A DNA stretch of 64,000 nucleotides from Acidobacteriota bacterium. GTDB taxonomy: Bacteria; Acidobacteriota; Vicinamibacteria; Vicinamibacterales; 2-12-FULL-66-21. This document shows positions 1 to 64,000 of the stretch, piece by piece. Position 1 is the stretch's first letter, and the number at the start of each line of letters is the position of its first letter. The stretch spans positions 57,005-121,004 of the forward strand of contig QHWT01000054.1 in the NCBI GenBank assembly GCA_003222675.1, in the 5' to 3' direction. The notes beneath the pieces are model-generated. The model was given only the letters and a program-made list of their open reading frames with translations. It did no database searches and had not been told where the DNA came from. The position numbers were made by a program, and so were the translations under genes.

Positions 1-1
1 A

Positions 2-55
2 ACGGCGGAGTGGAATCGGATTGCGCTCGCGATCGCTCGCGCGCTGGAAGCGTAA
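2..55 (+). CDS. PadR-family transcriptional regulator, C-terminal tail (partial)
   Basis: Only the last 17 codons are in the window, in the frame starting at base 2 and ending with TAA at 53-55; they read TAEWNRIALAIARALEA. This ending is typical of the C-terminal helix of PadR-family winged-helix repressors. Such repressors usually sit just upstream of ADOP permease genes in Acidobacteriota, as here: the permease starts 27 bases after this stop, so the two are probably co-transcribed. The assignment rests on the short tail plus context, so it is moderate. Confidence 0.55.
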   Translation, partial: TAEWNRIALAIARALEA

Positions 56-82
56 CCGTCAAGAATGTGAAGGAGGCCGGGT

Positions 83-2743
83 GTGCCTGTGCGATCTCGC
101 GTCGCCAGCCTTTGGCGCAACCTGTTTCACAGCGATCGGGTTGAACGGGACCTCGACGATGAGGTGCGCGTGACCTTCGAATTGCTCGTCGACGAGAAGA
201 TCCAGGGCGGCATGTCTCGGGATGCGGCGCGGCGCGCGGCGGCGCTCGAGTTGGGCGGCGTCGAAAGTGTGAAGCAGCAGGTGCGCGACCGACGGGCAGG
301 GGCGCCCGTGGATTCGCTGCTGCAGGATGTTCGCTACGCGGTGCGTGTGCTGCGGCGGAGCCCCATGTTCACGTTGACCGCAGTGCTGTCGCTCGGCCTC
401 GGGATCGCCGGCAACGCCGTGGTCTTCAGCCTTGCCGATGCGTATCTTTTTCGAAATCGTCCCGGCGTCGCCAACGCGCACCGCCTGGTGGAAGTCGGCC
501 GAATCGATAGCGGTGACAGTGCCCCCTACACCGGTGACGGCTTCGACACGTTCTCGTATGCGAACTATCTGGACTACTGTACGCGCCAGACCGTATTTGA
601 GGGCCTGGCAGCCTATCACGATGCCACGTTCGGTCTCGGAATGGGGGACAACGCTCTACGCGTTTCCGGGTCGCACGTTTCTGCGAATTACTTCGCCGTG
701 CTCGGCGTGCCGATCGCGCTCGGCCGCGGCTTTCTGCCGGAAGAGGAGAGGCTTGCAAGCCCGAGTACTGTCGTAGTGATCAGCGATCATCTCTGGCGGA
801 CGCAGTTCGACGGAGACCGTGACGTTATCGGACGCACGATCCGCCTGAACGGGCGTCCGTTCACGATCGTTGGGGTCACCGCGGCCGGATTCGCCGGATA
901 CATGATCCATTTCGAGAGCTTATGGATACCGATCACCGCGTACCCGGATGGTGATGACCTTCGCCGTGTGGCCGAGCGGGGCAGGCTGTGGCTGATGGGA
1001 ATCGGACGCCTGAAAGAGGGCGTCACGATAGCTCAGGCTCGTGGCGAGATGGCGCGTGTCGCCGCAGATCTCGCGCGCGAGTACCCGGAGGACAATCGCC
1101 GCCATGGTCTCGGCGTCGAACCCTCCGGCGCGATGCCTGTCGTGGGGCGATCGATCGTGAGTCGCTTCGTGGGATTGCTCTTCGCGCTGGTCGGCCTCAT
1201 CCTGCTGATTGCGTGCTTCAACGTGGCGGGCATGCTGCTCGCCCGCGGTCTGACGCGCACGCGAGAAATAAGTATCCGGCTGGCGCTCGGCGCGGCACGG
1301 GCACGCATCGTCCGGCTGCTGGTGATCGAAAGCCTCGTCGTGTCAGCGATCGGCGCCGTCGGCGGACTTGCCGGCGCCTGGGCCGCCATTCGTCTCATCG
1401 AACGGCTGCTTCCGCTGCTGCGGGTCGACATCGTCTTCGCTCTCCGTATCGATTGGCGAGTGACGGCGTTTTCAATCGTGGTCGCGACGATCACCGGCTT
1501 GGCCTGCGGCCTCGCGCCGGCGCGAGCCGCGACTCGCATCGATCTCGCCTCGACCATTGTCCACGATACCAGCGCCGGCACGCGACGGCTTCGCGGCCGC
1601 TCCGCGGTGGTGATTGCGCAGGTCGCGCTTTCCGTGCTCCTCGTCGTCGGCGCGCTGCTGCTCGGACGATCGGTCCTACACGCCGGCAGGATCGATCCTG
1701 GCTTTGCGGTGCACGGCATCGAGGTGATGGGTCTCAACCTGCAGCTTGGCGGATACGACCGGGAACGAGGCCGCACGTTTGTCGATGCGCTGATGTCGCG
1801 CCTCGAGAGTCTGCCCGGGATTGCCGCCGTGGCCTCCGCCCGCGTCGTGCCGCTGACAGGGGAGCGGGAGGGCGGTCGATTGTGGCTGCCCGAGGAATAT
1901 GGCAACGAGCGCGCGATCGATGCGAGCCAGAACATCGTGACCCCCGGTTATTTCCGCACGCTGGGCCTGCCGCTGCTGGCCGGTCGGAACTTCAGTGCGT
2001 CCGATCGCGGGACGCCTGCCGTGGCAATTGTCAACGAGACGCTTGCCAGGCGGGCGTGGCCGGGGCAGAGTGCGGTTGGCAAACGGCTCATGCTGGGCAT
2101 GAGCCGCCATCCCGTGAACATCATCGGCGTCGTCCGTGATGCAAAGTACCGCACCATCGGCGAAGGCGCGACACCATTCTTCTATGTCCCGGCCGCGCAA
2201 CGCTACGAGAGCACGATGTGGATCCTGATGCGGACACGCGGGCCGAGCGTCTTGCCGCAGGTGCGCGCGCTCATTCGGACGATGGACCCGAACGTGCCGG
2301 TTCTCCAGGCTGCCCCCCTCACGGACATGACGGCGTTTGCGCTGTTCCCTCAGCGTTTTGCCGCGTGGCTCGCAGCGACCGTGGGCACGATTGGACTGTT
2401 GCTGGCGGCGCTCGGCGTTTACGGCGTCACCGCCTACAACGTGAGTCAGCGGAAACGAGAAATCGGCATTCGTGTCGCGCTGGGCGCCGTCCGCGCACAC
2501 GTGCTCCGCTCAATCGTGGGGCAGGGGATGGCGCTGGCCGTTACAGGCACTGCGCTCGGGCTGACGGCAGCGGCCCTCGTCTCTCGTGTTCTCGAAGGGA
2601 TGCTCTACGACGTTCGGCCGCTGGATCCCGCGTCGTTCGCGGGCGGCGCGATGATTTTCGTCGCGCTCGCGCTCGTCGCCAGCGTGATTCCGGCCAGGCG
2701 CGCGGCGTCGATCAACCCTGTCGAGGCGCTGCGGGCCGAGTAG
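83..2743 (+). CDS. ADOP-family ABC transporter permease (duplicated MacB/FtsX)
   Basis: Inner-membrane protein of 886 residues. Residues 1-80 are a soluble charged prefix with SLWRNLF and an Arg/Asp-rich helix, as in the permease prefix domain of ADOP proteins. A first MacB-like periplasmic domain (about 90-330) and FtsX transmembrane block (about 350-480, with ISIRLALGAARARI) follow. A second copy comes next, periplasmic at about 500-740 and transmembrane at 755-886 with IGIRVALGAVRAHV. The repeated RxALGA motif marks the coupling loop to an ATPase, but no ATP-binding subunit gene is nearby, the usual 'orphan' situation of this family. The GTG start at 83 is chosen for the AAGGAGG at 70-76. 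Substrate unknown; PadR linkage suggests signal-responsive expression. Confidence 0.9.
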   Translation: MPVRSRVASLWRNLFHSDRVERDLDDEVRVTFELLVDEKIQGGMSRDAARRAAALELGGVESVKQQVRDRRAGAPVDSLLQDVRYAVRVLRRSPMFTLTAVLSLGLGIAGNAVVFSLADAYLFRNRPGVANAHRLVEVGRIDSGDSAPYTGDGFDTFSYANYLDYCTRQTVFEGLAAYHDATFGLGMGDNALRVSGSHVSANYFAVLGVPIALGRGFLPEEERLASPSTVVVISDHLWRTQFDGDRDVIGRTIRLNGRPFTIVGVTAAGFAGYMIHFESLWIPITAYPDGDDLRRVAERGRLWLMGIGRLKEGVTIAQARGEMARVAADLAREYPEDNRRHGLGVEPSGAMPVVGRSIVSRFVGLLFALVGLILLIACFNVAGMLLARGLTRTREISIRLALGAARARIVRLLVIESLVVSAIGAVGGLAGAWAAIRLIERLLPLLRVDIVFALRIDWRVTAFSIVVATITGLACGLAPARAATRIDLASTIVHDTSAGTRRLRGRSAVVIAQVALSVLLVVGALLLGRSVLHAGRIDPGFAVHGIEVMGLNLQLGGYDRERGRTFVDALMSRLESLPGIAAVASARVVPLTGEREGGRLWLPEEYGNERAIDASQNIVTPGYFRTLGLPLLAGRNFSASDRGTPAVAIVNETLARRAWPGQSAVGKRLMLGMSRHPVNIIGVVRDAKYRTIGEGATPFFYVPAAQRYESTMWILMRTRGPSVLPQVRALIRTMDPNVPVLQAAPLTDMTAFALFPQRFAAWLAATVGTIGLLLAALGVYGVTAYNVSQRKREIGIRVALGAVRAHVLRSIVGQGMALAVTGTALGLTAAALVSRVLEGMLYDVRPLDPASFAGGAMIFVALALVASVIPARRAASINPVEALRAE

Positions 2744-2748
2744 GCTGG

Positions 2749-3687
2749 TTACTCTCCTGAATCGGATCGACCGGAAGGCGTCGCAAAGTAGCCGCTCCGC
2801 GCTCGCACCGTCAGGCCGCGGCGCCGGGTGGTGACGTCGATGCGGTGCCAGCCGGACGTGGGGTCCGCCTCAATCGCGAGGAAATACTGCTGCCGCAGTT
2901 CCGCCATCAGCGCCGCAATTCGTCTTGTCGTGTCCGCGGCGGCCACATGGCTCACACCTCCTCCCGTCCAATACGCGAGATGCGTGAGCGCGCCGTCCCG
3001 ATCGGCGACAGTCGCGCGCGGATCCTGCGAAGGCTCGACGGCAACCGCGTAGACGGGAACGTCGATCGCGCTGGCCAGGCCGGAGACTTCGGGCGGTGAG
3101 AGTCTGCTGCTCGTGTCGGCGCCATCGGTAATCACGATCACCGCGCGCCGTTGACCGCGCCGCCCGGCGAGCCGCTTCGCCGTTTCGGCGATAGCGTCAT
3201 ACAACGAAGTGAGTCCCCAGGCGTCGACGTTGTCCAGAGCCTGGCGAATCCCGTCGGCATCGTTGGTGAACGCCGTCTCCTGACGGAGACCCTTGTCGAA
3301 GGTGAACAGCGCAATTTCGTCCGAGGGTCGATTCACCCACTTCAACAACTCCTCGACGACTTCCTTTCCTCTGGACCAATTGCGGCCGCGCATGCTGCCG
3401 CTGGTGTCGAGCAGCACGGCGAGACTGATCGACGCATCGTCTGTCGCCCTGAAGTCGAGGATCCGGCGAGGCTGGCTGTTTTCGAGCACGTGGAAATCGG
3501 CCTGCGCCAGATTGCGCACGATCCGATTGCGGGAATCGCGCACCACCGCACTAATCGGGACCAGCGCGACCGCGGTGCGGAAGGTTGTCCGAGTCTCCTG
3601 CGCCTGCAAGGACGACGGTCTCTGAACGGAGCCCACAAGCGCGACGAAAGCCGCCGAGAGTGCGACCGTGGCGTTTGGACGTTTCAT
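2749..3687 (-). CDS. secreted VWFA-related domain protein
   Basis: A 312-residue exported protein. A hydrophobic signal segment (residues 7-29, ending SLQAQ) precedes a small beta domain (about 40-80, with VVRDSRNRIV and DFHVLEN) and a von Willebrand A domain. The metal-ion-dependent adhesion site is intact: DTSGSMRG at 94-101 and a later ITDGADTSS. This arrangement matches the VWFA-related family that is greatly expanded in Acidobacteriota. It lies 283 bases downstream of the DUF58 gene on the same strand. MoxR/DUF58 operons often include VWA proteins, so it may belong to that envelope module. No Shine-Dalgarno is obvious before the ATG at 3687. It is convergent with the ADOP gene, with only 5 bases between the stops. 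Confidence 0.8.
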   Translation of the reverse strand: MKRPNATVALSAAFVALVGSVQRPSSLQAQETRTTFRTAVALVPISAVVRDSRNRIVRNLAQADFHVLENSQPRRILDFRATDDASISLAVLLDTSGSMRGRNWSRGKEVVEELLKWVNRPSDEIALFTFDKGLRQETAFTNDADGIRQALDNVDAWGLTSLYDAIAETAKRLAGRRGQRRAVIVITDGADTSSRLSPPEVSGLASAIDVPVYAVAVEPSQDPRATVADRDGALTHLAYWTGGGVSHVAAADTTRRIAALMAELRQQYFLAIEADPTSGWHRIDVTTRRRGLTVRARSGYFATPSGRSDSGE

Positions 3688-3970
3688 AATCCGTACTCGG
3701 GATGTCGAATGTGTAATCGCGGATCGCGGCCGCGCGGGCGAAATCGAGCGCCTGCGCCCGTAAAGGTATCGGCACGGCGCTTTGCTGCGTTAGGTTAGGC
3801 GGGCAAAGGCAAGGACCGCGCCAGTCTCGAGCGCATCAGCAAAGTGCGTTTCATTCCGAGACGTTCATAGCACTCGAATTGCGCGCTGGTGGGCTCGACG
3901 GCATTTAGCGGCGGGTCAGGTACGCAGCCGCGTTTGGACTCTGAGTGCTCCGACCCAGTTCACTGAGGCA

Positions 3971-5329
3971 TCAAATCAGCCCTGCACGCTTGATGGCGTG
4001 ATATCGATTGACCAACTGCACGCCAAGGCGCTCGGGCTCGGCGTCAACCATCAAAGCTTCGCGGGTCGCGAGGCGGTTGAAGGCGTCGCGGCGCGACTGC
4101 TCGTAAAGGTGGGCGCTTGCCACGTCAAGGGCGGCCTCACCGCTGACGAGGGATTGCGTCAGCAGCTCGCCCACGATCCGCTCCCGCAGGCTCGCGAGCA
4201 GCACGAGATGCCGCGGGCGCAGCAGGCGGAGTGCGTGGCGCAGCTCCGTGCTGTCCTCATCACGGAAATTGGTGATGACGATGATGAGCGCGCGTTTGTG
4301 CTGCCGGCGCAGAAGCATCTCGGCTGCAGCCACGTAGTCGGAGTGCGTGAGCGTCGGCTGAACGTCGTACAGCTGTCCCATCAAGGCGTTCAGCGCGTGC
4401 GCGCCTTTGCGAGGCGCGAACGAGCGTTCCTGGCCGGCTGGCGTGCCGAACGTCATTGCGCCAACGGCATCACCCTGTTTGAGTGCCACGTACGACAGCA
4501 GCATCACGGCGTTCAGCACCTGGTCGAAATGCGTGGCGCCGATCGCCGCGTGGCGATCGTCTGCCCGCATCCGTCGTCCGCAGTCGACCAGCAGCATGAC
4601 GCACTGGTCGCGCTCGTCCTGGAACTCGCGGACAATGGGTTTGCCGAGCCGAAGCGTGGCTCGCCAGTCGATGTGGCGCACCGCATCTCCTGCGCGGTAC
4701 TCGGACAGCTGCTTGAAGTCCGTACCGTTGCCGCGGAGCTGATACGTCTTCACGCCGATTTCCTGAAGGCGGCGGTCGCCCGCCAGCCACGCGTATCGCG
4801 CGACCTGCGCGAAGTCAGGGTAGACCCGCCGAGCATCGTCGGTGCCGAGTCGCTCGAGGAGTTCGCAGAATCCCCACCGCGAACGGACACGCACATGCGC
4901 GGGCGCGAACGTCACCTTGCCCCTGGCGGTCGGGATCACCGTGTACGTCGCGTCGAGGCGCGTGCCTCCCACGAGGGTCAGCTGCATCGGCATCTGCTCG
5001 GCGACGAGGGTCGCATCGGCATGGTCGTAAAGCTCGCAGCGCCACGCCGCTGTTCCTTCCGTTTCGAGCGTCAGATGCACTGGCCGTTTCACGCCGATCG
5101 CGAACGCCGCCGGGAGGTGACGCGTCATCTTGACTGACGCTCCCCGCCAGGCCCGAAGCGACGAGGCATAATCGCAGATTGCGGCCAGGAGAAGCGCAGC
5201 GACGGCGGCCATTGCCAGCCAACTGGCCGCGCGCACAGCCATCCCCATCAACAATGCGAGGAGTACGGCCGCCGAAATCACGGCGAGCGCGATGATGGCG
5301 GTGCGGCCAGGAATGGCGCGGAGTGACAT
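3971..5329 (-). CDS. DUF58 domain membrane protein
   Basis: A 452-residue protein with two N-terminal membrane spans (about 10-55), an Ig-like beta region (about 70-165), and the DUF58 core. The hallmark GTDFKQLSEYRAGDAVRHIDWRATLRLGKPIVREFQDE lies near residues 201-240 and leads into a degenerate VWA fold (VMLLVDCGRRM). DUF58 proteins pair with MoxR-type AAA ATPases and are thought to be assembly or chaperone partners acting at the membrane. The gene is last in the eight-gene module, 36 bases after moxR. The start at 5329 has only a weak purine stretch upstream. The exact biological role of the family is not established. Confidence 0.85.
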   Translation of the reverse strand: MSLRAIPGRTAIIALAVISAAVLLALLMGMAVRAASWLAMAAVAALLLAAICDYASSLRAWRGASVKMTRHLPAAFAIGVKRPVHLTLETEGTAAWRCELYDHADATLVAEQMPMQLTLVGGTRLDATYTVIPTARGKVTFAPAHVRVRSRWGFCELLERLGTDDARRVYPDFAQVARYAWLAGDRRLQEIGVKTYQLRGNGTDFKQLSEYRAGDAVRHIDWRATLRLGKPIVREFQDERDQCVMLLVDCGRRMRADDRHAAIGATHFDQVLNAVMLLSYVALKQGDAVGAMTFGTPAGQERSFAPRKGAHALNALMGQLYDVQPTLTHSDYVAAAEMLLRRQHKRALIIVITNFRDEDSTELRHALRLLRPRHLVLLASLRERIVGELLTQSLVSGEAALDVASAHLYEQSRRDAFNRLATREALMVDAEPERLGVQLVNRYHAIKRAGLI

Positions 5330-5365
5330 CGATCTCTAAAACGTAGTCGGGCTTCCAGCAGTCTT

Positions 5366-6343
5366 CTACATGCGCGGCGCGGCGACTATGTTGATGATCG
5401 TGCTCAACACGTCGTTGGTGGTGCGCCCCTCGAGCAGCGCGTCCGGCGCCAACGCGATGCGGTGGCGCAGCGCGGGCAGCGCGATGCGCTTGATATCGTC
5501 AGGCGTCACGTAGCCACGCCCGTCAAGAAGCGCTACGCCGCGAGCGCCGCGGACGAGCGCCAGCGCGCCACGCGAGCCGCTGCCGATTGCCACGCCCGCA
5601 TAATCGCGTGTCGCCCGCACCATGCGCACGGCGTAATCAATGACCTGCTCGTCCACTCGAACTCGGGACGCCAGCCGCTGGAGGTTCGACACGGCGATGC
5701 CGTTCAGGCAAGGCTTCACGTCGGCAAGCGGCAGCTCGTCGCCCGCTTGATCCGTAGTGACACGCACGACGACGGCGACTTCCTCCGCGATCGATGGGTA
5801 GCCGATCTCGATCTTGAACAGGAATCTGTCGAGCTGCGCCTCGGGCAGGGGATAGGTTCCCTCGGTTTCGATGGGGTTCTCGGTCGCGAGCACCATGAAC
5901 GGCTTGGGTAACGGCAGCGTCTGCCCCTCGATCGTCACCTGGTATTCCTGCATCACTTCGAGGAGTGCGCTCTGCGTCTTCGCGGGAGCGCGATTGATCT
6001 CGTCCGCCAGCAGGATGTGCGTAAACACCGGTCCGCGGACGATCCGCAGCTCACGAGTCGAGGGATCGAGCACCGCGTGCCCCGTGATGTCCGACGGCAT
6101 CATGTCGGGAGTGAACTGCACGCGGGCATGCGCGAGCGAGAGGGCTTGCGCGAGCGCACGCACCAGGAGTGTCTTCCCGAGCCCCGGCGCGCCTTCGATG
6201 AGGACGTGGCCCGACGCGGCGAGCGCGATCAGCACCTGCTCGATGACCGCCGACTGTCCCACCATCGCCTGTTGGATTGAGGCGCGCAGATCCTGACACA
6301 TCTCGGCTGCCTGGTCGACGGCGTCTGTTTCAACGTGTTCCAT
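5366..6343 (-). CDS. MoxR-family AAA+ ATPase
   Basis: A 325-residue cytoplasmic ATPase. Walker A is GAPGLGKT at 51-58, Walker B is LLADEINRA at 111-119, sensor 1 is ATENPIETEGTYPLPEAQLDRF, and the C-terminal lid contains GSRGALALVRGARGVAL. This is the standard length for the MoxR AAA_3/lid architecture. MoxR ATPases act as chaperones for VWA-containing partners such as DUF58 proteins, and both DUF58 and a VWFA protein follow it here. The start at 6343 lies inside the end of the DUF4350 gene (14-base overlap) and is preceded by AAGG seven bases upstream, pointing to coupled translation. Confidence 0.92.
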   Translation of the reverse strand: MEHVETDAVDQAAEMCQDLRASIQQAMVGQSAVIEQVLIALAASGHVLIEGAPGLGKTLLVRALAQALSLAHARVQFTPDMMPSDITGHAVLDPSTRELRIVRGPVFTHILLADEINRAPAKTQSALLEVMQEYQVTIEGQTLPLPKPFMVLATENPIETEGTYPLPEAQLDRFLFKIEIGYPSIAEEVAVVVRVTTDQAGDELPLADVKPCLNGIAVSNLQRLASRVRVDEQVIDYAVRMVRATRDYAGVAIGSGSRGALALVRGARGVALLDGRGYVTPDDIKRIALPALRHRIALAPDALLEGRTTNDVLSTIINIVAAPRM

Positions 6344-7514
6344 GCGATGACCTTCTATGCTCGATTAGGGTTTCGCGCCGCGCCGCTTCGAGCAACGCGA
6401 GCGAGCGGCGCAAATCGTGTCTACCAGGGGAATCCGTGTGGCCAATCGCGGCGGCGAGCGCCTGCCGATCGAAGCCGGTGAGATGCGCGAGAGTCGAGAT
6501 GCGTTGATTCGGTTCGAGACGCGTGTAGCTCTTGACCCGGCGCTGCGCGGCCTCCTCGAGCGCACGCAGGCACGCCGCGTGGAGCGATCGGCCGTCGCCG
6601 TGGCGCAGTGCGAACTGCCCCGTGCCGCGGATCTGCTCGGCCAGCGAGCGGCGTGCGGCGTGCGGCGCCGGCGCCAGCGGTCCGAACCGGACGCCGCCGC
6701 GCCACAACGCCAACGCGACGAGCGTTAGCACGAGCGCCACTACGGGCGCCCCGTGCGCCCAGACCAGCGCGAGCAATGACGGCTGATCGGCTTCCGAGAG
6801 GAAGTGCACGTCATCACCCCGTCGCAGTCCGGTGGCGGCGACGAACAGCCGACCGTGATCGCCGTCGAACAGGTGCCGCTGACGGAAGGGCGTCGCGTTG
6901 ATAACGGTTATGCTGCCGCGACCCACGTGAACGCGCATCGCCTGGACGCCGGTCGCGTTGCGCAGAGCCCATTCAGCCCTTTTGTTGCTCGTGAGTGAAG
7001 ACAGGCTGTCGAAATCACACACCGAGTAATCCATCCTGTCCGCGCCGGAGGCGGCGATTCCGTCGTGTTCCTCCTGAAAGCTGGCACACGCGTCTTTGCG
7101 CCACACTTCCTGGGACAGTTGCGCCTCGGTCATTGTGCGGACCCTGCAGACAATCTGCGACCAGTGTTCGAACTCGTCCTTGCCGCCCGTCAACGTGCCT
7201 TCGAGCACCAGGCGGCCGCCGGATTCAACCCACCGCTCGAGCGCTTCGCGCCTTGTTCTGCTCAAGGTCCAGTGCCAGTCGGAAAGAACGATCACCGAGT
7301 CGGTTGACGGCACAGCGAGTAAGCGATCCCACGCGGTGCGCGCGGCGAGCGCTTCCGCAAATCGCTGCGCGGCATAAAAAGGATTTATCAGCGCTTCGCC
7401 CTTCGGCGGCATCGGCACCTTCGTGTCCACCCAATCAGTGTGGCTTGCGACCCAGGCGATGAGCAGCGCCAGGGGGACGGCGACGAGCAGCGCGATGATG
7501 CTTCCGCGCCTCAT
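6330..7514 (-). CDS. DUF4350 domain membrane protein
   Basis: A 394-residue protein starting with a transmembrane segment (MRRGSIIALLVAVPLALLIA). An extracytoplasmic DUF4350 region follows (about 35-230, with PFYAAQRFAEAL and VIVLSDWHWTLSRTRREAL); it resembles the glutamine-amidotransferase-like fold common to such proteins. A second membrane span lies at about 265-290 and a cytoplasmic tail completes it. The ATG at 7514 is fixed by a four-base ATGA overlap with the DUF4129 stop; a longer reading upstream merely runs through DUF4129 in another frame. DUF4350 is a standard member of MoxR/DUF58/DUF4129 clusters; its activity is unknown. Confidence 0.8.
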   Translation of the reverse strand: MRRGSIIALLVAVPLALLIAWVASHTDWVDTKVPMPPKGEALINPFYAAQRFAEALAARTAWDRLLAVPSTDSVIVLSDWHWTLSRTRREALERWVESGGRLVLEGTLTGGKDEFEHWSQIVCRVRTMTEAQLSQEVWRKDACASFQEEHDGIAASGADRMDYSVCDFDSLSSLTSNKRAEWALRNATGVQAMRVHVGRGSITVINATPFRQRHLFDGDHGRLFVAATGLRRGDDVHFLSEADQPSLLALVWAHGAPVVALVLTLVALALWRGGVRFGPLAPAPHAARRSLAEQIRGTGQFALRHGDGRSLHAACLRALEEAAQRRVKSYTRLEPNQRISTLAHLTGFDRQALAAAIGHTDSPGRHDLRRSLALLEAARRETLIEHRRSSHGTR

Positions 7515-8305
7515 GCCGCGCCCGGAGTGGGGATTGAACCGGAGTCCGACGCACGATCGAGCACGGATGCGAAGTCGCCGCACAGCCCGTACACGGTCGC
7601 AGCCTGCACGCTTTCGTGGCCGTATCCGAACCGCTGCCACACACGGACGAGGCGCGACAGATAGTCGCATGTGCCTTGCGGAAGGCGGTTCGCCGTCAGC
7701 GCAAGGCAGTCGCCTTCGGTGCTCGAATCACGAATGGGCACACCGTGAACGTGGACGAGCCGGGAGAGCATGCCGCGGTAGAGCAGCGCCAATGACGCGC
7801 GGTGCTGACCGCGATCCCACAGCGCGCGTGCGGCTGCGCCGATGTTCACCGGCAGGGTCTCGGGCCGGATGTCGAGATCTCGCACGTGAGTGGGTCCGAC
7901 AAACGATTCCTCTCGCCGGCCGAGATGGCCTGGCGCGCGCAGCATGCGGACGATGTAGACGAACAGGAATCCCGCCGACACGATTGCCCCGGCCCAAATG
8001 AGAATGCGGGCCGACTGCTCGAGCCACCGAAACAGGCCGATCAACCATGTGAGCCATGCCGGCAGCCGCGACGGCTTCGTCTCGCCCCCGTCCTTCCAGC
8101 GCAGCGTCTTGATAGTTCGTTCGGTTGCGAGGTTCGGGTCGGCCTGGACCCTGTCGAGCGCACGCTCGATTTCAGATTGGCCCGGCGTGGCGGCCTTCGA
8201 CCGCGCAGATTCGTGTGGGACGGGCGCTGCTGCAAGCGACAGCGCCGCTATGACGAGTGCCGCAGCGATCGTGACACGCCGCCGCCCCTCAGTGTGCGAA
8301 CGCAC
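7511..8305 (-). CDS. DUF4129 domain membrane protein
   Basis: A 264-residue protein with an N-terminal signal or anchor (RRRVTIAAALVIAALSLAAA), a central membrane span near residues 105-125, and a C-terminal cytoplasmic DUF4129 region. That region carries AARALWDRGQHRASLALLYRGMLSRL and DYLSRLVRVWQRFGYG. The GTG at 8305 is preferred over the upstream ATG because AGGAG lies seven bases before it. It overlaps the preceding gene by 17 bases and the next by ATGA. DUF4129 belongs to the MoxR envelope modules; some bacterial versions resemble the C-terminus of transglutaminase-like membrane proteins. Confidence 0.8.
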   Translation of the reverse strand: MRSHTEGRRRVTIAAALVIAALSLAAAPVPHESARSKAATPGQSEIERALDRVQADPNLATERTIKTLRWKDGGETKPSRLPAWLTWLIGLFRWLEQSARILIWAGAIVSAGFLFVYIVRMLRAPGHLGRREESFVGPTHVRDLDIRPETLPVNIGAAARALWDRGQHRASLALLYRGMLSRLVHVHGVPIRDSSTEGDCLALTANRLPQGTCDYLSRLVRVWQRFGYGHESVQAATVYGLCGDFASVLDRASDSGSIPTPGAA

Positions 8306-9023
8306 GTCGAAACTCCTGCTCGATATCCCATGCCTCGAGCTCGGCACGCCGGTTCAGGTACATCGCGAAGCCTGCCGCGACGTAGAACGGCTCCAGAAAC
8401 AACAGCGCCGTCGCGTAAGCGATTGGAATTGAGAGTGCGAGAACCTTTGGCACCTCGCCGGACAGCAACCCGCTCAGGTCCGGTGTCCGCCCGGACGGCG
8501 CGAGCCAGAACACGAGCGAGACCAGCGCAATGGTAAGAGCCGTCTCGGACACGCTGAAGGCGGATGTCATCATCATCGCCGATGCGGCATGCCGGTGCCG
8601 GATCTGACGTACACGCTCGCCCGCCTTCCAGATGGAAAGCTCCTCGAGCTGATAAACGGGCAGAGTGAGTGAGCGCCAAAGCGAGAGACGCCGGATGGTC
8701 CACGTGAACAGCAACTGCTTCCACCACACACGCCGCTGCTCGCGCCATACATCCGCCGGTGAGGTTCGCTTGCCGAACGCGGCACGCGACAGGACGAAGA
8801 GAATCGTGCGATCGAGCCACGGCTTCGCGCACCACAGCAGCACGGCGGGCAACCAGCCGGCGAGCTCGAACGAAGCAAACGCAAGCGCCATGACCGGCAA
8901 AGCGACGATGGCGTAACAGAGATAGACGGAGGCCGCGGCGCTCTGGCAGAGACGCACGCCGAGATCAGCGGCTTCCATTGGGGTCCGCGGCCGCAGCCGC
9001 ACCGCAAGCGCGTCAACCCGCAC
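8289..9023 (-). CDS. uncharacterised multi-pass membrane protein of the MoxR/DUF58 module
   Basis: A 244-residue protein I do not recognise as a named family. It has hydrophobic stretches at about 30-65, 155-175 and 195-225, separated by a basic, Trp-rich cytoplasmic segment (REQRRVWWKQLLFTW and RRLSLWRSLTLP). The GTG at 9023 is inferred: it overlaps the SpoIIM-like stop by 11 bases, like the other junctions here, with AGGGG nearby. It sits between SpoIIM-like and DUF4129 genes, so it probably forms part of the same membrane complex. The basic region between spans could be a partner-binding surface. No catalytic motif is visible. Confidence 0.65.
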   Translation of the reverse strand: MRVDALAVRLRPRTPMEAADLGVRLCQSAAASVYLCYAIVALPVMALAFASFELAGWLPAVLLWCAKPWLDRTILFVLSRAAFGKRTSPADVWREQRRVWWKQLLFTWTIRRLSLWRSLTLPVYQLEELSIWKAGERVRQIRHRHAASAMMMTSAFSVSETALTIALVSLVFWLAPSGRTPDLSGLLSGEVPKVLALSIPIAYATALLFLEPFYVAAGFAMYLNRRAELEAWDIEQEFRRAFAH

Positions 9024-9999
9024 GTCGGCGCCCCTGGAAGGCGAAATAACCGGGCACGGCAATCCAGCACGCCGCGGCCACGACGTACTTCGCGGCCGGC
9101 GGAAGCCATGTCGCAGATGACCAGAACGCCTCGATCGCGGCGGCAATGACCAGCATCGCCGTGAGACCGTACAACAGGATCGCCGACTCGCGCGTTGCGT
9201 CGACGAGCGATTGCAGCCGTGTCAAGCGGCCCGGCGCGAGCATTGCGTGTCCGATGCGCAACCCCGCCGCTCCGGACAGAACGATCGCTGTCAACTCGAA
9301 GGCCGAGTGTGTCGCGACGAACTGATAGAACGTGGGCGACAGGCCGCGTTCGGTCAGGTACCCGGCGAGGGCGCCGGAGAATGCGCCGTTGTAGGCCAGA
9401 AAGAACAAGGTCCCCACGCCGGCAAAGAGTCCGCCCGCGAAGCACTGGAACGCGACACTCACGTTGTTGCGGATGTAGAAGCCAAACATGATCCAGTCGG
9501 TGGTTGCGGCGCGCGTCCGGCCGATCGAATCGACAACGGGTGAATACATGTCCTCGAAGGACGCGGCGGTCTCGGAATTGACGACCGACAGAATCAGTTC
9601 AGGACGCCAATAGACGAGAAATGCAATCAGGACTGTCGGCAGCAGGAAGGCCGCTGCCGCAACGGCCACGTATCGCCACTGCGCCCTGACCGCGGACGGG
9701 AACTCGACTGCCATCATGTGTCTCACACGCGCGACGCCGAATTCGCGGCGGTGATAGATCAGTTGATGGGCATCCGCCGTCATTCGCTCGAGCCGGTCGA
9801 TGATGTAGCTCGGGTAGGAACGGCCGCGCGCCAACGCAAGGTGCTCGCACGCACGGCGGTACAGCGCCGCGAGACGCGCGCCGGACATTTCGACTCGATG
9901 TGCCGAATCTCCGGTCTTGCGGCCGAGCACGTGATCGAGCAGGCCTTCCAGTTCAGCCCACTCCTTCTGGTACATCTGTTCGAAACCGAGCGGCGTCAT
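9013..9999 (-). CDS. SpoIIM-like (stage II sporulation protein M family) membrane protein
   Basis: A 328-residue protein with a soluble N-terminal helical domain (1-100, YQKEWAELEGLLDHVL and RACEHLALARGRSYP) and several membrane spans. The signature segment IMFGFYIRNNVSVAFQCFAGG continues to VGTLFFLAYNGAFSGALAGYL and THSAFELTAIVLSGAAGLRIG, typical of the SpoIIM/DUF95 family found in non-sporulating bacteria next to RDD and MoxR genes. The start at 9999 is set by ATGA overlap with the RDD gene. The organism shows no sporulation genes here, so the family name does not imply sporulation; a role in membrane complex assembly is inferred from linkage. Confidence 0.85.
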   Translation of the reverse strand: MTPLGFEQMYQKEWAELEGLLDHVLGRKTGDSAHRVEMSGARLAALYRRACEHLALARGRSYPSYIIDRLERMTADAHQLIYHRREFGVARVRHMMAVEFPSAVRAQWRYVAVAAAAFLLPTVLIAFLVYWRPELILSVVNSETAASFEDMYSPVVDSIGRTRAATTDWIMFGFYIRNNVSVAFQCFAGGLFAGVGTLFFLAYNGAFSGALAGYLTERGLSPTFYQFVATHSAFELTAIVLSGAAGLRIGHAMLAPGRLTRLQSLVDATRESAILLYGLTAMLVIAAAIEAFWSSATWLPPAAKYVVAAACWIAVPGYFAFQGRRRAG

Positions 10000-10706
10000 C
10001 GTCGTCCCAGCAGCCACTCGGCGACGCCGAGCACGCGGCGCGTCACCGCCGGTCCCGACCGTCCCACATCTCCGGACGCGGCGGCCGCAAGCGCAGCCAG
10101 CTCGTCGAGCCTTCCGGCCGTGAGCCCGGGCGCGCGCGCCGCCAGCGCAATGATCGCGGCCTGATCCTCTGGCGCCAGCGGCCTGGCCGGAGAAACAGGG
10201 ACCACTGTGTGGAGCGGCATCCGCGACGTTGCGCGAGGCTGATGCAGTACGATCGTCGCCGCCGCGATGTCTCCGAGGCGCTTGCAGTCGCGCCGCAGCA
10301 GCATGCTCACGATCGCGAACCCGTATCCGAAAGGAAGGAAATCGGCCACGCGCAGCAGGTTCCGCGCAACAGAGGCAGCCGCGGTAACCGGCAACCCGTT
10401 GTCCATGACCACCCGAAGGCCGAAGACGCGCTTTCCGGGCGTGGCGCCCGACGGCGACAGCTCGAACGCGATCGGATAGAGCCACTCAAGCCCGAAGACC
10501 AGAACGAGCCAGAACGCGACGCCGATCCCTCCAATGACCGTCGTCACCATGGCTGCCGCATAGATGATCATGAGCCGGATCGTCCAGTCGAGACCGAAGG
10601 CGTAGAAGCGGGCGGTCAGGCCGGCAGGACGCAGTTCGAGCAGGATGCCTTCGGGCGTCTCCGCGGCGACGACGGTGTCGAGGACGTCACTCGGGCCCAG
10701 GATCAC
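9996..10706 (-). CDS. RDD-family membrane protein with C-terminal extension
   Basis: A 236-residue protein. The RDD domain (about 20-150) has TARFYAFGLDWTIRLM, then two spans, then SPSGATPGKRVFGLRVV. A soluble Ala-rich tail (about 165-236) ends in LGVAEWLLGRR. The GTG at 10706 lies two bases after the stop of the upstream RDD gene, with AAGG at suitable distance. RDD proteins are small membrane proteins of unclear function, some linked to ion exchange. In MoxR modules an RDD gene next to SpoIIM is the usual order. Two RDD genes in a row suggest a duplication. Confidence 0.82.
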   Translation of the reverse strand: MILGPSDVLDTVVAAETPEGILLELRPAGLTARFYAFGLDWTIRLMIIYAAAMVTTVIGGIGVAFWLVLVFGLEWLYPIAFELSPSGATPGKRVFGLRVVMDNGLPVTAAASVARNLLRVADFLPFGYGFAIVSMLLRRDCKRLGDIAAATIVLHQPRATSRMPLHTVVPVSPARPLAPEDQAAIIALAARAPGLTAGRLDELAALAAAASGDVGRSGPAVTRRVLGVAEWLLGRR

Positions 10707-10708
10707 TC

Positions 10709-11212
10709 TCAGGCCTTGACAACCATCGTGTCCGCGATCTTGTCGTGCAGACACCGCCGCGAGTCGCCAAGAATGAAGAGCACGTCGACGATCCCGTAGA
10801 GCGGGACGATGCCGATCAGGGAATTCACGACGTTGCGCAGCCAGAAAAATCGTCCGAATGAAACCGGCGTGCCGTCGCTGCGAACGACCCTGATGCCGAG
10901 AAACTTCTTGGCAATCGATTGTCCACGCCTCATGTTACTGAACGTCAACCAGCACCAGACGACGAGGCCGACGACCGTCAGCAACCCGCCCACCGCGAGG
11001 ATGGCAGTGCGAGTGGCTTCGTCATTCGTGGTCCGCATGTTCCCGCCGACCATGGTGAACGCCACGAATGGCACGTAGACCATCACCATGAAAATGATGC
11101 CATCGAGCATCGCGGCGCCGAACCTCGTGCCGCGATCCGCGAGAACGAACTGCGCGTGTGGGTCAATGATGTCGTGGACGGCGGCCTGGGGTGGTGCGTA
11201 CGGATTGGTCAT
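10709..11212 (-). CDS. RDD-family membrane protein, first gene of the MoxR/DUF58 module
   Basis: A 167-residue protein starting MTNPYAPPQAAVHD, the proline-rich leader common to RDD proteins. The domain follows (ADRGTRFGAAMLDGIIFMV), then a second span pair and GQSIAKKFLGIRVVRSDGTPVSFGRFFWLRNVV. The ATG at 11212 is preferred over a GTG three codons upstream because of the family-typical start. Upstream lies a 414-base region without genes, so the promoter of the eight-gene operon should be there. The close C-terminal resemblance to the next gene (GKxxxGLRVV) suggests the pair arose by duplication. Confidence 0.82.
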   Translation of the reverse strand: MTNPYAPPQAAVHDIIDPHAQFVLADRGTRFGAAMLDGIIFMVMVYVPFVAFTMVGGNMRTTNDEATRTAILAVGGLLTVVGLVVWCWLTFSNMRRGQSIAKKFLGIRVVRSDGTPVSFGRFFWLRNVVNSLIGIVPLYGIVDVLFILGDSRRCLHDKIADTMVVKA

Positions 11213-11626
11213 CGGTTGCACGATTCCGTCAGTTTCGGGTCTCGATGGTTATTGTGTCGGCGGATTGCACACCGATATTTAGGCGCGCTCCGCCCGACGG
11301 TTCGTAACGTCGCGCGCGCAGTGCACACTTCGTTCCGGCCGGGTACTCGCAGGCTGCTGAAGAAGAAGACAGCCCTGCAGATTTGGTGATTTCTTGATTG
11401 GGTAATCTGGTGATTGTGCTTCGCACGCGCGTGCGTCTCTTTGGAGAAGGTGTGGTGGATGACGGTTGAAGGACGGTTGTCGGAAACTCTGGATTCAGGA
11501 GCGGCAACCGATAGGAGACGACCGACAAACCGTACTCTGGCGAGCGGCGACCGGCCACCGACTGTGCGCTATCCGCACACGGCAGGTCTCCCCCGACGGT
11601 CGAGCAGACCTGCGCGTGTTCGGCAC
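11213..11626. other. intergenic region, 414 bases, with a short word-like repeat
   Basis: No convincing gene is seen. It should carry the promoter of the minus-strand operon that starts at 11212. At 11380-11417 there is a degenerate run of near-copies of TTGGTGATT/CTGGTGATT with about ten-base spacing. It belongs to a class of word-like repeats seen at several other intergenic sites in this window. Confidence 0.5.
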
Positions 11627-14449
11627 TCAGAATCTCATGCGCGCACCGAATTGAAGCGATCGTGGTTCGCCGACGGCGTTGATCTGACCGAATGTCGGCA
11701 GCGGATTGGACGGGTAAGCTCCGGACCCGAAGTTGGTGTTCCGCGTGACGACATTGACATGGTTCGTGATGTTGAATCCTTCGACGAGCGCTTCCAGCTC
11801 CATGCGGCCTGAGAAACGAAACAACCGGCGCAATCGCGCGCTCAGCGTGAAGAAGCCACTGCCGACGCCGGCGTTCCGCTCGATGAACTCGCCGTCGACG
11901 ATCGGCCTGCCCGCGGTGCCCGGGATCGTCGTCACGCCCGATGTGATGTTGAAGGGAGGCGCCGAATACGCCTGGAGCATCCCGCTCAACTGAAAACCGT
12001 GGCTGATCTCTTCCCATGCTGTCGTCGCAGGCCCATTCGATGAGTGAACGGCGCCATGTACCACGAGTCGGTGCCGCTTGTCGTCGTCCGAGCGTCCCCA
12101 GTCTTTCGAGAGATCGAACGGATCAACCGGTGAGCTGAAGAAGAACTCGCCAACGTTGTTCATCGATTTCGACAACGTGTACGAGATCCGGTATTCGCCC
12201 CAGCGCGCGGGCCGCTGCATGAACGAGACGTGCGCCCCGTGATAATTGGATTCTCCCACTGACGAGTACTGGCTGTTGTTGGCATAGTTCGGGTCAGGCC
12301 GGCATCCGTTGTTCGTGCCGGAGGCGAGGCAGGTCGGCACGTTCTGATTCACGGACATGAGCAAACCAAGACCGCGCAGATACTGGTATCCCACACTGAC
12401 GGTGGCGCGATTGCCAATTTGATGCTCGACCTCGACGCTGGCCTGACGCGAGTACGCATTCTGCAGGTCCCGATCCATCGTGGTGAGGCTTGGCAACGTG
12501 ACGGACGGAGCGACGGCACTGAGGATATTGGGGAACGCCGGTGCGCCAGCCTGCGTCGGGGACAGACTGACGCTGATTTGACGCAGATTGCTCAGGTCAG
12601 TCGTGTTTCCCGCGGACAATAACGCGTTCGCCAATGCACGGAGTGGAATACGGTCGTAGAACAGGCCGGCGCTGCCGCGGACGATGGTGTGGCGCGAGTC
12701 GAATGGCGACCAGACGATCCCGACTCGCGGCGAGACATTGTTGGTATCCGTGTTGATTGTCTCGAGCAACTGCAGATCGTAGCGGACACCGACGTTCAGA
12801 GTGACGCCGGGATTCAGTTTCCATTCATCCTGAACGTAGACGCCGATGTTCGGGTTGGTCTGCGACACGTCGGTCGCGCCAAATGTCTGCGTGAATCCTG
12901 CGTTGTTGTAGGCGCCGGCGAGGAAATTCGCCAGCGACGAGAAGGTGTAGGTGCCGCGGATCGCTCGCGGAAAAGTGATTCGATCGTCGTTATACAGGAA
13001 GTCGGCGCCAAGCCTGACGGCGTGTGCGCCGGCCTGATGCGAGAGATTGTTGACCACCTGATACATCCGGTTGATGCGGCGCGTCGGGCTCCCGGAGAGC
13101 GTTCCGAAAGAGCTGACGCCCGCGATGCTCACGGCGGGACCGATCGGATCGCTCGGTGCGGCTTTCAGATCGCTGTCCGCGAACTGCGCGCGCGTTTCCA
13201 GAACGGTTCGCGTAGAGAACGTGAAGGTGTTGCTCGCCGCGAGGGTCTGGTCGAAATTGTCCAGGTCCGCGGATGCGCTCGGCGCGTTCAGTCCGCCGGC
13301 GCCGCGTGAATTGCCGGAGCTCACATCATACAGGCTGTACCGAAGGCTGAACTGATCTCGGCCGCTCGCCTCATGATCCACCTTGACGAGGACGTTCGTG
13401 GAATCAAGCGGATTCGAATAAATGCCCGTTGTCAGGAATGGTCCTTGATAGCCCACCGAGGCGAGTCGAGCATTTATCGCGTCGACGTTCGCGGGCGAGA
13501 TGGCGACGAGTCCTGTCTGATCTAGCCTCCGCTGCTCCACGTTCGTGAAATAGAACGTCCGATCCGACACGATGGGGCCTCCGAGACTCCCTCCATACTG
13601 TGATTGGCTCATGGGCAGCTTCGTGCCAGAGAGTGCGTTGGCCGCGTTGAAGCGATCATCGCGGACGTAGTCGTACACCGTCCCATGCAGGACGTTCGTG
13701 CCGCTCTTGGTCACGACGTTGACGTAGCCGCTCAGCGCGCGTCCCAGTTCAGCCTGACCGCCCGAGCTCACGACCTGAAGCTGCTCGACCGCATCCACGC
13801 CGTAGCTGATGCCGCTCAGCGCCGCGGCATCGTCATTGGCGGAGAGGCCGTCGACGATGAAGTTGTTCGAGAGATTGCGCTGGCTCCCGATCGAGAGGCC
13901 GACGCCCGGAACAGCCGATGTCTCAGGAAACAACTGCGGGCTGCCCACGTTCGTCGGCGACACGCCGGGGACCAGCAGCGCCAGCTCGAGGACGTTGCGG
14001 CCGTTCAGCGGCAGCGTCCTGATTTCAGTCTCCGACACCGTCGGGGCGATTTGGCTGCGCGCTGCTTCCAGCACGCTCGCGTCACCCGTCACCGTGACGC
14101 TCGTGTCCACCGTGCCGACGGTGAGCGTTACCGGGAGCTCGAACGCAGACCCCACCGTCAGCGTCAGGAGCCGCGTCACGTCGTTGAAGCCCTGCCGGCT
14201 TATTGTGATCTGATAGGGTCCGATTCTCAGGTAGGGAAATCGGAAGCGACCGTCCCGATCGGTCACGGACGTCGCCGTCGTGTTCGTTTGCGTGTGACGC
14301 GCCGTCACGTGGGCGTCTGGCACAATCGCGCCGGACGGGTCCGTCACACGTCCGCTGACGCTCGCGTAATCAACGGATTGCTGCGCAACGACTGGATGCG
14401 CGTACGCGAATATGAAGCTCGCGAGAGCGAAGACTCTCAGACATCGCAC
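11627..14449 (-). CDS. Oar-like TonB-dependent receptor with carboxypeptidase-regulatory domain
   Basis: Outer-membrane receptor of 940 residues. The GTG at 14449 is chosen because GGAGG lies six bases upstream; a signal peptide follows (FALASFIFAYAHPVVAQQ). Residues about 28-110 form a carboxypeptidase regulatory-like beta domain (VSGRVTDPSGAIVPDAHV). The plug domain has TVSETEIRTLPLNGRNVLEL and LSNNFIVDGLSAND. The rest is a long beta-barrel ending in RSLQFGARMRF, with the terminal Phe used for barrel insertion. Oar-like receptors are abundant in Acidobacteriota and import unknown ligands, perhaps oligosaccharides or peptides, using TonB energy. The gene follows a small Cys/His-rich secreted protein by 76 bases, which may share its transcript. 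Confidence 0.9.
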   Translation of the reverse strand: MRCLRVFALASFIFAYAHPVVAQQSVDYASVSGRVTDPSGAIVPDAHVTARHTQTNTTATSVTDRDGRFRFPYLRIGPYQITISRQGFNDVTRLLTLTVGSAFELPVTLTVGTVDTSVTVTGDASVLEAARSQIAPTVSETEIRTLPLNGRNVLELALLVPGVSPTNVGSPQLFPETSAVPGVGLSIGSQRNLSNNFIVDGLSANDDAAALSGISYGVDAVEQLQVVSSGGQAELGRALSGYVNVVTKSGTNVLHGTVYDYVRDDRFNAANALSGTKLPMSQSQYGGSLGGPIVSDRTFYFTNVEQRRLDQTGLVAISPANVDAINARLASVGYQGPFLTTGIYSNPLDSTNVLVKVDHEASGRDQFSLRYSLYDVSSGNSRGAGGLNAPSASADLDNFDQTLAASNTFTFSTRTVLETRAQFADSDLKAAPSDPIGPAVSIAGVSSFGTLSGSPTRRINRMYQVVNNLSHQAGAHAVRLGADFLYNDDRITFPRAIRGTYTFSSLANFLAGAYNNAGFTQTFGATDVSQTNPNIGVYVQDEWKLNPGVTLNVGVRYDLQLLETINTDTNNVSPRVGIVWSPFDSRHTIVRGSAGLFYDRIPLRALANALLSAGNTTDLSNLRQISVSLSPTQAGAPAFPNILSAVAPSVTLPSLTTMDRDLQNAYSRQASVEVEHQIGNRATVSVGYQYLRGLGLLMSVNQNVPTCLASGTNNGCRPDPNYANNSQYSSVGESNYHGAHVSFMQRPARWGEYRISYTLSKSMNNVGEFFFSSPVDPFDLSKDWGRSDDDKRHRLVVHGAVHSSNGPATTAWEEISHGFQLSGMLQAYSAPPFNITSGVTTIPGTAGRPIVDGEFIERNAGVGSGFFTLSARLRRLFRFSGRMELEALVEGFNITNHVNVVTRNTNFGSGAYPSNPLPTFGQINAVGEPRSLQFGARMRF

Positions 14450-14525
14450 AAGACACCTCCGCGCGGAACGACACCAGACAGCTCGGGGCACAGCTGTGCC
14501 TTCGAGCGACCAACCAGGTGAGCGT

Positions 14526-14957
14526 TTATGCGCGGGGAGGCGGAGAGTCGGGAGGAGCGAGGCGGCTGGCTGGATTCTCGTCCGCGCCTGGCCAGACGCA
14601 GCCGTGTGACAGATCCGGCAACGTCCCTGACGAGTGAGTGAGAACGCCGTGATTCGACAGCAGCGCAAAGAGTGCCGCCACCGGGGGATCGCACATGCCG
14701 CGCATCGAACAGACGTCGCGGGAATTTTGATCGTGATCGTGAACAGTTCCACGATGCATCGGACACGGGCGGCCGTCGGCGCCGCGCATCGGGCACGGCG
14801 CCGGCGTGGCTTTCGTATGACAGCTCCGTTGCTGATCGGTTGTTGCCGAGAGATGAGCGGCGCACGCGTCAAGCGGTACCCGCGCCGAGAGGGACGTCGC
14901 CTGGAAGACGATCCAGGCAGCCGCCCAGAGCCGCAAGTGCCGTCGAAGCGCGGTCAT
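14526..14957 (-). CDS. small secreted Cys/His/Met-rich protein, hypothetical
   Basis: A 143-residue protein with an N-terminal hydrophobic stretch (LRLWAAAWIVFQATSLSA) that looks like a signal peptide. The mature part is rich in Cys, His and Met in close pairs: CPMRGADGRPCPMHRG, then DHDQNSRDVCSMRGMCDPP. These spacings suggest metal (copper-like) binding, but I do not recognise the family. The proline-rich end (SPPPRA) lies 76 bases before the TonB-receptor start on the same strand, so the two may form an operon with a metal- or metallophore-related function. The start at 14957 lacks a strong Shine-Dalgarno. Confidence 0.5.
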   Translation of the reverse strand: MTALRRHLRLWAAAWIVFQATSLSARVPLDACAAHLSATTDQQRSCHTKATPAPCPMRGADGRPCPMHRGTVHDHDQNSRDVCSMRGMCDPPVAALFALLSNHGVLTHSSGTLPDLSHGCVWPGADENPASRLAPPDSPPPRA

Positions 14958-15112
14958 CGTGCATGTCCAGCTTAGCGGAGCCGCCGGTCCAGCGCAAACT
15001 AAGCCCATCGACCATATCCGGGCGGTTTACGCGTCGACGAGAGCGGAGCGAACGTAAGTTACTCAGACGCCACGCAGGGAATCTACTCAGAGGGCAGGGA
15101 CGCTACGGAGCC

Positions 15113-15389
15113 TCATAACAGCAGGTTTTTCTCCGTGATCCTTGTCGCCTCTGAGTTGATGCTCCGTGCTGTCGGCATCGCCGCTGGCCTGGTGCCCGCA
15201 AACAGCGCGAGTTCACGCCACTTCCAGTGGCAGTCGACATCCGCAAAGCCAATCGCTCTGAGCCACGCGAGTTGTGTCTCCAGGTCCTTCGGCTTCGCCT
15301 TCAGTGCGATGCGGGATCGAGTCAGCGCGAGCCAGGTACTCGAGCGCATGTGCGGCCGAGTCCCACAGATTAATGTCGCTTGCGCACAT
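15113..15389 (-). pseudogene. remnant of a class I SAM methyltransferase
   Basis: Two fragments in different frames together resemble the ends of a small class I methyltransferase. From 15389 the reading [20 protein letters not shown] matches the usual N-terminus of such enzymes. In another frame, down to 15113, [20 protein letters not shown] followed by KWRELALF matches their C-terminus. The central SAM-binding Rossmann part (GxGxG) is missing and the frames disagree. The simplest reading is a large internal deletion with a frameshift; it is not expected to be functional. Confidence 0.6.
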
Positions 15390-15557
15390 GGCCACAGAGT
15401 GCAGGGCGAGCGGAGCAGAAGTCAACACCGGGCGGGACCGAGGAGCGCTGACAATTCTGAAAGCTCGTCTCAATTCTGCTCACCCCGCGACCCCGGCGTT
15501 CGCACATCTCTGGACGCGCACCGACGAATGCGATGACACGGAACTTGCACAGGAGAC

Positions 15558-15584
15558 ATGACACATCACCACCAACAGCCGCTG
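15558..15584 (+). CDS. possible 8-codon leader peptide upstream of SnoaL-like gene (speculative)
   Basis: A tiny frame, ATG at 15558 to TGA at 15582-15584, is preceded closely by AGGAG (15551-15555) and ends ten bases before the SnoaL-like start, which has no clear Shine-Dalgarno of its own. It would read Met-Thr-His-His-His-Gln-Gln-Pro and a final Leu. Translational coupling through it is possible, but a short frame like this can arise by chance. Confidence 0.15.
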
Positions 15585-15594
15585 TGAACCAACC

Positions 15595-16206
15595 ATGCGA
15601 CCCGATACGATCAAGCGCACCGATCCGATGGCCATCCTGAGCACCTATTACGCGTGCTTCAACGAGCGTCGCGTGGCGGATGCCGCGGCCTTGTTTCATC
15701 ACGATGCCGTTCTGATGCAGATGCCCGGCGCGCCACGGCAGCGCGGACCGGACGGCTATGCTGCATTTGCCGGCGAATGGCTGCAGGGCTTCCCGGATGC
15801 GCGCTTGACGGTTGATCGCGTCGTGCCGCGCGACCACGCGATGTACGAAGTTGACCTGACCGCGACCGGCACGCACACTGGCCCGCTCGCGTTGGGGGGG
15901 TGGCGGTTTCAGCCGACCGGCGCCAAAGCCCGCTTGCAGTTGCGCGAGCTGCTGGAGATTCAGGACGGGCAGCTCGTGTCTTCGAGCCTGTCGATCGACG
16001 TGCAGGACCTCGTGCACCAGCTCGCGCGCGTTGATGTTCGCGCGCTGCTGCAGCGGCTGTCGCGAATGCAGCGGCTTGCCGAGCAACTGGGCGCCACCAA
16101 CGGAGACGCCGTACGGCAGCGCGAGCTCGTCGACAGGCTCGGCATCGAACTCGACGCGGCCCGGCACCTTGCGCGTCCGTACTTCGGCGGCAACAAATCC
16201 CAATAG
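15595..16206 (+). CDS. SnoaL-like polyketide cyclase / ester cyclase family protein
   Basis: A 203-residue cytoplasmic protein. Residues 10-135 form a SnoaL-type alpha+beta barrel: MAILSTYYACFNERRVADAA, LFHHDAVLMQMPG, GPDGYAAFAGEWLQGFPDARL and a final ELLEIQDGQLVSSSLSIDV. An extra helical segment of about 65 residues follows (RVDVRALLQRLSRMQRLAEQ), absent from typical 130-140 residue relatives. It may mediate oligomerisation or binding to another protein. The family is functionally broad, so no substrate can be named. The gene stands alone; the next feature is an inverted-repeat element beginning 17 bases after its stop. Confidence 0.7.
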   Translation: MRPDTIKRTDPMAILSTYYACFNERRVADAAALFHHDAVLMQMPGAPRQRGPDGYAAFAGEWLQGFPDARLTVDRVVPRDHAMYEVDLTATGTHTGPLALGGWRFQPTGAKARLQLRELLEIQDGQLVSSSLSIDVQDLVHQLARVDVRALLQRLSRMQRLAEQLGATNGDAVRQRELVDRLGIELDAARHLARPYFGGNKSQ

Positions 16207-16222
16207 CGGCGGCCGGAGCGGG

Positions 16223-16388
16223 CTAGTGCCCGGTCCATGTCATTTGTAAACTGCCTTTCGGGCGGGGCATCCCGGCTGGCGGCGTTGCTCCTCCCTCAAA
16301 TACTCCCGGTATTCTCGGTCGTCGCGCCTTGCCATCCGAGCGCCGCGCTCCGAAATCCAATTCACAAATGACATGGACAGGCCACTAG
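16223..16388. repeat. element bounded by 25-bp near-perfect inverted repeats
   Basis: The arms are 16223-16247 and 16364-16388 and match at 23 of 25 positions when one is reverse-complemented (shared core GTCCATGTCATTTGT). They enclose 116 bases of GC-rich sequence that contains a small dyad (AATAC/GTATT near 16310). The right arm covers the TAG stop of the following minus-strand permease gene. The geometry suits a miniature inverted-repeat element or a long structured RNA between convergent genes. No transposase is present. Confidence 0.6.
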
Positions 16389-18838
16389 CTGCCGCGAAGT
16401 ACTCGCAAGGGATCAAGACGCGCTGCCCGGCGTGCCGGTACCAGACACGCGAGCGCTCCGCAGAGCACCAGCAGCAGCGGCACCAGCGTAAACGTGAGTG
16501 TGTCGTGCGCCGTGACGCCGTAAAGCTGGTTCGATAGCAGGCGCATCAACCAGGTTGATGCGACCATGCCCGCGATCAGCCCTGCACAGATCACCGTGAG
16601 TCCCTGGCGGAGTACCAACCGAAGGAGATCCGCGCGACTGGCCCCCAGCGCAGCACGTATCGCGAGCTCACGCGATCGCTGCGAGACCGCGTAAGACAGC
16701 ATGCCGAAAAGGCCGACAACAGCGATGAGCAGCGCGGAACCTGCAAAGGCGCAGAGCACCACCGCGTAAAGCCGCGGCCGCGTCAGGGTCGCCAGGAGGC
16801 GCTGCTCCAGTGGCATGACCGCATCTGCGACCAGTCCTGAATCGGACTCGCGCACCACAGATCGGAGCGCAGCTGCTGCCGCGCCAAAATCATTCGGCGT
16901 GCGGGCCAGCAACGTAACCGTCTGCACGGGTAGTCGACGGCCCATCTGACGGTGTGAGTAGTACAGCTCTGGCTGCGAAATGTTTGCGGCGTTCACGTAG
17001 CGCACGTCCTCTACGATTCCGATGACCGTCGATTCAATCTGCGCACCGTCGGGAGGCGGGTAACCCGCCAGAGGCACCTTCGAGCCCAGTGGCGCACCAC
17101 CGAGATAGCGACGCGCAAATGACTGGTTGACGACAACGACCGGCTCCGACGTCTCCGTATCCTCGTCGGAGAACGCACGTCCCGCGCGCACGTGCATCCC
17201 AAGCGCGGAGAAATACCGCGGACTGACGATCCGCGGCGACGCCTGCACCTTCACGATGCCTCCGGCCGCGTCGTGCGATCGCAAGTCGAACGCGGTGGTG
17301 GATCCTCCGGCCGTCAGCGGAATTTCAGACGTAAACGCCGCTTCGGTTACACCGTGCACCGCCGCGAGGCGATGAAGAATCTGATCGACCAGTGCAAACC
17401 GGCGTTCCGGCGCCGGATACATCGTCACCGGCATCGACAATCGCGCCGACAGAACCGCCGTCGCGTCGAACCCGCGATCCGCGTTGACCAGTGCGACAAA
17501 GCTGCGCCCGAGGAGCGACGCGCCAAGGAGCAGCATGCAGGCAATCGCGACCTGCGCGGCCATGATGAGCGTTCTTGCGCGAGCAGTCCGCGAGCGCACG
17601 CCGGCGCCGACAGGCGCGGTGCCGTCCTCCGCCAGCGCTTCGACAAGGTTGAGCTGACGGATGCGTAAAGCCGGTAATAAACCGAGGACGGTGCTCGTGC
17701 CAATCGACAGCGCGAGCGTGAACGTGACAACCGCCGCGTCGATGCCGAGGTCGTTGACGCGCGGAAAGTCGGCGGGCAACAGCGACGGCATCGATCGATG
17801 GAGCAGCCACGTGAGCGCGAGACCAGCCACACCGCCGATGATGCCGATGACCAGACTCTCGATGAGGAGCTGACGTGTGACCCGCGCGCTGCCGGCGCCC
17901 AGCGCCGCGCGAATCGCCATCTCCCGGCTTCGCGTGGTCGTCCGCGCCAGCTGCAGGCCGGCGACGTTCCCCGTGGCGGTCACGAGCAGCAGGCCCACTG
18001 CCGCCAGTAACATGATCAGCGGGCGCTGAACGTCGGCCGTAATGGCATCGCGCAGCGGTTGTGCCGCGATCTCGATCGGACCGTTGCTGCCGAAGATGGC
18101 CGCGGTGGTCATGCCGGTATCCGCGGCAAATCGGCCGCGCGCCGTGCCCTCGGCAGCCGCCTGCGCCGCGGTGACACCGACGCGGAGGGTCGCAATCGCG
18201 CTGAATAACGTGAGAGAGTTCCCGGTCGATGGCTGAACTGAGTACGGAACGATCGCCCGTATCTGACGGTCCGGATACGCGGCGGCATCGGGCAGAACGG
18301 CGACGATCGTATAAGGCTTGCCGTCAAGATGCACGAGTCGGCCAATCAGGCCTGGATCAGCGCCGAAGCGCTGCCGCCACAAGCCTTCGGAGAGCACGAT
18401 CACAAGCGAGGTTTCGTCCTTCTCCTCGAAGAATGTCCCGATCAGCGGACGCGCGCTGAGCACCGGAAACAGGCTGGCGGTTGCTTCGGCGATTCGAATG
18501 CGTTCAGGCTCACCAGCATCCGAGATGGTGACCAGACGCGACGACCACGCGGCGATGCGGTCAATCGTCATCGCGTGCTCACGCCACGCGAGATACGCCG
18601 TGTTGCTGAACGCGCCGAACCGCGGCGCATTGCCACCCCGCGTTTCCGTCAAAACGACGAGGCGGTCGGCGTGCGGCCAAGGCAACGGTTTTATCAGCAC
18701 GCCGTAGGTCACGCTGAACAGGACGGACGTGGCGCCGATGCCAAGCGCCATCGTCAGGATGGTGAGCACGGTGTAACGGAGCTGTTGGCGCAGCAGGCGC
18801 GCGGCATAGCGGAAGTCCTGCACCAATGTCATCGCCAT
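16385..18838 (-). CDS. ADOP-family ABC transporter permease (duplicated MacB/FtsX)
   Basis: Inner-membrane protein of 817 residues without the soluble prefix domain. It begins MTLVQDFRYAARLLRQQ and enters its first span directly (VLTILTMALGIGATSVLFSV). The first FtsX block has EMAIRAALGAGSARV and the second ELAIRAALGASRADL, with two MacB-like periplasmic domains between spans. The start at 18838 is supported by GGAAGGG six bases upstream. No ATPase gene adjoins. Its stop lies inside the right arm of the inverted-repeat element at 16364-16388. Confidence 0.9.
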   Translation of the reverse strand: MAMTLVQDFRYAARLLRQQLRYTVLTILTMALGIGATSVLFSVTYGVLIKPLPWPHADRLVVLTETRGGNAPRFGAFSNTAYLAWREHAMTIDRIAAWSSRLVTISDAGEPERIRIAEATASLFPVLSARPLIGTFFEEKDETSLVIVLSEGLWRQRFGADPGLIGRLVHLDGKPYTIVAVLPDAAAYPDRQIRAIVPYSVQPSTGNSLTLFSAIATLRVGVTAAQAAAEGTARGRFAADTGMTTAAIFGSNGPIEIAAQPLRDAITADVQRPLIMLLAAVGLLLVTATGNVAGLQLARTTTRSREMAIRAALGAGSARVTRQLLIESLVIGIIGGVAGLALTWLLHRSMPSLLPADFPRVNDLGIDAAVVTFTLALSIGTSTVLGLLPALRIRQLNLVEALAEDGTAPVGAGVRSRTARARTLIMAAQVAIACMLLLGASLLGRSFVALVNADRGFDATAVLSARLSMPVTMYPAPERRFALVDQILHRLAAVHGVTEAAFTSEIPLTAGGSTTAFDLRSHDAAGGIVKVQASPRIVSPRYFSALGMHVRAGRAFSDEDTETSEPVVVVNQSFARRYLGGAPLGSKVPLAGYPPPDGAQIESTVIGIVEDVRYVNAANISQPELYYSHRQMGRRLPVQTVTLLARTPNDFGAAAAALRSVVRESDSGLVADAVMPLEQRLLATLTRPRLYAVVLCAFAGSALLIAVVGLFGMLSYAVSQRSRELAIRAALGASRADLLRLVLRQGLTVICAGLIAGMVASTWLMRLLSNQLYGVTAHDTLTFTLVPLLLVLCGALACLVPARRAARLDPLRVLRGS

Positions 18839-18992
18839 CGGAATCCCTTCCTGATGTCACTTAACCATGCTTGGTCATGCTGAACGAGCGTTCGAATGGA
18901 AATCGCTGCGCCCAGGCGGGCGCGGCTTTGACGGGTCCAGACAAGCACAAGAGTGAGCATGCAACGGCTGCGGATGCATCAGTCTAGTCCTA

Positions 18993-19124
18993 TACCGGCC
19001 AAGCGTTGCAGGAGGCCGCTCGCGAGAAGTCGCCGCACGGTACCGGCCAAGGGCTGCAGCAGGCCGCTCGCGAGAAGTCGCCGCAAGGTACCGGCAAAGG
19101 GCTGCAGCAGGCCGCTCGCGAGAA
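18993..19124. repeat. 48-bp direct tandem repeat, 2.75 copies
   Basis: Units start at 18993, 19041 and 19089. They share the core GGCCGCTCGCGAGAA and each begins TACCGGC. The second and third copies are almost identical over 36 bases. The unit length is a multiple of three, so each frame gives a 16-residue repeat, but no gene is evident across it. Confidence 0.75.
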
Positions 19125-19383
19125 CAAGGAAGACGCGCGGGTCCGCAAGGGAAGCACGGACCCGGCTCGGCGGTATGGCAACAACGAGGCGACAGAGGAG
19201 TGTGGGCGTGACGCTCAGTTCCCGCTCGTACGGTGTGCCGTCACACCTGAGCGGAGATCGGCAGGACCCTTGGAGACTGGCAACGCCCCATACTCGATAA
19301 AGGGTAGGCAGTCGCCTGCGGCGATATATCACCCGAAAGTAGTAGACGCATCGCGCAGGAAGTCGGAGGAGCAGGAAACGCGG

Positions 19384-19415
19384 CGGATGGCGATCGCCGA
19401 CGCGATCGCCATCCG
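19384..19415 (-). terminator. perfect hairpin after the beta-propeller gene
   Basis: A 14-bp stem (CGGATGGCGATCGC and its complement) closes a CGAC tetraloop 12 bases past the TAA/TGA end of the gene at 19428. There is no T-run on either side, so it is either a Rho-assisted or stabilising 3' hairpin rather than a classical intrinsic terminator. Confidence 0.5.
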
Positions 19416-19427
19416 AACGGACGAGGA

Positions 19428-21776
19428 CTATTTGCCGCTCAGGTTGAGGGACAGGGTGGTCTGCGCGCAATTCTTCAGATCTGCAAGCTCGCAGATCTGG
19501 TATCGCAGCGAGTACGTGCCGCCACTCGACTTTCCGAGTACGTCGACCGATCCATTGGCGTTGAGCCGGATCTGGCTGTTCGACGGCGACAGTGAGACGA
19601 GCGACAGCTTCACGTTCGCGACCGTGGCAGGAGCGCCGCCTAGCGTGTCGTTCGCCAGGACGTTCACCACCGCCATTCCTCCAGTTTTCGAAGACGCTCT
19701 CGCGCTGTCGGCCACAGCGTTCACAATGTACGAGGTGACAGTGACGGTTACGGAGACGTCACCCGTGCAATTGGCGGGATTCGCCTTTTCGCAAATGTGA
19801 TAGGACAGCGTCTGCGGTCCGGCCGCCGCGCTGGGCGCCACAGACACCGACCCCGTGGCTGCATCGAGCGTGACACCGTTTGTCGAAGAGGCAGTCACTA
19901 TCGTCACGCGCGCCAGCGTTGCGGTCGCGCCATCGAAGACATCGTTGGCCAGCACGTTTGCGATCGCGGTCCCGCCGCCCCTCGACATGGACCCGCTATC
20001 GCTGTTCGCCTGGATGTCGCGCCATGTGACGTTCACCGTAACGGTTCCGTTCGTCGGGGAGCAATTGTTTAGATCCGCGTTTTCGCAAATCTTATAACTA
20101 AGTAAGTGCGCACCCTTTGTCGCGCCTGGAGCCACAGCAACTGAGCCATCAGCAGAGTTGAAGGTGAGAGCGTCGTCTTTGGAGAGGACGACCGGTGTCA
20201 CCGTTGCGAGCGATGCAGCGTCGGGGCCGAGCGTGTCGTTCGCGACGATATTCGCAATGGCTATGGCCCCTGGAAGCGACGTCGCGCCATCGTCGGCGGC
20301 GGTGATTGGATAACGCTCTCTCACGGACACCGTTGCGGCCGCCGTAGCACAGTGCGTGGTTCCGGGTTCGCAAATCTGATACGTGAGGGTGTGGCTGCCA
20401 AGCGCCGCGTCGGCTGCGATCCAGACCGCCCCGGCGGCATCCAGCGTCAGACTCGGGCTCGTTGGCAGCGCGACCGACAGCGACACGTTCCCGATCGCCG
20501 CTTGCGCGCCTCCGATGGTGTCGTTCGCGAGCACGTTCGCGATCGCGATTCCGGCATGCTGGGCTGGCACCGCGCCCGGCGCGATGTCATCTGTCGCGTG
20601 GATCGGATACGGTGTCGGACTGACCGCGCGATTGGGGAGAATGGCCACTCCGTTCGGCTGCCCTGCAACCGTTATCAACTGAACTTCCAGCGCGTTTGTC
20701 GTCGGGTCGATCAGGCGGACGGTGCCGTTATTCGGGATCGATACGAGCACCGCCGTTCTATCCGGCGTGACTGCCAGTCCAGCCGGAGTGCGCTGCTGGC
20801 TCCATGCTGGGCCGTCCTGGCCAAGATCGATCCAGTTCACCTGCGCCGAGTTCGTCGGATCATCGACCGTCGCTGTCTCGATCGCCGCGACCCACCGTCC
20901 TGGAAGGAAACCGGCGCCGTAGAGGGTATCGGCCCAATAGGACGTTATCCCGACATAGGCGCGACCTCCATCCGGGGTGAACGCGATTGAGCCCGGCAGC
21001 GAATAGAGCGGGATCGATTTCACCATCGGCTTGGTGGCCGGGCGGATGTTGGTGGTGTCGACGACAGCGACGCCGCCGGTCACCCGGAACCCAAACGAAT
21101 CAGAGACATAGCTGACCACCGACACGTACGCGCGCGGCTGACTCGGCGAGATCGCCACGCCAACCGCAACGTTCGAGATGCCCGCTGTTGGGGCCTCCTC
21201 CGGCAGAAACGACGTGACCACCGTATTGCCTGTCGTCTCGATCACGGAAACAGTTCCCGACGCGACGATGAGATAATGTCCGTCGGGCGTGATGGCGAGC
21301 TGTCCGTCACTGCCGCCGACGTTCAGCGGCGTGCGAGTACCGGAACCAGTGTCGACCAATTCGACGCCGGTAGCCGTCAATACATAGAGCAGATCTCTGA
21401 CCGGATCTCCTCCGGAAGTGACGACGATGCTGGTCGGATGATCGCCGACGGAAAACATGCCCGTGACGGCGACACTGGCGGGATCGGGACTCGTCGCGTC
21501 GATCTGCCAGACTGAGTTGGAACCACTGTTGGTCACGTAGGCACGCGTGCCATCCTGCGAGATCGCCACTTGCGCCGGCGCCGTGCCAACCCTCAGGGGG
21601 GTCACCGTTTTGCCGTTGGTGTCGATTACGTCCACGTCGTTCGTGGCCGTATTCGCGACAAAGGCATTGGTCTGGGCGTCGGCCCGAGTTCCGGCCACGC
21701 CGACAAACAGAGAGGCCAGACACAACAGCGTGGCCAGCCCCTGCCGGATGGTGGTCCTTCCGTTCCTTTGCGTCAT
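19428..21776 (-). CDS. secreted YVTN/YncE-type beta-propeller with four Ig-like domains
   Basis: An exported 782-residue protein. A signal peptide (about 12-35, ending TRADAQ) leads into a beta-propeller of roughly 350 residues with FVANTATNDVDVIDTNGKTV, AYVTNSGSNSVW and IPNNGTVRLIDPTTN blades. Four tandem Ig-like domains follow. Each starts with an (I/V)AxANVLANDT-like strand and ends with a [Y]xICExxxxxxC strand; the paired Cys probably form a disulfide in every domain. The start at 21776 has AAGGA nine bases upstream. Such proteins are often surface-exposed binding or adhesion proteins. The cargo or ligand cannot be deduced. Confidence 0.78.
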   Translation of the reverse strand: MTQRNGRTTIRQGLATLLCLASLFVGVAGTRADAQTNAFVANTATNDVDVIDTNGKTVTPLRVGTAPAQVAISQDGTRAYVTNSGSNSVWQIDATSPDPASVAVTGMFSVGDHPTSIVVTSGGDPVRDLLYVLTATGVELVDTGSGTRTPLNVGGSDGQLAITPDGHYLIVASGTVSVIETTGNTVVTSFLPEEAPTAGISNVAVGVAISPSQPRAYVSVVSYVSDSFGFRVTGGVAVVDTTNIRPATKPMVKSIPLYSLPGSIAFTPDGGRAYVGITSYWADTLYGAGFLPGRWVAAIETATVDDPTNSAQVNWIDLGQDGPAWSQQRTPAGLAVTPDRTAVLVSIPNNGTVRLIDPTTNALEVQLITVAGQPNGVAILPNRAVSPTPYPIHATDDIAPGAVPAQHAGIAIANVLANDTIGGAQAAIGNVSLSVALPTSPSLTLDAAGAVWIAADAALGSHTLTYQICEPGTTHCATAAATVSVRERYPITAADDGATSLPGAIAIANIVANDTLGPDAASLATVTPVVLSKDDALTFNSADGSVAVAPGATKGAHLLSYKICENADLNNCSPTNGTVTVNVTWRDIQANSDSGSMSRGGGTAIANVLANDVFDGATATLARVTIVTASSTNGVTLDAATGSVSVAPSAAAGPQTLSYHICEKANPANCTGDVSVTVTVTSYIVNAVADSARASSKTGGMAVVNVLANDTLGGAPATVANVKLSLVSLSPSNSQIRLNANGSVDVLGKSSGGTYSLRYQICELADLKNCAQTTLSLNLSGK

Positions 21777-22388
21777 CGAATGAATCCTTGTGAAGCGTGT
21801 TTGTTCAGCGGCCCGGTTGCCGCATTTCCCGAGACGTCGGTCGGCGGATTTGAGAGCGGTCACGTGTGAGAACATGAACGAGCAGCGCAAAATCCGGGAG
21901 TGAACCGCGAAGGGTCGACGTCACGCACAACGCACCGATCAGAAGGGGTGAGCGAGCGCGGCGTGAAATATAGCGAGCGCTGAGATTCTTTGTCGACTCG
22001 ACCGAAGTCATTCAGATGGGAGACTTCTCCAGAAGGAACGCCATCGGCGACATCCGGTTCGGGCTCCGGACCGACCGGAACTCCGAACCGGTTCGTCACT
22101 TGTTCGCGTCGCCGCCAGGCCATGGGCAGACAGGGGCCCGAGCTCCTGATTCTTTTAACGGGCTTTCAACGGGCTTTCATTGGGCTTTCATCGAGCGGAC
22201 CGTCGCGCAAAGCCTCATCGCCAGCGGCGCCCGAGGCGACGGTCAGCGTCGCGCTTCTCGGGCTGCCGCGCGGGCCGAGGGGTGCACGGTCTTGGGCTAG
22301 TGTTCGCCATAGGCGAGCGCCAATCGCCACTCGCCATCCGTGAATCGGCACTCTGCAGGCTGCAGTTGCCAATCGGCTGTCGGCCAGG
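21777..22388. other. intergenic region, 612 bases, with short repeats
   Basis: No credible gene. It includes the promoter region of the beta-propeller gene at its left end, an 11-base tandem repeat at 22158-22190, and a degenerate word-like block at 22300-22384 built from near copies of GCCAATCGCC/CTGCAGTTGCC. The latter abuts the stop of the ADOP gene at 22389. Confidence 0.5.
22158..22190. repeat. 11-bp tandem repeat, three copies
   Basis: Three consecutive units of ACGGGCTTTCA, the third with two changes (TTGGGCTTTCA). The period is one helical turn. No coding frame uses it. Confidence 0.7.
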
Positions 22389-24764
22389 CTACGCCTGGTC
22401 CCGGAATGCCAGCAGAGGGCTTACGCGTAACGCGCGGCGTGCCGGCGGGACAAGCGCCGCGACGATGACAAGGGATAGTCCGGCAACAACCGTCGCGATC
22501 AGGCGAGCGTCGATCCACGGAAGCCCGTACACGAGCGATCGTGCGATCCGGACCAGCATGCCCGCGCCGAGCAAGCCGGTTGCGACGCCGGCGAAGGCGG
22601 GCGTCAGCGTTGCGCCGACGAATGTGCGGATGATGTGCCATGGACCGGCTCCAAGTGCCATGCGCAGCCCTATCTCGCGCGTACGTCGACGCACCGTGTC
22701 GGCCATGACGCCGTACACGCCAATTACGGCGAGGCCCAACGCGATCAACCCGCACGTCGCAACGAGCGTCGCAATCAGCCGATCGGCGGCGAGGCCCCGC
22801 GAGATGTGCTCGTCGAACGTCGACACGTCGAGCTGTCTGACCTTGCCGGCCAAACGGAGCGCGTCGAGCACCTCTTGTTCAAACCCGACGGCGCCGCTGT
22901 GCGCCCGGATCGCGGCGACGAATCCCAGTGCCGTCGATCGCGACATCGGGTAATAGATCATCGGTTGTGGCGACCCTTCGAACGCACGATAGCTTTGCGT
23001 ACGGACGACGCCGACGATTTCGACGGTGTGGCCGAGCGCATCGGTGAGGTCGTGATGGACGGCGGCGCCAGGAAAATATCTCTGCACGAGTGCGTCGTTG
23101 ACGATTGCCACGTCTGCGCCGCTCACGTCGTCATCATGGGTAAACAACCGGCCGTCGATCAGCGGAATGGACATCACCTCGAAATACTCGCGCGTCGCGA
23201 AGTTGACGTCGAATTCGGCCCATTCGCTGGTCGCACCGCGCTCGATGCGGAATTCGCGCCGCGCCGATCGTGTGAGGGGCGGCGAGGCCGCCCACCCCAC
23301 ACCCGCGACCGACGGCGCGCGTTGAAGGCGCAGGGTCGCGGCGTCGCGATACGCAGGGTGGTAGCTGACTATGGATGCGATGACGAAGGGATCCAGCGCC
23401 TGCGGCCGAGCCGTACTCAAGGCGCTGTTGACCACCTTCGTGAGCAGCGCCGACTCGATCAGGAAAATCGTCGAGAGCGCGAGCTGCGCGGCGACGAGCG
23501 CCATCCGCAGCCGCGCGCCACCGTGCCGATCCCCAACGCGCGCCGGATCGCCGCGAAGCACATCAGGCGACAGCGAACGCGTCGACTGAATCGCCGGTGC
23601 CAGGCCGCACAGCAGGCCCGCTGCGACACCGACAGTCATCGTGATCAGCATCACGAGCGGCTGGACACGCGTGTCGAGAAGCCTCGCGTGCTCCGGCGCA
23701 AAGAGCGCAGGAATGGCGCCGGCGGTCCACGTCGCGACCAGTAGGCCCGCGGCGGCGCCGGACACCGCGAGGATCAGGCTTTCAACGAGCAGCTGACGCA
23801 TCAGCCTGGCGCGATCGGCGCCGAGCGCCATCCTGATCGTCAACTCGGGGCGCCGCGCGATCCCGCGTGACAGCAGCAGCGATCCCGCATTGACGCACGC
23901 GCTGAGGAGCAGCAGACAGGTCGCGCCAAGCAGAACCGCCGCGAGCAGTTCCGCCTGCGACCTGACGTCGGGGCCCAGGCGCGAGTACCGCACCGCGGTA
24001 AATCGGCGCGGTTCCTCAGCGGATCGAATGGTGCCTCTGTTTGTGTCCGGATAATTGTCGGCGAGCGTCTGAGATGTTCGGTTGAGGCTGGCCTGAAGGT
24101 CCTCGAGACTCATGTCAGGCGCGAGACGACCGATAACTTTGAGGCGCCGGATGCCGCGGCCGCTGTGTCTGACATCATCGTTCAGCGGAATCCAGGCACC
24201 GAACACACGATCGAGATGAATTCCAGGGAACCCTGGCGGCGCGATTGCGACGATAGAGTAGGCGCGTCCTCCGACGCTGAGAACCCGGCCGAGAATGTCC
24301 GGCTGGCCGCCGAATGCCTGCCAGACGTCGAAACCGAGAATCACGCCTTGTGGCTGATGTTCACCGGGCCATTGACCAAGATGCGGGTGAACGCGCAACA
24401 CGTCCCAGAAATTCTCCGACACGGCAGCGATGCGCGCGTTGATTGTCGCGCCGCCGGCACGCAGCACCGTTTCGGCGCGCTCGTCGATTGCCGCGGCGGC
24501 ATCGAGTGGAGCAGATGCCGTCAACGAGAGAATGTCCGCGTAGGAGGAGGAGCCGTAGGTCGCGCCGTTGGTCTGACTGGTATAGATGTCGACCAGGGCG
24601 GCCGGGCCGGTGACACCCGCCGGCGCGCGAAAGAGCAGAGCATCGACTGCGCTGTACACCGCGGCGTTCGCACCCGTCCCCACCGCAAGACTCACCACGA
24701 TAACGGCGGCAAGCCACGGCGTCCGCGAAAGATTCCGAAGCGCCTGTCGACAGTCGTGCAGCAT
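22389..24764 (-). CDS. ADOP-family ABC transporter permease (duplicated MacB/FtsX)
   Basis: Inner-membrane protein of 791 residues starting MLHDCRQALRNLSRTPWLAA at 24764, eight bases after the stop of the preceding ADOP gene. The first span is VVSLAVGTGANAAVYSAVDA. FtsX blocks include LTIRMALGADRARLMRQLLV and IGLRMALGAGPWHIIRTFVG. It ends RVSPLLAFRDQA, the usual ADOP terminus. The open frame extends far upstream into the neighbour, but that part is a frame shadow. The close spacing with the gene upstream implies one transcript and possibly a heteromeric pair. Confidence 0.88.
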   Translation of the reverse strand: MLHDCRQALRNLSRTPWLAAVIVVSLAVGTGANAAVYSAVDALLFRAPAGVTGPAALVDIYTSQTNGATYGSSSYADILSLTASAPLDAAAAIDERAETVLRAGGATINARIAAVSENFWDVLRVHPHLGQWPGEHQPQGVILGFDVWQAFGGQPDILGRVLSVGGRAYSIVAIAPPGFPGIHLDRVFGAWIPLNDDVRHSGRGIRRLKVIGRLAPDMSLEDLQASLNRTSQTLADNYPDTNRGTIRSAEEPRRFTAVRYSRLGPDVRSQAELLAAVLLGATCLLLLSACVNAGSLLLSRGIARRPELTIRMALGADRARLMRQLLVESLILAVSGAAAGLLVATWTAGAIPALFAPEHARLLDTRVQPLVMLITMTVGVAAGLLCGLAPAIQSTRSLSPDVLRGDPARVGDRHGGARLRMALVAAQLALSTIFLIESALLTKVVNSALSTARPQALDPFVIASIVSYHPAYRDAATLRLQRAPSVAGVGWAASPPLTRSARREFRIERGATSEWAEFDVNFATREYFEVMSIPLIDGRLFTHDDDVSGADVAIVNDALVQRYFPGAAVHHDLTDALGHTVEIVGVVRTQSYRAFEGSPQPMIYYPMSRSTALGFVAAIRAHSGAVGFEQEVLDALRLAGKVRQLDVSTFDEHISRGLAADRLIATLVATCGLIALGLAVIGVYGVMADTVRRRTREIGLRMALGAGPWHIIRTFVGATLTPAFAGVATGLLGAGMLVRIARSLVYGLPWIDARLIATVVAGLSLVIVAALVPPARRALRVSPLLAFRDQA

Positions 24765-24772
24765 GGACGCGC

Positions 24773-27223
24773 TCAATTCGTCCGTAGCGTGGCGATGGGA
24801 TCCAGGCGCGTGGCTCGCCGCGCAGGAACGTATGACGCCAGCATCGAGATGCCGACCAGCAGCAGTACCGACGCGATCATCGTTGCCGGATCCAACGGCT
24901 GGACCTCGAACAACAGGCCACGAAGCGAGCCCGCCACGATCAGCGCGCTCGCGAGCCCGAGCGTGACGCCGGCGACCGCGAGCCGCAGTCCTTCCCCGAG
25001 CACGAGGCGGCGTACGTTCGACGCCGTCGCGCCGAGCGCGACACGGATCGCGATCTCTTTGCAGCGCTGGCGCACGTATGCGCTCATCACCGCGTACAGG
25101 CCCAGCGATGCGAGCATCAGCGCGGCCACGCCGAATGCGCCAATCAGGAATGCGTTGAACCGCGGACGCGCGAGCGGCTTGTCGAGCAGCTTCGCGAATG
25201 GCGCGATCCGCATGACCTGAACGTCCGGATCGACCGCGCGCACGCGCTCGCGCACCAGCGCGGCCACCTGTGTCAGCGGCGAGGCGCTCCGCAGCACGAG
25301 CATGTGTGCCGCGACGATGAACTGCTCTGCGGGCAGGTACAACGTCGGCCGCGCCTCGGCCAGTTCGCGATATCGGGTCGGCCTCACAACACCCACGACG
25401 GTTCGCCACGGATCCGTGGAACCCACGCCACCAAATTTGATCCGCTTGCCGATCGGATTCTCGCCAGGCCAGGTGCGCGTCGCGACGTCGTCGCTCACGA
25501 TCGCCACGTCCGGTGCCCCGTGTCGGTCCGCGTGTGTAAACCTGCGGCCGCGGACGAGCCTCACCTCGAGTGTCTCGAAGTAGTTCGGATGAACGGATTC
25601 AAGATTCAGCGACGGGTTGGCCGCAGCGCGCTCCGCGGTCTGCCCTTCCGCGATGAACACCGGTAAGTCCCAGCCGCCGGTGCCCGAAAAGGGCGCCGTG
25701 TGGACGGGCGTGGCCCCCGCTACGGCCGGCGCGGCCTCGAGCTGGGCGACGACCTCGTCGAGGAACCGGAGGTGGCGCGCACCATCAGCGTACTTCGACT
25801 GGGGAAGGTCGAGGTCGACGAACACGAGACGGTCCGCCGCGAGCCCCATGTTCAAGGTCTGCAGCCGCAGGAGAGTGCGCACCAAAAGCCCCGCTGCCGC
25901 CACGACCGTGACGGCAAGGGCCACCTGCGCGACGACGAGCGCACGGCGGCTGCGCCGCATCGTGCGACCGCTGCCGCGCGATCCGCCACTCCGCAGCTCG
26001 GACGCCACGTCGGCGCGCGCGGAAGACAACGCTGGCGCGACGCCGGCGAGGGCGGCGGTGACGAGGGCCACCACTACAGCGAACAGCATCACACCTGCAT
26101 CGATCCGGACGGAGTCGACGCGCGGCAATCCGTCGGGCACGACCGTTACTACCGACCGCAGCATCCACCAGGAGATCCCCAGTCCGATCGCACCGGCGAT
26201 GAGCGCAAGCACCAGGCTTTCGGCGAGCAGCTCGCGCGCCAGCCTGCTTCGACTGGCGCCGAGGGCCGCGCGCACGGCGAGCTCCGGACGCCTGGTCTCG
26301 CCGCGCAGGAGCAACAGGTTCGCGACGTTTGCGCTCGCGATCAACAGCACGAGACCCACGGCACTGAACAGAATGAGGATCGCCGCGCGCGCGTCGCCTA
26401 CGACGACATCTTCGTAAGAGCGAACGACGACTGTCTGACCTCGCGGCGCATCCGGCGGCGCGAGCGTCTCCAGCCTCGATGTCAGCGCCTGCAGCTCGCT
26501 CGCCGCTTGCTCCATCGTTGCGCCGGGACGCAGTCTGGCAATCACGTCGACATCACGCAACACGCCTTCGCGAAACGCCGCATTCGTCAGCGTAGACGCC
26601 GAAGCGGCCAACGTCGCCCATGCCTCGACCCCGCGCGGGTAATTCAGATCCGGCGGCATCACGCCGACAATCGTGAACGACCGGCCGTCCACGTTTATCC
26701 TGCGTCCGATCACGTCGCGCGCGCCGCCATAGCGACGCTGCCAGAGATCGTGCGTAATCACGAGCACGTTCTCCGCGCCATTCACATCGTCTGAACGATT
26801 GAGCGACTGGCCCAGAAGAGGCTCGACGCCGATCACGCGGAAGAAGTCACCGCTGACCGATGCGGTGCTGATGTAAGTGGCGGATCCGTTTTCTACCGCG
26901 ACAGATGCGCCGGCGCCGTTGTAGCCAACGCCCGCGACGGCTTCGAGGAGCCTGCTCTCGCGACGGAGCACATCGATCTCGTGTACGCGGAAAGGCAAGT
27001 GCGCGAGGCCTGCGGACGGTAACTGCTTCCAGGCGATCAGCAGCGCCTCGGGGTTGGGGAAAGGCGGGCGGCGCAGGAGCACTCCCTCGACAAGCGCGAA
27101 CATGATCGTCGTGCCCGCGATGCCCGAGGCAAGCGTGAGCACCACCGCGACGGTGAAGCCCCTGTCCTGCCGCAACCGCCGCCAGCCGGCCCGCATCTCC
27201 TGCAACAGCGGCACGGATACCAT
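24773..27223 (-). CDS. ADOP-family ABC transporter permease (duplicated MacB/FtsX)
   Basis: Inner-membrane protein of 816 residues. The ATG at 27223 is chosen, with GAAGGG seven bases upstream; a GTG one codon earlier is possible. It begins VSVPLLQEMRAGWRRLRQDR and a first span. The periplasmic region has VEPLLGQSLNRSDDVNGAEN, and FtsX blocks carry ELAVRAALGASRSRL and EIAIRVALGATASNVRRLVL. It ends RLDPIATLRTN. First gene of a two-ADOP operon; no ATPase and no PadR gene adjoin. Confidence 0.88.
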   Translation of the reverse strand: MVSVPLLQEMRAGWRRLRQDRGFTVAVVLTLASGIAGTTIMFALVEGVLLRRPPFPNPEALLIAWKQLPSAGLAHLPFRVHEIDVLRRESRLLEAVAGVGYNGAGASVAVENGSATYISTASVSGDFFRVIGVEPLLGQSLNRSDDVNGAENVLVITHDLWQRRYGGARDVIGRRINVDGRSFTIVGVMPPDLNYPRGVEAWATLAASASTLTNAAFREGVLRDVDVIARLRPGATMEQAASELQALTSRLETLAPPDAPRGQTVVVRSYEDVVVGDARAAILILFSAVGLVLLIASANVANLLLLRGETRRPELAVRAALGASRSRLARELLAESLVLALIAGAIGLGISWWMLRSVVTVVPDGLPRVDSVRIDAGVMLFAVVVALVTAALAGVAPALSSARADVASELRSGGSRGSGRTMRRSRRALVVAQVALAVTVVAAAGLLVRTLLRLQTLNMGLAADRLVFVDLDLPQSKYADGARHLRFLDEVVAQLEAAPAVAGATPVHTAPFSGTGGWDLPVFIAEGQTAERAAANPSLNLESVHPNYFETLEVRLVRGRRFTHADRHGAPDVAIVSDDVATRTWPGENPIGKRIKFGGVGSTDPWRTVVGVVRPTRYRELAEARPTLYLPAEQFIVAAHMLVLRSASPLTQVAALVRERVRAVDPDVQVMRIAPFAKLLDKPLARPRFNAFLIGAFGVAALMLASLGLYAVMSAYVRQRCKEIAIRVALGATASNVRRLVLGEGLRLAVAGVTLGLASALIVAGSLRGLLFEVQPLDPATMIASVLLLVGISMLASYVPARRATRLDPIATLRTN

Positions 27224-27436
27224 CACCCCACCCTTCGACCGGCTGGCGCTAAGGCTACATCATGGCGAAAAGTAGACGATGGGGCAAAACCGACGCTGCC
27301 AACCGCGGTGTTCGACCAAATGAGAAATGGCCTGGCGCCGCACCCCCCACTAAATGGCCATTCCCATCCGAAAAGCAATCATCTAGCCTCACAGGCATTC
27401 TTCAAGGGCCGCCAATCCGTTCTGGCGGGATAACAG

Positions 27437-28045
27437 GTGACGACAACGCAGCCCCAGTGGCGCTACGTACCGTTCGTATCGACGCTCCTGATGTGCAGCG
27501 GCCTGTTCATGCTGCTTCACGGAGCATCTCCGCAACCCGCTCGCCCGCTCGCCGGCGACACCGCGTGCGAGGGCGTCAGCGCTCCCACCACGCTTCACTC
27601 GGTATCGAGGACGCCGACTGGGGAGGCTCAGAATTCACCCGACGACCGAGGCGATGCCGCGAAAGCATCGGCCGCAGCATCCACGCATGACCCCGCTGAC
27701 ATTGACCTGTTCGACGACCTGATTTTCGCGGATGCGAAGCCGTGGTCGCCACTTCGGTCCAACGCTTTCTGGCTTCGCGGTCCACCCTCGTCCGATGATG
27801 CGGGCGTCACGCACCGGGTGGGAACGGGTCCTCTCGACTCGTCTTTCGATGCAACCGACGACGACGACGATGATGGCGACGACGAAACCGATACGGATGA
27901 CGGCGACGGCGTGGCTGCTCTGGTCACGGCCTCCACAGACGCATCGTGTGTCGTTCACACATCATCTCTGCTGTCCCGAGTAGAAGTACATCACCCGGTC
28001 TCGTTTGCCTCCGACGTTCAGTCCCTCCGCGCTCCACCTCAATAG
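27437..28045 (+). CDS. hypothetical secreted protein with acidic Asp-rich stretch
   Basis: A 202-residue protein from a GTG at 27437 preceded by GGCGGGA. Residues 11-30 are hydrophobic (VPFVSTLLMCSGLFMLL), consistent with export. The middle has DPADIDLFDDLIFADAKPWS and then an acidic run of Asp/Glu/Gly (about residues 140-157) of the sort that binds calcium loosely. No family is recognised. It lies 375 bases upstream of the peroxidase gene on the same strand, itself rich in calcium-binding repeats, so a functional link is possible but unproven. Codon use suits a real gene, but existence is not certain. Confidence 0.45.
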   Translation: MTTTQPQWRYVPFVSTLLMCSGLFMLLHGASPQPARPLAGDTACEGVSAPTTLHSVSRTPTGEAQNSPDDRGDAAKASAAASTHDPADIDLFDDLIFADAKPWSPLRSNAFWLRGPPSSDDAGVTHRVGTGPLDSSFDATDDDDDDGDDETDTDDGDGVAALVTASTDASCVVHTSSLLSRVEVHHPVSFASDVQSLRAPPQ

Positions 28046-28420
28046 TCTCATTCACATTCCCTCGTAACCCTCAGGCCTGAGCTCCGTCCCGATTCCGCGC
28101 GGGAGAGCACGCGCGCTTCGGCGCGGCCGGCCTGCCCAGGCAACGCTTCATCGATTCGTGCGGCGCGCCGCGTCGGCGGCGTCGTTGCCCCGGGTGCGAG
28201 CGCTCGCGTCGGTCTCTCGGGCTCCACCTGTTTGCCCGCTGTAGCCGCTTCTGCGGCGAAGGCGGAGCTTGTCCGCCGTAGCCGCTATGCGGCGAAGGCG
28301 GATCGGTACGAGTTTCGTCCGCGTTCAACAACGAAAGGAAGGCCGTTCGATGACCACCAGTGGTCAGTGCAGTTCCACGTGTGCCTATGCAGCAGTGCGA
28401 CACATTGCGGGGAGGACATC
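28046..28420. other. intergenic region, 375 bases, with palindromic repeats
   Basis: It separates the acidic protein from the peroxidase gene and should carry the latter's promoter. It contains two copies of a GC-rich palindromic repeat (28236-28302). An open frame extends through it into the peroxidase gene, but the peroxidase start at 28421 has an ideal ribosome site, so the extension is not needed. Confidence 0.5.
28236..28302. repeat. two tandem copies of a palindromic GTAGCCGC repeat
   Basis: Copies at about 28236-28266 and 28272-28302 share GTAGCCGCT, then TGCGGCGAAGGCGGA. Each can fold as a hairpin: TCCGCC/GGCGGA outer and GCCGC/GCGGC inner pairs around a three-base loop in the second copy. 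This looks like a dispersed palindromic repeat family; similar GGCGGAAG palindromes lie inside the gene at 54488-57379. Confidence 0.6.
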
Positions 28421-31400
28421 ATGAGAGTGCAGCAACCGTTCACATGCCGGCGTGGCGCGCGTTCGAAGCCGCTGGCGATCCTTGCGTTGATCGCCATGGT
28501 CGCGTCGCCGGTCGGTCGTCCCATGTTCACGACGACCGTTCACGCGCAAACGCAGGTGGCCCCGGTCGGCAACGGCTTCTTTATCAACGACGACGACCTG
28601 CGGTTCATCTTCAAACAGATCCAGGTCTCGCAGGCCAATGCGGCCGGCGGAGCGCTTCTCGGGCCCGGGCCAAACCAGGTCAACTCGCAGGCCGCGCCCA
28701 ACGGCAATCCACAGCTCCCGATGGGCTTGCGAACAGTCGACGGGTCGTACAACAACCTGGTGCAGATTCCCGACCAGCACATGTTCGGCGCCGCGGACCT
28801 GGTCTTCCCGCGGAAGACGACCCCCGTGTTCCGCGATGCGGAGCCCTTGCCGTTCGATCCTGACGGCGCCGGTCCGCAGGCAGCGGGTCAGCCGACGTCG
28901 TATACGCAGAAGGCCGGATTCGTCGCCGACTCGCAGCCGCGCCTGATCAGCAACCTGATCGTCGATCAATCCGCGGCGAACCCGGCGGCCGCCGCAGCAG
29001 CGGCGAACCCGTGCGGCTCGGGTGGGTTCGTGTGCTCGCCGGCTGCACCTCCCGATCCGGATTCCGGCGCGCTGTTCATTCCGAACATCACGCCGAATTT
29101 CGGTCTCTCAGCGCCGTTCAACCTGATGTTCACCTTCTTCGGCCAGTTCTTCGATCACGGGCTCGATCTCGTGACGAAGGGCGGCGGCACGGTGATCATC
29201 CCGCTGCAGCCTGACGACCCTCTGTTCGTTCCGGGCGGCTCGACCAACTTCATGGTCATGGCGCGCGCCACGAATCAGCCCGGTCCGGACGGCATTCTCG
29301 GGACGGCTGACGACATTCAAGACGGGACCAACACCACGACGCCGTGGGTCGATCAGAACCAGACCTACACGTCGCATCCGTCGCACCAGGTGTTCCTGCG
29401 CGAGTACGCGATGAACGCGCAGGGCAAGCCGGTTCAGACGGGCAAAGTGCTCGACGGCGGATTCTGCGCGCCGCGCGCGACGGGAATCCCCGGCGACAAC
29501 ATCTGCGATATCGGAAACTGGGGCGAGGTCAAGGCGCAGGCAGCCACCAAACTCGGCATCCAGCTGGTCGACCAGGATATCTTCGACTGCCCGCTGCTGC
29601 TGACGGATCCGTACGGCCATTTCAAACCAGGTCCGAACGGGTTCCCGCAGCTCGTGCTGCCCAATGGCGTTCTGGTCGAGGGCAATCCCGCCGCAAACGG
29701 CGGCGCCGGCGTGCTCATCCCGGCGAAGGCCTTCAGGACCGGCCACGCGTTCCTCAACGACATCGCGCACAACGCGGTGCCGAGCCCGGGTCTGGTGCCC
29801 GACGCCGACACCACAATCTGCGACTTCCGCACGTGCACGCAGCCGCCGGGAACGTATGACGACGAACTGCTCGCCCGTCACTTCGTCACCGGAGACGGCC
29901 GCGGCAACGAGAACATCGCGCTGACGATGGTTCACCAGATTTTCCACGCCGAGCACAACCGGCTGGTGCACTACATCGATCAGCAGATCAACGCGCTGCT
30001 GACGCCGGCGGAAATCGCCGCGTGGCACGCAGTGGACGGGCCGTCCGGCTGGGATTACGGCGAGCGTCTGTTCCAGGCGGCGCGGTTCGGCACCGAAATG
30101 CAATACCAGCACCTCGTGTTCGAGGAGTTCGCCCGCAAGATGCAGCCGTTGATCAATCCGTTCCTCGGCGGCATCACGTCGATCAACCCGGCGATCTCCG
30201 CCGAGTTCGCGCATACGGTCTATCGCCTCGGGCACTCAATGCTGCCCGAACGGGTGGCCCGGATCAATGCCGACGGGTCGAACAACGACCTCAGGCTGCT
30301 CAACGCGTTCCTCAACCCTCCGGCGTTCAACGACGGCGGGACGGCCGGGCCCCTGACCGCTGACAAAGCCGCGGGCGCGATCATTCGCGGCCTGGTCCTG
30401 CAGGTCGGCAACGAGCTGGATGAATTCGTGACCTCCTCGGTGCGGAACTCGCTCCTCGGTCTCCCGCTGGACCTGCCGGCGATCAACATCGCGCGAGGGC
30501 GCAGCGAAGGGATCCCGCCGCTCAACGAGGTGCGCCGGCAGCTCTTCCAACAGACGAAGGACGCGTCCCTGACTCCGTACGCGAACTGGTTCGAGTTGGG
30601 ATTGCAGCTGAGACACGTCGAATCCCTGGCGAACTTCGTTGCGGCCTACGGCACGGACCCGACGATTACGAGTGCGACGACCGTGACGGCAAAACGCGCC
30701 GCGGCGCAGGCGTTGGTGTTGGCCAACGGACCGTTCATGTTCGCACCCGCGGCGACCAGCGGCCTCAACACCGTGGACTTCTGGGTCGGCGGTCTCGCCG
30801 AGAAACAGGCGGTGTTCGGCGGTCTGCTCGGATCGACGTTCAACTACATCTTCGAGCACCAGCTGGAAGACCTGCAGAACGGCGACCGGTTCTACTACCT
30901 CCAGCGCACCGACGGCCTGAACTTCAGGTTCCAGCTCGAAGGCAACTCGTTTGCCGAGCTGTGCCGCCGCAACACGGACCTCGGTGCCTCGATGGCCAAA
31001 ATCTTCGAGACGGCCGATTTCAACTTCGACGCGGCCACCCTCACGGGCACCGCGACGATCCCGCTCGCCGACAACACATCGCTAATCACGTTGGCCGACG
31101 GAACGAAGCTGTTCTTCGACCCGCTGCACAAAGGCAAGAACGTCATGTTCAATGGCGGCCCCGGCGACGACCGCTTCCAGGGTGACGTCGGTGACGACAC
31201 CATGTATGGCAACGGCGGCAACGATCGGCTGACCGGCGGTGAAGGCGACGACGAGCTGGTCGGCGGCGATGGAGACGACATCCTCTTCGGCGGCCCCGGC
31301 AACGATATCCTCAAGGGCGGCCCCGGCAACGACGCGCTGAGCACTGGACCAGGGTTCGGCGGCGACATCGCGATCGGCGGCGAGGGGGACGACTTCATGC

Positions 31401-33817
31401 TCGGCGGCGACGACGGCGTCGAGTACTTCGCCGGCGGCGGCGACGACATCATCGTCGACGGCGCGCAGCGCGCTGAGGGCATGTTCGGCGGCCCTGGCGA
31501 CGACTGGATCTACGACGGTGACGGACACGACGGCGGCATCTTCGGCGATGACGGCAACGTGTTCGACCTGCTCGCCGGTCTCAATCAGGTGGGCGGCGAC
31601 GACGTCGAAGGTGGCGGTCCCGGACAGGACAACCACTTCGGCGAAGGCGGCGACGACATCTTCCTGATGTCCGAAGGCTCCAACAAGTTCTTCGGCGATT
31701 ACGGGTTCGATATGGTCACGCAGCGGGGATGGCCGGCGCCAGGGCAGATCGATTTGAGCTTCCTGCCTTTGCCCGGAGTCATCCTGAACTTCAACAATCT
31801 GAGCAACATGTACCGGTTCGTCGACGGTGCGTCAGGATGGGATTTGGACGATCACATCGTCGGCGACGACAACGTGTTCGATCCGGCGGCGCCAGTCGAG
31901 ATCCAGCTGCAGCCCCAGATGGCGCTGACGGAGGAATACGCTGCCAAGGTCGCGGGACTCCGGGACCTGATCGTCAGCGGCTTCGGGGTGACGCCGACAG
32001 ATGCGCCGGTGAACTTTTCCACGAACTCCGGTGGTGAGCCGGGCATTGTGGCCTATACCAGGCACATTCTGTGGATCGGCGGCAACCTCCTCCTCGGCGG
32101 TCTCGGCAACGATACGATCGAGGGCCGCGGCGGCGACGACCTGATCGACGGTGACTCGTGGCTCAACGTCCAGCTCCGCGCGGTGCTCAATGACGGCACC
32201 GTGAAGCTGGTCGACGACCCGCGCCTCCTCGTTGACGACGTGTTTGCTGATCCCCAGCGCCTGAACCCGGGCCACATCAGCATCGTGCGCAGCATCGTGC
32301 AACCGGCCAACGTTCCGCCACCCGATTGCGGAGCCCCGGCACCACTGAACTGCGACACGGCTGTGTTCTCGGGTCCGCTTGCCGACTACTCGATTCAGCT
32401 GAATGCAAACGGCACGGTGACGGTGATTCACGTCGCCGGCAAGGGGAACTTCAAGGCTCCGACCAACGACGGCACCGACACCCTCCGGAACATTGAGCAG
32501 CTCAAGTTCTCGGATGTGACGATCCCGGCACCGAGGCCGGCGACCAACGTCGTGCCGAACGTCATCGGGCTGACGCCGGCTGCGGCGCAGGCTGCGATCG
32601 TCGCGGCCGGGTTGAGGGTCGGAGCGACCACCACCGGCAGGGTCCTGCCCGCGAATCCCGTCGCGATCGGGCTCATCGCGAGCCAGAGCCCGTTGGGCGG
32701 GACCAAGGTGGTGGCAGGGGCCGCCGTGAATATCGTCACCTCGACCGGCCTCGAGACGCCGAACGTGGTCGGCTTGCCGTATCCGGGCAACCTGACGACC
32801 GGCGCCGTGCACAACCTCACCGAATTCGCACTGGTCATCGGGACCGTCACCAACCAGTTCAGCACCACGGTCCCTGCGGGTCTGGTCATCAGCCAGGATC
32901 CGGTGGCGGGTACGGGCGTCAACGCGGGCACCGCAGTGAACCTGGTGGTGTCGTCAGGGCCGCCGCTCGTTGCAGTGCCGAACGTCGTCGGCCTGACGCA
33001 GGCGGCAGCGACAACGGCGCTCACGAACGCAGGCCTCACTGTCGGCTTCGTGGGAAGCGCGAGCAGCGAAACGGTAGCGGCCGGCAGCGTGATCAGCCAG
33101 ACTCCGACGAGCCCTGGCACCGCGCCGCAAGGGAGCGCCGTTGCGCTGGTCGTCTCGACTGGAACTGCGGGTCCGGCGATCACCGTGACAGCCAAGCGGA
33201 ACGCCGGTTTGCCGAACCTGACGGTCACGAGCCCGGCGTTTGCTCCGGGCGCCAACACGTTGTTGGTGGCGTTGGTCTCGGCGGACGCGCCGGTCGACGG
33301 CGTGAACACGATCGTGAACGGCATCAACAACACCGGTACCGCGTTGACGTGGACGAGAGCCGTCCGCTCGAACGCGCAACTGGGCACGGCGGAAATCTGG
33401 TGGGCGTTTACGACGCCGGCACACGCCAGCATGACCGTCACTGCCGTCATGAACAACTCGGAAACGGCGTCGCTGACGGTGATGGGATTCACCGGAGCAG
33501 TGCCGACACTCGCCGGCGCCGCGAGCCTCGCGGCAAGCGCTGCGGCTGGCGCACCGAACGGGACGATCGTGACCACGGCTGCCAACTCGCTGGTTGTCGG
33601 CGTCGGCACGGATTGGGATATGGCTCGCACCATGAAGCCGGCGGCAGGCCAGATCTTGGTCAACTCGTTCAACACGCCGAACGGCGATACGTACTGGGTG
33701 CAACGGACGTCGCCGCCCGTTGCGGCGACCGGTACCAGCATCACGATCCGCGACAGCTACGGCACGTTAATGCCTGACCGCTGGAACCTGGCGTTGATCG
33801 AAATCCGGAAGCAGTAG
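28421..33817 (+). CDS. animal-type heme peroxidase with RTX and PASTA repeats, secreted
   Basis: A 1798-residue exported multidomain protein. The ATG at 28421 has GGAGG five bases upstream; a signal peptide ends about residue 43. The peroxidase domain (about 130-860) keeps the animal heme peroxidase residues: Asp245-His246 (FFDHGLD; distal His and heme-linked Asp), Arg494 and Glu497 (GRGNE; catalytic Arg and heme-linked Glu), EHNR at 511-514, and proximal His605 (YRLGHSMLP). Calcium-binding GGxGxDxxx repeats follow (about 910-1060 and near 1230), then three PASTA repeats (about 1376-1582, each with PNVVGL-like strands) and a beta-rich C-terminal domain ending in ALIEIRKQ. It should oxidise halides or phenolics outside the cell; RTX repeats suggest calcium-dependent folding after export. 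Product and target are inferred. Confidence 0.88.
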   Translation: MRVQQPFTCRRGARSKPLAILALIAMVASPVGRPMFTTTVHAQTQVAPVGNGFFINDDDLRFIFKQIQVSQANAAGGALLGPGPNQVNSQAAPNGNPQLPMGLRTVDGSYNNLVQIPDQHMFGAADLVFPRKTTPVFRDAEPLPFDPDGAGPQAAGQPTSYTQKAGFVADSQPRLISNLIVDQSAANPAAAAAAANPCGSGGFVCSPAAPPDPDSGALFIPNITPNFGLSAPFNLMFTFFGQFFDHGLDLVTKGGGTVIIPLQPDDPLFVPGGSTNFMVMARATNQPGPDGILGTADDIQDGTNTTTPWVDQNQTYTSHPSHQVFLREYAMNAQGKPVQTGKVLDGGFCAPRATGIPGDNICDIGNWGEVKAQAATKLGIQLVDQDIFDCPLLLTDPYGHFKPGPNGFPQLVLPNGVLVEGNPAANGGAGVLIPAKAFRTGHAFLNDIAHNAVPSPGLVPDADTTICDFRTCTQPPGTYDDELLARHFVTGDGRGNENIALTMVHQIFHAEHNRLVHYIDQQINALLTPAEIAAWHAVDGPSGWDYGERLFQAARFGTEMQYQHLVFEEFARKMQPLINPFLGGITSINPAISAEFAHTVYRLGHSMLPERVARINADGSNNDLRLLNAFLNPPAFNDGGTAGPLTADKAAGAIIRGLVLQVGNELDEFVTSSVRNSLLGLPLDLPAINIARGRSEGIPPLNEVRRQLFQQTKDASLTPYANWFELGLQLRHVESLANFVAAYGTDPTITSATTVTAKRAAAQALVLANGPFMFAPAATSGLNTVDFWVGGLAEKQAVFGGLLGSTFNYIFEHQLEDLQNGDRFYYLQRTDGLNFRFQLEGNSFAELCRRNTDLGASMAKIFETADFNFDAATLTGTATIPLADNTSLITLADGTKLFFDPLHKGKNVMFNGGPGDDRFQGDVGDDTMYGNGGNDRLTGGEGDDELVGGDGDDILFGGPGNDILKGGPGNDALSTGPGFGGDIAIGGEGDDFMLGGDDGVEYFAGGGDDIIVDGAQRAEGMFGGPGDDWIYDGDGHDGGIFGDDGNVFDLLAGLNQVGGDDVEGGGPGQDNHFGEGGDDIFLMSEGSNKFFGDYGFDMVTQRGWPAPGQIDLSFLPLPGVILNFNNLSNMYRFVDGASGWDLDDHIVGDDNVFDPAAPVEIQLQPQMALTEEYAAKVAGLRDLIVSGFGVTPTDAPVNFSTNSGGEPGIVAYTRHILWIGGNLLLGGLGNDTIEGRGGDDLIDGDSWLNVQLRAVLNDGTVKLVDDPRLLVDDVFADPQRLNPGHISIVRSIVQPANVPPPDCGAPAPLNCDTAVFSGPLADYSIQLNANGTVTVIHVAGKGNFKAPTNDGTDTLRNIEQLKFSDVTIPAPRPATNVVPNVIGLTPAAAQAAIVAAGLRVGATTTGRVLPANPVAIGLIASQSPLGGTKVVAGAAVNIVTSTGLETPNVVGLPYPGNLTTGAVHNLTEFALVIGTVTNQFSTTVPAGLVISQDPVAGTGVNAGTAVNLVVSSGPPLVAVPNVVGLTQAAATTALTNAGLTVGFVGSASSETVAAGSVISQTPTSPGTAPQGSAVALVVSTGTAGPAITVTAKRNAGLPNLTVTSPAFAPGANTLLVALVSADAPVDGVNTIVNGINNTGTALTWTRAVRSNAQLGTAEIWWAFTTPAHASMTVTAVMNNSETASLTVMGFTGAVPTLAGAASLAASAAAGAPNGTIVTTAANSLVVGVGTDWDMARTMKPAAGQILVNSFNTPNGDTYWVQRTSPPVAATGTSITIRDSYGTLMPDRWNLALIEIRKQ

Positions 33818-33832
33818 GTTACCAACGTAACG

Positions 33833-33862
33833 GCGGGACAGGGCGGCAACGCCCTGTCCCGC
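33833..33862 (+). terminator. 13-bp hairpin with GCAA tetraloop after the peroxidase gene
   Basis: GCGGGACAGGGCG pairs fully with its complement around a GNRA loop, 16 bases after the peroxidase stop. No T-tract follows, so it may be a 3' stabiliser or Rho-linked terminator. The next gene begins 38 bases further on. Confidence 0.55.
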
Positions 33863-33900
33863 TCGTGTGGAGGGTTTGTTTCTCTTCGGAGGTCGATTCC

Positions 33901-34521
33901 ATGAACCGTATCAGCTTTCGAACCATCGTCGCGACCGCCTGCGCCGCGGTCGTGTGCCTCGTAGTGAGCCCGAATCCGTCGGCCACCGTCGCCGATCGTC
34001 CGTTCCAGCGCTTCATCGCGCGGGCGCCGTTCGACGGCGACCCCGGCGCCGGTCCAGCTCGCGTGGAGATCGTCATCCAACGCTGGGCGACCAGCAAGGA
34101 CCGCAGCGATCTGCAGGATGCGTTGAGTCGTCGTGGACCGGAAGGTCTGCTTCCGGGTCTGCACGCGATGCACCGCCCCTCAGGCGTGCTGCTCGTTCCG
34201 GGAATACCCAACGGAGGCGCACGCGCGCTGACGCCTCGCCCGACCAATCTGTGGTTTGCCGATCGGATCGAGACCTCGACGGGTCGTCAAATCGTCATCG
34301 CCGCGGATCACTACATGGCGTTCGGCCAGCCCACGCTGAACTGGCCGTCCTACTACGAATTCTCGCTGCTCGACATCCGCTTCGCGGCTGATGGAACCGG
34401 AGTCGGCAAGGTGGCGTCTGGGGTCAGCGTCGCCTATAACAAGAAAACGAACACCATCGAGGCGGCGAATTACGACACGCTGCCGGTGCGTTTGATCGAG
34501 GTCAAGTCCGCAAAGATGTAA
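33901..34521 (+). CDS. hypothetical secreted protein
   Basis: A 206-residue protein from the ATG at 33901, with GGAGG eight bases upstream. A signal peptide (IVATACAAVVCLVVSPNPSA) is followed by a mature domain I do not recognise. It has VEIVIQRWATSKDRSDLQDA, an ETSTGRQIVIAADHYMAFG segment and LLDIRFAADGTGVGKVASG, which resembles other small secreted proteins of unknown function in Acidobacteriota. It sits 84 bases downstream of the peroxidase gene in the same direction, so expression may be linked despite the hairpin between them. Confidence 0.6.
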   Translation: MNRISFRTIVATACAAVVCLVVSPNPSATVADRPFQRFIARAPFDGDPGAGPARVEIVIQRWATSKDRSDLQDALSRRGPEGLLPGLHAMHRPSGVLLVPGIPNGGARALTPRPTNLWFADRIETSTGRQIVIAADHYMAFGQPTLNWPSYYEFSLLDIRFAADGTGVGKVASGVSVAYNKKTNTIEAANYDTLPVRLIEVKSAKM

Positions 34522-34546
34522 GGCGGCGGATCATCGAGACGCTGCG

Positions 34547-34605
34547 TCGTAGCGCAGCTTTCAGTGCTGCTCATGTCGCGAGCGGGCTGAAGCCCTGCGC
34601 TACGA
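34547..34605. repeat. palindromic GTAGCGCAG repeat
   Basis: Perfect 11-bp arms TCGTAGCGCAG (34547-34557) and the complement (34595-34605) surround a 37-base loop that includes a GGGCTGAAGCCC palindrome. It lies between convergent genes ending at 34521 and 34613. It resembles a dispersed intergenic palindrome and may also act as a bidirectional 3' hairpin. Confidence 0.6.
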
Positions 34606-34612
34606 ACAGGTC

Positions 34613-35377
34613 TTAGTACCGCAAGCGCGGATACCAGTTTGTGCCACGTCCTTCGGGCGTCACGTCGAACAGGTTCCACAAGGGCCAGATCATGTCGACG
34701 TGCCGCCCGTCCTGGCCGTGCTCGGATGGCGCGAAGAGCAGCTCCGACTGGTAAAAGTGATGAATCCGTCCATCGCGCTTCACGAAGACGTTGAGCGAGG
34801 GAAGCTGATCTCCCTTTGCATTCTCGCCGTGGTAATCGTGATTGTACGTATTGGCGGCTGACGAGAGCAGGCGCAGGCTGTTCCAGTCGCGCTCGCGCGC
34901 AAGGTTCGTGATCCGATCGATCGGGGACTTCGCGACGACCACGAAGTTCACGCGCTGGTTGACGTGCGCGCTCTGGCCGTCGAGACCATCGAGGATGGAC
35001 GTGCACATCACGCAGGGGGCCGCCATCTTCGGACCGAACATGTAGCTATAGACGATGAGCGTGTCCTTGCCCGGCGCGAACAGTTCTGACATGCGCACCT
35101 GCCGGACGCCGCCGTCCACGGTGATCTCGTCGAAGACGTAATCCTCGGGGATTTCGCCCCCGAGCGGAAGGCTGCGACGCTTCGACGCCACCGACTCGAT
35201 TTGCGCGCGCAGCGCCACTTCGTCTCTGAGCAAGGCGTTGCGTGCCGTACGGTACTTCGCGGATTCTCCGGGAAAGCGCACCTGATGGAGCGGTGTTCCG
35301 TGCGTGGGTGATGGCCGGCTGCTCTGCGCTTTCGTCTTCGTCTTCGTCTTCGTCTTCATCTTCAACTTCTTCGCCAT
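34613..35377 (-). CDS. DUF899 family thioredoxin-like protein
   Basis: A 254-residue protein of the DUF899 family (predicted thioredoxin fold). The core has QVRFPGESAKYRTARNALLR, YVFDEITVDGG, DTLIVYSYMFGP and PCVMCTSILDGLDGQSAHV with a CxxC pair. It ends with DVTPEGRGTNWYPRLRY, a hallmark terminus of the family. The start at 35377 follows AGGAG by six bases; a second ATG three bases earlier is possible. The N-terminus is a Lys-Thr repeat encoded by a hexanucleotide tandem repeat, not part of the fold. Divergent from the GH5-like gene with 130 bases between starts. Confidence 0.82.
   Translation of the reverse strand: MAKKLKMKTKTKTKTKAQSSRPSPTHGTPLHQVRFPGESAKYRTARNALLRDEVALRAQIESVASKRRSLPLGGEIPEDYVFDEITVDGGVRQVRMSELFAPGKDTLIVYSYMFGPKMAAPCVMCTSILDGLDGQSAHVNQRVNFVVVAKSPIDRITNLARERDWNSLRLLSSAANTYNHDYHGENAKGDQLPSLNVFVKRDGRIHHFYQSELLFAPSEHGQDGRHVDMIWPLWNLFDVTPEGRGTNWYPRLRY
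35333..35368. repeat. hexanucleotide repeat inside the DUF899 gene start
   Basis: Four exact CGTCTT units (35333-35356) plus two variants encode Lys-Thr repeats at the N-terminus of the DUF899 protein. Slippage would change length by two residues without changing frame. Confidence 0.7.
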
Positions 35378-35506
35378 CATCGTCTCCTGTCCTCGGGCGC
35401 CGCGACCTGCGCGGTGTGGAGACGTTATACACCGCGTATGCTCCACGTTGAACACACCGATCCGGAGCAGTGAGATCGTCGAGAACACGGAGTAAGCTGC
35501 CCGGCA

Positions 35507-36541
35507 ATGACAGCGCTGCCGTGGTTGACCACCGTCCAGAATCGAATCGTGACCGTCGAGGATGGCGCGGTCGTCGTGTTGCGCGGCATCAATCGCTCCG
35601 GTCTCGAATATGCCGAGCCGATCGGCAACGACTTTCTCGCCGGCGCGGCGTTGTCGTTGAGCGAAGTCCAGGAAATCGTCCACAGCTGGGGCGCCCGCGT
35701 CCTGCGCATCCCGTTCGCGCAGTCGCGTGTCCTCGATCCTGAGATCGGCGCCACCTATCTTCACGCGTTGGACACGGTGATCGACTGGACCGCGAGCTGC
35801 GGCGCGTACGCGCTGCTCGATTTGCAGTGGCTGGATCCCGCGAGCTTGTACGGGTCGATCTCCGATGGATCGATGAACCGCATCGCGCCGCTCCCGTCAT
35901 CGGCATCGTGCGAGGCGTGGCACGTTCTGGCGGAACGCTATCGGGACCCGTCCGCGGGTCTATTCGACATCTACAACGAGCCGCACTCCCGGCTTCCGGA
36001 CGATCCGCACGTGCCGACAGCGGTGCGGCCGGACGGCTCGGAGTACCCGCTGGTGACCGGCCGGGTGACTGCCGGTATCTGGCGTCACGTGGCCGCTCGG
36101 CTGGTGCGAATCATTAAAGAGGTGCATCCGCGCGCACTGATTTTTGTCTCGGGTGTGTCGTGGGGCTACGACTTGCGCCGCGTCCCGTTCGATCGCGCTG
36201 ACGAGGCGGCACCAGAGGGAATTGTTTACGCCGCGCACGTATATCCGTCGAGCATGTTCGAGCGGGGAGGCGGACGCGCGGCGCGCGGCCCGCGCGCATG
36301 GAATCGCGCTTTCGGGTCGCTCGCGGCCAACGCTCCCGTGTGCGTCACCGAGTTCGGCGGCGGCGCAGAGGATCTCGAATGGGGCACGCGGCTGCTCGAC
36401 TATCTGCGGGCAAGAGACATCGGATGGGTCGCGTGGAGTTGGTCGGACGCGCCACGCCTCGTCACCGCTGAAGAGCCGAGACGTCCGACTGCCTTCGGCG
36501 CATTAGTCCGCGCCGCACTCGAGACTGCGCCAGTAGCGTAA
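35507..36541 (+). CDS. GH5-like (cellulase-family) glycoside hydrolase
   Basis: A 344-residue protein without a signal peptide. It has the (beta/alpha)8 pattern of glycoside hydrolase family 5: RGINRSGLEY near the start, VLRIPFAQS, the acid/base motif IYNEP (Asn157-Glu158), HVYPSSMF, and the nucleophile strand VCVTEFGG (Glu282), followed by WVAWSWSD. All catalytic positions are present, so activity on a beta-glycan or glucoside is likely; the substrate cannot be read from sequence. The ATG at 35507 has only GGAG at 13 bases; a cytosolic location would imply oligosaccharide rather than polymer as substrate. Confidence 0.78.
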   Translation: MTALPWLTTVQNRIVTVEDGAVVVLRGINRSGLEYAEPIGNDFLAGAALSLSEVQEIVHSWGARVLRIPFAQSRVLDPEIGATYLHALDTVIDWTASCGAYALLDLQWLDPASLYGSISDGSMNRIAPLPSSASCEAWHVLAERYRDPSAGLFDIYNEPHSRLPDDPHVPTAVRPDGSEYPLVTGRVTAGIWRHVAARLVRIIKEVHPRALIFVSGVSWGYDLRRVPFDRADEAAPEGIVYAAHVYPSSMFERGGGRAARGPRAWNRAFGSLAANAPVCVTEFGGGAEDLEWGTRLLDYLRARDIGWVAWSWSDAPRLVTAEEPRRPTAFGALVRAALETAPVA

Positions 36542-36747
36542 ACGCAGTTGCACGGCCAGCTTCGCGGCGCAGCTGTCCTTGCAATCGTCCAGCAGCTGAT
36601 TGCGCCGGGGGACGACTCGAGCAGGGATTCGCGTGGTCGCTCTCAGGTCCTCAGTGGTACTCCATTTGCCGTTACAGTCTAAAGCGCTTGAAAGCGCGTC
36701 TCATCAGGAGAGAGAAGTCGGCCGCAATTTGAAACTCAAGGTGGCAC

Positions 36748-37383
36748 GTGCGTCTACATAAACGGCTCAGTACGAATACGGCTGCGTTCGTCTTTGTCTC
36801 ATCACTGGCGGCCTCATCCCTGGCGCTTCCGGCCGGGGCATATGCGACCTCGAGTGATCCGCCTTCTGCAGTTGTCGACGTCTCCAGGATTCGCATCGAC
36901 AACTTCGGGCGCGTCAACGCGAGCTACTATCGAGGCGCGCAGCCCAAAGGGCACGACTATGCCGATCTCGCCGCACTCGGGGTGAAGACAGTGATTGATC
37001 TGACCAGCGGCGATTCCGACGCCAGCGAACGCACGCTCGTCGAGAGCGCGGGAATGAAGTACGTCCAGATTCCAATGACCACTCACGAGCAACCGAAGGC
37101 CGCGGAGCTGACGCAATTTCTCGAGATGGTGAACGATCCCGCGCTTCTACCGGTCTACGTTCACTGTGTGGGCGGGCGCCATCGCACCGGCGTCATGACG
37201 GCTGCCTATCGGATGACCCACGATGGCTGGAATGCCGACCAGGCTTTCACGGAAATGAAGCAGTACAAGTTCGGAGCAGATTTCCTGCATCCCGAATTCA
37301 AGGACTTCGTCTTCGGGTATCAGGCCAATCTTGCGCACGCTGCGCCTGCCGTCGGGTCATCCGGGGCACCTTCGCGGCGATGA
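36748..37383 (+). CDS. secreted dual-specificity/tyrosine phosphatase-like protein
   Basis: A 211-residue protein with a signal peptide (AAFVFVSSLAASSLALPAGAYA). The mature domain is a cysteine-based phosphatase: YYRGAQPKGHDYADLAALGV, TVIDLTSGD, and the P-loop HCVGGRHRTG (Cys140, Arg146) that fits the HCx5R active site. The GTG at 36748 is chosen with AAGG six bases upstream. An exported PTP-like enzyme may act on phosphotyrosine, inositol phosphates (phytase-like) or other phosphoesters in the periplasm. Alone in its orientation, facing the BlaR1-like gene. Confidence 0.78.
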   Translation: MRLHKRLSTNTAAFVFVSSLAASSLALPAGAYATSSDPPSAVVDVSRIRIDNFGRVNASYYRGAQPKGHDYADLAALGVKTVIDLTSGDSDASERTLVESAGMKYVQIPMTTHEQPKAAELTQFLEMVNDPALLPVYVHCVGGRHRTGVMTAAYRMTHDGWNADQAFTEMKQYKFGADFLHPEFKDFVFGYQANLAHAAPAVGSSGAPSRR

Positions 37384-37399
37384 ATGGCGCGAGCTCTGA

Positions 37400-39043
37400 C
37401 TAGCGGCCGTGCACAAAGCGGCCCGTGATAGTGACCGCGACCTCAATCGGCACGCAGTTGAGCAGCGTAGAATCATATTGCCACTGGTTGACAGCCGCGA
37501 GGAGCGCGTTCGCGAACTCGCGATTTGCGGGCTCCCGCACGCGCACGTCCTTCAGAAACCCATCGGTACCGATCAGCGCATCGAGCACGATCGTGGCGTC
37601 CGCGCCAGTGCCACGCACGCTGGCGGGGTACTGCGGCCTCACATCTCTGATTTTGTTCGGCGGTCGGATGTTTCCGCCAATCGGCACATCCGCGGTGGCG
37701 GCAGTTGACGGGCACGGCGGATTTGGGCGTGGACTTGCGGTTTGCACGGCTCGGCTCGACGAATCACCGTCTCCCGCGATGACGATCTCCTCGGCGACCG
37801 ATCCGATCTCCAAGGTAATCGCGCGGCGGGCGTTGTCGCCAGTCATCGTCAGCGCGGCCCGATAGGGTTTAAATCCTGGTACCTGCACTTCGAAAACGTA
37901 GTCGCCGGGCGGCAGGCCAACGATCTCGAACTCGCCGCGCCTGTTGGTCTGCGCGTCGTACTTGATCTGCCGCTCCGCGTTCGACAAGGTCACGCGGACG
38001 CCCGGGAGCGCCGCGCCCTGCGGATCGACCAGCGACCCGGAAAATGTGGCAAACACCTGGGCCGCGGCGATCGTGCCCGCGATGACGGCGAGCGCCATCA
38101 CGGTGGCAACACGGGCAAATGGAGACATCGGGCTGCGATTCTGACGATCGTTCAACATGGCAGTCACTCGCTTGTGAAGGCTCGACGATCGAGCCATGGC
38201 CGGAGCCGGGAATAAGGGGTGGCGGTGATTGAATGCGCGCGCGAGGCCGAGCAGATGGCTCGCGTAGGCCGAACTGTCCACACCGCTCCTGAGCACCGCA
38301 TCGTCGCACGCATGCTCGCTCTCGAGGCGCAGCCTTCGACAGGCGAGCCACACGAGTGGATTGAACCAGTACATCGACCGCACGAGCTCCGCCGAGATCT
38401 GCACAATCCAGTCGCCCCGCCTGATGTGCGCGAGCTCGTGACTGAGGACCATGCCGACGAGATCGTCGGGCCAGCGCTCCGCTCCTCCGGGGATCATGAT
38501 GGTCGGCGAAACGACACCCCACGTCGCGAGCAGCGATGAGTCATCACTCTGGAGCACTCGCACCGGGTGTCGCAGTCCATACTCTCGCGCGATCTGCTCT
38601 GACAGCGTCGTCCAGTTGGCGAGCGTTACGGGTCGCGCACGCGACCGAAGCCACGCAAGCCGGATCAGTCCAAGAACCAGGACGAGCAGTCCCATCGCCA
38701 CGCCAGCGATCCACATCAACGCGAGAATCGAGCGCGTCGACCACCCACGCACAGCATCCCGAGCGGAACCTACGACCGGCGCTCCCGCCTGGCGCGTAAT
38801 GCGGTCAGCAGAAAATGTCGACGTACGTTCGGTCGCGGCCGCTGGGTGTGAGGGAAGTGTGAGTTCGGCGAATGACGGTGAGCCGATCGAGAGCGGCCAG
38901 GCCGGCACGAGCAATTCCAACATCGGGAGGACGCCGGCGCACACGATCGCAACGGCAAGGATCCAGTGCCGCTGCGCCGCCGACTGATTGCGCAGCAGGC
39001 GCGTTGCGCACAAGGCGACGAGCACGAGGATGGATATCTTCAT
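37400..39043 (-). CDS. BlaR1/M56-type sensor peptidase with regulatory and TonB C-terminal domains
   Basis: A 547-residue membrane protein. N-terminal spans (about 5-50 and 105-130) frame an M56 metallopeptidase: HELAH at 202-206, with the downstream ESEHACDD near 241-248 as third ligand region. After a further span (about 310-330) a carboxypeptidase-regulatory-like beta domain follows (FSGSLVDPQGAALPGVRVTL), then a TonB C-terminal-like domain (about 455-547, DVRPQYPASVRG and GFLKDVRVREP). The penicillin-binding sensor domain of true BlaR1 is absent; the two extracytoplasmic modules probably replace it. It overlaps blaI-like by ATGA, so sensor and repressor are made together. Confidence 0.85.
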   Translation of the reverse strand: MKISILVLVALCATRLLRNQSAAQRHWILAVAIVCAGVLPMLELLVPAWPLSIGSPSFAELTLPSHPAAATERTSTFSADRITRQAGAPVVGSARDAVRGWSTRSILALMWIAGVAMGLLVLVLGLIRLAWLRSRARPVTLANWTTLSEQIAREYGLRHPVRVLQSDDSSLLATWGVVSPTIMIPGGAERWPDDLVGMVLSHELAHIRRGDWIVQISAELVRSMYWFNPLVWLACRRLRLESEHACDDAVLRSGVDSSAYASHLLGLARAFNHRHPLFPAPAMARSSSLHKRVTAMLNDRQNRSPMSPFARVATVMALAVIAGTIAAAQVFATFSGSLVDPQGAALPGVRVTLSNAERQIKYDAQTNRRGEFEIVGLPPGDYVFEVQVPGFKPYRAALTMTGDNARRAITLEIGSVAEEIVIAGDGDSSSRAVQTASPRPNPPCPSTAATADVPIGGNIRPPNKIRDVRPQYPASVRGTGADATIVLDALIGTDGFLKDVRVREPANREFANALLAAVNQWQYDSTLLNCVPIEVAVTITGRFVHGR

Positions 39044-39423
39044 CGGCCCGACCTGGCCTTCTCGATGACCTGCGCAATCCGCTGCAGCTCGTCCTCCGAC
39101 AAGCGCGCGCCCTCACCGCCGACGAGCGCCGCGACGACCTTTTCCGCGGAGCCATCGAAAAACGTGTCGACCAGATGGCGCAGCGCCGACTTGCGCGCGG
39201 CGCGACGTGGCAGGGCAGGCGTGTAGATGTAGCGAAGGCCTGCTTCCTCGTGCCGCACGTGCCCCTTCTCCTCGAGTACGCGCAACTGCGTGCGCACGGT
39301 CGACGAGTTCGGATCGCCGGAAAGATCCGCCATGACGGCCGCGGCGGTGGCGCGTCCGCGTCGATACAGGATGTCCATGATTTGCCGCTCGCGTCGGGTC
39401 AGGCTGTGGAGCGATCGCGACAT
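39040..39423 (-). CDS. BlaI/MecI-family transcriptional repressor
   Basis: A 127-residue winged-helix repressor: LTRRERQIMDILYRRGRATA, SSTVRTQLRVLEEKGHVRHE and a C-terminal dimerisation segment. Proteins of this family are cleaved when the partner M56 peptidase (37400-39043) is activated. The ATG at 39423 has no Shine-Dalgarno; the promoter at 39436-39464 would give a leader of only a few bases. A dyad with ATGTTAT arms covers the start codon, which indicates autoregulation. The regulated target, other than its own operon, is unknown. Confidence 0.9.
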   Translation of the reverse strand: MSRSLHSLTRRERQIMDILYRRGRATAAAVMADLSGDPNSSTVRTQLRVLEEKGHVRHEEAGLRYIYTPALPRRAARKSALRHLVDTFFDGSAEKVVAALVGGEGARLSEDELQRIAQVIEKARSGR

Positions 39424-39464
39424 GTTATTTTCATAACATTACTGCTACAAGAATAACATGTCAA
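39422..39464 (-). promoter_or_regulatory. promoter and operator of the blaI-blaR1-like operon
   Basis: On the minus strand TTGACA (39464-39459), then 17 bases, then TAATGT (39441-39436) give a strong sigma-70-type promoter. The dyad ATGTTAT-GAAA-ATAACAT (39439-39422) runs from the -10 element to the start codon, and another ATGTTATT half-site lies in the spacer (39459-39452). Transcription would start about six bases before the ATG, so the mRNA is almost leaderless. These repeats are good candidates for the BlaI-like operator. Confidence 0.7.
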
Positions 39465-39493
39465 GGCGGATGCGCTGTTCTCTGGTCCAACGG

Positions 39494-39528
39494 AAAAAGG
39501 CCGGTCCAACGTGCGTTGGCCGGCCTTT
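39494..39528 (-). terminator. intrinsic terminator after the selenoperoxiredoxin gene
   Basis: On the minus strand AAAGGCCGGCCAACG pairs with CGTTGG-A-CCGGCCTTT, with one bulged base, and is followed by a T-run (CCTTTTTCC). It lies 22 bases after the TGA/TAA end of the gene at 39550 and precedes the blaI promoter. Confidence 0.8.
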
Positions 39529-39549
39529 CCTGCCACCGGGGGACCGCGT

Positions 39550-40086
39550 TCAGTGCTTTTCCTTCACCCCGAGCTCCTTCAGCTTCGCGACGACCGCTTC
39601 GCCGGCGGTCTGCGGCTTCACCTCTTTGTCAATCGCGAGGATCTTGCCGTCAGGTCCGATGTAAAAGGTCCAGCGATACGCGAACTGACGCTCGGGCGTG
39701 ACGACGCCGTAGGCGGTTGCGACTTTTTTCGATGGATCGCTGAGAAGAGGAAAGTCGGCGTGCTCTTTTTCCGCGAACGCCCTGTTGTCTTCCGGCGTGT
39801 CGACGCTCGCCATGAAATAGGCGACATCGTACTTGCGAATCAGTTCCCCGCTCCCACGGAGCGAGTTGCACTCGGCGGTTCAACCACCGGTGAAGGCTTT
39901 GGGAAACCACGCCAGGACCACGGTCTTGCCCTTGAGATCCGCAAGCGAGTAGGTCTTTCCGTCGCTGCCAGGCAACGAAAAGTCGGGCGCCTCGTCTCCG
40001 ACCTTCAATTCACCGGCGAGCACTGGCGCCCCCAACAACAGAGAGGTGAACACGGTCGTGAGCACCAGGCGGTGCCTGTGCAACAT
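39550..40086 (-). CDS. selenocysteine-containing peroxiredoxin (AhpC/TSA-type), secreted
   Basis: A 178-codon gene with one in-frame TGA at 39882-39880 (codon 69). Before it the protein has a signal peptide ([12 protein letters not shown]) and a peroxiredoxin start ([20 protein letters not shown], then WFPKAFTGG). After it the frame continues [40 protein letters not shown] and [15 protein letters not shown]. The TGA falls exactly at the peroxidatic Cys of the FTGGCTxEC motif, and Cys73 can serve as resolving residue. A hairpin fitting a bacterial SECIS lies 14 bases downstream. Insertion of selenocysteine gives a highly reactive peroxidase. GGAAGGAG precedes the ATG at 40086. Read naively, the gene would appear as two separate open frames. 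A nonsense mutation is the alternative, but the position makes it unlikely. Confidence 0.82.
39847..39865 (-). promoter_or_regulatory. bacterial SECIS element within the peroxiredoxin gene
   Basis: In the mRNA, CUCGCUCC pairs with GGAGCGGG (8 bp, one U-G) around a GUG loop. The stem begins 14 bases and the loop 22 bases after the UGA. Known bacterial SECIS hairpins lie just downstream of UGA with a small apical loop having G at its start 16-37 bases away, and this one fits. A weaker CGAG/CUCG hairpin could compete. Confidence 0.7.
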
Positions 40087-40182
40087 GGAAGCTCCTTCCG
40101 TTCATTTGTTCCCCTACCATAGCATGAGGCCCCACGGCACTTTCCGCCCGCCGGGGACGTATATTGTTCAGAGGAGCACTCG

Positions 40183-40467
40183 ATGACCGAACGGACCTGC
40201 TGGGAGTCGTTCAAGGCGGAGAGCGGCAACGCGTTTCAAAAGCTCAAACAACTGATTCACGAAGGCAACGTCCGCCGCGTGCGGATCCGGCAGGGGTCGC
40301 GCACCGTGGCCGAATTTCCCCTGACGGCGGGGGTGGTCGGCGCGGTGATCGCTCCCATGCTGGCCGCCATTGGCGCGCTCGTAGCACTGGTCAAGGACTG
40401 CACGATCGACGTGGAGCGGGTCGACGCGTCGGCGGCCGACGAGACACCGCGCGCCGTCAACGAATAG
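40183..40467 (+). CDS. DUF4342 domain protein
   Basis: A 94-residue protein: MTERTCWESFKAESGNAFQK, LIHEGNVRRVRIRQGSRTVA and a hydrophobic helix (EFPLTAGVVGAVIAPMLAA) with a charged tail. This pattern (basic amphipathic region, then GNVRRIxI, then membrane segment) is DUF4342, a small membrane-associated family of unknown function. The ATG at 40183 has GAGGAG seven bases upstream and TATATT at 40160-40165 as a likely -10. Divergent from the selenoperoxiredoxin gene across 96 bases, so the two could share regulation. Confidence 0.75.
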   Translation: MTERTCWESFKAESGNAFQKLKQLIHEGNVRRVRIRQGSRTVAEFPLTAGVVGAVIAPMLAAIGALVALVKDCTIDVERVDASAADETPRAVNE

Positions 40468-40634
40468 AATCGGCTGTCGCCCATCCGACTGAAGAGTGGC
40501 GTTTGCAGAGGCCGAGGGGCGATCGGCAGTCGACAATTCGTGAATCCACAATTTTCAATGTCGGCCTGCGGTCAGCAATCGTCAATCCGTGAATGGGCAT
40601 CCTGCAGTCTGCAGTCGACAATCAACGCGGCTGA
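40468..40634. repeat. word-like degenerate repeat block before crcB
   Basis: Between 40478 and 40625 runs of near-copies such as GACAATTCGTGAATCC, GTCAATCCGTGAATG, CTGCAGTCTGCAGTCGACAA and similar succeed one another at about ten-base spacing. No gene and no recognisable fluoride riboswitch are visible, although crcB follows at once. Confidence 0.5.
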
Positions 40635-41006
40635 ATGAACGTCCTGTTGATTGCGCTCGGCGGGTCCATCGGAGCGGTCGCGCGATATGGACTCGCCGGG
40701 CTGGTTCAGCGGTTCACGACGCCGTACTTTCCATTCGGCACCTTCGTCGTGAACATGGTTGGGTGCTTCGTCTTCGGCATTCTCGCCGGTGTGGCGGAAC
40801 ACCGGTTCGCGCTCGGGCCCCAGGCACGCGCGTTTCTGCTCATCGGCGTCCTCGGCGGATTCACGACCTTCTCGTCATTCAGCTTCGAGACTTTTCAACT
40901 GCTCCGCGACGCCGAGATCATGCGCGCATCGGTGAATGCCGTCGGCCAGCTCGTCGTCGGCCTGTTCGCGATGTGGATCGGCTTCGTCGTGGCGAGACTT
41001 CTGTGA
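40635..41006 (+). CDS. crcB: CrcB/Fluc fluoride channel
   Basis: A 123-residue four-span membrane protein with all family signatures: GGSIGAVARYGLAG (9-22), GTFVVNMVGCFVFG (37-50) with the conserved Asn, and GVLGGFTTFSSFSFE (73-87). Fluc channels form dual-topology dimers that export fluoride. The gene is followed seven bases later by a DUF190 gene, the usual partnership. The usual crcB riboswitch is not seen upstream, so its control may be constitutive. Confidence 0.93.
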   Translation: MNVLLIALGGSIGAVARYGLAGLVQRFTTPYFPFGTFVVNMVGCFVFGILAGVAEHRFALGPQARAFLLIGVLGGFTTFSSFSFETFQLLRDAEIMRASVNAVGQLVVGLFAMWIGFVVARLL

Positions 41007-41013
41007 GGCATGG

Positions 41014-41364
41014 ATGAAGCTTCCGGCCGAAGGCAGGCTGCTGCGGATCTTCGTCGGCGAAGCGGATCGCTGGGAAGGAAGACCTCTGTATCAGGCTATC
41101 GTCGAAGCCGCGCGACACCAGGGGCTCGCCGGCGCGACCGCATGGAAAGGCTTCATCGGGTTCGGCGCCAACAGCCGCGTGCACACGGCGAAGGTGTTAC
41201 GGCTGTCGGAGGATCTTCCAGTTGTGATTGAGATCGTGGATGGGCCCGACAAGATCGAAGCATTCCTGCCGGCGCTCGACGAGATGGTGCAGGAAGGGCT
41301 CGTGACGCTCGAGCGCGCGAAGGTCATTCACTACAGGCACCGGACGAAAAAAGACGGCAGCTAG
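41014..41364 (+). CDS. DUF190 protein, partner of CrcB
   Basis: A 116-residue protein: MKLPAEGRLLRIFVGEADRW, LYQAIVEAARHQGLAGATAW and KGFIGFGANSRVHTAKVLRL, a ferredoxin-like fold resembling PII signalling proteins. DUF190 genes are typically adjacent to crcB and thought to modulate fluoride tolerance. The ATG at 41014 is seven bases after the crcB stop (a second ATG four bases upstream is out of frame). Its stop codon is the first base triplet of a 14-bp inverted repeat. Confidence 0.85.
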   Translation: MKLPAEGRLLRIFVGEADRWEGRPLYQAIVEAARHQGLAGATAWKGFIGFGANSRVHTAKVLRLSEDLPVVIEIVDGPDKIEAFLPALDEMVQEGLVTLERAKVIHYRHRTKKDGS

Positions 41365-41469
41365 TAGACAGCAGGCTTTGAGCTCACCAAGCCAGCGCTG
41401 CGAGCTGTGGAGGGCAGTTCCGGCCCGGAGGTGACCGGAAAAGCACGCCTGGTGTCCTGCTGTCTACTA
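41362..41469. repeat. 14-bp inverted repeats around 80 bases
   Basis: TAGTAGACAGCAGG (41362-41375) and its exact complement (41456-41469) enclose 80 bases. The left arm includes the DUF190 stop codon. As with the larger element at 16223, an arm overlaps a gene end, so such elements may act as 3' structures or be mobile remnants. Confidence 0.55.
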
Positions 41470-41553
41470 CCTGCCGTTCAAAAGAAGTCGCCTCATGTCC
41501 GCCGCGCCGGGTCTATCGTCGCCCGTTCGAAGCGAACGCAATCACGACGCACC

Positions 41554-41793
41554 CTACATTTTTTTCACGAGTCGGCCCCAACGATATGCGTAGAAATATT
41601 CACTGCGGCAGTTCGGGCACATAAAAGATCCGAGCCATGTGCCCGTGCGCCGACTCTGATCGACGCATTCAAGCGCGTAATCACAATGCACGCAGGCCAG
41701 ATGGCGCCCGTGAGGATGCGGTCCGGATTGGAGATCGGTTGCTGCTTGCTGCGCGCTCGACGCGGCAGCCATCGAACTGTAGGCCCTCGGCAT
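41554..41793 (-). CDS. small CxxC/CxxC zinc-ribbon-like hypothetical protein
   Basis: A 79-residue protein from the ATG at 41793, with GGAG nine bases upstream. Residues about 34-66 have CVHCDYALEC and, after 19 residues, FMCPNCRSEYFYAYRWG, two CxxC knuckles that could bind one zinc ion. The N-terminal half is Ala/Ser/Gln-rich and likely disordered. No family is recognised. Flanked by repeat-rich intergenic DNA, so gene existence is moderately supported only by the ordered Cys pattern. Confidence 0.42.
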   Translation of the reverse strand: MPRAYSSMAAASSAQQAATDLQSGPHPHGRHLACVHCDYALECVDQSRRTGTWLGSFMCPNCRSEYFYAYRWGRLVKKM

Positions 41794-42098
41794 CTCTGGA
41801 AGCTCCGCGCGTCCAAGGAGCAACGCGCGTGCCTGTACGCCGTTCAGGAATATTCGCGAATTTCTTCAGGAAATTGCGAACAATCCATCGAACGGCGGGG
41901 CCCGCCTGCAGCCAACACGTTGGCCGCCAGCTAAAAACTTGGCCGATTCAAATGGGGGTTCACGGTTCACGGTGCACAGTGCGGCGGGCTCGCGGACGCT
42001 GCAGTTCCCTGCTTGGAGAGCTAAGAACGGAGGACCGCCGAACTGCGAACCGACGAAGCTGAACCGTGAAACCCGTAAACCGTGAACCGTGCCGTGCG
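41794..42098. other. intergenic region, 305 bases, with GGTTCACGGT-type words
   Basis: No gene seen. At 41954-41985 and 42050-42097 near copies of GGTTCACGGTTCACGGT and GAACCGTGAAACC occur in inverted orientation. They abut the stop of the small membrane protein at 42099. Confidence 0.5.
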
Positions 42099-42248
42099 CT
42101 AGACCGTTCGGCGACCACTGACAAGGCCGACCACGAACAGCACCAGGGCAATCACGAGCAACACATAGATGAAGTTGCCCAGTGTGTAGCCGCTGACGAG
42201 TCCGAGCAGCCACAGCACGAGCAGGATCACCGCGATCGTAAAAAGCAT
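42099..42248 (-). CDS. lmo0937-family (DUF5670) small membrane protein
   Basis: A 49-residue protein consisting of two hydrophobic helices, MLFTIAVILLVLWLLGLVSG and YVLLVIALVLFVVGLVSG, joined by YTLGNFI and ending in RRTV. This is the characteristic small two-span family. GAGGAGG lies five bases before the ATG at 42248, which fixes the start. Function unknown; such proteins are often stress-induced in other bacteria. Confidence 0.85.
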   Translation of the reverse strand: MLFTIAVILLVLWLLGLVSGYTLGNFIYVLLVIALVLFVVGLVSGRRTV

Positions 42249-42524
42249 CGTTGCCTCCTCTTTCCTGGAGAGCACGGTGCGTGCCCGCTTAACGGGCGAC
42301 TGCAAAATCAACCTGAACGGCCAAATGTCGAACACCGAACGACTGAATCTCGATGAATTTGGCACGTGGCACTCAGCATTGCTAACGAGGAAGGCTTTTC
42401 AGGAAACTGTTACGCGGCGCCTAGCCTCTGCTGTAGTTGCCTCGCGACGCCTCCATGTGTGTCGGAGGCTACGTACTTCGCCTCAGCCGCACCATCTTGC
42501 CGTCATTTCAAGCCCGGCATTACG

Positions 42525-45500
42525 ATGACGCCCATGCTAATCGTCAACTCACGCATGTTTGCGGCGGTGCTCGTGATCGGTCTCGGTCTGGTGAGTCCCG
42601 CAACGCCGGCTCGCGTTTGCGCGCAGGCGACGACCGCTGCGAACGGCGCGATCGACACGTCGCTGTTCGCGGGACTGCGCTGGCGATCGATCGGCCCGAA
42701 CCGGGGCGGCCGATCGCAGGCCGTGGCGGGCAGCGCAAGCCGACCGCTCGAGTACTACTTTGGCGCAACCGGTGGCGGGGTATGGAAGACGACGGACGGC
42801 GGACAGACGTGGCGGCCGGTCTCCGATGCCACATTCAGGAGTTCGTCGGTGGGCGCTGTCGCGGTCGCGGCGTCGAATCCCGATGTCGTCTATGTCGGCA
42901 TGGGTGAGACTGAACTCCGCGGCAACATCATTCAAGGTGACGGCGTTTACAAATCGTCTGACGGCGGAAAGACGTGGTCGCACGTCGGTCTCGAGAAGAC
43001 GATGGCGATTTCGCGTATCCGCGTGCATCCAACGAATCCCGACATTCTGTACGTCGCGGCGCTCGGCAATCCGTACGGCACCAACCCTGAGCGTGGCGTA
43101 TTCCGCTCGAAGGACGGCGCAAAGACGTGGCAACGCGTGCTGTTCCGCGACGACAAGACCGGCGCCGTCGATCTGTCGATGGACCCCCAGAATCCCGACG
43201 TGCTCTATGCGGGGCTGTGGGAAGTATTCCGCACGCCGCATTCGCTGTCGAGCGGCGGGCCGGGCAGCGGACTTTTCAAGACCACGGATGGCGGCGCGAA
43301 CTGGACCGAGCTGACGAAGAATGCCGGGCTGCCGAAACCGATCTGGGGAAAGGTCGGCGTGTCAGTCTCCGGCGCCGAGCGCAATCGCATCTACGCCATC
43401 ATCGAAGCGAAAGACGGCGGCGTCTTCCTGTCTGACGATGCCGGCAGGAACTGGAAACCGATCAACGACGATCGCCGGCTGCGGCAGCGCGCGTTCTACT
43501 ACTCGCGCATTTACGCCGACCCGCAGGTGAAGGATACGGTCTACATCCTCAATACCGGCATCTACCGATCGACCGACGCGGGCAAGACCATCCGCGGCAT
43601 CCGCGTGCCGCATGGCGACAACCACGACCTCTGGATCGCGCCAAACGATCCAAAGCGCATGATCAACAGCAACGACGGCGGCGCGAACGTCTCGGTCAAC
43701 GCGGGAGAGACGTGGACCGACCAGGACTTCCCGACCGCACAGCTGTACGGCGTGGTCACGACCGCCCACGTCCCATATCACGTCTGCGGCGCCCAGCAGG
43801 ACAACAGCACGGTGTGCGTGCCGAGCACGGGAACGGGCGACGAGCTGTATCAGGTCGGCGGCGGCGAAAGCGGCTACATCGCGCCGGATCCGCGCGACGT
43901 CGACGTGTTCTACGCGGGGAGCTACGGCGGCCTGCTCACGAGAATCAACCGGCGCACCGGCGAGCGCCGCGCGATCAACATCTGGCCCGACAACCCGATG
44001 GGACATGCCTCGGGCGACATGACCGAGCGCTTCCAGTGGACGTATCCGATCGTGATCGCGCCAACCAATCCACAGACACTCTACGCGACGTCGCAGCACG
44101 TCTGGAAATCGACGAATGAAGGACAGACCTGGGAGAAGATCAGTCCGGACCTGACGCGACATGATCCGTCGACACTGCAGGATTCGGGTGGTCCGATCAC
44201 GCTGGATCAGACCGGCGTGGAAACGTATGCAACCGTGTTCGCGCTGGCTCCGTCACCGATCGATGGCAACATCGTCTGGGCGGGTTCAGATGACGGCCTC
44301 GTACACGTCACGCGCGATGGCGGCAAGAATTGGGAGAAGGTCACGCCGGCGGATCTACCGGAATTCGCGCGCATCAGCCTGATCGAGGCGTCCCCTCACG
44401 ATGCGGGCACCGCGTACGTGGCGGCGAACCGCTATCAGCGTGCGGACCGCGCGCCTTATGTCTATCGCACCCACGATTACGGCAAGACGTGGACGAAGAT
44501 CGTCAACGGCATCCGTTCGGACGACTTCGCGCGTTCGATTGAAGAGGACCCGAAGCGCAAGGGACTGCTCTGGGTCGGCTCCGAGACCGGGATGTACGTG
44601 TCATTTGATGATGGAGATGTGTGGCAATCCTTCAGTCTCGACCTGCCTGTGACGCCGGTCCACGGCGTGCTCGTCAGGAACGACGACCTGGTCATCGCGA
44701 CACACGGGCGGTCATTTTACGTAATGGATAACATCGCCGTGCTGCGTCAAATCGGTCGCGACACGACGAATGAACCGGTGGTCCTGTTCAAGCCGGGAGA
44801 TGCGATACGGTCGGTCTCGCGCGGTGTCGCCGTGGATTACTTCCTGAAGCAGGCAGCTGACAAAGTGACGATCGAACTCCTCGACACGCAGGGAAACGTC
44901 ATTCGATCGTTCACTGGAGAAGGCCATGAACCGGAGACGCAGCCCTCGGCGCAACCGGCCGCGGGTGAGGAGGAAGACAACTTCCGCCCGCCGCCGCCGC
45001 GCGTGGCGGCAAAACAGGGATTGAATCGTTTCGTCTGGGACACGCGCTATCCGGATGCGCGGACGTTTCCCGGCCTGATCATGTGGGCGGGCAGCACGCG
45101 GGGACCCGCTGCGCCCCCGGGGCAATATCAGGTGCGCCTCACCGCGGCGGGACAGACGAAGACGCAGCCGTTCGCGATCGTGCGCAACCCGCTGGGCACG
45201 GCAACCGATGCGGACCTGCAGGAACAATTCAGGCTGGCCAAACAGATCAACGATCGCGTCACGGCCGCGAACGAAGCGGTGCTGCGGCTCCGCAGCATCA
45301 AGGAACAGATCGGCGAGCGGCTGACGAAGCTGAAGGACGCGAAGATCAAGTCGACCGGCGATGCGCTGACGGAGAAGCTGACCGACGTGGAAGGGGAGAT
45401 CTACCAGTTTCGCAATCGCAGCAATCAGGATCCGCTGAACTTCCCGATCCGTCTGAACAACAAGCTCGCGGCGCTGCAGGGCATCGTCGAGAGCGGCGAC

Positions 45501-45671
45501 TACAAGCCGACGGACCAGTCGTACGCTGTCTTCAAGGAACTCGCCGCCGCGCTCGAGAAGCAACTCGGGCGCGTCGACGTCCTGATCGAGACGGATGTGG
45601 ATGCGTTCAACAAGCAGATCGTCAGAAAGAAGCTGGAACCGCTCAAGACGGAGGTTCCCGCTCCACGGTGA
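42525..45671 (+). CDS. secreted Asp-box (BNR/sortilin-like) beta-propeller protein
   Basis: An exported protein of 1048 residues. A signal peptide (MFAAVLVIGLGLVSPATPAR region) precedes a large propeller with repeated Asp-box motifs: TTDGGQTW, SSDGGKTW, SKDGAKTW, TTDGGANW and STNEGQTW. A C-terminal region (about 800-1048) has a beta domain (VTIELLDTQGNVIRSF, RFVWDTRYPDARTFPG) and a long helical end. This is the VPS10/sortilin-type 'glycosyl hydrolase-like' family frequent in Acidobacteriota and Bacteroidota, of unclear activity. The ATG at 42525 has no strong ribosome site; ATGs at 42534 and 42555 are possible. Its end overlaps the uricase-like gene by 29 bases. Confidence 0.82.
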   Translation: MTPMLIVNSRMFAAVLVIGLGLVSPATPARVCAQATTAANGAIDTSLFAGLRWRSIGPNRGGRSQAVAGSASRPLEYYFGATGGGVWKTTDGGQTWRPVSDATFRSSSVGAVAVAASNPDVVYVGMGETELRGNIIQGDGVYKSSDGGKTWSHVGLEKTMAISRIRVHPTNPDILYVAALGNPYGTNPERGVFRSKDGAKTWQRVLFRDDKTGAVDLSMDPQNPDVLYAGLWEVFRTPHSLSSGGPGSGLFKTTDGGANWTELTKNAGLPKPIWGKVGVSVSGAERNRIYAIIEAKDGGVFLSDDAGRNWKPINDDRRLRQRAFYYSRIYADPQVKDTVYILNTGIYRSTDAGKTIRGIRVPHGDNHDLWIAPNDPKRMINSNDGGANVSVNAGETWTDQDFPTAQLYGVVTTAHVPYHVCGAQQDNSTVCVPSTGTGDELYQVGGGESGYIAPDPRDVDVFYAGSYGGLLTRINRRTGERRAINIWPDNPMGHASGDMTERFQWTYPIVIAPTNPQTLYATSQHVWKSTNEGQTWEKISPDLTRHDPSTLQDSGGPITLDQTGVETYATVFALAPSPIDGNIVWAGSDDGLVHVTRDGGKNWEKVTPADLPEFARISLIEASPHDAGTAYVAANRYQRADRAPYVYRTHDYGKTWTKIVNGIRSDDFARSIEEDPKRKGLLWVGSETGMYVSFDDGDVWQSFSLDLPVTPVHGVLVRNDDLVIATHGRSFYVMDNIAVLRQIGRDTTNEPVVLFKPGDAIRSVSRGVAVDYFLKQAADKVTIELLDTQGNVIRSFTGEGHEPETQPSAQPAAGEEEDNFRPPPPRVAAKQGLNRFVWDTRYPDARTFPGLIMWAGSTRGPAAPPGQYQVRLTAAGQTKTQPFAIVRNPLGTATDADLQEQFRLAKQINDRVTAANEAVLRLRSIKEQIGERLTKLKDAKIKSTGDALTEKLTDVEGEIYQFRNRSNQDPLNFPIRLNNKLAALQGIVESGDYKPTDQSYAVFKELAAALEKQLGRVDVLIETDVDAFNKQIVRKKLEPLKTEVPAPR

Positions 45672-46491
45672 CTTCCACTATCCCGACCGGCTCGTCGTAC
45701 GCGACGAACAGCGCGTCCGCATCGAGCGATAGTTCGAGCAGGTCGGCGGGCCGGTAGGGACGCTCCTTCAGCGCCAGCGTCACCGTCGAGATTCCCTGAT
45801 AGCTCGTCACGATGACATCGCCAATCGCGTAGAGCGTGTGCTGCACGGATCGGCTGGCGTGCCACGCGAATGTTTCGACGACGGCGGCTCGGATGCCCTG
45901 CCGGTACGGCGCGAACGCGATATCGCCTTCAGCGTAGGACCAGGTCAGCGACAATGACGCGATGAGCAGCCGCTGCAGCCCGTCCGCGACTCCATTGTCG
46001 GTTTCGGACGCGGCACGCCCTGACGCCAGGCCGCTCGTCCGCATCAGCGCGAGGTCCTGAATTCCCGACGACACAGACGTGCGCGTGCCGTTGCTCACGA
46101 TGGCGGTGGTCCGGCGCTCCTGCGCCACCGGGGTGAACGCCTGCCCCTGCGCCTTCCCGCCGGCGTCGACGCGCATCCACGGCTGCTCGGAGATCTCGAC
46201 GCGCACGCGTCCGATCTGCGCGTGCTGACGAAGGACCCGGTCGCACAGCGCGAGCCCCAGCGTTTCGATCGCGGGATGGCGCTCTTCGCGCGCCACCTTA
46301 TAGACGAGATTCTTCAGCGCTTCCCCCGGGAGCACACCCGAGGCGATTCCATCGCGGAACGCCGGTGCAAAATCCCCCTCGAAGCGCAGCGCGATCGTGA
46401 GGTCCTGCGGATCGTCGCGGTCGCCGCGCCGGACGATGCGGAGGAGGCGCAGCTGCGACTCGCCGTAGCTGCTCGAATGGATAAGCGCCAT
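45643..46491 (-). CDS. uricase-fold protein lacking the catalytic residues
   Basis: A 282-residue protein that aligns over its length with factor-independent urate oxidases (two T-fold domains): SSYGESQLRLLRI, LPGEALKNLVYKVA, SVQHTLYAIGDVI. Compared with fungal uricase, the catalytic Lys (YGKD) is Glu11, the Thr-Asp pair (TDSIKN) is Gly56-Glu57, and the Asn/His (PNKHY) are Glu243 and Pro245. Only Gln217 and an Arg (about 174) are kept. A normal urate oxidation is therefore doubtful; a different substrate or binding role is possible. Divergent from acylphosphatase with 26 bases between starts. Confidence 0.65.
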   Translation of the reverse strand: MALIHSSSYGESQLRLLRIVRRGDRDDPQDLTIALRFEGDFAPAFRDGIASGVLPGEALKNLVYKVAREERHPAIETLGLALCDRVLRQHAQIGRVRVEISEQPWMRVDAGGKAQGQAFTPVAQERRTTAIVSNGTRTSVSSGIQDLALMRTSGLASGRAASETDNGVADGLQRLLIASLSLTWSYAEGDIAFAPYRQGIRAAVVETFAWHASRSVQHTLYAIGDVIVTSYQGISTVTLALKERPYRPADLLELSLDADALFVAYDEPVGIVEVTVEREPPS

Positions 46492-46517
46492 CGGGTTATA
46501 CTAGTTCGCTTTCACTC

Positions 46518-46790
46518 ATGCTGATCGCGCGGCGCTACGTCATCGCCGGACGTGTGCAGGGCGTCGGATTTCGATTTTTCGCCGAAGCGGCGGCCGTGCG
46601 CGAAGGAGTGCACGGCTGGGTGCGCAACCTGCCTGACGGCCGCGTCGAAGCGCGGATTGAAGGGGACGCCGAGGCCGTCGAACGCGTCGAATCCGCTTTG
46701 CGGCGCGGCCCTGCTTCATCACGCGTGGATGAAGTCACCGTGGAAGAAGAAGCGCCGAACCGACGCGTCACGGGGTTCTCGATTCGATAG
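46518..46790 (+). CDS. acyP: acylphosphatase
   Basis: A 90-residue enzyme with the family signature [20 protein letters not shown] (catalytic Arg in GVGFR, and Asn in [13 protein letters not shown]). It hydrolyses acylphosphates such as 1,3-bisphosphoglycerate and carbamoyl phosphate. TATACT at 46497-46502 is a plausible -10, giving a short leader. The apt remnant follows 34 bases downstream in the same orientation. Confidence 0.92.
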
Positions 46791-46824
46791 GCGCAGGCCC
46801 CCCGCGAGGACAAAGAAGCCACAG

Positions 46825-47281
46825 ATGGAACTGCTCAAGACGCACATTCGCCACGTGCCGGACTTTCCCAAGCCGGGCATTCTCTTTTACGACGTGACCA
46901 CGCTGTTGAAGGACCCACAAGGATTCAAGCTCGCTATCGACAGCATGTCGGAACCGTACCGCGGATCCGGTGTGACGCTCGTCGTCGGAATTGAAAGCCG
47001 CGGGTTCATCCTGGGATCTGCCGTCGCCGATCGGATTGGCGCAGGCTTCGTTCCGGTGCGGAAGCTCGGGAAGCTGCCCGCACAGACGGTTCGCGCAAGT
47101 TACGATCTCGAATACGGCAGCGACAGCCTCGAAATGCACCGCGACGCCATCGAGAAGGGACAGAAAGTGCTGATCGTCGACGACCTGCTCGCAACCGGTC
47201 ACGTTCCTGATCGAGCTGGTGGAGTTGAACGGCCGCGCGAAGCTCCAGGGCGAGAAGGTCCGGGCGGTGCTGCAGTACTGA
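46825..47281 (+). pseudogene. apt: adenine phosphoribosyltransferase with internal deletion
   Basis: The reading from 46825 is a normal Apt start: [39 protein letters not shown] and [11 protein letters not shown] of the PRPP loop, through about residue 126. At 47202 the frame changes: after LLATG the sequence switches in the +1 frame to [20 protein letters not shown], ending at the TGA at 47279-47281, the usual Apt C-terminus. About 20 residues that normally follow LLATGGT are missing. As it stands, translation runs on out of frame to 47349. The deletion removes the core of the PRPP-binding region, so the product should be inactive unless the sequence is in error. Confidence 0.72.
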
Positions 47282-47370
47282 GTCGCCAGTTGCCAGTTGC
47301 CAGTTCACGCTGGCGTAGGGCGCATCGACATTGGAAACTGGTAACTTGAAACTGGCAACTGGTAACTTCG
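47282..47370. repeat. CCAGTTG/CAACTGG word-like repeats before the tRNA
   Basis: CGCCAGTTGCCAGTTGCCAG near 47283 and, inverted, AACTGGTAACTTGAAACTGG and CAACTGGTAACTTCG up to 47370 flank a short centre. A matching block, ACTGGCAACCGGCAACTGGC and GGTAACTGAC, lies at 47478-47518 just after the tRNA and runs up to the next start codon. Confidence 0.65.
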
Positions 47371-47375
47371 TTTTG

Positions 47376-47452
47376 GCGCCCGTAGCTCAGCAGGATAGAG
47401 CATCGGTTTCCTAAACCGGGGGTCGCAGGTTCGAGACCTGCCGGGCGCGCCA
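47376..47452 (+). tRNA. tRNA-Arg(CCT)
   Basis: A complete cloverleaf of 77 bases. Acceptor GCGCCCG pairs with CGGGCGC; D-arm GCTC/GAGC; anticodon arm TCGGT/ACCGG with loop TTCCTAA and anticodon CCT (47410-47412); T-arm GCAGG-TTCGAGA-CCTGC; discriminator G and encoded CCA. Reads AGG. It lies between two word-repeat blocks. Confidence 0.95.
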
Positions 47453-47518
47453 CGTTCTTGATCGCACACTTGCCGCGCCAACTGACTGGCAACCGGCAAC
47501 TGGCAACTGGTAACTGAC

Positions 47519-48262
47519 ATGAAAGCTGTTGAAAGACATCGCCTGAAAGGGAACGAATTCGTGCACTCGGTGGCGCGGGCCCGCGAGGCGGTTGCCGAGC
47601 GTCGCGGCGAAGTGACAATCCTCGTGGCGATTGCGATCGTCGCGGTCGTCGTAGTGGGCGGATTGTTTGCGTGGCGGACCAATCGCAACGCGAAGGCGAC
47701 GAACCTGCTCGCCAGCGCGCTGGCGATCGCGGAAGCGCCCGTCGTCGCGCCGCCACTTCCGGCGCCGGGAAGTCCGCCGCCCGTCCAACAACCGGGCACG
47801 TTCCGTACCGAGCGTGAGCGGCTCGAGGCGGCGCTGCCACGCCTGCAGCAGGCCGCCGATGCATATCCGAACACCGATGCCGGCATCACCGCGCGCTTCC
47901 GTCTCGCGGGATCGCTCGCCGAGCTCGGACGCTACGCCGAAGCGGAGCAGCGCTACCAGGAAGTCATTGGGAAAGCGGGGACCAGCAGCATCTACAGCCG
48001 CACGGCGCGCCTCGGCATCGGCGACGCGCAGATGGCGCAGGGTAAGTACGACGCCGCGATCGCCACGTTCAAGGAGTTGTCCACCGACACGCAGTCGCAG
48101 CTTCCGCTCGACGGCGTGCTCATGCAGCTCGGACGCGCGGCGATGCAGGCAGGGAAAAGAGAGGAAGCAACCCGCGCCTTCACGCGAATCGTCGACGAGT
48201 TCCCGCAGTCGCTCTACGCGCCGGAAGCGAAGGAGAAGATTGCGGAACTGAAGAAGGCTTAG
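47519..48262 (+). CDS. membrane-anchored tetratricopeptide repeat protein
   Basis: A 247-residue protein with one span (about 34-52, TILVAIAIVAVVVVGGLFAW), a Pro/Ala linker, then a periplasmic helical-repeat domain with TPR-like units: RLAGSLAELGRYAEAEQRYQ, IGDAQMAQGKYDAAIATFKE and AMQAGKREEATRAFTRIVDE. The arrangement recalls YfgM-like periplasmic chaperone partners. The N-terminus (RHRLKGNEFVHSVARARE) is cytoplasmic. The ATG at 47519 directly follows a word-repeat block without a Shine-Dalgarno. Confidence 0.8.
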   Translation: MKAVERHRLKGNEFVHSVARAREAVAERRGEVTILVAIAIVAVVVVGGLFAWRTNRNAKATNLLASALAIAEAPVVAPPLPAPGSPPPVQQPGTFRTERERLEAALPRLQQAADAYPNTDAGITARFRLAGSLAELGRYAEAEQRYQEVIGKAGTSSIYSRTARLGIGDAQMAQGKYDAAIATFKELSTDTQSQLPLDGVLMQLGRAAMQAGKREEATRAFTRIVDEFPQSLYAPEAKEKIAELKKA

Positions 48263-48302
48263 GAGCTCGCGGATGCGTGGCGAAGTGAAAGAAAACAGGC
48301 AG

Positions 48303-48326
48303 GGGACGGAGTGGCAGCTCCGTCCC
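48303..48326. terminator. hairpin between convergent TPR and cupin genes
   Basis: GGGACGGAG pairs with CTCCGTCCC around a six-base loop, 41 bases after the TPR stop and just before the cupin stop (48338). No T-tract; a shared bidirectional hairpin. Confidence 0.55.
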
Positions 48327-48337
48327 GCCGGCGGATA

Positions 48338-48673
48338 TTACCTGCGCGGTGCGCCGTCGTAAACGGCGTCGAATGAGTGCGCCGGCGAGGCGCCGACGAC
48401 TTGAACACTACGGACAGCACCGCGCGGGACGAACACCATGTCACCTGCGGTCAGAATTGCGGACTCTTCATCAATCGTGATTCTCACCAGGCCCGACACA
48501 ACCGCGTCGACCCGTTCGCGCGGGTCCGCCTCGGGAGCGACAACGGTGCCGGCGGGCCACTGGCACGTGGATACTGCATATCCACGTGTCTCGAGCTTCT
48601 GGCGCAGCGCAGCCTGCGTCAACGCTCCATCCCGCCGCGGATCCCACCGCTCGATGCGCATCACTCGCACCAT
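48338..48673 (-). CDS. cupin-fold protein without the usual metal-binding histidines
   Basis: A 111-residue single-domain protein: QKLETRGYAVSTCQWPAGTV, VDAVVSGLVRITIDEESAIL and AGDMVFVPRGAVRSVQVVGA, a clear cupin double-stranded beta-helix. The first cupin motif, usually G(x)5HxH, reads GTVVAPEADPRERVDAV, so the His ligands are replaced. It may bind a small ligand rather than a metal. The ATG at 48673 has GGAGGG five bases upstream; it follows the PilZ gene with 92 bases between. Confidence 0.7.
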   Translation of the reverse strand: MVRVMRIERWDPRRDGALTQAALRQKLETRGYAVSTCQWPAGTVVAPEADPRERVDAVVSGLVRITIDEESAILTAGDMVFVPRGAVRSVQVVGASPAHSFDAVYDGAPRR

Positions 48674-48765
48674 ACCGGCCCTCCGAGATCGATCCGTGCG
48701 CCAATAGCGGCCTGCCCACGCCAGACGCGCGAGCCCCGCGGCGGTCAAGAACGCGGCGGGAACGC

Positions 48766-49209
48766 TCACGCGGTCCTCGTCTGCTCCTGCTCCGACCACG
48801 TCGTCGCGCGCGGAGCGGGCTCGGCGTCCGCTGCGCGCACCGGCTCGACGAGGAGTCGCAGCGCATATTCCGCCGGAGCGCCCGTCGTCTGGCTGTAGGC
48901 GCCCACACGGAACACTGCGGAGAGCACATTGGGTTTGCGCAGCGCTACGGGCAGGTCTGGACGATTGCGGGCCTCGCGATCGATTTGGAAATACACGAGG
49001 CGATAGAGCGGAATCGCAGTGCCGCTCAGGCAGTCGACCGACACACCGTGGTCGCTGACATCACGCGTAACCACAGACGCCATTCGCGTCGTGCCCCGCG
49101 CATCCTTCCAGACGATTTGCCCCGGCACGGCGACGGCGCGCCGTTCCGAGGTGCGCTTGTCAGCGCGAGGCTGGTGGGGTCCCTGCACGAGACGAAGACG
49201 CTGTTCCAT
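48766..49209 (-). CDS. PilZ domain protein
   Basis: A 147-residue protein: TSERRAVAVPGQIVWKDARG (the RxxxR pattern with basic residues), VVTRDVSDHGVSVDCLSGTA (DxSxxG motif) and VYFQIDREARNR. These are the c-di-GMP-binding features of PilZ domains, with a RxxxR-like arginine pair (RTSERR) and D-S-H-G. It probably transmits c-di-GMP signals to an unseen partner. GGAGG is eight bases before the ATG at 49209. Confidence 0.75.
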   Translation of the reverse strand: MEQRLRLVQGPHQPRADKRTSERRAVAVPGQIVWKDARGTTRMASVVTRDVSDHGVSVDCLSGTAIPLYRLVYFQIDREARNRPDLPVALRKPNVLSAVFRVGAYSQTTGAPAEYALRLLVEPVRAADAEPAPRATTWSEQEQTRTA

Positions 49210-49345
49210 GGGACTTGACCTCCGGGGTGGCAGTTGCCGGAGACATATCAAGTCGCGCGCCGTGTCCAGCCAGAAGGCAGTGTAGGGAGGTAAGCGACTG
49301 GCGTAGCAGGACTTACGTACCGAAGGCGGTCATCGCCTTGACGCT

Positions 49346-52297
49346 TCAATATGGATACGTCGTATGCGATCGCAATGGTTGCTGGATACTGGCTATCCGA
49401 GTCGTGATTCCGAGCCGGTCCATCTTGAGGTACAGGCCGCGGCGGGTGAGGCCGAGCGAGCGGGCTGTCTGCGAAATGTTGCCCGACGCGCGTTGGAGCG
49501 CGCCCTCGATCATCTCGCGCTCGAGGCGTTCAACCGCTACGGCGAGCGTCACGCTACGAGCGCGTCCGCGTGAGCTCGGGGCGGCCGCATCGGCGCCGCC
49601 GAACACGGGAGAGAGAAGTTCGGGCGTAATCGTGCCCTCCGCCGGCGCCATGGCTACGGCGCGCTGGACCTCGTTGCGAAGCTGGCGGACGTTGCCGGGC
49701 CAGCTGAACGCGTCGAACAGATCGAGCGCCTCCGCGCTGAGGCGCACACCGGGCTTTCCGAGCCGTTCGGTGGCGTCGCGCAAAAACAACGTACTGAGGT
49801 GCGGAATTTCCTCGCGACGTTCGCGCAGGGGCGGCACGTGAATGCGGATGACGCTCAGCCGGTAGAACAGATCTTCGCGGAAGGTATTCTCGGCGACGCG
49901 CTGCTCGAGATCGGCATTGGTCGCGGCGACGACGCGCACGTCCACCCGGACGGGACGCGTCTCGCCGACCGGCAGAACTTCACCCTGCTCCAGGAATCGC
50001 AGCAGCTTCGGCTGCACGTCGAGCGGGAGGTCGCCGACTTCGTCGAGAAACAGCGTGCCGCCAACCGCCGTGCGCAGCACGCCGGGCTGATCGGCGAGCG
50101 CGCCGGTGAAGCTCCCACGCCGATGGCCGAACAACTGGCTGTCCGCGAGCTCGCGCGTAGCGCTCGTGCAGTTGTACGGAAGGAACATCGCTTCGCGGCG
50201 CGGCGATCCTGCATGGATCGCGCGGGCCACGAGGTCCTTGCCGGTGCCGCTTTCGCCGGTTATCAGCACCGTCAGGTCGTTGCCCTGCAGGCGCTGAATC
50301 TGATCCGTCACGCGCTGCATCGCGGCGCTCGCACACACGAAGCCGGGCAGCAGTGGTTCGAGCTGCCGCTCCATCGCCGCTGCGGAAGGTTCGAGCGGCC
50401 GTTCGCGCGCCGAGCACAATTCGAATCCCTGGCGGAGCACCGTGCACAGCGTGCGGAACCGCTGCAGCACCGGCAGGCCGAACGGACGCAGCCCGGAGGC
50501 AACCGCGAAGCGCGGCACCTCCACGTCGCGACCGATCGCTTCAATCAGGAGCGGAGCGCCGCTGCCCGGAGCGCTCCGCGTCGCGGCGGCCGCAATCGAT
50601 CGCGCCCCCTCGAGATCGCAGCCGGCGGCCGAGATGATCCGGATGTCGGCGCCGCCGGCGTGCGTGAAAATGATGGCGGCGTTCGCGTCGCACGCTTCGA
50701 GCAGCGCCGTCGTCCCTTCCTTGGCGAGGAGCGCCGGCGTGACGGCGGCATCGACGATCCGCCTGACCAGCGCGTCATCGCCATCCATCTGGACGCCAAC
50801 GAATCCGCCGGTGGCCACCGCCGGAATCGCCACGAGGGCCGCGCGCGCTTCCTCGAGGTCCGGCTTGGCATCGAGCGATTCGAAGATCGCTGTCGCATCG
50901 GCCAAATACCTCGTCGCGCGCGAACGAGCCCCCGCCGCACCGGCGAGCCGTCCGAGCTCGAGATAGCTCAGCGCGGCCTGATACCGTTCCCCCAGGAGGT
51001 CGAAGACGCTGACGCTCTGGCCCAAGTCGTGATAGGCCTCGGTCGATCGTCCACCGCGCGCGTGCACGCGTCCCCGCAGGCGCAGGAATTCTCCCCAGAT
51101 GCTGCTCATCCCGGAGGGCTGGAGGCGCGAGCCGACGAGCGTCAGCCGTTCTTCCGCAGCCTCCTGCTGACCGCTTGCGAGCAGCGCTTCGATGGCAATC
51201 AATTCCGCCTGCAGCGCATAGGCTGGAGGCGCGTCCTCGGCGTTCGCCGTGTCACTCGCGATCGACAGCGCTTTTGCGGGCTCTCCGCGCCGCAGCGCGA
51301 GGCGTGCCTCGAGCACGCACACGGACCACTGATACCACCGTGTCGCCTGCGCCCCCTGTTCGCCGTACGCCTCGCGCGACCGCTGGAGGCAGCGGCTCGC
51401 TTCCTCGTGATTGCCGCGAATCAGGTGAATCTGGGCGAGCGTGTCGAAGACCCCGCCGGTCGTTTCGCGCATGAATTGAAGCGGGCTGCGGACGTCGAGC
51501 GCGCGGTTGAGCGCCTGTTCAGCCCTCTTCAGATTGCCGAGGCGGACGGTGATCTGTCCGAGCGACGCGAGCGCGATGCCCAAACCGTGCGGCGTGCCGG
51601 ACTGTTCCTGCAGCTCCACGCTGCGTTCGGCGAGCGACAGCGCCTGGTCGTGACGGTGCTGCATCATCGCGACGTTGGCTTGATTACCGCACACGGTCGC
51701 GACCACGTCCCCCGCCTGAACCATGAGCGCGAGTCGCTCCGCATGACGCAGCGCCCCCATCGCCTCGTCGAGCCGGCCGTCCTGCGCCAGCGTCACGCCA
51801 GACAGCGAGTGGACAAGTGCGAGGTGACGCAGATCGCCGGCGGCATGGAGGGCGGACGCGGCCTGCGCGATGTGCTCGCGAACGATGGCGCTGTCGCCAA
51901 CCTGCCGGTAGCAGAGGCCGAGTTCGTAATGGGCGAGACCGATGGCACGGGAATCGTGCGCCCGCTCGGCCTGTTTCAGCGCGCGTGCAAGGAAGGCGAT
52001 GCCGCGTGAGGGCTCCCCGTGAGCAATCGCCAGCCTGCCGTGGATCCGCCAGAGTTCCGACAGCCGCGCAGGATGGATCCGCTCGCGCTCTTCGGGCGGC
52101 TGGCCAAGCGCATCGGTCGCCTGGCGAAGGTCGTCCTGGAGCAGCCACGCCTCGGCGAGGGAGCAGCGCAGTTGCAGCGATTCGTCGCGCGATGCGCCGG
52201 GCTGCCTTATGGCTCGGACGAGCAGGGTCGCGGCGTCCGCGCCTTGTCCGCGTTGGAGCGCCTCGGTCGCGTTGACGAACAGGTCCGCCGTGGGCAT
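49346..52297 (-). CDS. sigma-54-dependent activator with N-terminal TPR/helical repeats
   Basis: A 983-residue transcriptional activator. Residues 1-480 are helical tetratricopeptide-type repeats; 500-640 an uncertain sensor-like region. An AAA+ sigma-54 interaction domain follows (about 655-890) with Walker A GESGTGKD, Walker B GGTLFLDEVGDL, a GSFTGA loop (normally GAFTGA), and SWPGNVRQLRNEVQRAV. A Fis-type helix-turn-helix closes the protein (ASGNISQTARSLGLTRRGLYLKM). TPR-bearing activators are common in Acidobacteriota and may be controlled by a partner protein. Target promoters are not visible in the window. The start at 52297 is preceded by an inverted repeat. Confidence 0.88.
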   Translation of the reverse strand: MPTADLFVNATEALQRGQGADAATLLVRAIRQPGASRDESLQLRCSLAEAWLLQDDLRQATDALGQPPEERERIHPARLSELWRIHGRLAIAHGEPSRGIAFLARALKQAERAHDSRAIGLAHYELGLCYRQVGDSAIVREHIAQAASALHAAGDLRHLALVHSLSGVTLAQDGRLDEAMGALRHAERLALMVQAGDVVATVCGNQANVAMMQHRHDQALSLAERSVELQEQSGTPHGLGIALASLGQITVRLGNLKRAEQALNRALDVRSPLQFMRETTGGVFDTLAQIHLIRGNHEEASRCLQRSREAYGEQGAQATRWYQWSVCVLEARLALRRGEPAKALSIASDTANAEDAPPAYALQAELIAIEALLASGQQEAAEERLTLVGSRLQPSGMSSIWGEFLRLRGRVHARGGRSTEAYHDLGQSVSVFDLLGERYQAALSYLELGRLAGAAGARSRATRYLADATAIFESLDAKPDLEEARAALVAIPAVATGGFVGVQMDGDDALVRRIVDAAVTPALLAKEGTTALLEACDANAAIIFTHAGGADIRIISAAGCDLEGARSIAAAATRSAPGSGAPLLIEAIGRDVEVPRFAVASGLRPFGLPVLQRFRTLCTVLRQGFELCSARERPLEPSAAAMERQLEPLLPGFVCASAAMQRVTDQIQRLQGNDLTVLITGESGTGKDLVARAIHAGSPRREAMFLPYNCTSATRELADSQLFGHRRGSFTGALADQPGVLRTAVGGTLFLDEVGDLPLDVQPKLLRFLEQGEVLPVGETRPVRVDVRVVAATNADLEQRVAENTFREDLFYRLSVIRIHVPPLRERREEIPHLSTLFLRDATERLGKPGVRLSAEALDLFDAFSWPGNVRQLRNEVQRAVAMAPAEGTITPELLSPVFGGADAAAPSSRGRARSVTLAVAVERLEREMIEGALQRASGNISQTARSLGLTRRGLYLKMDRLGITTRIASIQQPLRSHTTYPY

Positions 52298-52299
52298 GC

Positions 52300-52330
52300 G
52301 CGGCAGTATAGCTGGTATACAGTCTGCCGC
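52300..52330. promoter_or_regulatory. inverted repeat at the start of the sigma-54 activator gene
   Basis: GCGGCAG (52300-52306) and CTGCCGC (52324-52330) are complementary arms around 17 bases that include GTATAC. The right arm begins three bases upstream of the start codon on the minus strand. It may be a repressor or self-binding site, or form a hairpin that hides the translation start. Confidence 0.4.
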
Positions 52331-52444
52331 ATAGAGGCTTTCCAGACTGGCTAGCGCTTACTGCCAAGATTCAGGGGCGGCTCGTGACGGAAGCCCGGTG
52401 CCGGTTTAGGTTGAGCCACCGTGAGCCTTGAGCCGTCCCAAGCG

Positions 52445-53359
52445 CTAAGTCCGCAGGCGCTTCGCTCGCGGATCACCGGCGAAACAGTAGGTCAGCAGCT
52501 TGTAGACCAACTTTGCGCACAGAAACGACGGGGCGACCATGCCGGGAATGGGGCTCAACTCGACGATATCGGCCCCGACGATCGTGCGACGCTCGGCTGT
52601 CGCACGAAGCAGCGCAGTGATTTCCGGCCAGGAGAGCCCACCTGGTTCCGGTGTGCCGGTCGCCGGCATGATTGCCGGATCCATCCCGTCCACGTCGATG
52701 GTGACGTAGACGGTGTCACCAAGCGTCTCCACGACGGCCTCCATCCACTTCGGATCGCGTCGCATCGAGTAGTCGTAGAAGACCTGGGAACCGAGGCGCG
52801 GCAGCGCCTCTGCTTCTTCTGTCGAAAGGCTGCGGATCCCCACCTGCGTGATCGATGCGAATTCGAGGCACCGCCGCATTGCGCACGCGTGGTTGTGGAT
52901 CGTGCCCATGTAGGCGTCGCGCATATCGGCGTGCGCGTCGATCTGGAGGACAGACAGCTTGGCGTACCGACGTGCGGTCGCGGATACGAGCGGCGGCGTG
53001 ATCGAGTGCTCGCCCCCGAGCGCCACGAGGAACTTGCCGCGCCCGATCACTTCGTATGCGACGCGTTCGATCTCGTCGACGAGCGGCTGCATCTCGCCGA
53101 ACGGCAGTTCCATTTCCGGCAGCGTGAAGATGCCGACGCCGTGCACGTCCGCCTCCATCTCTTCGTCCCACAATTCCATGTGCGAGGAAGCCTGGAGGAT
53201 CTCGTGCGGGCCGTTGCGGGTGCCACCGACGTATGACGTGGTGCGATCGACGGGAATGGGCAGGACCACGGCTTTCGATTCATCGAACGAACGCCGATGG
53301 GGCAGCATGCCGCCGAACACCAGCGGCGCGCCATGGTCGTACTGAAACGGAAACTCCAT
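52445..53359 (-). CDS. speB: agmatinase-type ureohydrolase
   Basis: A 304-residue enzyme of the arginase/agmatinase family. Metal ligands are all present: GGEHSI (His118), DAHAD (Asp141, His143, Asp145) and IDVDGMDP (Asp222, Asp224), with Glu238 near the end (TGTPEPGGLSW). Family members hydrolyse agmatine to putrescine and urea, or a related guanidino substrate. It shares a TAATG junction with the DHS-like gene (stop overlaps start by one base), so both are translated together. The partner suggests polyamine synthesis. Confidence 0.88.
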   Translation of the reverse strand: MEFPFQYDHGAPLVFGGMLPHRRSFDESKAVVLPIPVDRTTSYVGGTRNGPHEILQASSHMELWDEEMEADVHGVGIFTLPEMELPFGEMQPLVDEIERVAYEVIGRGKFLVALGGEHSITPPLVSATARRYAKLSVLQIDAHADMRDAYMGTIHNHACAMRRCLEFASITQVGIRSLSTEEAEALPRLGSQVFYDYSMRRDPKWMEAVVETLGDTVYVTIDVDGMDPAIMPATGTPEPGGLSWPEITALLRATAERRTIVGADIVELSPIPGMVAPSFLCAKLVYKLLTYCFAGDPRAKRLRT

Positions 53360-54432
53360 TACGTGCGTGCCTCGAAGCGCGCCTCGGGAAACGGGCGGCC
53401 GTCGACCGCCATAATCGGGCCGGAAAGATCGAAGCGCAGAAGTTTCCGGGTGGCGAGCGTCTCGCGCGCGCTGGTGGCCAGCGCGGTTACGAGCAGGGGG
53501 AGGGCCACGGTCGCGTCGGCGTGCACCGTCACTTGTTCCGCGTCCGTCGCGAGTTTGCCCCAGCTCTGCGCCTCTTCGAGACTCGAGCCGGACGCGCCGC
53601 CGAAATGCGGAACGTCGGTGACGATCTGCAGGGCATAACGATGGCCGCCGACGCGGTCGTCGTAGAACTCCGCCTGCACGCTCGCCTGGTTGATGAAGTT
53701 CTTGGGTGTGCCGCCGCCGAGCACGATCGACGCCGTGCGCGGCCGCCGGATGACGAGATTCGCCGACTCGATGACGTCGCCGACGACGTCGATCAGGCCG
53801 GCGCTCGCGTCGCGATGCCGCGCCTGCGAGACACCCATGCCAATCGACGAGTCCGCGATCGCCGGGCAGAAGATCGGGATGCCGGCACGATACGCCGCCG
53901 TGAGGATCCCTTCCTGCTGCGTCTCCTTCCAGAGATACTCACCGAGCCGGTAGAGAAATTCGCGCGACGTGTACGGCCGGCGCTCGAGCGTCAGCACGAA
54001 CGCGGCGATCCACTCGTCGTTATCGACGAACTCGTCCTCCTTGGCATACGTGTCGTACACGCGATCGATGTGCTCCGCCTGCAGCGCCGCATCGTCTTCG
54101 CGCGGAGAGCCGATGTAGTGGCGGCGACCGCGCGCCTCGTGGAGATCGTGGTACAGATTGGCGCCGGTCGAAACGAGGCAGTCGATGTAGCGGTGCTCGA
54201 TCAAGTACGCGACGACCATCCGCAGTCCACCGGCGCTGAGCGCGCCCGCCATACCCAGGAAGATCGTGCAGTCGTCGCCGAGCATCTTCTCCCAGATGCG
54301 GCGCGCGGTCGCGAGGTTGCGCCCCTGAAACGAAATGCGCTCCATGCGCGCCAGCACCTCGTCTGCCGCCAGTCCGGGCTGGATGGTGAACGGTTCAACC
54401 GCCGCGCGAAGAAAACGTGATTTCGTTTTCAT
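53359..54432 (-). CDS. deoxyhypusine synthase-like enzyme (bacterial)
   Basis: A 357-residue protein of the DHS family: RRIWEKMLGDDCTIFLGMAG, CLVSTGANLYHDLHEARGRR, SSIGMGVSQARH, VLGGGTPKNFINQASVQAEF and EEAQSWGKLATDAEQVTVHA. The lysine that forms the imine intermediate in DHS is present in GGGTPKNF (Lys244). Bacteria lack eIF5A, so these homologues are thought to make homospermidine or related polyamines from NAD-dependent aminobutyl transfer. The adjacent agmatinase supports this. TAGAAT at 54443-54448 on the minus strand is a plausible -10 before the ATG. Confidence 0.88.
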   Translation of the reverse strand: MKTKSRFLRAAVEPFTIQPGLAADEVLARMERISFQGRNLATARRIWEKMLGDDCTIFLGMAGALSAGGLRMVVAYLIEHRYIDCLVSTGANLYHDLHEARGRRHYIGSPREDDAALQAEHIDRVYDTYAKEDEFVDNDEWIAAFVLTLERRPYTSREFLYRLGEYLWKETQQEGILTAAYRAGIPIFCPAIADSSIGMGVSQARHRDASAGLIDVVGDVIESANLVIRRPRTASIVLGGGTPKNFINQASVQAEFYDDRVGGHRYALQIVTDVPHFGGASGSSLEEAQSWGKLATDAEQVTVHADATVALPLLVTALATSARETLATRKLLRFDLSGPIMAVDGRPFPEARFEART

Positions 54433-54436
54433 GCCG

Positions 54437-54486
54437 TGCTCATTCTAGTTCAGCATCGAGCATTGAACGTTTGAGCATTGAACATT
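54437..54486. repeat. GAGCATTGAAC word-like repeat
   Basis: Between the peptidase stop and the DHS-like start, CAGCATCGAGCATTGAACGT and TTGAGCATTGAACATTG show three near copies of CATTGAAC/CATCGAG with about ten-base spacing. Confidence 0.6.
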
Positions 54487-54487
54487 G

Positions 54488-57379
54488 CTAGAACGCGCGG
54501 CCGATGCGGCCGAAGAACGCGGCGCGTGAGCGATCCCCGATCACATCGTGCGTCCACGCGGCGCCGCCGGCGAGGGTCACGGGGAGATAGTGACCGAGCA
54601 CGATGTCGAGCGAGAGCTCGCCGCCGATCGAGGTGCGAAGATCTGAGAGGCGAAACGTACGGTTCCACGCGTCGCCCGCGTCGACAAAGCCGGCGCCGTG
54701 AATGGCGCGAAAGAACATCGGCCAGTTGCCGATGCCGCGCTGGGGGCGCGCCAGCGGCACCCGCACGTCGATATTCGCGACCGTCGCGCGAGAACCGACC
54801 AGATCGTCAGCAGCGAAGCCGCGCAGCAGGCCGATCGTGTCCCGGCCGAAATCGAATGCCGCGACCGCCGGACCGGGACCGCCGGCGGCGAACCGGCGCC
54901 GCATACGCGGGTCGCCCCACGCACTCGCAAAGGCGACGCGGCCTGCCACGACGACGTGCCCGCTCGTCACGCGCTGAAAGCCCCGCAGGTCGACGATCGT
55001 CGCGCCGCCGTCGGCGTCCGATCCGAACGCCGCGCGGGTCATCTCTGCGGCCGTTTCGATCCGAACACCTTCCTCGGCACTGATCGAATAGCCGTAGGCG
55101 CGGCGGCTGTCGTGGATCCATCCGCCACGAAACGATCGACGTCGCTGTTCCGACGGTAGCGTGCACGGCTCGTCACAATGGAACGTGTCGTTATCAGCCT
55201 CGAACGCGCCAAGCCACGTTTCGGTCCAGCGGATATGCCGAGACGCCAGCAGCGCGCCCGCCGTCATCTCGCGCGATCGCGCCAGACCACCGCGGAAAGG
55301 ATCCGTGTCATCCGAGTAGCTCGCGAACAGCGTCGGGGCCCATCGATCGTACGCGTACGCCGCGTGCCAGTCCGGGCGCGCGCGGTTCGCCCACGCGGCA
55401 TCGACTCCGTATGCATGACGGCCGAGCACATCGCTCATCGCAGTGCCGGCGCCCACGAGCAGCTCGTCGCTGTCGGTGTCGACGATTGGCGTCCAATAGG
55501 TCGGGACGAGCGTGCGCCAGGGACGGTAAGGCCTATCTTCCGCCTGAAGGCGGAAGCCACCAGATTGTGTTCCCGTGCCGTCCGGCTCTTTGGGATTTCC
55601 CGTGGCTTCCGCCGCTCTCCGATTTCCCGTGGCTTCCGCCTTCAGGCGGAAGTCAGGATCCGGAGTGAGAACCGCTCGATCAAACGGCACCGAGAACAGA
55701 TCGTATCCGTCCGGCGTGTAACCGACATAGAACAGCGACCGTCCGTCGGGCGAAAGCTCGGGCTGCTGCGCGCCGCCGGCGGTGTCCGTCACGCGCGACA
55801 CCACGCCGCTGGCCACGTCAACTGCGAACACGTCGAACGGCTGATCCCCGACATCGGCGGAAAAAAGTACCATCGCGCCGTCCGCGCTCCACGAAGGCGT
55901 CACAAGGCGCGCGTGGCGGCGAGTCACCAGCACGCGCGTTTCGGCGGATGCGACGTCGATGACGACGAGCTCGAACCCGGTCCGGCGGATCCGTCGCTCG
56001 GCGACGAGATGCCGTCCGTCAGGAGACCATCGGGGCCGTGAATAGTCGGACCCCTCGTCGGACACGAGAACGCGCGGAGCGGATACACGCGGCGGATCGA
56101 AGTCGCTGATCGCGATCGCACGCCGGTCCCTCATCTGTATGCTGCAGGCGAGCCGTCGGCCGTCCGCTGACAAATCCGGATCGCCGGCACGCGTCTGGTG
56201 GGTGAGCCGGTGCACGGTGCCGCCCGCCATTTTTACCGCGTAGAGATCCGAAAGCAGCCCCACCGAGCGCACGCGCTCGAGTTGATCGAACACGATCCAG
56301 CCGCCGCCGACCGTCGTGGTATTGCCGAGGACCCGCCAGGCGAGTCGCACGGGCGTGCCGTTCGACGCGAGGCGCATCAACGCCGGGAAGCCATCCGCAT
56401 TGGAGATCGAGTAATAGAGCGCGCCGTCGGCGGCGACGCGGAGTGCGCCAACGCTAAACCCGTAATGCGTGAGCCGTCTGGCCGCCAGATCCGTCGCGTG
56501 CGCCGCCCGAGCGTCACTCTCGCGAGCCTCGCGGAACTCCTTCCACAGCGTCCCCACGGATTCCCCGAACACGCGGCGGAACGCGCCCGTTCCGAAGTAG
56601 GGAACACGGCCGGACGTGGCGTCGGCCAGCGTGGTGAGCTTCTCGGCGCCGAAGCGATCGGCCAGATATTGATGGAAGTACCCGCCGTAGGCGTACGGCG
56701 CGTTGCCGGAGGGCCATCGATCGAGACCGCCGGCGGCGCGATCCATCGGCTCGAATCGATGGTGTGCGGCCGCGACGTCGACGATCGCGCGAAAATCTCC
56801 CGCGGGAATCCGCCCCTCGCCCGTCATGCGGCTCTCCTCGAACGTCGCAATCCCCTCAATCTGCCAGATCGGAAGAAAGGCGTTCGGAAAGACAATGGGA
56901 ACGCGGCCGAACACACGTCGGAAGCCTTCAATCCACCCGCGCGTCCGATCGAGGTGCAGGATGTGCGTGTACTCGTGCGTGAAGACCAGCTCGAGCCAGT
57001 CAATGGTGTTGCCGATCAGCGTTTCGCCGGCGGGTGGCACCGCGGTGATCTCGATCGCATCATACGGAAACGGCGTCGCCGAGCCGTTCGAGAGATCCGT
57101 CTGATCGACGAGGATCACCTGCACGCGGCCAGCTGGGACGCCAAACACCGGCGCAAATCGCGACCGCACCTGTTCGGCGATCGTCGCCAGGCGCCGCGCC
57201 AGCTGCTGTTCACCCTGGTGAGCGTAAATGTCGAAGTGCGGCGTGCTGAGCGTTCGGAACCGGAGCCGCCAGTCGTAGCGCGTGTTCGCGTCCGCGTGAG
57301 CTGCGGCGGCAATCAGCAGCGCTGCGAGGATCGCCGCCCGGTCAATGAGCCGGTGACGAGGGCGCCTGGCGATAGACAT
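54488..57379 (-). CDS. secreted MA-type metallopeptidase with TolB-like propeller and C-terminal barrel
   Basis: A 963-residue exported protein. A signal peptide (AAILAALLIAAAAHADA) is followed by a gluzincin-type peptidase domain: HEYTH at 135-139 and the helix WQIEGIA with Glu175 as third ligand. A TolB-like beta-propeller (about 290-560) has PDLSADGRRLACS, SRPRWSPDGRHLVAE and QPELSPDGRSLFY blades. A C-terminal outer-membrane barrel of about 330 residues ends FGRIGRAF. Between propeller and barrel sits a palindromic-repeat-encoded insert (residues about 573-615). The ATG at 57379 overlaps the next gene by 38 bases and has no clear ribosome site. Peptidase activity on periplasmic or surface substrates is inferred. 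Confidence 0.8.
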   Translation of the reverse strand: MSIARRPRHRLIDRAAILAALLIAAAAHADANTRYDWRLRFRTLSTPHFDIYAHQGEQQLARRLATIAEQVRSRFAPVFGVPAGRVQVILVDQTDLSNGSATPFPYDAIEITAVPPAGETLIGNTIDWLELVFTHEYTHILHLDRTRGWIEGFRRVFGRVPIVFPNAFLPIWQIEGIATFEESRMTGEGRIPAGDFRAIVDVAAAHHRFEPMDRAAGGLDRWPSGNAPYAYGGYFHQYLADRFGAEKLTTLADATSGRVPYFGTGAFRRVFGESVGTLWKEFREARESDARAAHATDLAARRLTHYGFSVGALRVAADGALYYSISNADGFPALMRLASNGTPVRLAWRVLGNTTTVGGGWIVFDQLERVRSVGLLSDLYAVKMAGGTVHRLTHQTRAGDPDLSADGRRLACSIQMRDRRAIAISDFDPPRVSAPRVLVSDEGSDYSRPRWSPDGRHLVAERRIRRTGFELVVIDVASAETRVLVTRRHARLVTPSWSADGAMVLFSADVGDQPFDVFAVDVASGVVSRVTDTAGGAQQPELSPDGRSLFYVGYTPDGYDLFSVPFDRAVLTPDPDFRLKAEATGNRRAAEATGNPKEPDGTGTQSGGFRLQAEDRPYRPWRTLVPTYWTPIVDTDSDELLVGAGTAMSDVLGRHAYGVDAAWANRARPDWHAAYAYDRWAPTLFASYSDDTDPFRGGLARSREMTAGALLASRHIRWTETWLGAFEADNDTFHCDEPCTLPSEQRRRSFRGGWIHDSRRAYGYSISAEEGVRIETAAEMTRAAFGSDADGGATIVDLRGFQRVTSGHVVVAGRVAFASAWGDPRMRRRFAAGGPGPAVAAFDFGRDTIGLLRGFAADDLVGSRATVANIDVRVPLARPQRGIGNWPMFFRAIHGAGFVDAGDAWNRTFRLSDLRTSIGGELSLDIVLGHYLPVTLAGGAAWTHDVIGDRSRAAFFGRIGRAF
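55534..55660. repeat. palindromic repeat element inserted in frame within the peptidase gene
   Basis: Two palindromes, CTTCCGCCTGAAGGCGGAAG (55537-55556) and CTTCCGCCTTCAGGCGGAAG (55633-55652), bracket a block holding a 20-base direct repeat (GATTTCCCGTGGCTTCCGCC at 55594-55613 and 55621-55640, period 27). On the minus strand it encodes FRLKAEATGN, AEATGN and FRLQAE in frame with the host gene. Confidence 0.75.
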
Positions 57380-58916
57380 CTTTGAGGAACGTGAAGGCCG
57401 CAATCGGCGAGAGCCGGACGCCACGAATCTCCGGTTGAAACACCGCGACGTTCGTCTTGTACCACAGGCTGATGTACGGCACGTCACGCGCGATCGCCTG
57501 CTGCGCCTGCCGATACAACAGCCCGCGCTGATCGTCGTTCGCGGCAGCCGAGGCCTGCTCGATCAAGCGGTCGACGGTGGCGTTCTCGTAGTGCACGCGG
57601 TTCAGGCCCGCGGGCGGCACCTGCGAGGAATGGAACACGCGGCGCAGCATGTCCGGATCCGTGACGCCCACGAACTGCGCGGTGTAGAGCTGAAAGTTCC
57701 CGCGCACGACGTCGCTCAACAGCGTCTGGAACTCCTGCGACCTGATTTCGAGCGCGATGCCCACACGCGCGAGATCCTGTTGAATCGCGGCCGCCTGGAT
57801 GCGATACACCTCCGATGTCGAGGTCTTGAGCGTCAGGCGCAGGCGGGGAAGCGGGCCGGCGCCGTCGGGATCGCGAAATCCGGCCGCGTCGAGCAGCCGC
57901 TCGGCTTCAGCGGGATCGTGATGAAAGTCGAACACCTCTCGCTCGAACGCCCACGACATCGGCGGGACGATCCCGACGGCAGTCGAGGCAAAGCCGCGCC
58001 GCAGATACTTCACGATCGCCTCGCGATCGATTGCGGAGCCGATCGCCTGGCGCACTTCGAGATGCTGCAGCACTGGATCGCGGAGGTTGAGCCCGATGTA
58101 CGCGTAGTCGGTGCCGGGCGCCGTCTCGACGCCGAGCTTTCCCTCCTGCCGCAATTGCCACACGACGTCCGGCGAGACGTCATTGACGATGAGGTCCACA
58201 GTGCCCTTACGCAGCTCCAGGCCGCGCATCGTGTCGTCGGGGACAACCTTCAGGACGACGCCGTCGTTTCTCGCCGCGCCGCCGAAGTACTGATCGAACC
58301 GCGTGAGCACGATGCGGTCGTCCGGCTTGAAGGAGACGAGCTTGTACGGTCCCGTGCCGATCGGCGCGCGCGAGTTCGCCGCGCCTGATCCGGCCGGCAC
58401 GATTCCCATCACCAGATTGATCGGAAACGAGGCGGACGGCTCCTTCAGATGGAACGTCACGGTATAAGCATCCACCACCTCCACGCTCTGCACGATCCGA
58501 TACGCGCCAGAGCGGCCGCGGAACTTCGGATCCAGAAAGCTCCGGAATGTATACGCGACGTCATCAGCCGTCAGCTCGCGGCCGTTGTGGAACAGGACGC
58601 CGTGGCGCAGGCGCGCGATGTAAGTGCGCTCGTCGGGATGCTCGAGCGCCTCGGCGAGCTCGGGCACGACCTGCAGGTTCGCGTCGACGTTCACGAGGGA
58701 GTTGAAGAGGAGCTGTTGGGCCTTCTGCGACGCTTCGTCCGCGGCGACGCGCGGATCGAGATCGGCGGGGGAATTGGCGGTGGCGATGACGATCGCTGTT
58801 CCTTCGGGACGACCGCGGCCGCAGGTCGCCGCGATCAACAGCAGCGCGCCAATCGCCGCGGTCGACACCGGGTGTCTCAGTGAACTCACAACATTGATTG
58901 TACGCTTGTCACGCAC
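57342..58916 (-). CDS. peptide/nickel-type ABC transporter substrate-binding protein
   Basis: A 524-residue extracytoplasmic solute-binding protein of family 5. An N-terminal anchor region (ALLLIAATCGRG) looks like a lipoprotein signal, with Thr rather than Gly/Ala before Cys. The body has LNVDANLQVVPELAEALEH-like segments, FHNGRELTADDVAYTFRSFL, IGTGPYKLVSF and AVDYLRR-like helical regions. It ends FTFLKDVYRQAPSSPAH. Neither permease nor ATPase genes adjoin, so it may serve a transporter elsewhere or work alone. The GTG at 58916 is uncertain. Its end overlaps the peptidase gene start by 38 bases, suggesting linked function in peptide use. Confidence 0.82.
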   Translation of the reverse strand: MRDKRTINVVSSLRHPVSTAAIGALLLIAATCGRGRPEGTAIVIATANSPADLDPRVAADEASQKAQQLLFNSLVNVDANLQVVPELAEALEHPDERTYIARLRHGVLFHNGRELTADDVAYTFRSFLDPKFRGRSGAYRIVQSVEVVDAYTVTFHLKEPSASFPINLVMGIVPAGSGAANSRAPIGTGPYKLVSFKPDDRIVLTRFDQYFGGAARNDGVVLKVVPDDTMRGLELRKGTVDLIVNDVSPDVVWQLRQEGKLGVETAPGTDYAYIGLNLRDPVLQHLEVRQAIGSAIDREAIVKYLRRGFASTAVGIVPPMSWAFEREVFDFHHDPAEAERLLDAAGFRDPDGAGPLPRLRLTLKTSTSEVYRIQAAAIQQDLARVGIALEIRSQEFQTLLSDVVRGNFQLYTAQFVGVTDPDMLRRVFHSSQVPPAGLNRVHYENATVDRLIEQASAAANDDQRGLLYRQAQQAIARDVPYISLWYKTNVAVFQPEIRGVRLSPIAAFTFLKDVYRQAPSSPAH

Positions 58917-58919
58917 GAC

Positions 58920-59061
58920 TTCACGCGGAGGTCGCGGAGAGCACTGTATTAAACGTACTCAATATTTACGTACGTTGCTGATATTTCGAAGCAGCCTCAC
59001 GAGATTCAACTGATAAGGAAAACCACATAAAGTCTCTGCTCGCTCTGCGAGCTCCGCGTGA
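58920..59061. repeat. inverted word-repeat arms around an AT-rich core
   Basis: TTCACGCGGAGGTCGCGGAG (from 58920) and, inverted, the GCTCTGCGAGCTCCGCGTGA segment (ending 59061) are partly complementary arms. The core, 58942-59032, is clearly AT-richer than its surroundings (TATTAAACGTACTCAATATT). It may carry the promoter of the binding-protein gene and lies 45 bases past the mutS stop. Confidence 0.5.
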
Positions 59062-59106
59062 GTACGTCCGTGGTCTTCGTGACGATCCCCGCTGCGGAGG
59101 TGATGT

Positions 59107-61743
59107 CTATTCAGCGGCATCGTCTTTGAGTTCCGCGAGCAGCGTGAGCGCCTGCAGCGGCGTGAGCTGGTTCACGTCGACCTCGCGGAGGCGCCTGCGG
59201 ATCGGATCGTCGGCCGGCGTGGATGCGTAGAAGAGTCCGAGCTGCTGATTGTCCCGCGCGGCGCCGCTGAGCGACGGGCGGCCACCGCGCGACAGCTCGT
59301 CGCGCTCGAGACCGACCAGGATCTCCCGGGCGCGGGAGACCACGGCGGGCGGCAGGCCGGCAAGGCGCGCGACCTGAATCCCATAACTACGATCGGCGCG
59401 GCCAGGCACCACCTTGCGCAACAGCACCAGATCGTCCTTCCACTCGCGGACGACGACGTGGAAGTTTGACACCGACGGCAGCGCGTCGGCGAGATCCGTG
59501 AGCTCGTGATAGTGCGTCGCGAAGATTGTCTTCGGCCGCGCCTTCGGATTCGAGGCGAGATGTTCCGCCACCGCCCATGCCAGGCTGAGGCCGTCGAACG
59601 TCGCGGTGCCGCGGCCGATCTCGTCGAGGATGACGAGGCTGCGCGAGGTGGCCATGTGCAGAATGTTCGCCGTCTCCTGCATCTCGACCATGAAGGTCGA
59701 CTGGCCGCGCGCGATGTTGTCGGAGGCTCCGACGCGCGCGAACAGGCGATCCACGATTGGCAGCTTCGCGCTGCGGGCGGGCACGAACGATCCCGCCTGG
59801 GCCATGAGGCAGAGCAGCGCACACTGCCGCAGGTAGGTCGACTTGCCTCCCATGTTCGGGCCGGTCAGGACGATCAACTGATGTTCGCCCGCATCGAGCG
59901 TGACGTCGTTGGGTACAAACGCATCCACCACGTGACGCTCGACGACGGGATGACGCGCATCGGCGGCGACCAACTCGTCGCCGCCGTGCATCAGCGGCTT
60001 CGTGTAGTTCTGAACGGCTGCCGTCTCGGCAAGCGCGGCCAGGACGTCGAGCGCTGCCAGCCCGCGTGCTGTGTCCTGGATCCGCGGCGCCTCGGCCGCT
60101 ACCTTCGCTCGCAACGCCTCGAAGATCTCCACTTCGCGCTCGACGATCCTTTCGTCGGCGCCGAGCACTTTCTCTTCGTACTCTTTCAGGCCCGGCGTTA
60201 TGAAGCGTTCGCCGCCGGCAATCGTCTGCTTGCGGTGGTAATCGGCCGGCACGCTCGCCAGGTTCGACTTCGACACCTCGATGTAGTAGCCGAACACCCG
60301 GTTGTAACGGATCTTCAGCGACGAGATGCCGGTCCGCGCGCGCTCGGCGTCCTCCATTTCCGCGATGCGGTGCTTTCCGGAGCGGCTGATGCCGCGCAGA
60401 TCGTCCAGCTCCGGATCGATGCCATCGCGGACCGTCCCTCCTTCGCGCGCAACCGCGGGCGGTTCGTCGATCAGCGTGCGATCGAGCTCGTCGCGGATAT
60501 CGGCCAGGTCGTCGAGCTCCGCGGTGAGGCTCTTCACGAGCGGCGACTGGAAGTCCTCGAGTACCATCCGCACGCGCGGCACCGCGGCAATCGATTGGCG
60601 CAGCGACACGAGATCGCGCGGCCCCGCGGTTCCGAGCGCCGCGCGCGCGACGAGCCGCTCGATGTCGTGCACCGACTTGAGCGTCTCGCGCAGCTTCACC
60701 CGCGCGGTACCACGGAAGGCAAAGTCCTCCACGGCGTCGAGCCGATCCTGGACGGGCTCGATCGCGAGGAGCGGCCGCAGCAGCCACGCGCGGAGCAGCC
60801 GGCCGGCCATCGGAGTGATCGTGCGATCGATCTCGTGCAGCAGCGATCCGGCGCGAGCGCCGTCGGACGCTTCGATCACTTCGAGATTGCGAAGCGTGAT
60901 GGGATCGATCAGCAGGCAATCGGCGCCGGTGCGGAAGGAGAGGTCACGCACGTGCGCGAGGTCCGCCTTCTGCGTGTCGCGCAGGTATTGCACCAGTGCG
61001 CCGGCGGCGCAGACGGCCGCGTGCCGGTCGTCGAGGCCGAAGCCCTGGAGCGTCTGCGCCTGCATCTGGGCGAGCACGGTGCGGCGTGCTGATTCATACT
61101 CAAACGTCCAGGGTTCGGCGGTTGTGATCCGCGCGTCGATCCGCGCGGCCGTGAAGATGCTGCCCGCCACGTCGAACCCGACGGGGGCCACGATCTCTCG
61201 TGGACGCAAGACCGCGAGCTCGTCAGCGAGCGCCGCGGCTCCATCGGTACCCAGATACTCCGCCGCGGTGAACTCGCCCGTCGAGAGATCGAGCAGCGCC
61301 ACACCAAAGCCCGGCCCCGGGTGCGCCGGCGCAAGCGCCATGAGAAACGCCGGCTCGCGCGCGTCGAGATATCCGGCATCCGTCAGGGTACCGGGCGACA
61401 CGACGCGAACGACTTCGCGCCGTACGAGTCCTTTTGCTTTTTTCGGATCCTCGACCTGCTCGCAGACCGCGACGCGGAATCCCTTGCGCACGAGCCGCGC
61501 GATATAACCGTCCGCGGCGTGGAAGGGCACGCCGCACATCGGGATCGCGCCGCCCGAGGCATCCTTCGATCGCGAGGTGAGCGTCAATTCGAGCGCGCGC
61601 GCCGCGGTCAGCGCGTCCTCGTAGAACATCTCGTAGAAATCCCCCATGCGGAAGAACACGATGGCGTCCCGGTATTGCCGCTTCGCCTCGAAGTATTGCC
61701 GCATGGCCGGCGTGGCGCCGGCAGGAGAAACCGAGGAGGACAT
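59107..61743 (-). CDS. mutS: DNA mismatch repair protein MutS
   Basis: An 878-residue protein with the complete MutS order: mismatch-binding domain (YRDAIVFFRMGDFYEMFYED, the FxE motif intact), connector, core and clamp, then the ATPase with GPNMGGKSTYLRQ near residue 630, FMVEMQETANILHMATSRSL, DEIGRGTATFDGLSLAWAVA and a C-terminal helix-turn-helix region. The length matches MutS1. The start at 61743 lacks a strong ribosome site. Divergent from tsaB across 156 bases that must hold both promoters. Confidence 0.97.
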   Translation of the reverse strand: MSSSVSPAGATPAMRQYFEAKRQYRDAIVFFRMGDFYEMFYEDALTAARALELTLTSRSKDASGGAIPMCGVPFHAADGYIARLVRKGFRVAVCEQVEDPKKAKGLVRREVVRVVSPGTLTDAGYLDAREPAFLMALAPAHPGPGFGVALLDLSTGEFTAAEYLGTDGAAALADELAVLRPREIVAPVGFDVAGSIFTAARIDARITTAEPWTFEYESARRTVLAQMQAQTLQGFGLDDRHAAVCAAGALVQYLRDTQKADLAHVRDLSFRTGADCLLIDPITLRNLEVIEASDGARAGSLLHEIDRTITPMAGRLLRAWLLRPLLAIEPVQDRLDAVEDFAFRGTARVKLRETLKSVHDIERLVARAALGTAGPRDLVSLRQSIAAVPRVRMVLEDFQSPLVKSLTAELDDLADIRDELDRTLIDEPPAVAREGGTVRDGIDPELDDLRGISRSGKHRIAEMEDAERARTGISSLKIRYNRVFGYYIEVSKSNLASVPADYHRKQTIAGGERFITPGLKEYEEKVLGADERIVEREVEIFEALRAKVAAEAPRIQDTARGLAALDVLAALAETAAVQNYTKPLMHGGDELVAADARHPVVERHVVDAFVPNDVTLDAGEHQLIVLTGPNMGGKSTYLRQCALLCLMAQAGSFVPARSAKLPIVDRLFARVGASDNIARGQSTFMVEMQETANILHMATSRSLVILDEIGRGTATFDGLSLAWAVAEHLASNPKARPKTIFATHYHELTDLADALPSVSNFHVVVREWKDDLVLLRKVVPGRADRSYGIQVARLAGLPPAVVSRAREILVGLERDELSRGGRPSLSGAARDNQQLGLFYASTPADDPIRRRLREVDVNQLTPLQALTLLAELKDDAAE

Positions 61744-61899
61744 CTCAAGGAGTGTCTGTTGGAGTTATTACGGGCCGCTCCGTTGTCGCGGCCCCAAGAT
61801 CGCAATTAGATGCTGTTGTGAATCGGACTTCTCAGCGGATGCCATCGTCGAGCCGATCGTATCCGCTGACGAGTAGCCGCGAGTATAACATTCAGGTGA

Positions 61900-62610
61900 A
61901 TGCGCATTCTCGCGCTGGACACCTCGACTGCGGCTGGCAGCGCGGCGCTCGCAGAGGACGGCCGCGTGACCATCGCGCGCGCAGGCGACGGATCGCGCAC
62001 GCACGGCGAACGCCTGCCGTTGGAATTGATGGCGCTGCTCGGTGAGGCGCATGTCCCACTCGCAGCGATCGATCGGTTCGCGGTCGCGATCGGCCCTGGC
62101 TCGTTCACGGGCCTCCGCGTCGGCATCGCGACGATCCAGGGACTCGCGTTCGCCAAACATGCGCTCGTCGTCCCGGTCTCGACGTTTGAAGCGCTCGCGT
62201 GGCGCGCGAAAGACAAAACAACGGCCATCGCGGCGTGGATCGATGCGCACCGCGGGGAGGTGTTCGCTTCACTGTTTGCGCCCGATGGCACGGCCGTTCT
62301 GCAGCCGCCCTCGTCGCTGACACCGGAGAAGACGCTCGAGGCGTGGCGTCAGGCGCTGGCTGCCTGTCCGGGCGTCCGCTTCACCGGTGACGGCGCCATC
62401 AAGTACGAAATCGCGATTCGCCAGGCGCTGGGCGAAGGCGCCTCGATCGAGGCGGAAACGCCGATCCTCGCCGGCGCGATTGCCGAGATCGCTGCCGCCG
62501 ATCCGTCCCGCGCCGTGCGCCCGCACGCCGTCGTGCCGCTGTACGTCCGCCGGCCCGACGCGGAGCTCGCGCGCGATCGCCGTCGTGCGCTCGAGATTCC
62601 GCAGGAGTGA
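61900..62610 (+). CDS. tsaB: tRNA threonylcarbamoyladenosine biosynthesis protein TsaB
   Basis: A 236-residue ASKHA-fold protein: MRILALDTSTAAGSAALAED, AIGPGSFTGLRVGIATIQGL and HRGEVFASLFAPDG. TsaB is the scaffold partner of TsaD for t6A modification of tRNAs. The gene is followed by rimI, the usual neighbour, with one base between stop and GTG start. Confidence 0.93.
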   Translation: MRILALDTSTAAGSAALAEDGRVTIARAGDGSRTHGERLPLELMALLGEAHVPLAAIDRFAVAIGPGSFTGLRVGIATIQGLAFAKHALVVPVSTFEALAWRAKDKTTAIAAWIDAHRGEVFASLFAPDGTAVLQPPSSLTPEKTLEAWRQALAACPGVRFTGDGAIKYEIAIRQALGEGASIEAETPILAGAIAEIAAADPSRAVRPHAVVPLYVRRPDAELARDRRRALEIPQE

Positions 62611-62611
62611 C

Positions 62612-63064
62612 GTGAGGATCGATCGCGTCAGCGACGATCGGGATCTCGACGCGATCGTGGCGCTCGAGACCGAGTCGTTCACCAATCCGTGGACGCGGGA
62701 GACGCTCGAGTGGGAGCTGCGCAATTCCGACGTCACCCATATCTACGTGCTCCGGCTCGAAGATGGAATCGTTGCCGCGTTCTGCGTGTGCTGGATCATT
62801 TTCGACGAGCTGCACATCAACACCGTCGCGGTGGCGCCTGCCGAACGCCGGCGTGGACGGGCGACCGCGCTCCTGAAGCACGTCATGGCTGAGGCGGCCG
62901 CGAGGCACGCCGTCCGCGCGACGCTCGAAGTGCGCGCGTCGAACATCGCCGCCTTGAAACTCTATGAAGGCCTTGGCTTTCGGGTCACCGCGACGCGACC
63001 GCGCTACTACTCGCAACCGGAAGAGGACGCGCTCATTTTGTGGCGCGACGGCCTGGATTTGTAG
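62612..63064 (+). CDS. rimI: ribosomal protein S18-alanine N-acetyltransferase
   Basis: A 150-residue GNAT acetyltransferase from the GTG at 62612, with AGGAG four bases upstream in the tsaB end. Motifs: FTNPWTRETLEWELRNSDVT, NTVAVAPAERRRGRATALLK (acetyl-CoA site RRxGxA) and RASNIAALKLYEGLGFRVTA. Linkage to tsaB is typical. RimI-type enzymes acetylate the N-terminus of ribosomal protein S18. Confidence 0.9.
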   Translation: MRIDRVSDDRDLDAIVALETESFTNPWTRETLEWELRNSDVTHIYVLRLEDGIVAAFCVCWIIFDELHINTVAVAPAERRRGRATALLKHVMAEAAARHAVRATLEVRASNIAALKLYEGLGFRVTATRPRYYSQPEEDALILWRDGLDL

Positions 63065-63117
63065 TACGGTAACGGTATGAATGCACTCGTGTAAGGTCCT
63101 TCCACAAGGAGGCGGCA

Positions 63118-63360
63118 ATGCCGACAGACTTCGAAGAGCTGAAGCAGAGGCTGCTGCAAAGCGATGCTCAGTTCCGCCAGCTCGCAACGCAGCACCACGA
63201 TCTCGACGAAAAGATTCACAACCTGGCGACCCGCCCGTATCTGTCCGAACCGGAACAGCTCGAAGAAGTAACCCTCAAAAAAAAGAAACTGCACCTGAAG
63301 GATCAGATGGAGAGCATTCTGCGCCATCGCATGGTCGAGCCCACGCACGCGCGAAGCTGA
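63118..63360 (+). CDS. DUF465 (YdcH-like) small protein
   Basis: An 80-residue helical protein: FEELKQRLLQSDAQFRQLAT, HDLDEKIHNLATRPYLSEPE and EVTLKKKKLHLKDQMESILR, the pattern of the short coiled-coil DUF465 family. AAGGAGG six bases upstream fixes the start. Likely a dimerising coiled coil; function unknown. A strong terminator follows. Confidence 0.85.
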   Translation: MPTDFEELKQRLLQSDAQFRQLATQHHDLDEKIHNLATRPYLSEPEQLEEVTLKKKKLHLKDQMESILRHRMVEPTHARS

Positions 63361-63382
63361 CCTGCGACCGGCCGAAACTTCC

Positions 63383-63416
63383 GGGGCCGGAGGCTTGCCT
63401 CCCGGCCCCTTTTTTT
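63383..63416 (+). terminator. intrinsic terminator after the DUF465 gene
   Basis: GGGGCCGGAGG pairs with CCTCCCGGCCCC (one bulge) and is followed at once by seven T residues. It separates the rimI/DUF465 transcript from psd. Confidence 0.9.
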
Positions 63417-63438
63417 GCGCATCGTATTCCGGGGCCTG

Positions 63439-64000
63439 ATGAAAATCGACAAGGCGGGCGTCCCGTTCGTCACCGGCGCGCTCCTGCCGGCTGCCGCGCT
63501 CGCGGTCTCGAAGCGCTACCTCTGGGCCGCTGCCTTCGCGGCGCTTGGCGGGTTCCTCACCTACTTCTTCCGTGATCCGGAACGCCAGGTGCCGTCAGCG
63601 CCCGGATTGGTCGTCTCGCCAGCCGACGGACGCGTGATGATTGCGGGACCGACCGATGGACGCTGGGCGCCGGCCGGGGACTGGAAGCAGATCACAATCT
63701 TCCTGTCGCCGATGGACGTGCACATCAACCGCACCCCGGTCGAAGGGCGGGTCACGAGAATCGTGTATCGGCCCGGCAAGTTCCTGCCTGCTTACAAAGA
63801 GGACGCGAGCGGCAACGAGCTGAACGAGATCTGGATCGACCATCATGGGCAGACGGTCATCGTGCGGCAAATCGTCGGCGTCCTCGCCCGACGCATCGTC
63901 TGTCGCGTGGCGGAAGGGCAGGCGCTGCAGCGTGGCGAACGGATCGGCCTGATGAAGTTCGGTTCACGCATGGACGTGTTCCTGCCGCCCGCCGCCGCGC
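63439..64000 (+). CDS. psd: phosphatidylserine decarboxylase (partial, 3' end cut off)
   Basis: The 187 codons present encode the short (archaeal/Type II-like) Psd: N-terminal membrane segments (TGALLPAAALAVSKRYLWAA), FRDPERQVPSAPGLVVSPAD, FLSPMDVHINRTPVEGRVTR and the pyruvoyl site LMKFGSRMDVF, where self-cleavage occurs at Gly-Ser. It makes phosphatidylethanolamine from phosphatidylserine. The gene runs off the window after the cleavage site, so the C-terminal alpha chain is incomplete here. No clear ribosome site precedes the ATG. Confidence 0.92.
   Translation, partial: MKIDKAGVPFVTGALLPAAALAVSKRYLWAAAFAALGGFLTYFFRDPERQVPSAPGLVVSPADGRVMIAGPTDGRWAPAGDWKQITIFLSPMDVHINRTPVEGRVTRIVYRPGKFLPAYKEDASGNELNEIWIDHHGQTVIVRQIVGVLARRIVCRVAEGQALQRGERIGLMKFGSRMDVFLPPAAA

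Follow-up and report, generated by a model that had tools for sequence, protein, structure and literature searches.

Peroxiredoxins that carry selenocysteine (Sec) are already described among bacterial selenoproteins. In the available parts of the relevant surveys, the Sec peroxiredoxin (Prx) is catalogued under COG1225 (Bcp) with the motif TxxU (PMC1088965, PMC9312934; also PMC1794560, PMC5029168, PMC13188914), 43 such genes being listed for a Sargasso Sea data set (PMC1088965) and 91 in 78 organisms by 2016 (PMC5029168). Of the selenoprotein-rich bacteria known at that time, 78.3% were anaerobes, and the majority fell into three groups, Deltaproteobacteria, Clostridia and Synergistetes (PMC5029168). 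For Acidobacteriota, the accessible text of a 2006 survey counts four selenoproteins in three families, left unnamed there (PMC1794560), and that of a report on Occallatibacter riparius counts three known selenoprotein genes, likewise unnamed (PMC12013277).

We analysed a 64,000-nucleotide stretch of DNA from an acidobacteriotal genome of the order Vicinamibacterales (hereafter the window), which includes a peroxiredoxin gene with an in-frame UGA codon. Compared by description only, its product resembles the catalogued COG1225 family in its AhpC/TSA domain, predicted peroxidatic Sec, TxxU motif, SECIS element directly after the UGA and widespread Cys homologues; the portions of the cited descriptions at hand name no Prx from Acidobacteriota and mention neither a signal peptide nor a UxxxC pair. 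A literature search outside of which most subscription journals lie returned, among the matches listed, no title or abstract on an exported UxxxC subfamily of Sec peroxiredoxins. The predicted export and the UxxxC pair are thus possibly the new part here.

The window protein scores under the cut-off of every one of the 11 NCBIfam models that it matches. These include PrxU (NF040737), which we take to be the Sec peroxiredoxin of Eubacterium acidaminophilum: it is a peroxiredoxin like the window protein, but the latter scores 52.8 bits with this model of 233 positions, whose cut-off is 270. Proteins of the PrxQ/BCP type (PRK09437, NF006960; PDB 3drn, 3hjp, 4g2e) are among the best relatives in both sequence and fold, yet the window protein stays below the PRK09437 cut-off (89.6 versus 140 bits) and differs in having Sec and a predicted export signal. 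Its second cysteine is at +4 from the peroxidatic residue and Asn occupies +5, whereas in PrxQ (2ywn, 4g2e) the second cysteine is at +5. AhpE (PDB 1xxu, 4x0x) is close in fold, with a TM-score of 0.70–0.76 when normalized by the query, but is unlike the window protein as regards the invariant second cysteine, Sec and the signal-like N-terminus.

A peroxiredoxin gene with an in-frame UGA codon

The features of the locus are as follows.

39550..40086, minus strand: putative Sec-peroxiredoxin gene, 178 codons plus a TGA stop; codon 69 is TGA
39880..39882, minus strand: in-frame UGA, very probably selenocysteine, at the peroxidatic position of PKAFTGG-U-TAEC (TGA/TGC exchange in aligned genes)
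39868..39870, minus strand: Cys73 codon; the residue, at +4, is a candidate for the resolving cysteine and is conserved in all 156 distinct genes
39847..39865, minus strand: bacterial SECIS-type hairpin within the coding sequence, 7-bp covarying stem and CGUGN-type loop
40015..40086, minus strand: predicted signal peptide, residues 1–24, a hydrophobic stretch ending in VLA (hydrophobicity rule; cleavage site placed by eye)
40092..40097, minus strand: Shine-Dalgarno-like AAGGAG (read by eye)
39494..39530, minus strand: terminator-like hairpin with a T run, 3' of the gene (fold without shuffles)

An earlier note, made from the window alone, had proposed a selenocysteine peroxiredoxin in a frame open from 40086 to 39550 except for one TGA. 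These coordinates are exact, the sole internal stop being the TGA of codon 69 (39882..39880), and the terminal stop is likewise TGA. The note had also expected automated annotation to split the gene, and a mechanical ORF finder indeed does so, calling in this frame only the 87-amino-acid piece downstream of the TGA. Since a gene finder that reads UGA as a stop splits the gene in this way, the whole family may be under-annotated.

Conservation of the UGA codon across relatives

Some peroxiredoxin match was found in each of 100 genomes sampled from the order, the window's own included. When these genomes were assigned to classes by hand from the search, 71 had a close homologue with TGA, so that the Sec peroxiredoxin is near-standard in Vicinamibacterales; 16 had only a stop-free homologue (the fragmentary genes of G062 and G087 being counted here on the absence of a stop, with no sequence retrieved) and 13 had no close homologue. 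The underlying 107 tblastn rows correspond to 105 genes (L100 is the same place as L049), among them the window's gene (L023) and its Cys paralogue (L054). The alignment with Cys homologues that the earlier note had called for shows TGA as the catalytic codon in 81 of these 105 genes and the Cys codon TGC in the remaining 24. The TGA of codon 69, shared so commonly, is hence no sequencing error, and the Cys homologues are an alternative form and not the rule among the nearest relatives. A second set of named genomes, the best 80 of at least 549 relatives, yielded 83 matches above 50% identity, with 50 TGA, 32 TGC and one TGT at the catalytic codon; one further TGC match of 32% identity (L149:3651) was set aside and is excluded from the pair, codon and tree counts.

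The Cys paralogue in the window's own genome (L054, G000:C38:104127-104582) is 65% identical to the window protein and, as checked by hand, lacks the core stem described below. More distant peroxiredoxins, with 36–43% identity to the window protein, likewise have one in-frame TGA (G023:C336, G052:C127, G007:C34, G079:C37, G040:C103, G024:C121 and G069:C24) and possibly constitute a second Sec-peroxiredoxin subfamily.

A SECIS-type hairpin conserved in UGA genes

According to the available description, a bacterial SECIS element has a small apical loop holding a G (PMC1088965). The window has a hairpin of this kind just after the UGA, its small apical loop containing G, and the earlier note's account of it (an 8-bp stem with a GUG loop, starting 14 bases after the TGA) matches the sequence. 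What relatives share is a 7-bp stem (39865–39859 paired with 39853–39847) closed by five loop nucleotides, in most cases CGUGN; they do not share the additional apical pair that makes the window's stem 8 bp long. In a folding check, as suggested in the note, the hairpin forms, but its energy is ordinary, the 68-nt fold having a z-score of 0.26 and 114 of 200 shuffles folding at least as stably. A search of Rfam over 39500–40150 matched no family at E values up to 10. As single-sequence fold energy is uninformative here, we relied on comparative counts.

Two alignments were used for this purpose, one of 70 distinct Sec genes out of 81 (identical 42-nt rows removed; A1) and one of all 24 Cys genes (A2); in both, the 42 nt from the TGA position align without gaps. 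The 7-bp stem (columns 18–24 with 30–36) pairs in 92.2% of cells in the Sec genes and has 39 double-sided changes against a shuffle mean of 6.3, a value attained by none of 500 shuffles. In the Cys genes the same columns pair in 61.9% of cells, with no excess over shuffles (228 of 500 equal or better); these shuffle statistics, as well as the Fisher and Mann–Whitney tests, ignore relatedness among genes. The median energy of a 23-nt local fold is −10.9 kcal/mol in the 81 Sec genes versus −5.05 kcal/mol in the 24 Cys genes.

Wider counts were made on 188 genes from both sets (the order sample and the named genomes), reduced to 156 with distinct local sequence, a set used for the core stem, the Arg codon and Cys73. 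A 4-bp core stem in the main register is present in 94 of 107 Sec versus 4 of 49 Cys genes, and in the main or a shifted register in 106 of 107 versus 13 of 49, the shifted register having been defined post hoc from the alignment and giving no separation alone (12 of 107 versus 9 of 49). L070 is the only one of the 107 UGA genes in which neither register forms the core stem. Among genes with Arg encoded in the loop, CGT is the codon used by 94 of 100 Sec genes and by none of 15 Cys genes; elsewhere in the Sec genes CGT accounts for 66 of 730 Arg codons. Because the loop fixes a synonymous Arg codon, the family is suited to the study of the constraint that SECIS elements impose on coding sequence. 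It is the comparative evidence, with the Cys homologues as control, that gives the hairpin its significance.

Selenocysteine machinery in the genome

The earlier note had inferred a working Sec system encoded outside the window and named the absence of selB and tRNA-Sec as grounds against its reading. The assembly from which the window comes (7.16 Mb, 152 contigs, 99.9% complete) contains tRNA-Sec with the anticodon TCA (UCA in the RNA), selA, selB and selD, each over the curated cut-off. Within the sample from the order, selA exceeds its cut-off in 65 of the 71 TGA genomes, in 5 of the 16 Cys-only genomes and in 7 of the 13 with neither form (Fisher p 1.3e-6 for TGA versus Cys-only genomes, relatedness ignored). 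The six TGA genomes in which selA does not reach the cut-off fall into two groups: G042, G049 and G067 retain incomplete stretches of selA, and G002 (90% complete, 780 contigs), G068 (81%) and G085 (62%) have none.

The selD gene of the window's genome (L020, G000:C36:78330-79259) itself has one in-frame TGA, in the context CAG-U-ASK (CAG-TGA-ASK), and by eye this codon precedes a hairpin-forming stretch. It is probably a second selenoprotein gene of this genome.

Predicted fold, active site and export of the protein

Read through the UGA, the window protein matches Pfam AhpC-TSA (2.5e-34), and its nearest solved structures by sequence are PrxQ/BCP and AhpE. The predicted structure (pLDDT 93.6) finds its best PDB folds, by Foldseek, in BCP, Bcp1 and AhpE; in this model residue 69 is near the start of a helix (67–78) and Cys73 follows four residues further on. 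The sequence has the full PxxxTxxC(U) motif, P62-x-x-x-T66-x-x-U69, together with a distal Arg138, which is invariant in two alignments, one of the window and 45 of the aligned rows (A3) and one of 50 sequences (A4). The motif FTGGCTxEC cited in the earlier note places the TGA correctly at the catalytic Cys, and it is usual among the 105 genes but not universal: Gly is found at residue 68 in 101, Thr at residue 70 in 103 and Cys at residue 73 in all 105. Thr66 is kept in 101 genes (77 of 81 Sec and 24 of 24 Cys) and Pro62 in 96 (72 of 81 and 24 of 24). The Pro62 replacements are in nine Sec rows (L034, L083, L090, L099, L105, L106, L110, L111 and L117) and in no Cys gene, and the Sec form may relax the need for this residue.

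All 156 distinct genes encode Cys73, and the residue shows no variation in A3 and A4 or among the Cys forms. Its invariance suggests that a selenenic acid at residue 69 would be resolved by Cys73, and we moderately favour this residue as the resolving one; a structural role is also possible, since the cysteine is invariant in Cys forms too and its +4 spacing departs from the +5 of PrxQ. A signal-like hydrophobic N-terminus is seen in 102 of the 105 genes by a simple hydrophobicity rule, and the window protein is likely to be exported.

Distribution and history of the family

A phylum-wide sample of 199 genomes contains 31 with close members of the family, the window's own included. In the 80 named loci described above, the best of at least 549 relatives, both Sec and Cys forms occur in assemblies labelled Verrucomicrobiota (five TGA, two TGC) and Planctomycetota, while Pseudomonadota, for example Haliea, have Cys forms only (six of six). 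The Cyanobacteriota label of one locus (L141) is probably wrong, as in the columns used for the tree its sequence does not differ from that of L040, which belongs to G036 in the window's order; another locus, labelled Chloroflexota (L131), branches near the window with weak support. These sequences very probably represent a widespread, apparently exported peroxiredoxin family with Sec in its active site in the little-studied Acidobacteriota.

With the active-site columns excluded, a quick IQ-TREE tree requires 14 or more changes between Sec and Cys, three of them forced by starred branches, and a FastTree tree of the whole alignment gives eight; support is weak for many branches, and the trees do not show which way the changes went. 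Judging from these trees, the Sec and Cys forms have been exchanged repeatedly in the family. Such Sec/Cys sisters, sometimes adjacent in one genome (tandem Sec and Cys copies at L155), make the family a good system for studying what is gained by Sec over Cys. Tandem pairs of two Sec peroxiredoxin genes occur at L137:4001-5432 and L140:4001-5323.

Proposed mechanism and alternative explanations

From the presence of the Sec genes, the exchange of UGA with Cys codons and the covariation of the hairpin, we infer with high confidence that Sec is inserted at UGA codon 69 of a peroxiredoxin. SelB and Sec-tRNA(UCA) would bind the hairpin, whose stem starts 14 nt after the UGA, Sec would enter at residue 69, and the predicted signal peptide would carry the product, putatively an exported BCP/AhpE-like selenoprotein, over the inner membrane. 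There Sec69, near the helix start, would attack H2O2 or an alkyl hydroperoxide held by Thr66, usually Pro62, and Arg138, as general knowledge of peroxiredoxins and the conservation of these residues suggest. In the least certain steps, the resulting selenenic acid would be resolved, most likely by Cys73, as a selenenylsulfide, which a periplasmic thiol system would re-reduce. We regard as evenly balanced the broader proposal that these proteins form a separate exported class of selenoperoxiredoxins, with Sec69-x-x-x-Cys73 in one helix, which would protect the envelope against peroxides throughout Vicinamibacterales and, here and there, in other Acidobacteriota, Verrucomicrobiota and Planctomycetota, would swap repeatedly with Cys forms as the Sec system is lost or kept, and would be hidden from annotation by its UGA.

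Should the TGA be a real stop, owing to a sequencing error, a point mutation or decay into a pseudogene, the 87-amino-acid downstream ORF would be a remnant. The splitting of the gene by the mechanical ORF finder, the ordinary energy of the isolated hairpin and a further in-frame stop within the matched part of three relatives (G065, G043 and G048:C23) agree with this idea, to which we nevertheless give almost no credence, as 81 of 105 genes, from genomes of 38 genus codes, share the TGA at this codon with Cys as the only alternative, the protein is conserved on both sides of it and the hairpin covaries. Decoding of the UGA as Cys or Trp, or by general suppression, would fit the Cys found as the alternative residue in homologues; it is highly improbable in a genome with tRNA-Sec(UCA), selA, selB and selD and in a gene that itself terminates at TGA, and both the association with selA and the conservation of the hairpin in UGA but not Cys genes point to the Sec system. 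Sequencing error, pseudogene formation and general suppression were thus dropped in view of the shared TGA, the Sec genes and the hairpin conservation confined to UGA genes.

Two further alternatives accept a Sec protein of peroxiredoxin fold and concern its chemistry. Its main role might be thiol-disulfide or selenenylsulfide exchange in the envelope, in the manner of TlpA/ResA or Sco, and not peroxide removal. Sco proteins carry CxxxC, and the U/CxxxC pair in all 156 distinct genes, the predicted export, the loss of Pro62 or Thr66 in some Sec forms and a sub-cut-off match to NCBIfam ResA (42.2 bits versus a cut-off of 170) are consistent with such a role. We consider it rather unlikely, given that Thr66 and Pro62 are kept in 101 and 96 of 105 genes, that Arg138 is invariant in A3 and A4, and that the best families (AhpC-TSA and the PRK09437 thiol peroxidase) and the best structures are those of peroxiredoxins. 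A 1-Cys (here 1-Sec) AhpE-like peroxiredoxin, in which Cys73 would be structural and an external thiol would do the resolving, is compatible with Sec insertion and agrees with AhpE being among the closest folds and sequences and with the +4 spacing unlike the +5 of PrxQ; we find it possible but doubtful, because Cys73 never varies in either the Sec or the Cys forms, which suggests a redox role.

Genomic surroundings

A scan for promoters around the gene gave no match. The bulged hairpin 3' of the gene is missing from the output of a consensus terminator scan but appears in a 73-nt fold (−37.6 kcal/mol). With its own ribosome-binding site and terminator-like hairpin, the gene is probably monocistronic. 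When ORFs of at least 90 amino acids within 1500 bases of the named loci were clustered, every cluster was confined to 7 or fewer of the 80 loci, and some were, by eye, not real frames; as no neighbour gene is widely common to these loci, we propose no operon.

Adjoining the gene on the same strand (37400–39423, minus strand) are a penicillinase-repressor (BlaI-like) gene, preceded by the inverted repeat ATGTTATT...AATAACAT (by eye), and a gene for a BlaR1-type M56 peptidase with a TonB C-terminal domain. Divergent from it (40183–41364, plus strand) are genes for a DUF4342 protein and a CrcB-like protein, followed by another small ORF. Elsewhere in the window, an ORF of 1861 amino acids (28232–33817, plus strand) resembles, by eye, a haem peroxidase of the animal type that also has Ca-binding repeats and PASTA-like domains.

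Follow-up and report, generated by a model that had tools for sequence, protein, structure and literature searches.

REPs are frequently associated with RAYT genes, which encode Y1 HUH transposases, but this association is not universal, and two inverted REPs lying close together form the doublets known as REPINs or BIMEs. A canonical REP is a hairpin whose stem measures 7-20 and whose loop measures 2-5 nt, with the tetranucleotide GT[AG]G at its 5' foot (PMC6006769). The majority of the GTAG-20 elements of O. terrae carry GTGG (Di Nocera et al. 2013, PMC3733652), and according to the same study, REP families do not obviously correlate with transposase genes. It also describes intragenic REPs, including in uvrA, dimers coding for 20-30 aa, and REPs that occupy roughly the same site in related species, such as a recB site shared by two Xanthomonas species (PMC3733652). 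Rickettsia palindromic elements (RPEs) appear there at second hand as palindromic repeats that lie in frame in many protein genes (cited in PMC3733652). Since intragenic REPs have already been published, the repeats described below form a family that is new but belongs to an already described kind.

Against this background, we interpret a palindromic block within a peptidase-like gene of the window (the whole stretch of 64,000 nt analysed here) as a doublet of inverted units from a GTGG-tagged family of REPs, one that has expanded in a gp6-type group of Acidobacteriota, and we assign this reading a probability of roughly 0.88. We favour it because the copies are dispersed and in excess between genes, because the unit is conserved and shows a compensatory stem change, because copies are present or absent at orthologous sites, and because those within genes reside there in frame.

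The features of the block are collected in Table 1. Its two exact 20-base palindromes, CTTCCGCCTGAAGGCGGAAG at 55537-55556 and CTTCCGCCTTCAGGCGGAAG at 55633-55652, are mutually inverted and belong to a 29-nt inverted repeat whose arms are 93% complementary; a palindrome search of the window allowing up to three mismatches gave two matches against 0.03 expected, and no shuffle gave two. Inside the block, a 27-nt direct repeat (55570-55596 and 55597-55623) is 74% identical between its copies. As RNA, the block has a folding energy of -76.4 kcal/mol (z = -6.9 against shuffles). The minus-strand reading frame stays open throughout the block, with the product DFRLKAEATGNRRAAEATGNPKEPDGTGTQSGGFRLQAED, and codon by codon the 27-nt repeats together with the end of unit 2 give AEATGNRRA / AEATGNPKE / PDGTGTQSG. 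Both the palindromes and the 27-base-period direct repeat noticed in the preliminary description are thus present where it placed them, in frame in a gene for a predicted secreted peptidase; what it took for a single element of about 127 bases is instead made up of two 24-nt units flanking a variable spacer.

Table 1. Features of the palindromic block and its host gene (positions within the window)
Feature	Position	Strand	Remarks
Predicted secreted metallopeptidase-like protein, 963 aa	54488..57379	-	Pfam PD40, translation, orthologues across the order
Complete inverted doublet	55532..55657	.	arms 55532-55560 and 55629-55657
REP unit 1, CTTCCGCCTGAAGGCGGAAG + CCAC tag	55537..55560	+	gene-strand peptide GGFRLQAED
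Spacer, 68 nt, tags face inward	55561..55628	.	largely decayed tandem tag-side half-units
27-nt direct repeat, two copies	55570..55623	-	period is a multiple of three
REP unit 2, plus-strand GTGG + CTTCCGCCTTCAGGCGGAAG	55629..55652	-	gene-strand peptide DFRLKAEAT

The suspicion that such palindromes are dispersed in this genome proved correct: the source genome (G000, 7.16 Mb) holds 121 of them at up to one mismatch, 72 being exact, against no match for a reversed-pattern control in the same genome. When tagged copies were searched for in 12 genomes of the bacterial family (CCAC tag, inner stem free, at most one mismatch), we found 149 in the source genome, 153 in G002, 101 in G011 and 0-6 in the remaining members. 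In a phylum-wide sample of 396 genomes, three contain the exact 20-mer. Among the matches listed in a scan of named genomes, nearly all fell into the Acidobacteria MAGs gp6 AA38, which is QHWR and matches G002 in its coordinates, and NC_groundwater_1406, which is JACQTH, a genome distinct from G011. At least four related genomes of uncultured Acidobacteriota thus carry the repeat family in abundance, and the remainder of the phylum lacks it almost completely. The part of the literature that was searched held no publication on this REP family, on the peptide FRLKAEA or on REPs of Vicinamibacter.

Most of the 72 exact palindromes of the source genome carry the GTGG tag. Units chosen for profiling by C[CT][AG]C yield the consensus CTTCCGSCTRAAGSCGGAAGCCACgaga (24-28 nt, aligned on the tag), that is, a conserved unit CTTCCGSCTRAAGSCGGAAGCCAC followed by a weak GAGA, with almost no conservation outside it. 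On the other strand, the tag GTGG marks the 5' foot of a stem-loop whose stem has 9 bp and whose loop has 2 nt (GTGG-CTTCCGSCTTYAGSCGGAAG), the loop varying between 2 and 4 nt within the family. Stem positions 6 and 13 form a C-G pair in 65 and a G-C pair in 8 of the 73 units of the source genome, and in other loci they do so in 109 and 25 of 134, with identical counts in both columns, which points to a compensatory change of the stem. About one third of the tagged units are paired in inverted orientation (24 of 73 in the source genome, 51 of 134 in other loci). Such pairing resembles that of REPINs or BIMEs; compared with these, the doublets here comprise a tag-inward arrangement, with spacers that vary between 12 and 78 nt in the source genome, and also a tag-outward one, with a 2-nt gap, in JACQTH. 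A hairpin with GT[AG]G at its foot, a high and dispersed copy number, a mainly extragenic position and many inverted pairs are marks of REPs, and all four are found here; the repeat unit is a REP of the GTAG/GTGG type.

The position of the units relative to genes was derived from a home-made self-trained gene caller applied to the fetched stretches, 83-87% of which are genic. Of 213 units, 152 are intergenic, which corresponds to an intergenic/genic density ratio of 12-16; as the loci were fetched for holding the element, the ratio is meaningful and the absolute number is not. The other 61 (about 29%) are genic according to the gene predictions, and 45 (21%) are strictly internal, with a distance of 15 aa or more to the start and of 40 aa or more to the end of the gene, and spread over 34 genes. 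In its common form, the unit has a stop (TGA or TAA) in one frame of six, and a rarer form with a TAAA loop has one more closed frame. The frame that is closed in the common form is used by 0 of the 61 genic units, and the remaining five frames are all used, giving peptides such as LPPEGGSH or LPPKGGSH, FRLKAEA, GFRLQAE, VASAFRRK and WLPPSGG. The idea of a mobile-looking palindromic family that is tolerated in coding DNA therefore stands, as the copies are dispersed and in frame in many real genes.

Several of these genes could be identified. JACQTH carries a doublet in PriA and another in enolase (here and for RimP, gene identities are from NCBIfam), each within a stretch 75 nt longer than in the QHWR orthologue, and a single unit with a tail in RimP, within a stretch 69 nt longer than in the source genome; all three are clean in-frame gains, and the enolase with the doublet is the only match in JACQTH (a partial genome of 3.1 Mb). 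In UvrA of the source genome, the unit lies in a loop whose length and sequence differ between relatives; the relatives are free of the unit, one of them having a longer loop without it. An acyl-CoA ligase-acyltransferase fusion contains intact units in the source genome and in G002, which belong to two genera; loop and frame are identical in both, and the same loop in G009, a third genus, contains a decayed unit with 3 mismatches in 24 positions, a level that within the window is reached only by the two true units. Some insertions thus look old and inherited and others lineage-specific, but the ligase units in the same loop may also have arisen by independent insertion. In fused phosphotransferase/aminotransferase-type genes of QHWR (L134) and JACQTH (L108), units occupy different sites.

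The window gene itself is less easily read. Pfam PD40 assigns a WD40-like propeller to its product, and the HEYTH motif and the N-terminal hydrophobic stretch in the translation suggest a secreted zinc peptidase. The block lies between the propeller and the C-terminal region, a putative barrel in the preliminary description, which had also proposed the orthologue comparison as a refuting test: distant orthologues do not keep the insert at protein level, the FRLKAEA peptide being found in none of 24 aligned orthologue loci (up to 72% identity; a few cover the linker partly), and a DNA search of the nine closest orthologues found the intact palindrome in none. On the other hand, a simple insertion of 127 bp does not fit, as the complete linkers of nearer relatives already measure mostly 50-67 aa, with unrelated sequence, against 68 aa in the window gene, which is 5 aa longer than that of the same-genus orthologue; one distant relative has 96 aa. 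The linker is hypervariable in this gene and its sequence unconserved among orthologues, and by this comparison the block is not simply added onto an otherwise conserved linker. Due to this hypervariability, the age and the exact boundaries of the insertion are uncertain, and the site cannot be read as an exact empty/filled pair. In the orthologue from G002 (L223, another genus), the best match to the unit in the whole gene (7 mismatches) falls on the corresponding place and frame of the linker, for which we estimate from the window background a chance of roughly 1%; a unit may therefore have been present here before the genera split. A candidate decayed unit in the same-genus orthologue was rejected (11 mismatches). 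The doublet now makes up most of the linker that joins the propeller to the C-terminal domain, and there is no evidence that it has a specific function.

In this context, it has to be considered whether the block is nothing more than a common domain linker of low complexity, encoded by DNA that is palindromic by chance. The similar length and equal variability of the orthologous linkers would agree with this; however, the 20-mer recurs 121 times in a genome in which the control gives none, mostly between genes, and neither the peptide nor the intact palindrome is shared by the orthologues compared, so that we consider this explanation highly improbable. It is the chance origin of the DNA that the genome-wide count refutes, whereas the role as a linker fits the REP explanation as well. 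Somewhat less improbable, though still unlikely, is a selected signal for protein binding or transcription termination that is not mobile and whose copies within genes are by-products. Its stable hairpin, the strong intergenic excess and the small number of intergenic copies between divergent genes (5 of 59 in the source genome) are what such a signal would lead one to expect, but published REPs are placed alike and placement therefore cannot separate the two. The absence of the unit from most close relatives, its presence or absence at orthologous sites, the interruption of housekeeping genes and the varying doublet spacers all speak for a REP family instead.

The preliminary description had compared the block with the Rickettsia elements, and residence in frame in many unrelated genes is indeed a behaviour shared with RPEs, without being proof of membership. 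The anatomy, however, does not support RPEs as the nearest kind and is that of a REP, with a GTGG tag, a 9-bp hairpin with a loop of 2-4 nt, inverted doublets and mostly intergenic copies. As a 24-nt tagged hairpin with a 20-nt core, in another lineage, the family is set apart from RPEs by description, and its assignment to the RPE type is the least probable of the alternatives. Compared with the known GTAG/GTGG REPs, the family differs in its new stem sequence, in its uncultured acidobacterial hosts, in that no cognate RAYT was found, and in the tandem arrays of its tag-side half-unit.

In the source genome, this half-unit recurs near units 13 times downstream and 3 times upstream (some of the 13 being overlapping matches), compared to about 0.7 recurrences expected for 73 units. 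In-frame half-unit repeats with periods of 21-27 nt occur in RimP, in the ligase and in the window gene; they likely arose through replication slippage at the foot of the hairpin. Besides, the tag-side half-unit, GGCGGAAGCCACGAAGGGGAGAGAA, forms an intergenic tandem array from 2992 of a QHWR locus (L133), and three loci of the source genome (L175, L200, L203) contain short tandem stretches coding for SDLGPR (TCGGACCTCGGACC-like) near REP units inside genes.

With respect to the mobilising enzyme, there was no Y1/HUH transposase near any copy examined. The source genome has two Y1_Tnp genes (L022, about 1075-2113; L029, 1262-2005), but a link to them was rejected, as each has its own flanking inverted repeats (about 69 nt; GGGGTCAGACCCC type), which are unrelated to the REP family. 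In G011, the unit does not lie near either of the two Y1_Tnp genes, and G002, with its 153 copies, gave no match to Y1_Tnp at E values as high as 10. A Y1 profile that we built gave no match in the element-bearing loci, a result weakened by the fact that two or more of the 17 sequences in the profile (L018 and L028 among them) came from the wrong strand. The transposase of the family may act in trans, be missing or have been lost in assembly gaps.

In our reading as a REP family, a tyrosine HUH nuclease working in trans would have spread the unit in the form of single-stranded hairpin DNA, following the model put forward for REPs. Most copies that land in genes would be purged, and those surviving would be the ones with a net length that is a multiple of three, a stop-free frame and a site in a loop or linker that tolerates them. 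Once inserted, the unit would tend to gain tandem copies of its tag-side half, each step adding about 21-27 nt, and the insert would decay until it resembles any other linker. A more far-reaching proposal, which we consider possible but rather doubtful, is that a REP family without its own RAYT and with five of six frames open in its common sequence repeatedly provides housekeeping proteins with new linker peptides (LPPEGGSH, FRLKAEAT, ASAFRRK), grows at its site by in-frame tandem duplication of half-units and is then domesticated or decays.

These data extend protein-coding REPs to a major uncultured lineage of soil and groundwater, in which intact copies stand beside decayed ones, and enolase, PriA, RimP and UvrA are among the enzymes that offer natural experiments on the conversion of a mobile hairpin into part of a protein. 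They also raise the question of how a REP family is moved in genomes in which no RAYT can be found. Apart from the REP units, the window contains direct and inverted repeats built on AACTGGTAACTTGAAACTGGCAACTGG (47281-47515) and, within the gene at 28421-33817, six imperfect 29-nt repeats (31257-32146) that are rich in GGCGGCGACGAC and resemble glycine-aspartate repeats of the RTX type.
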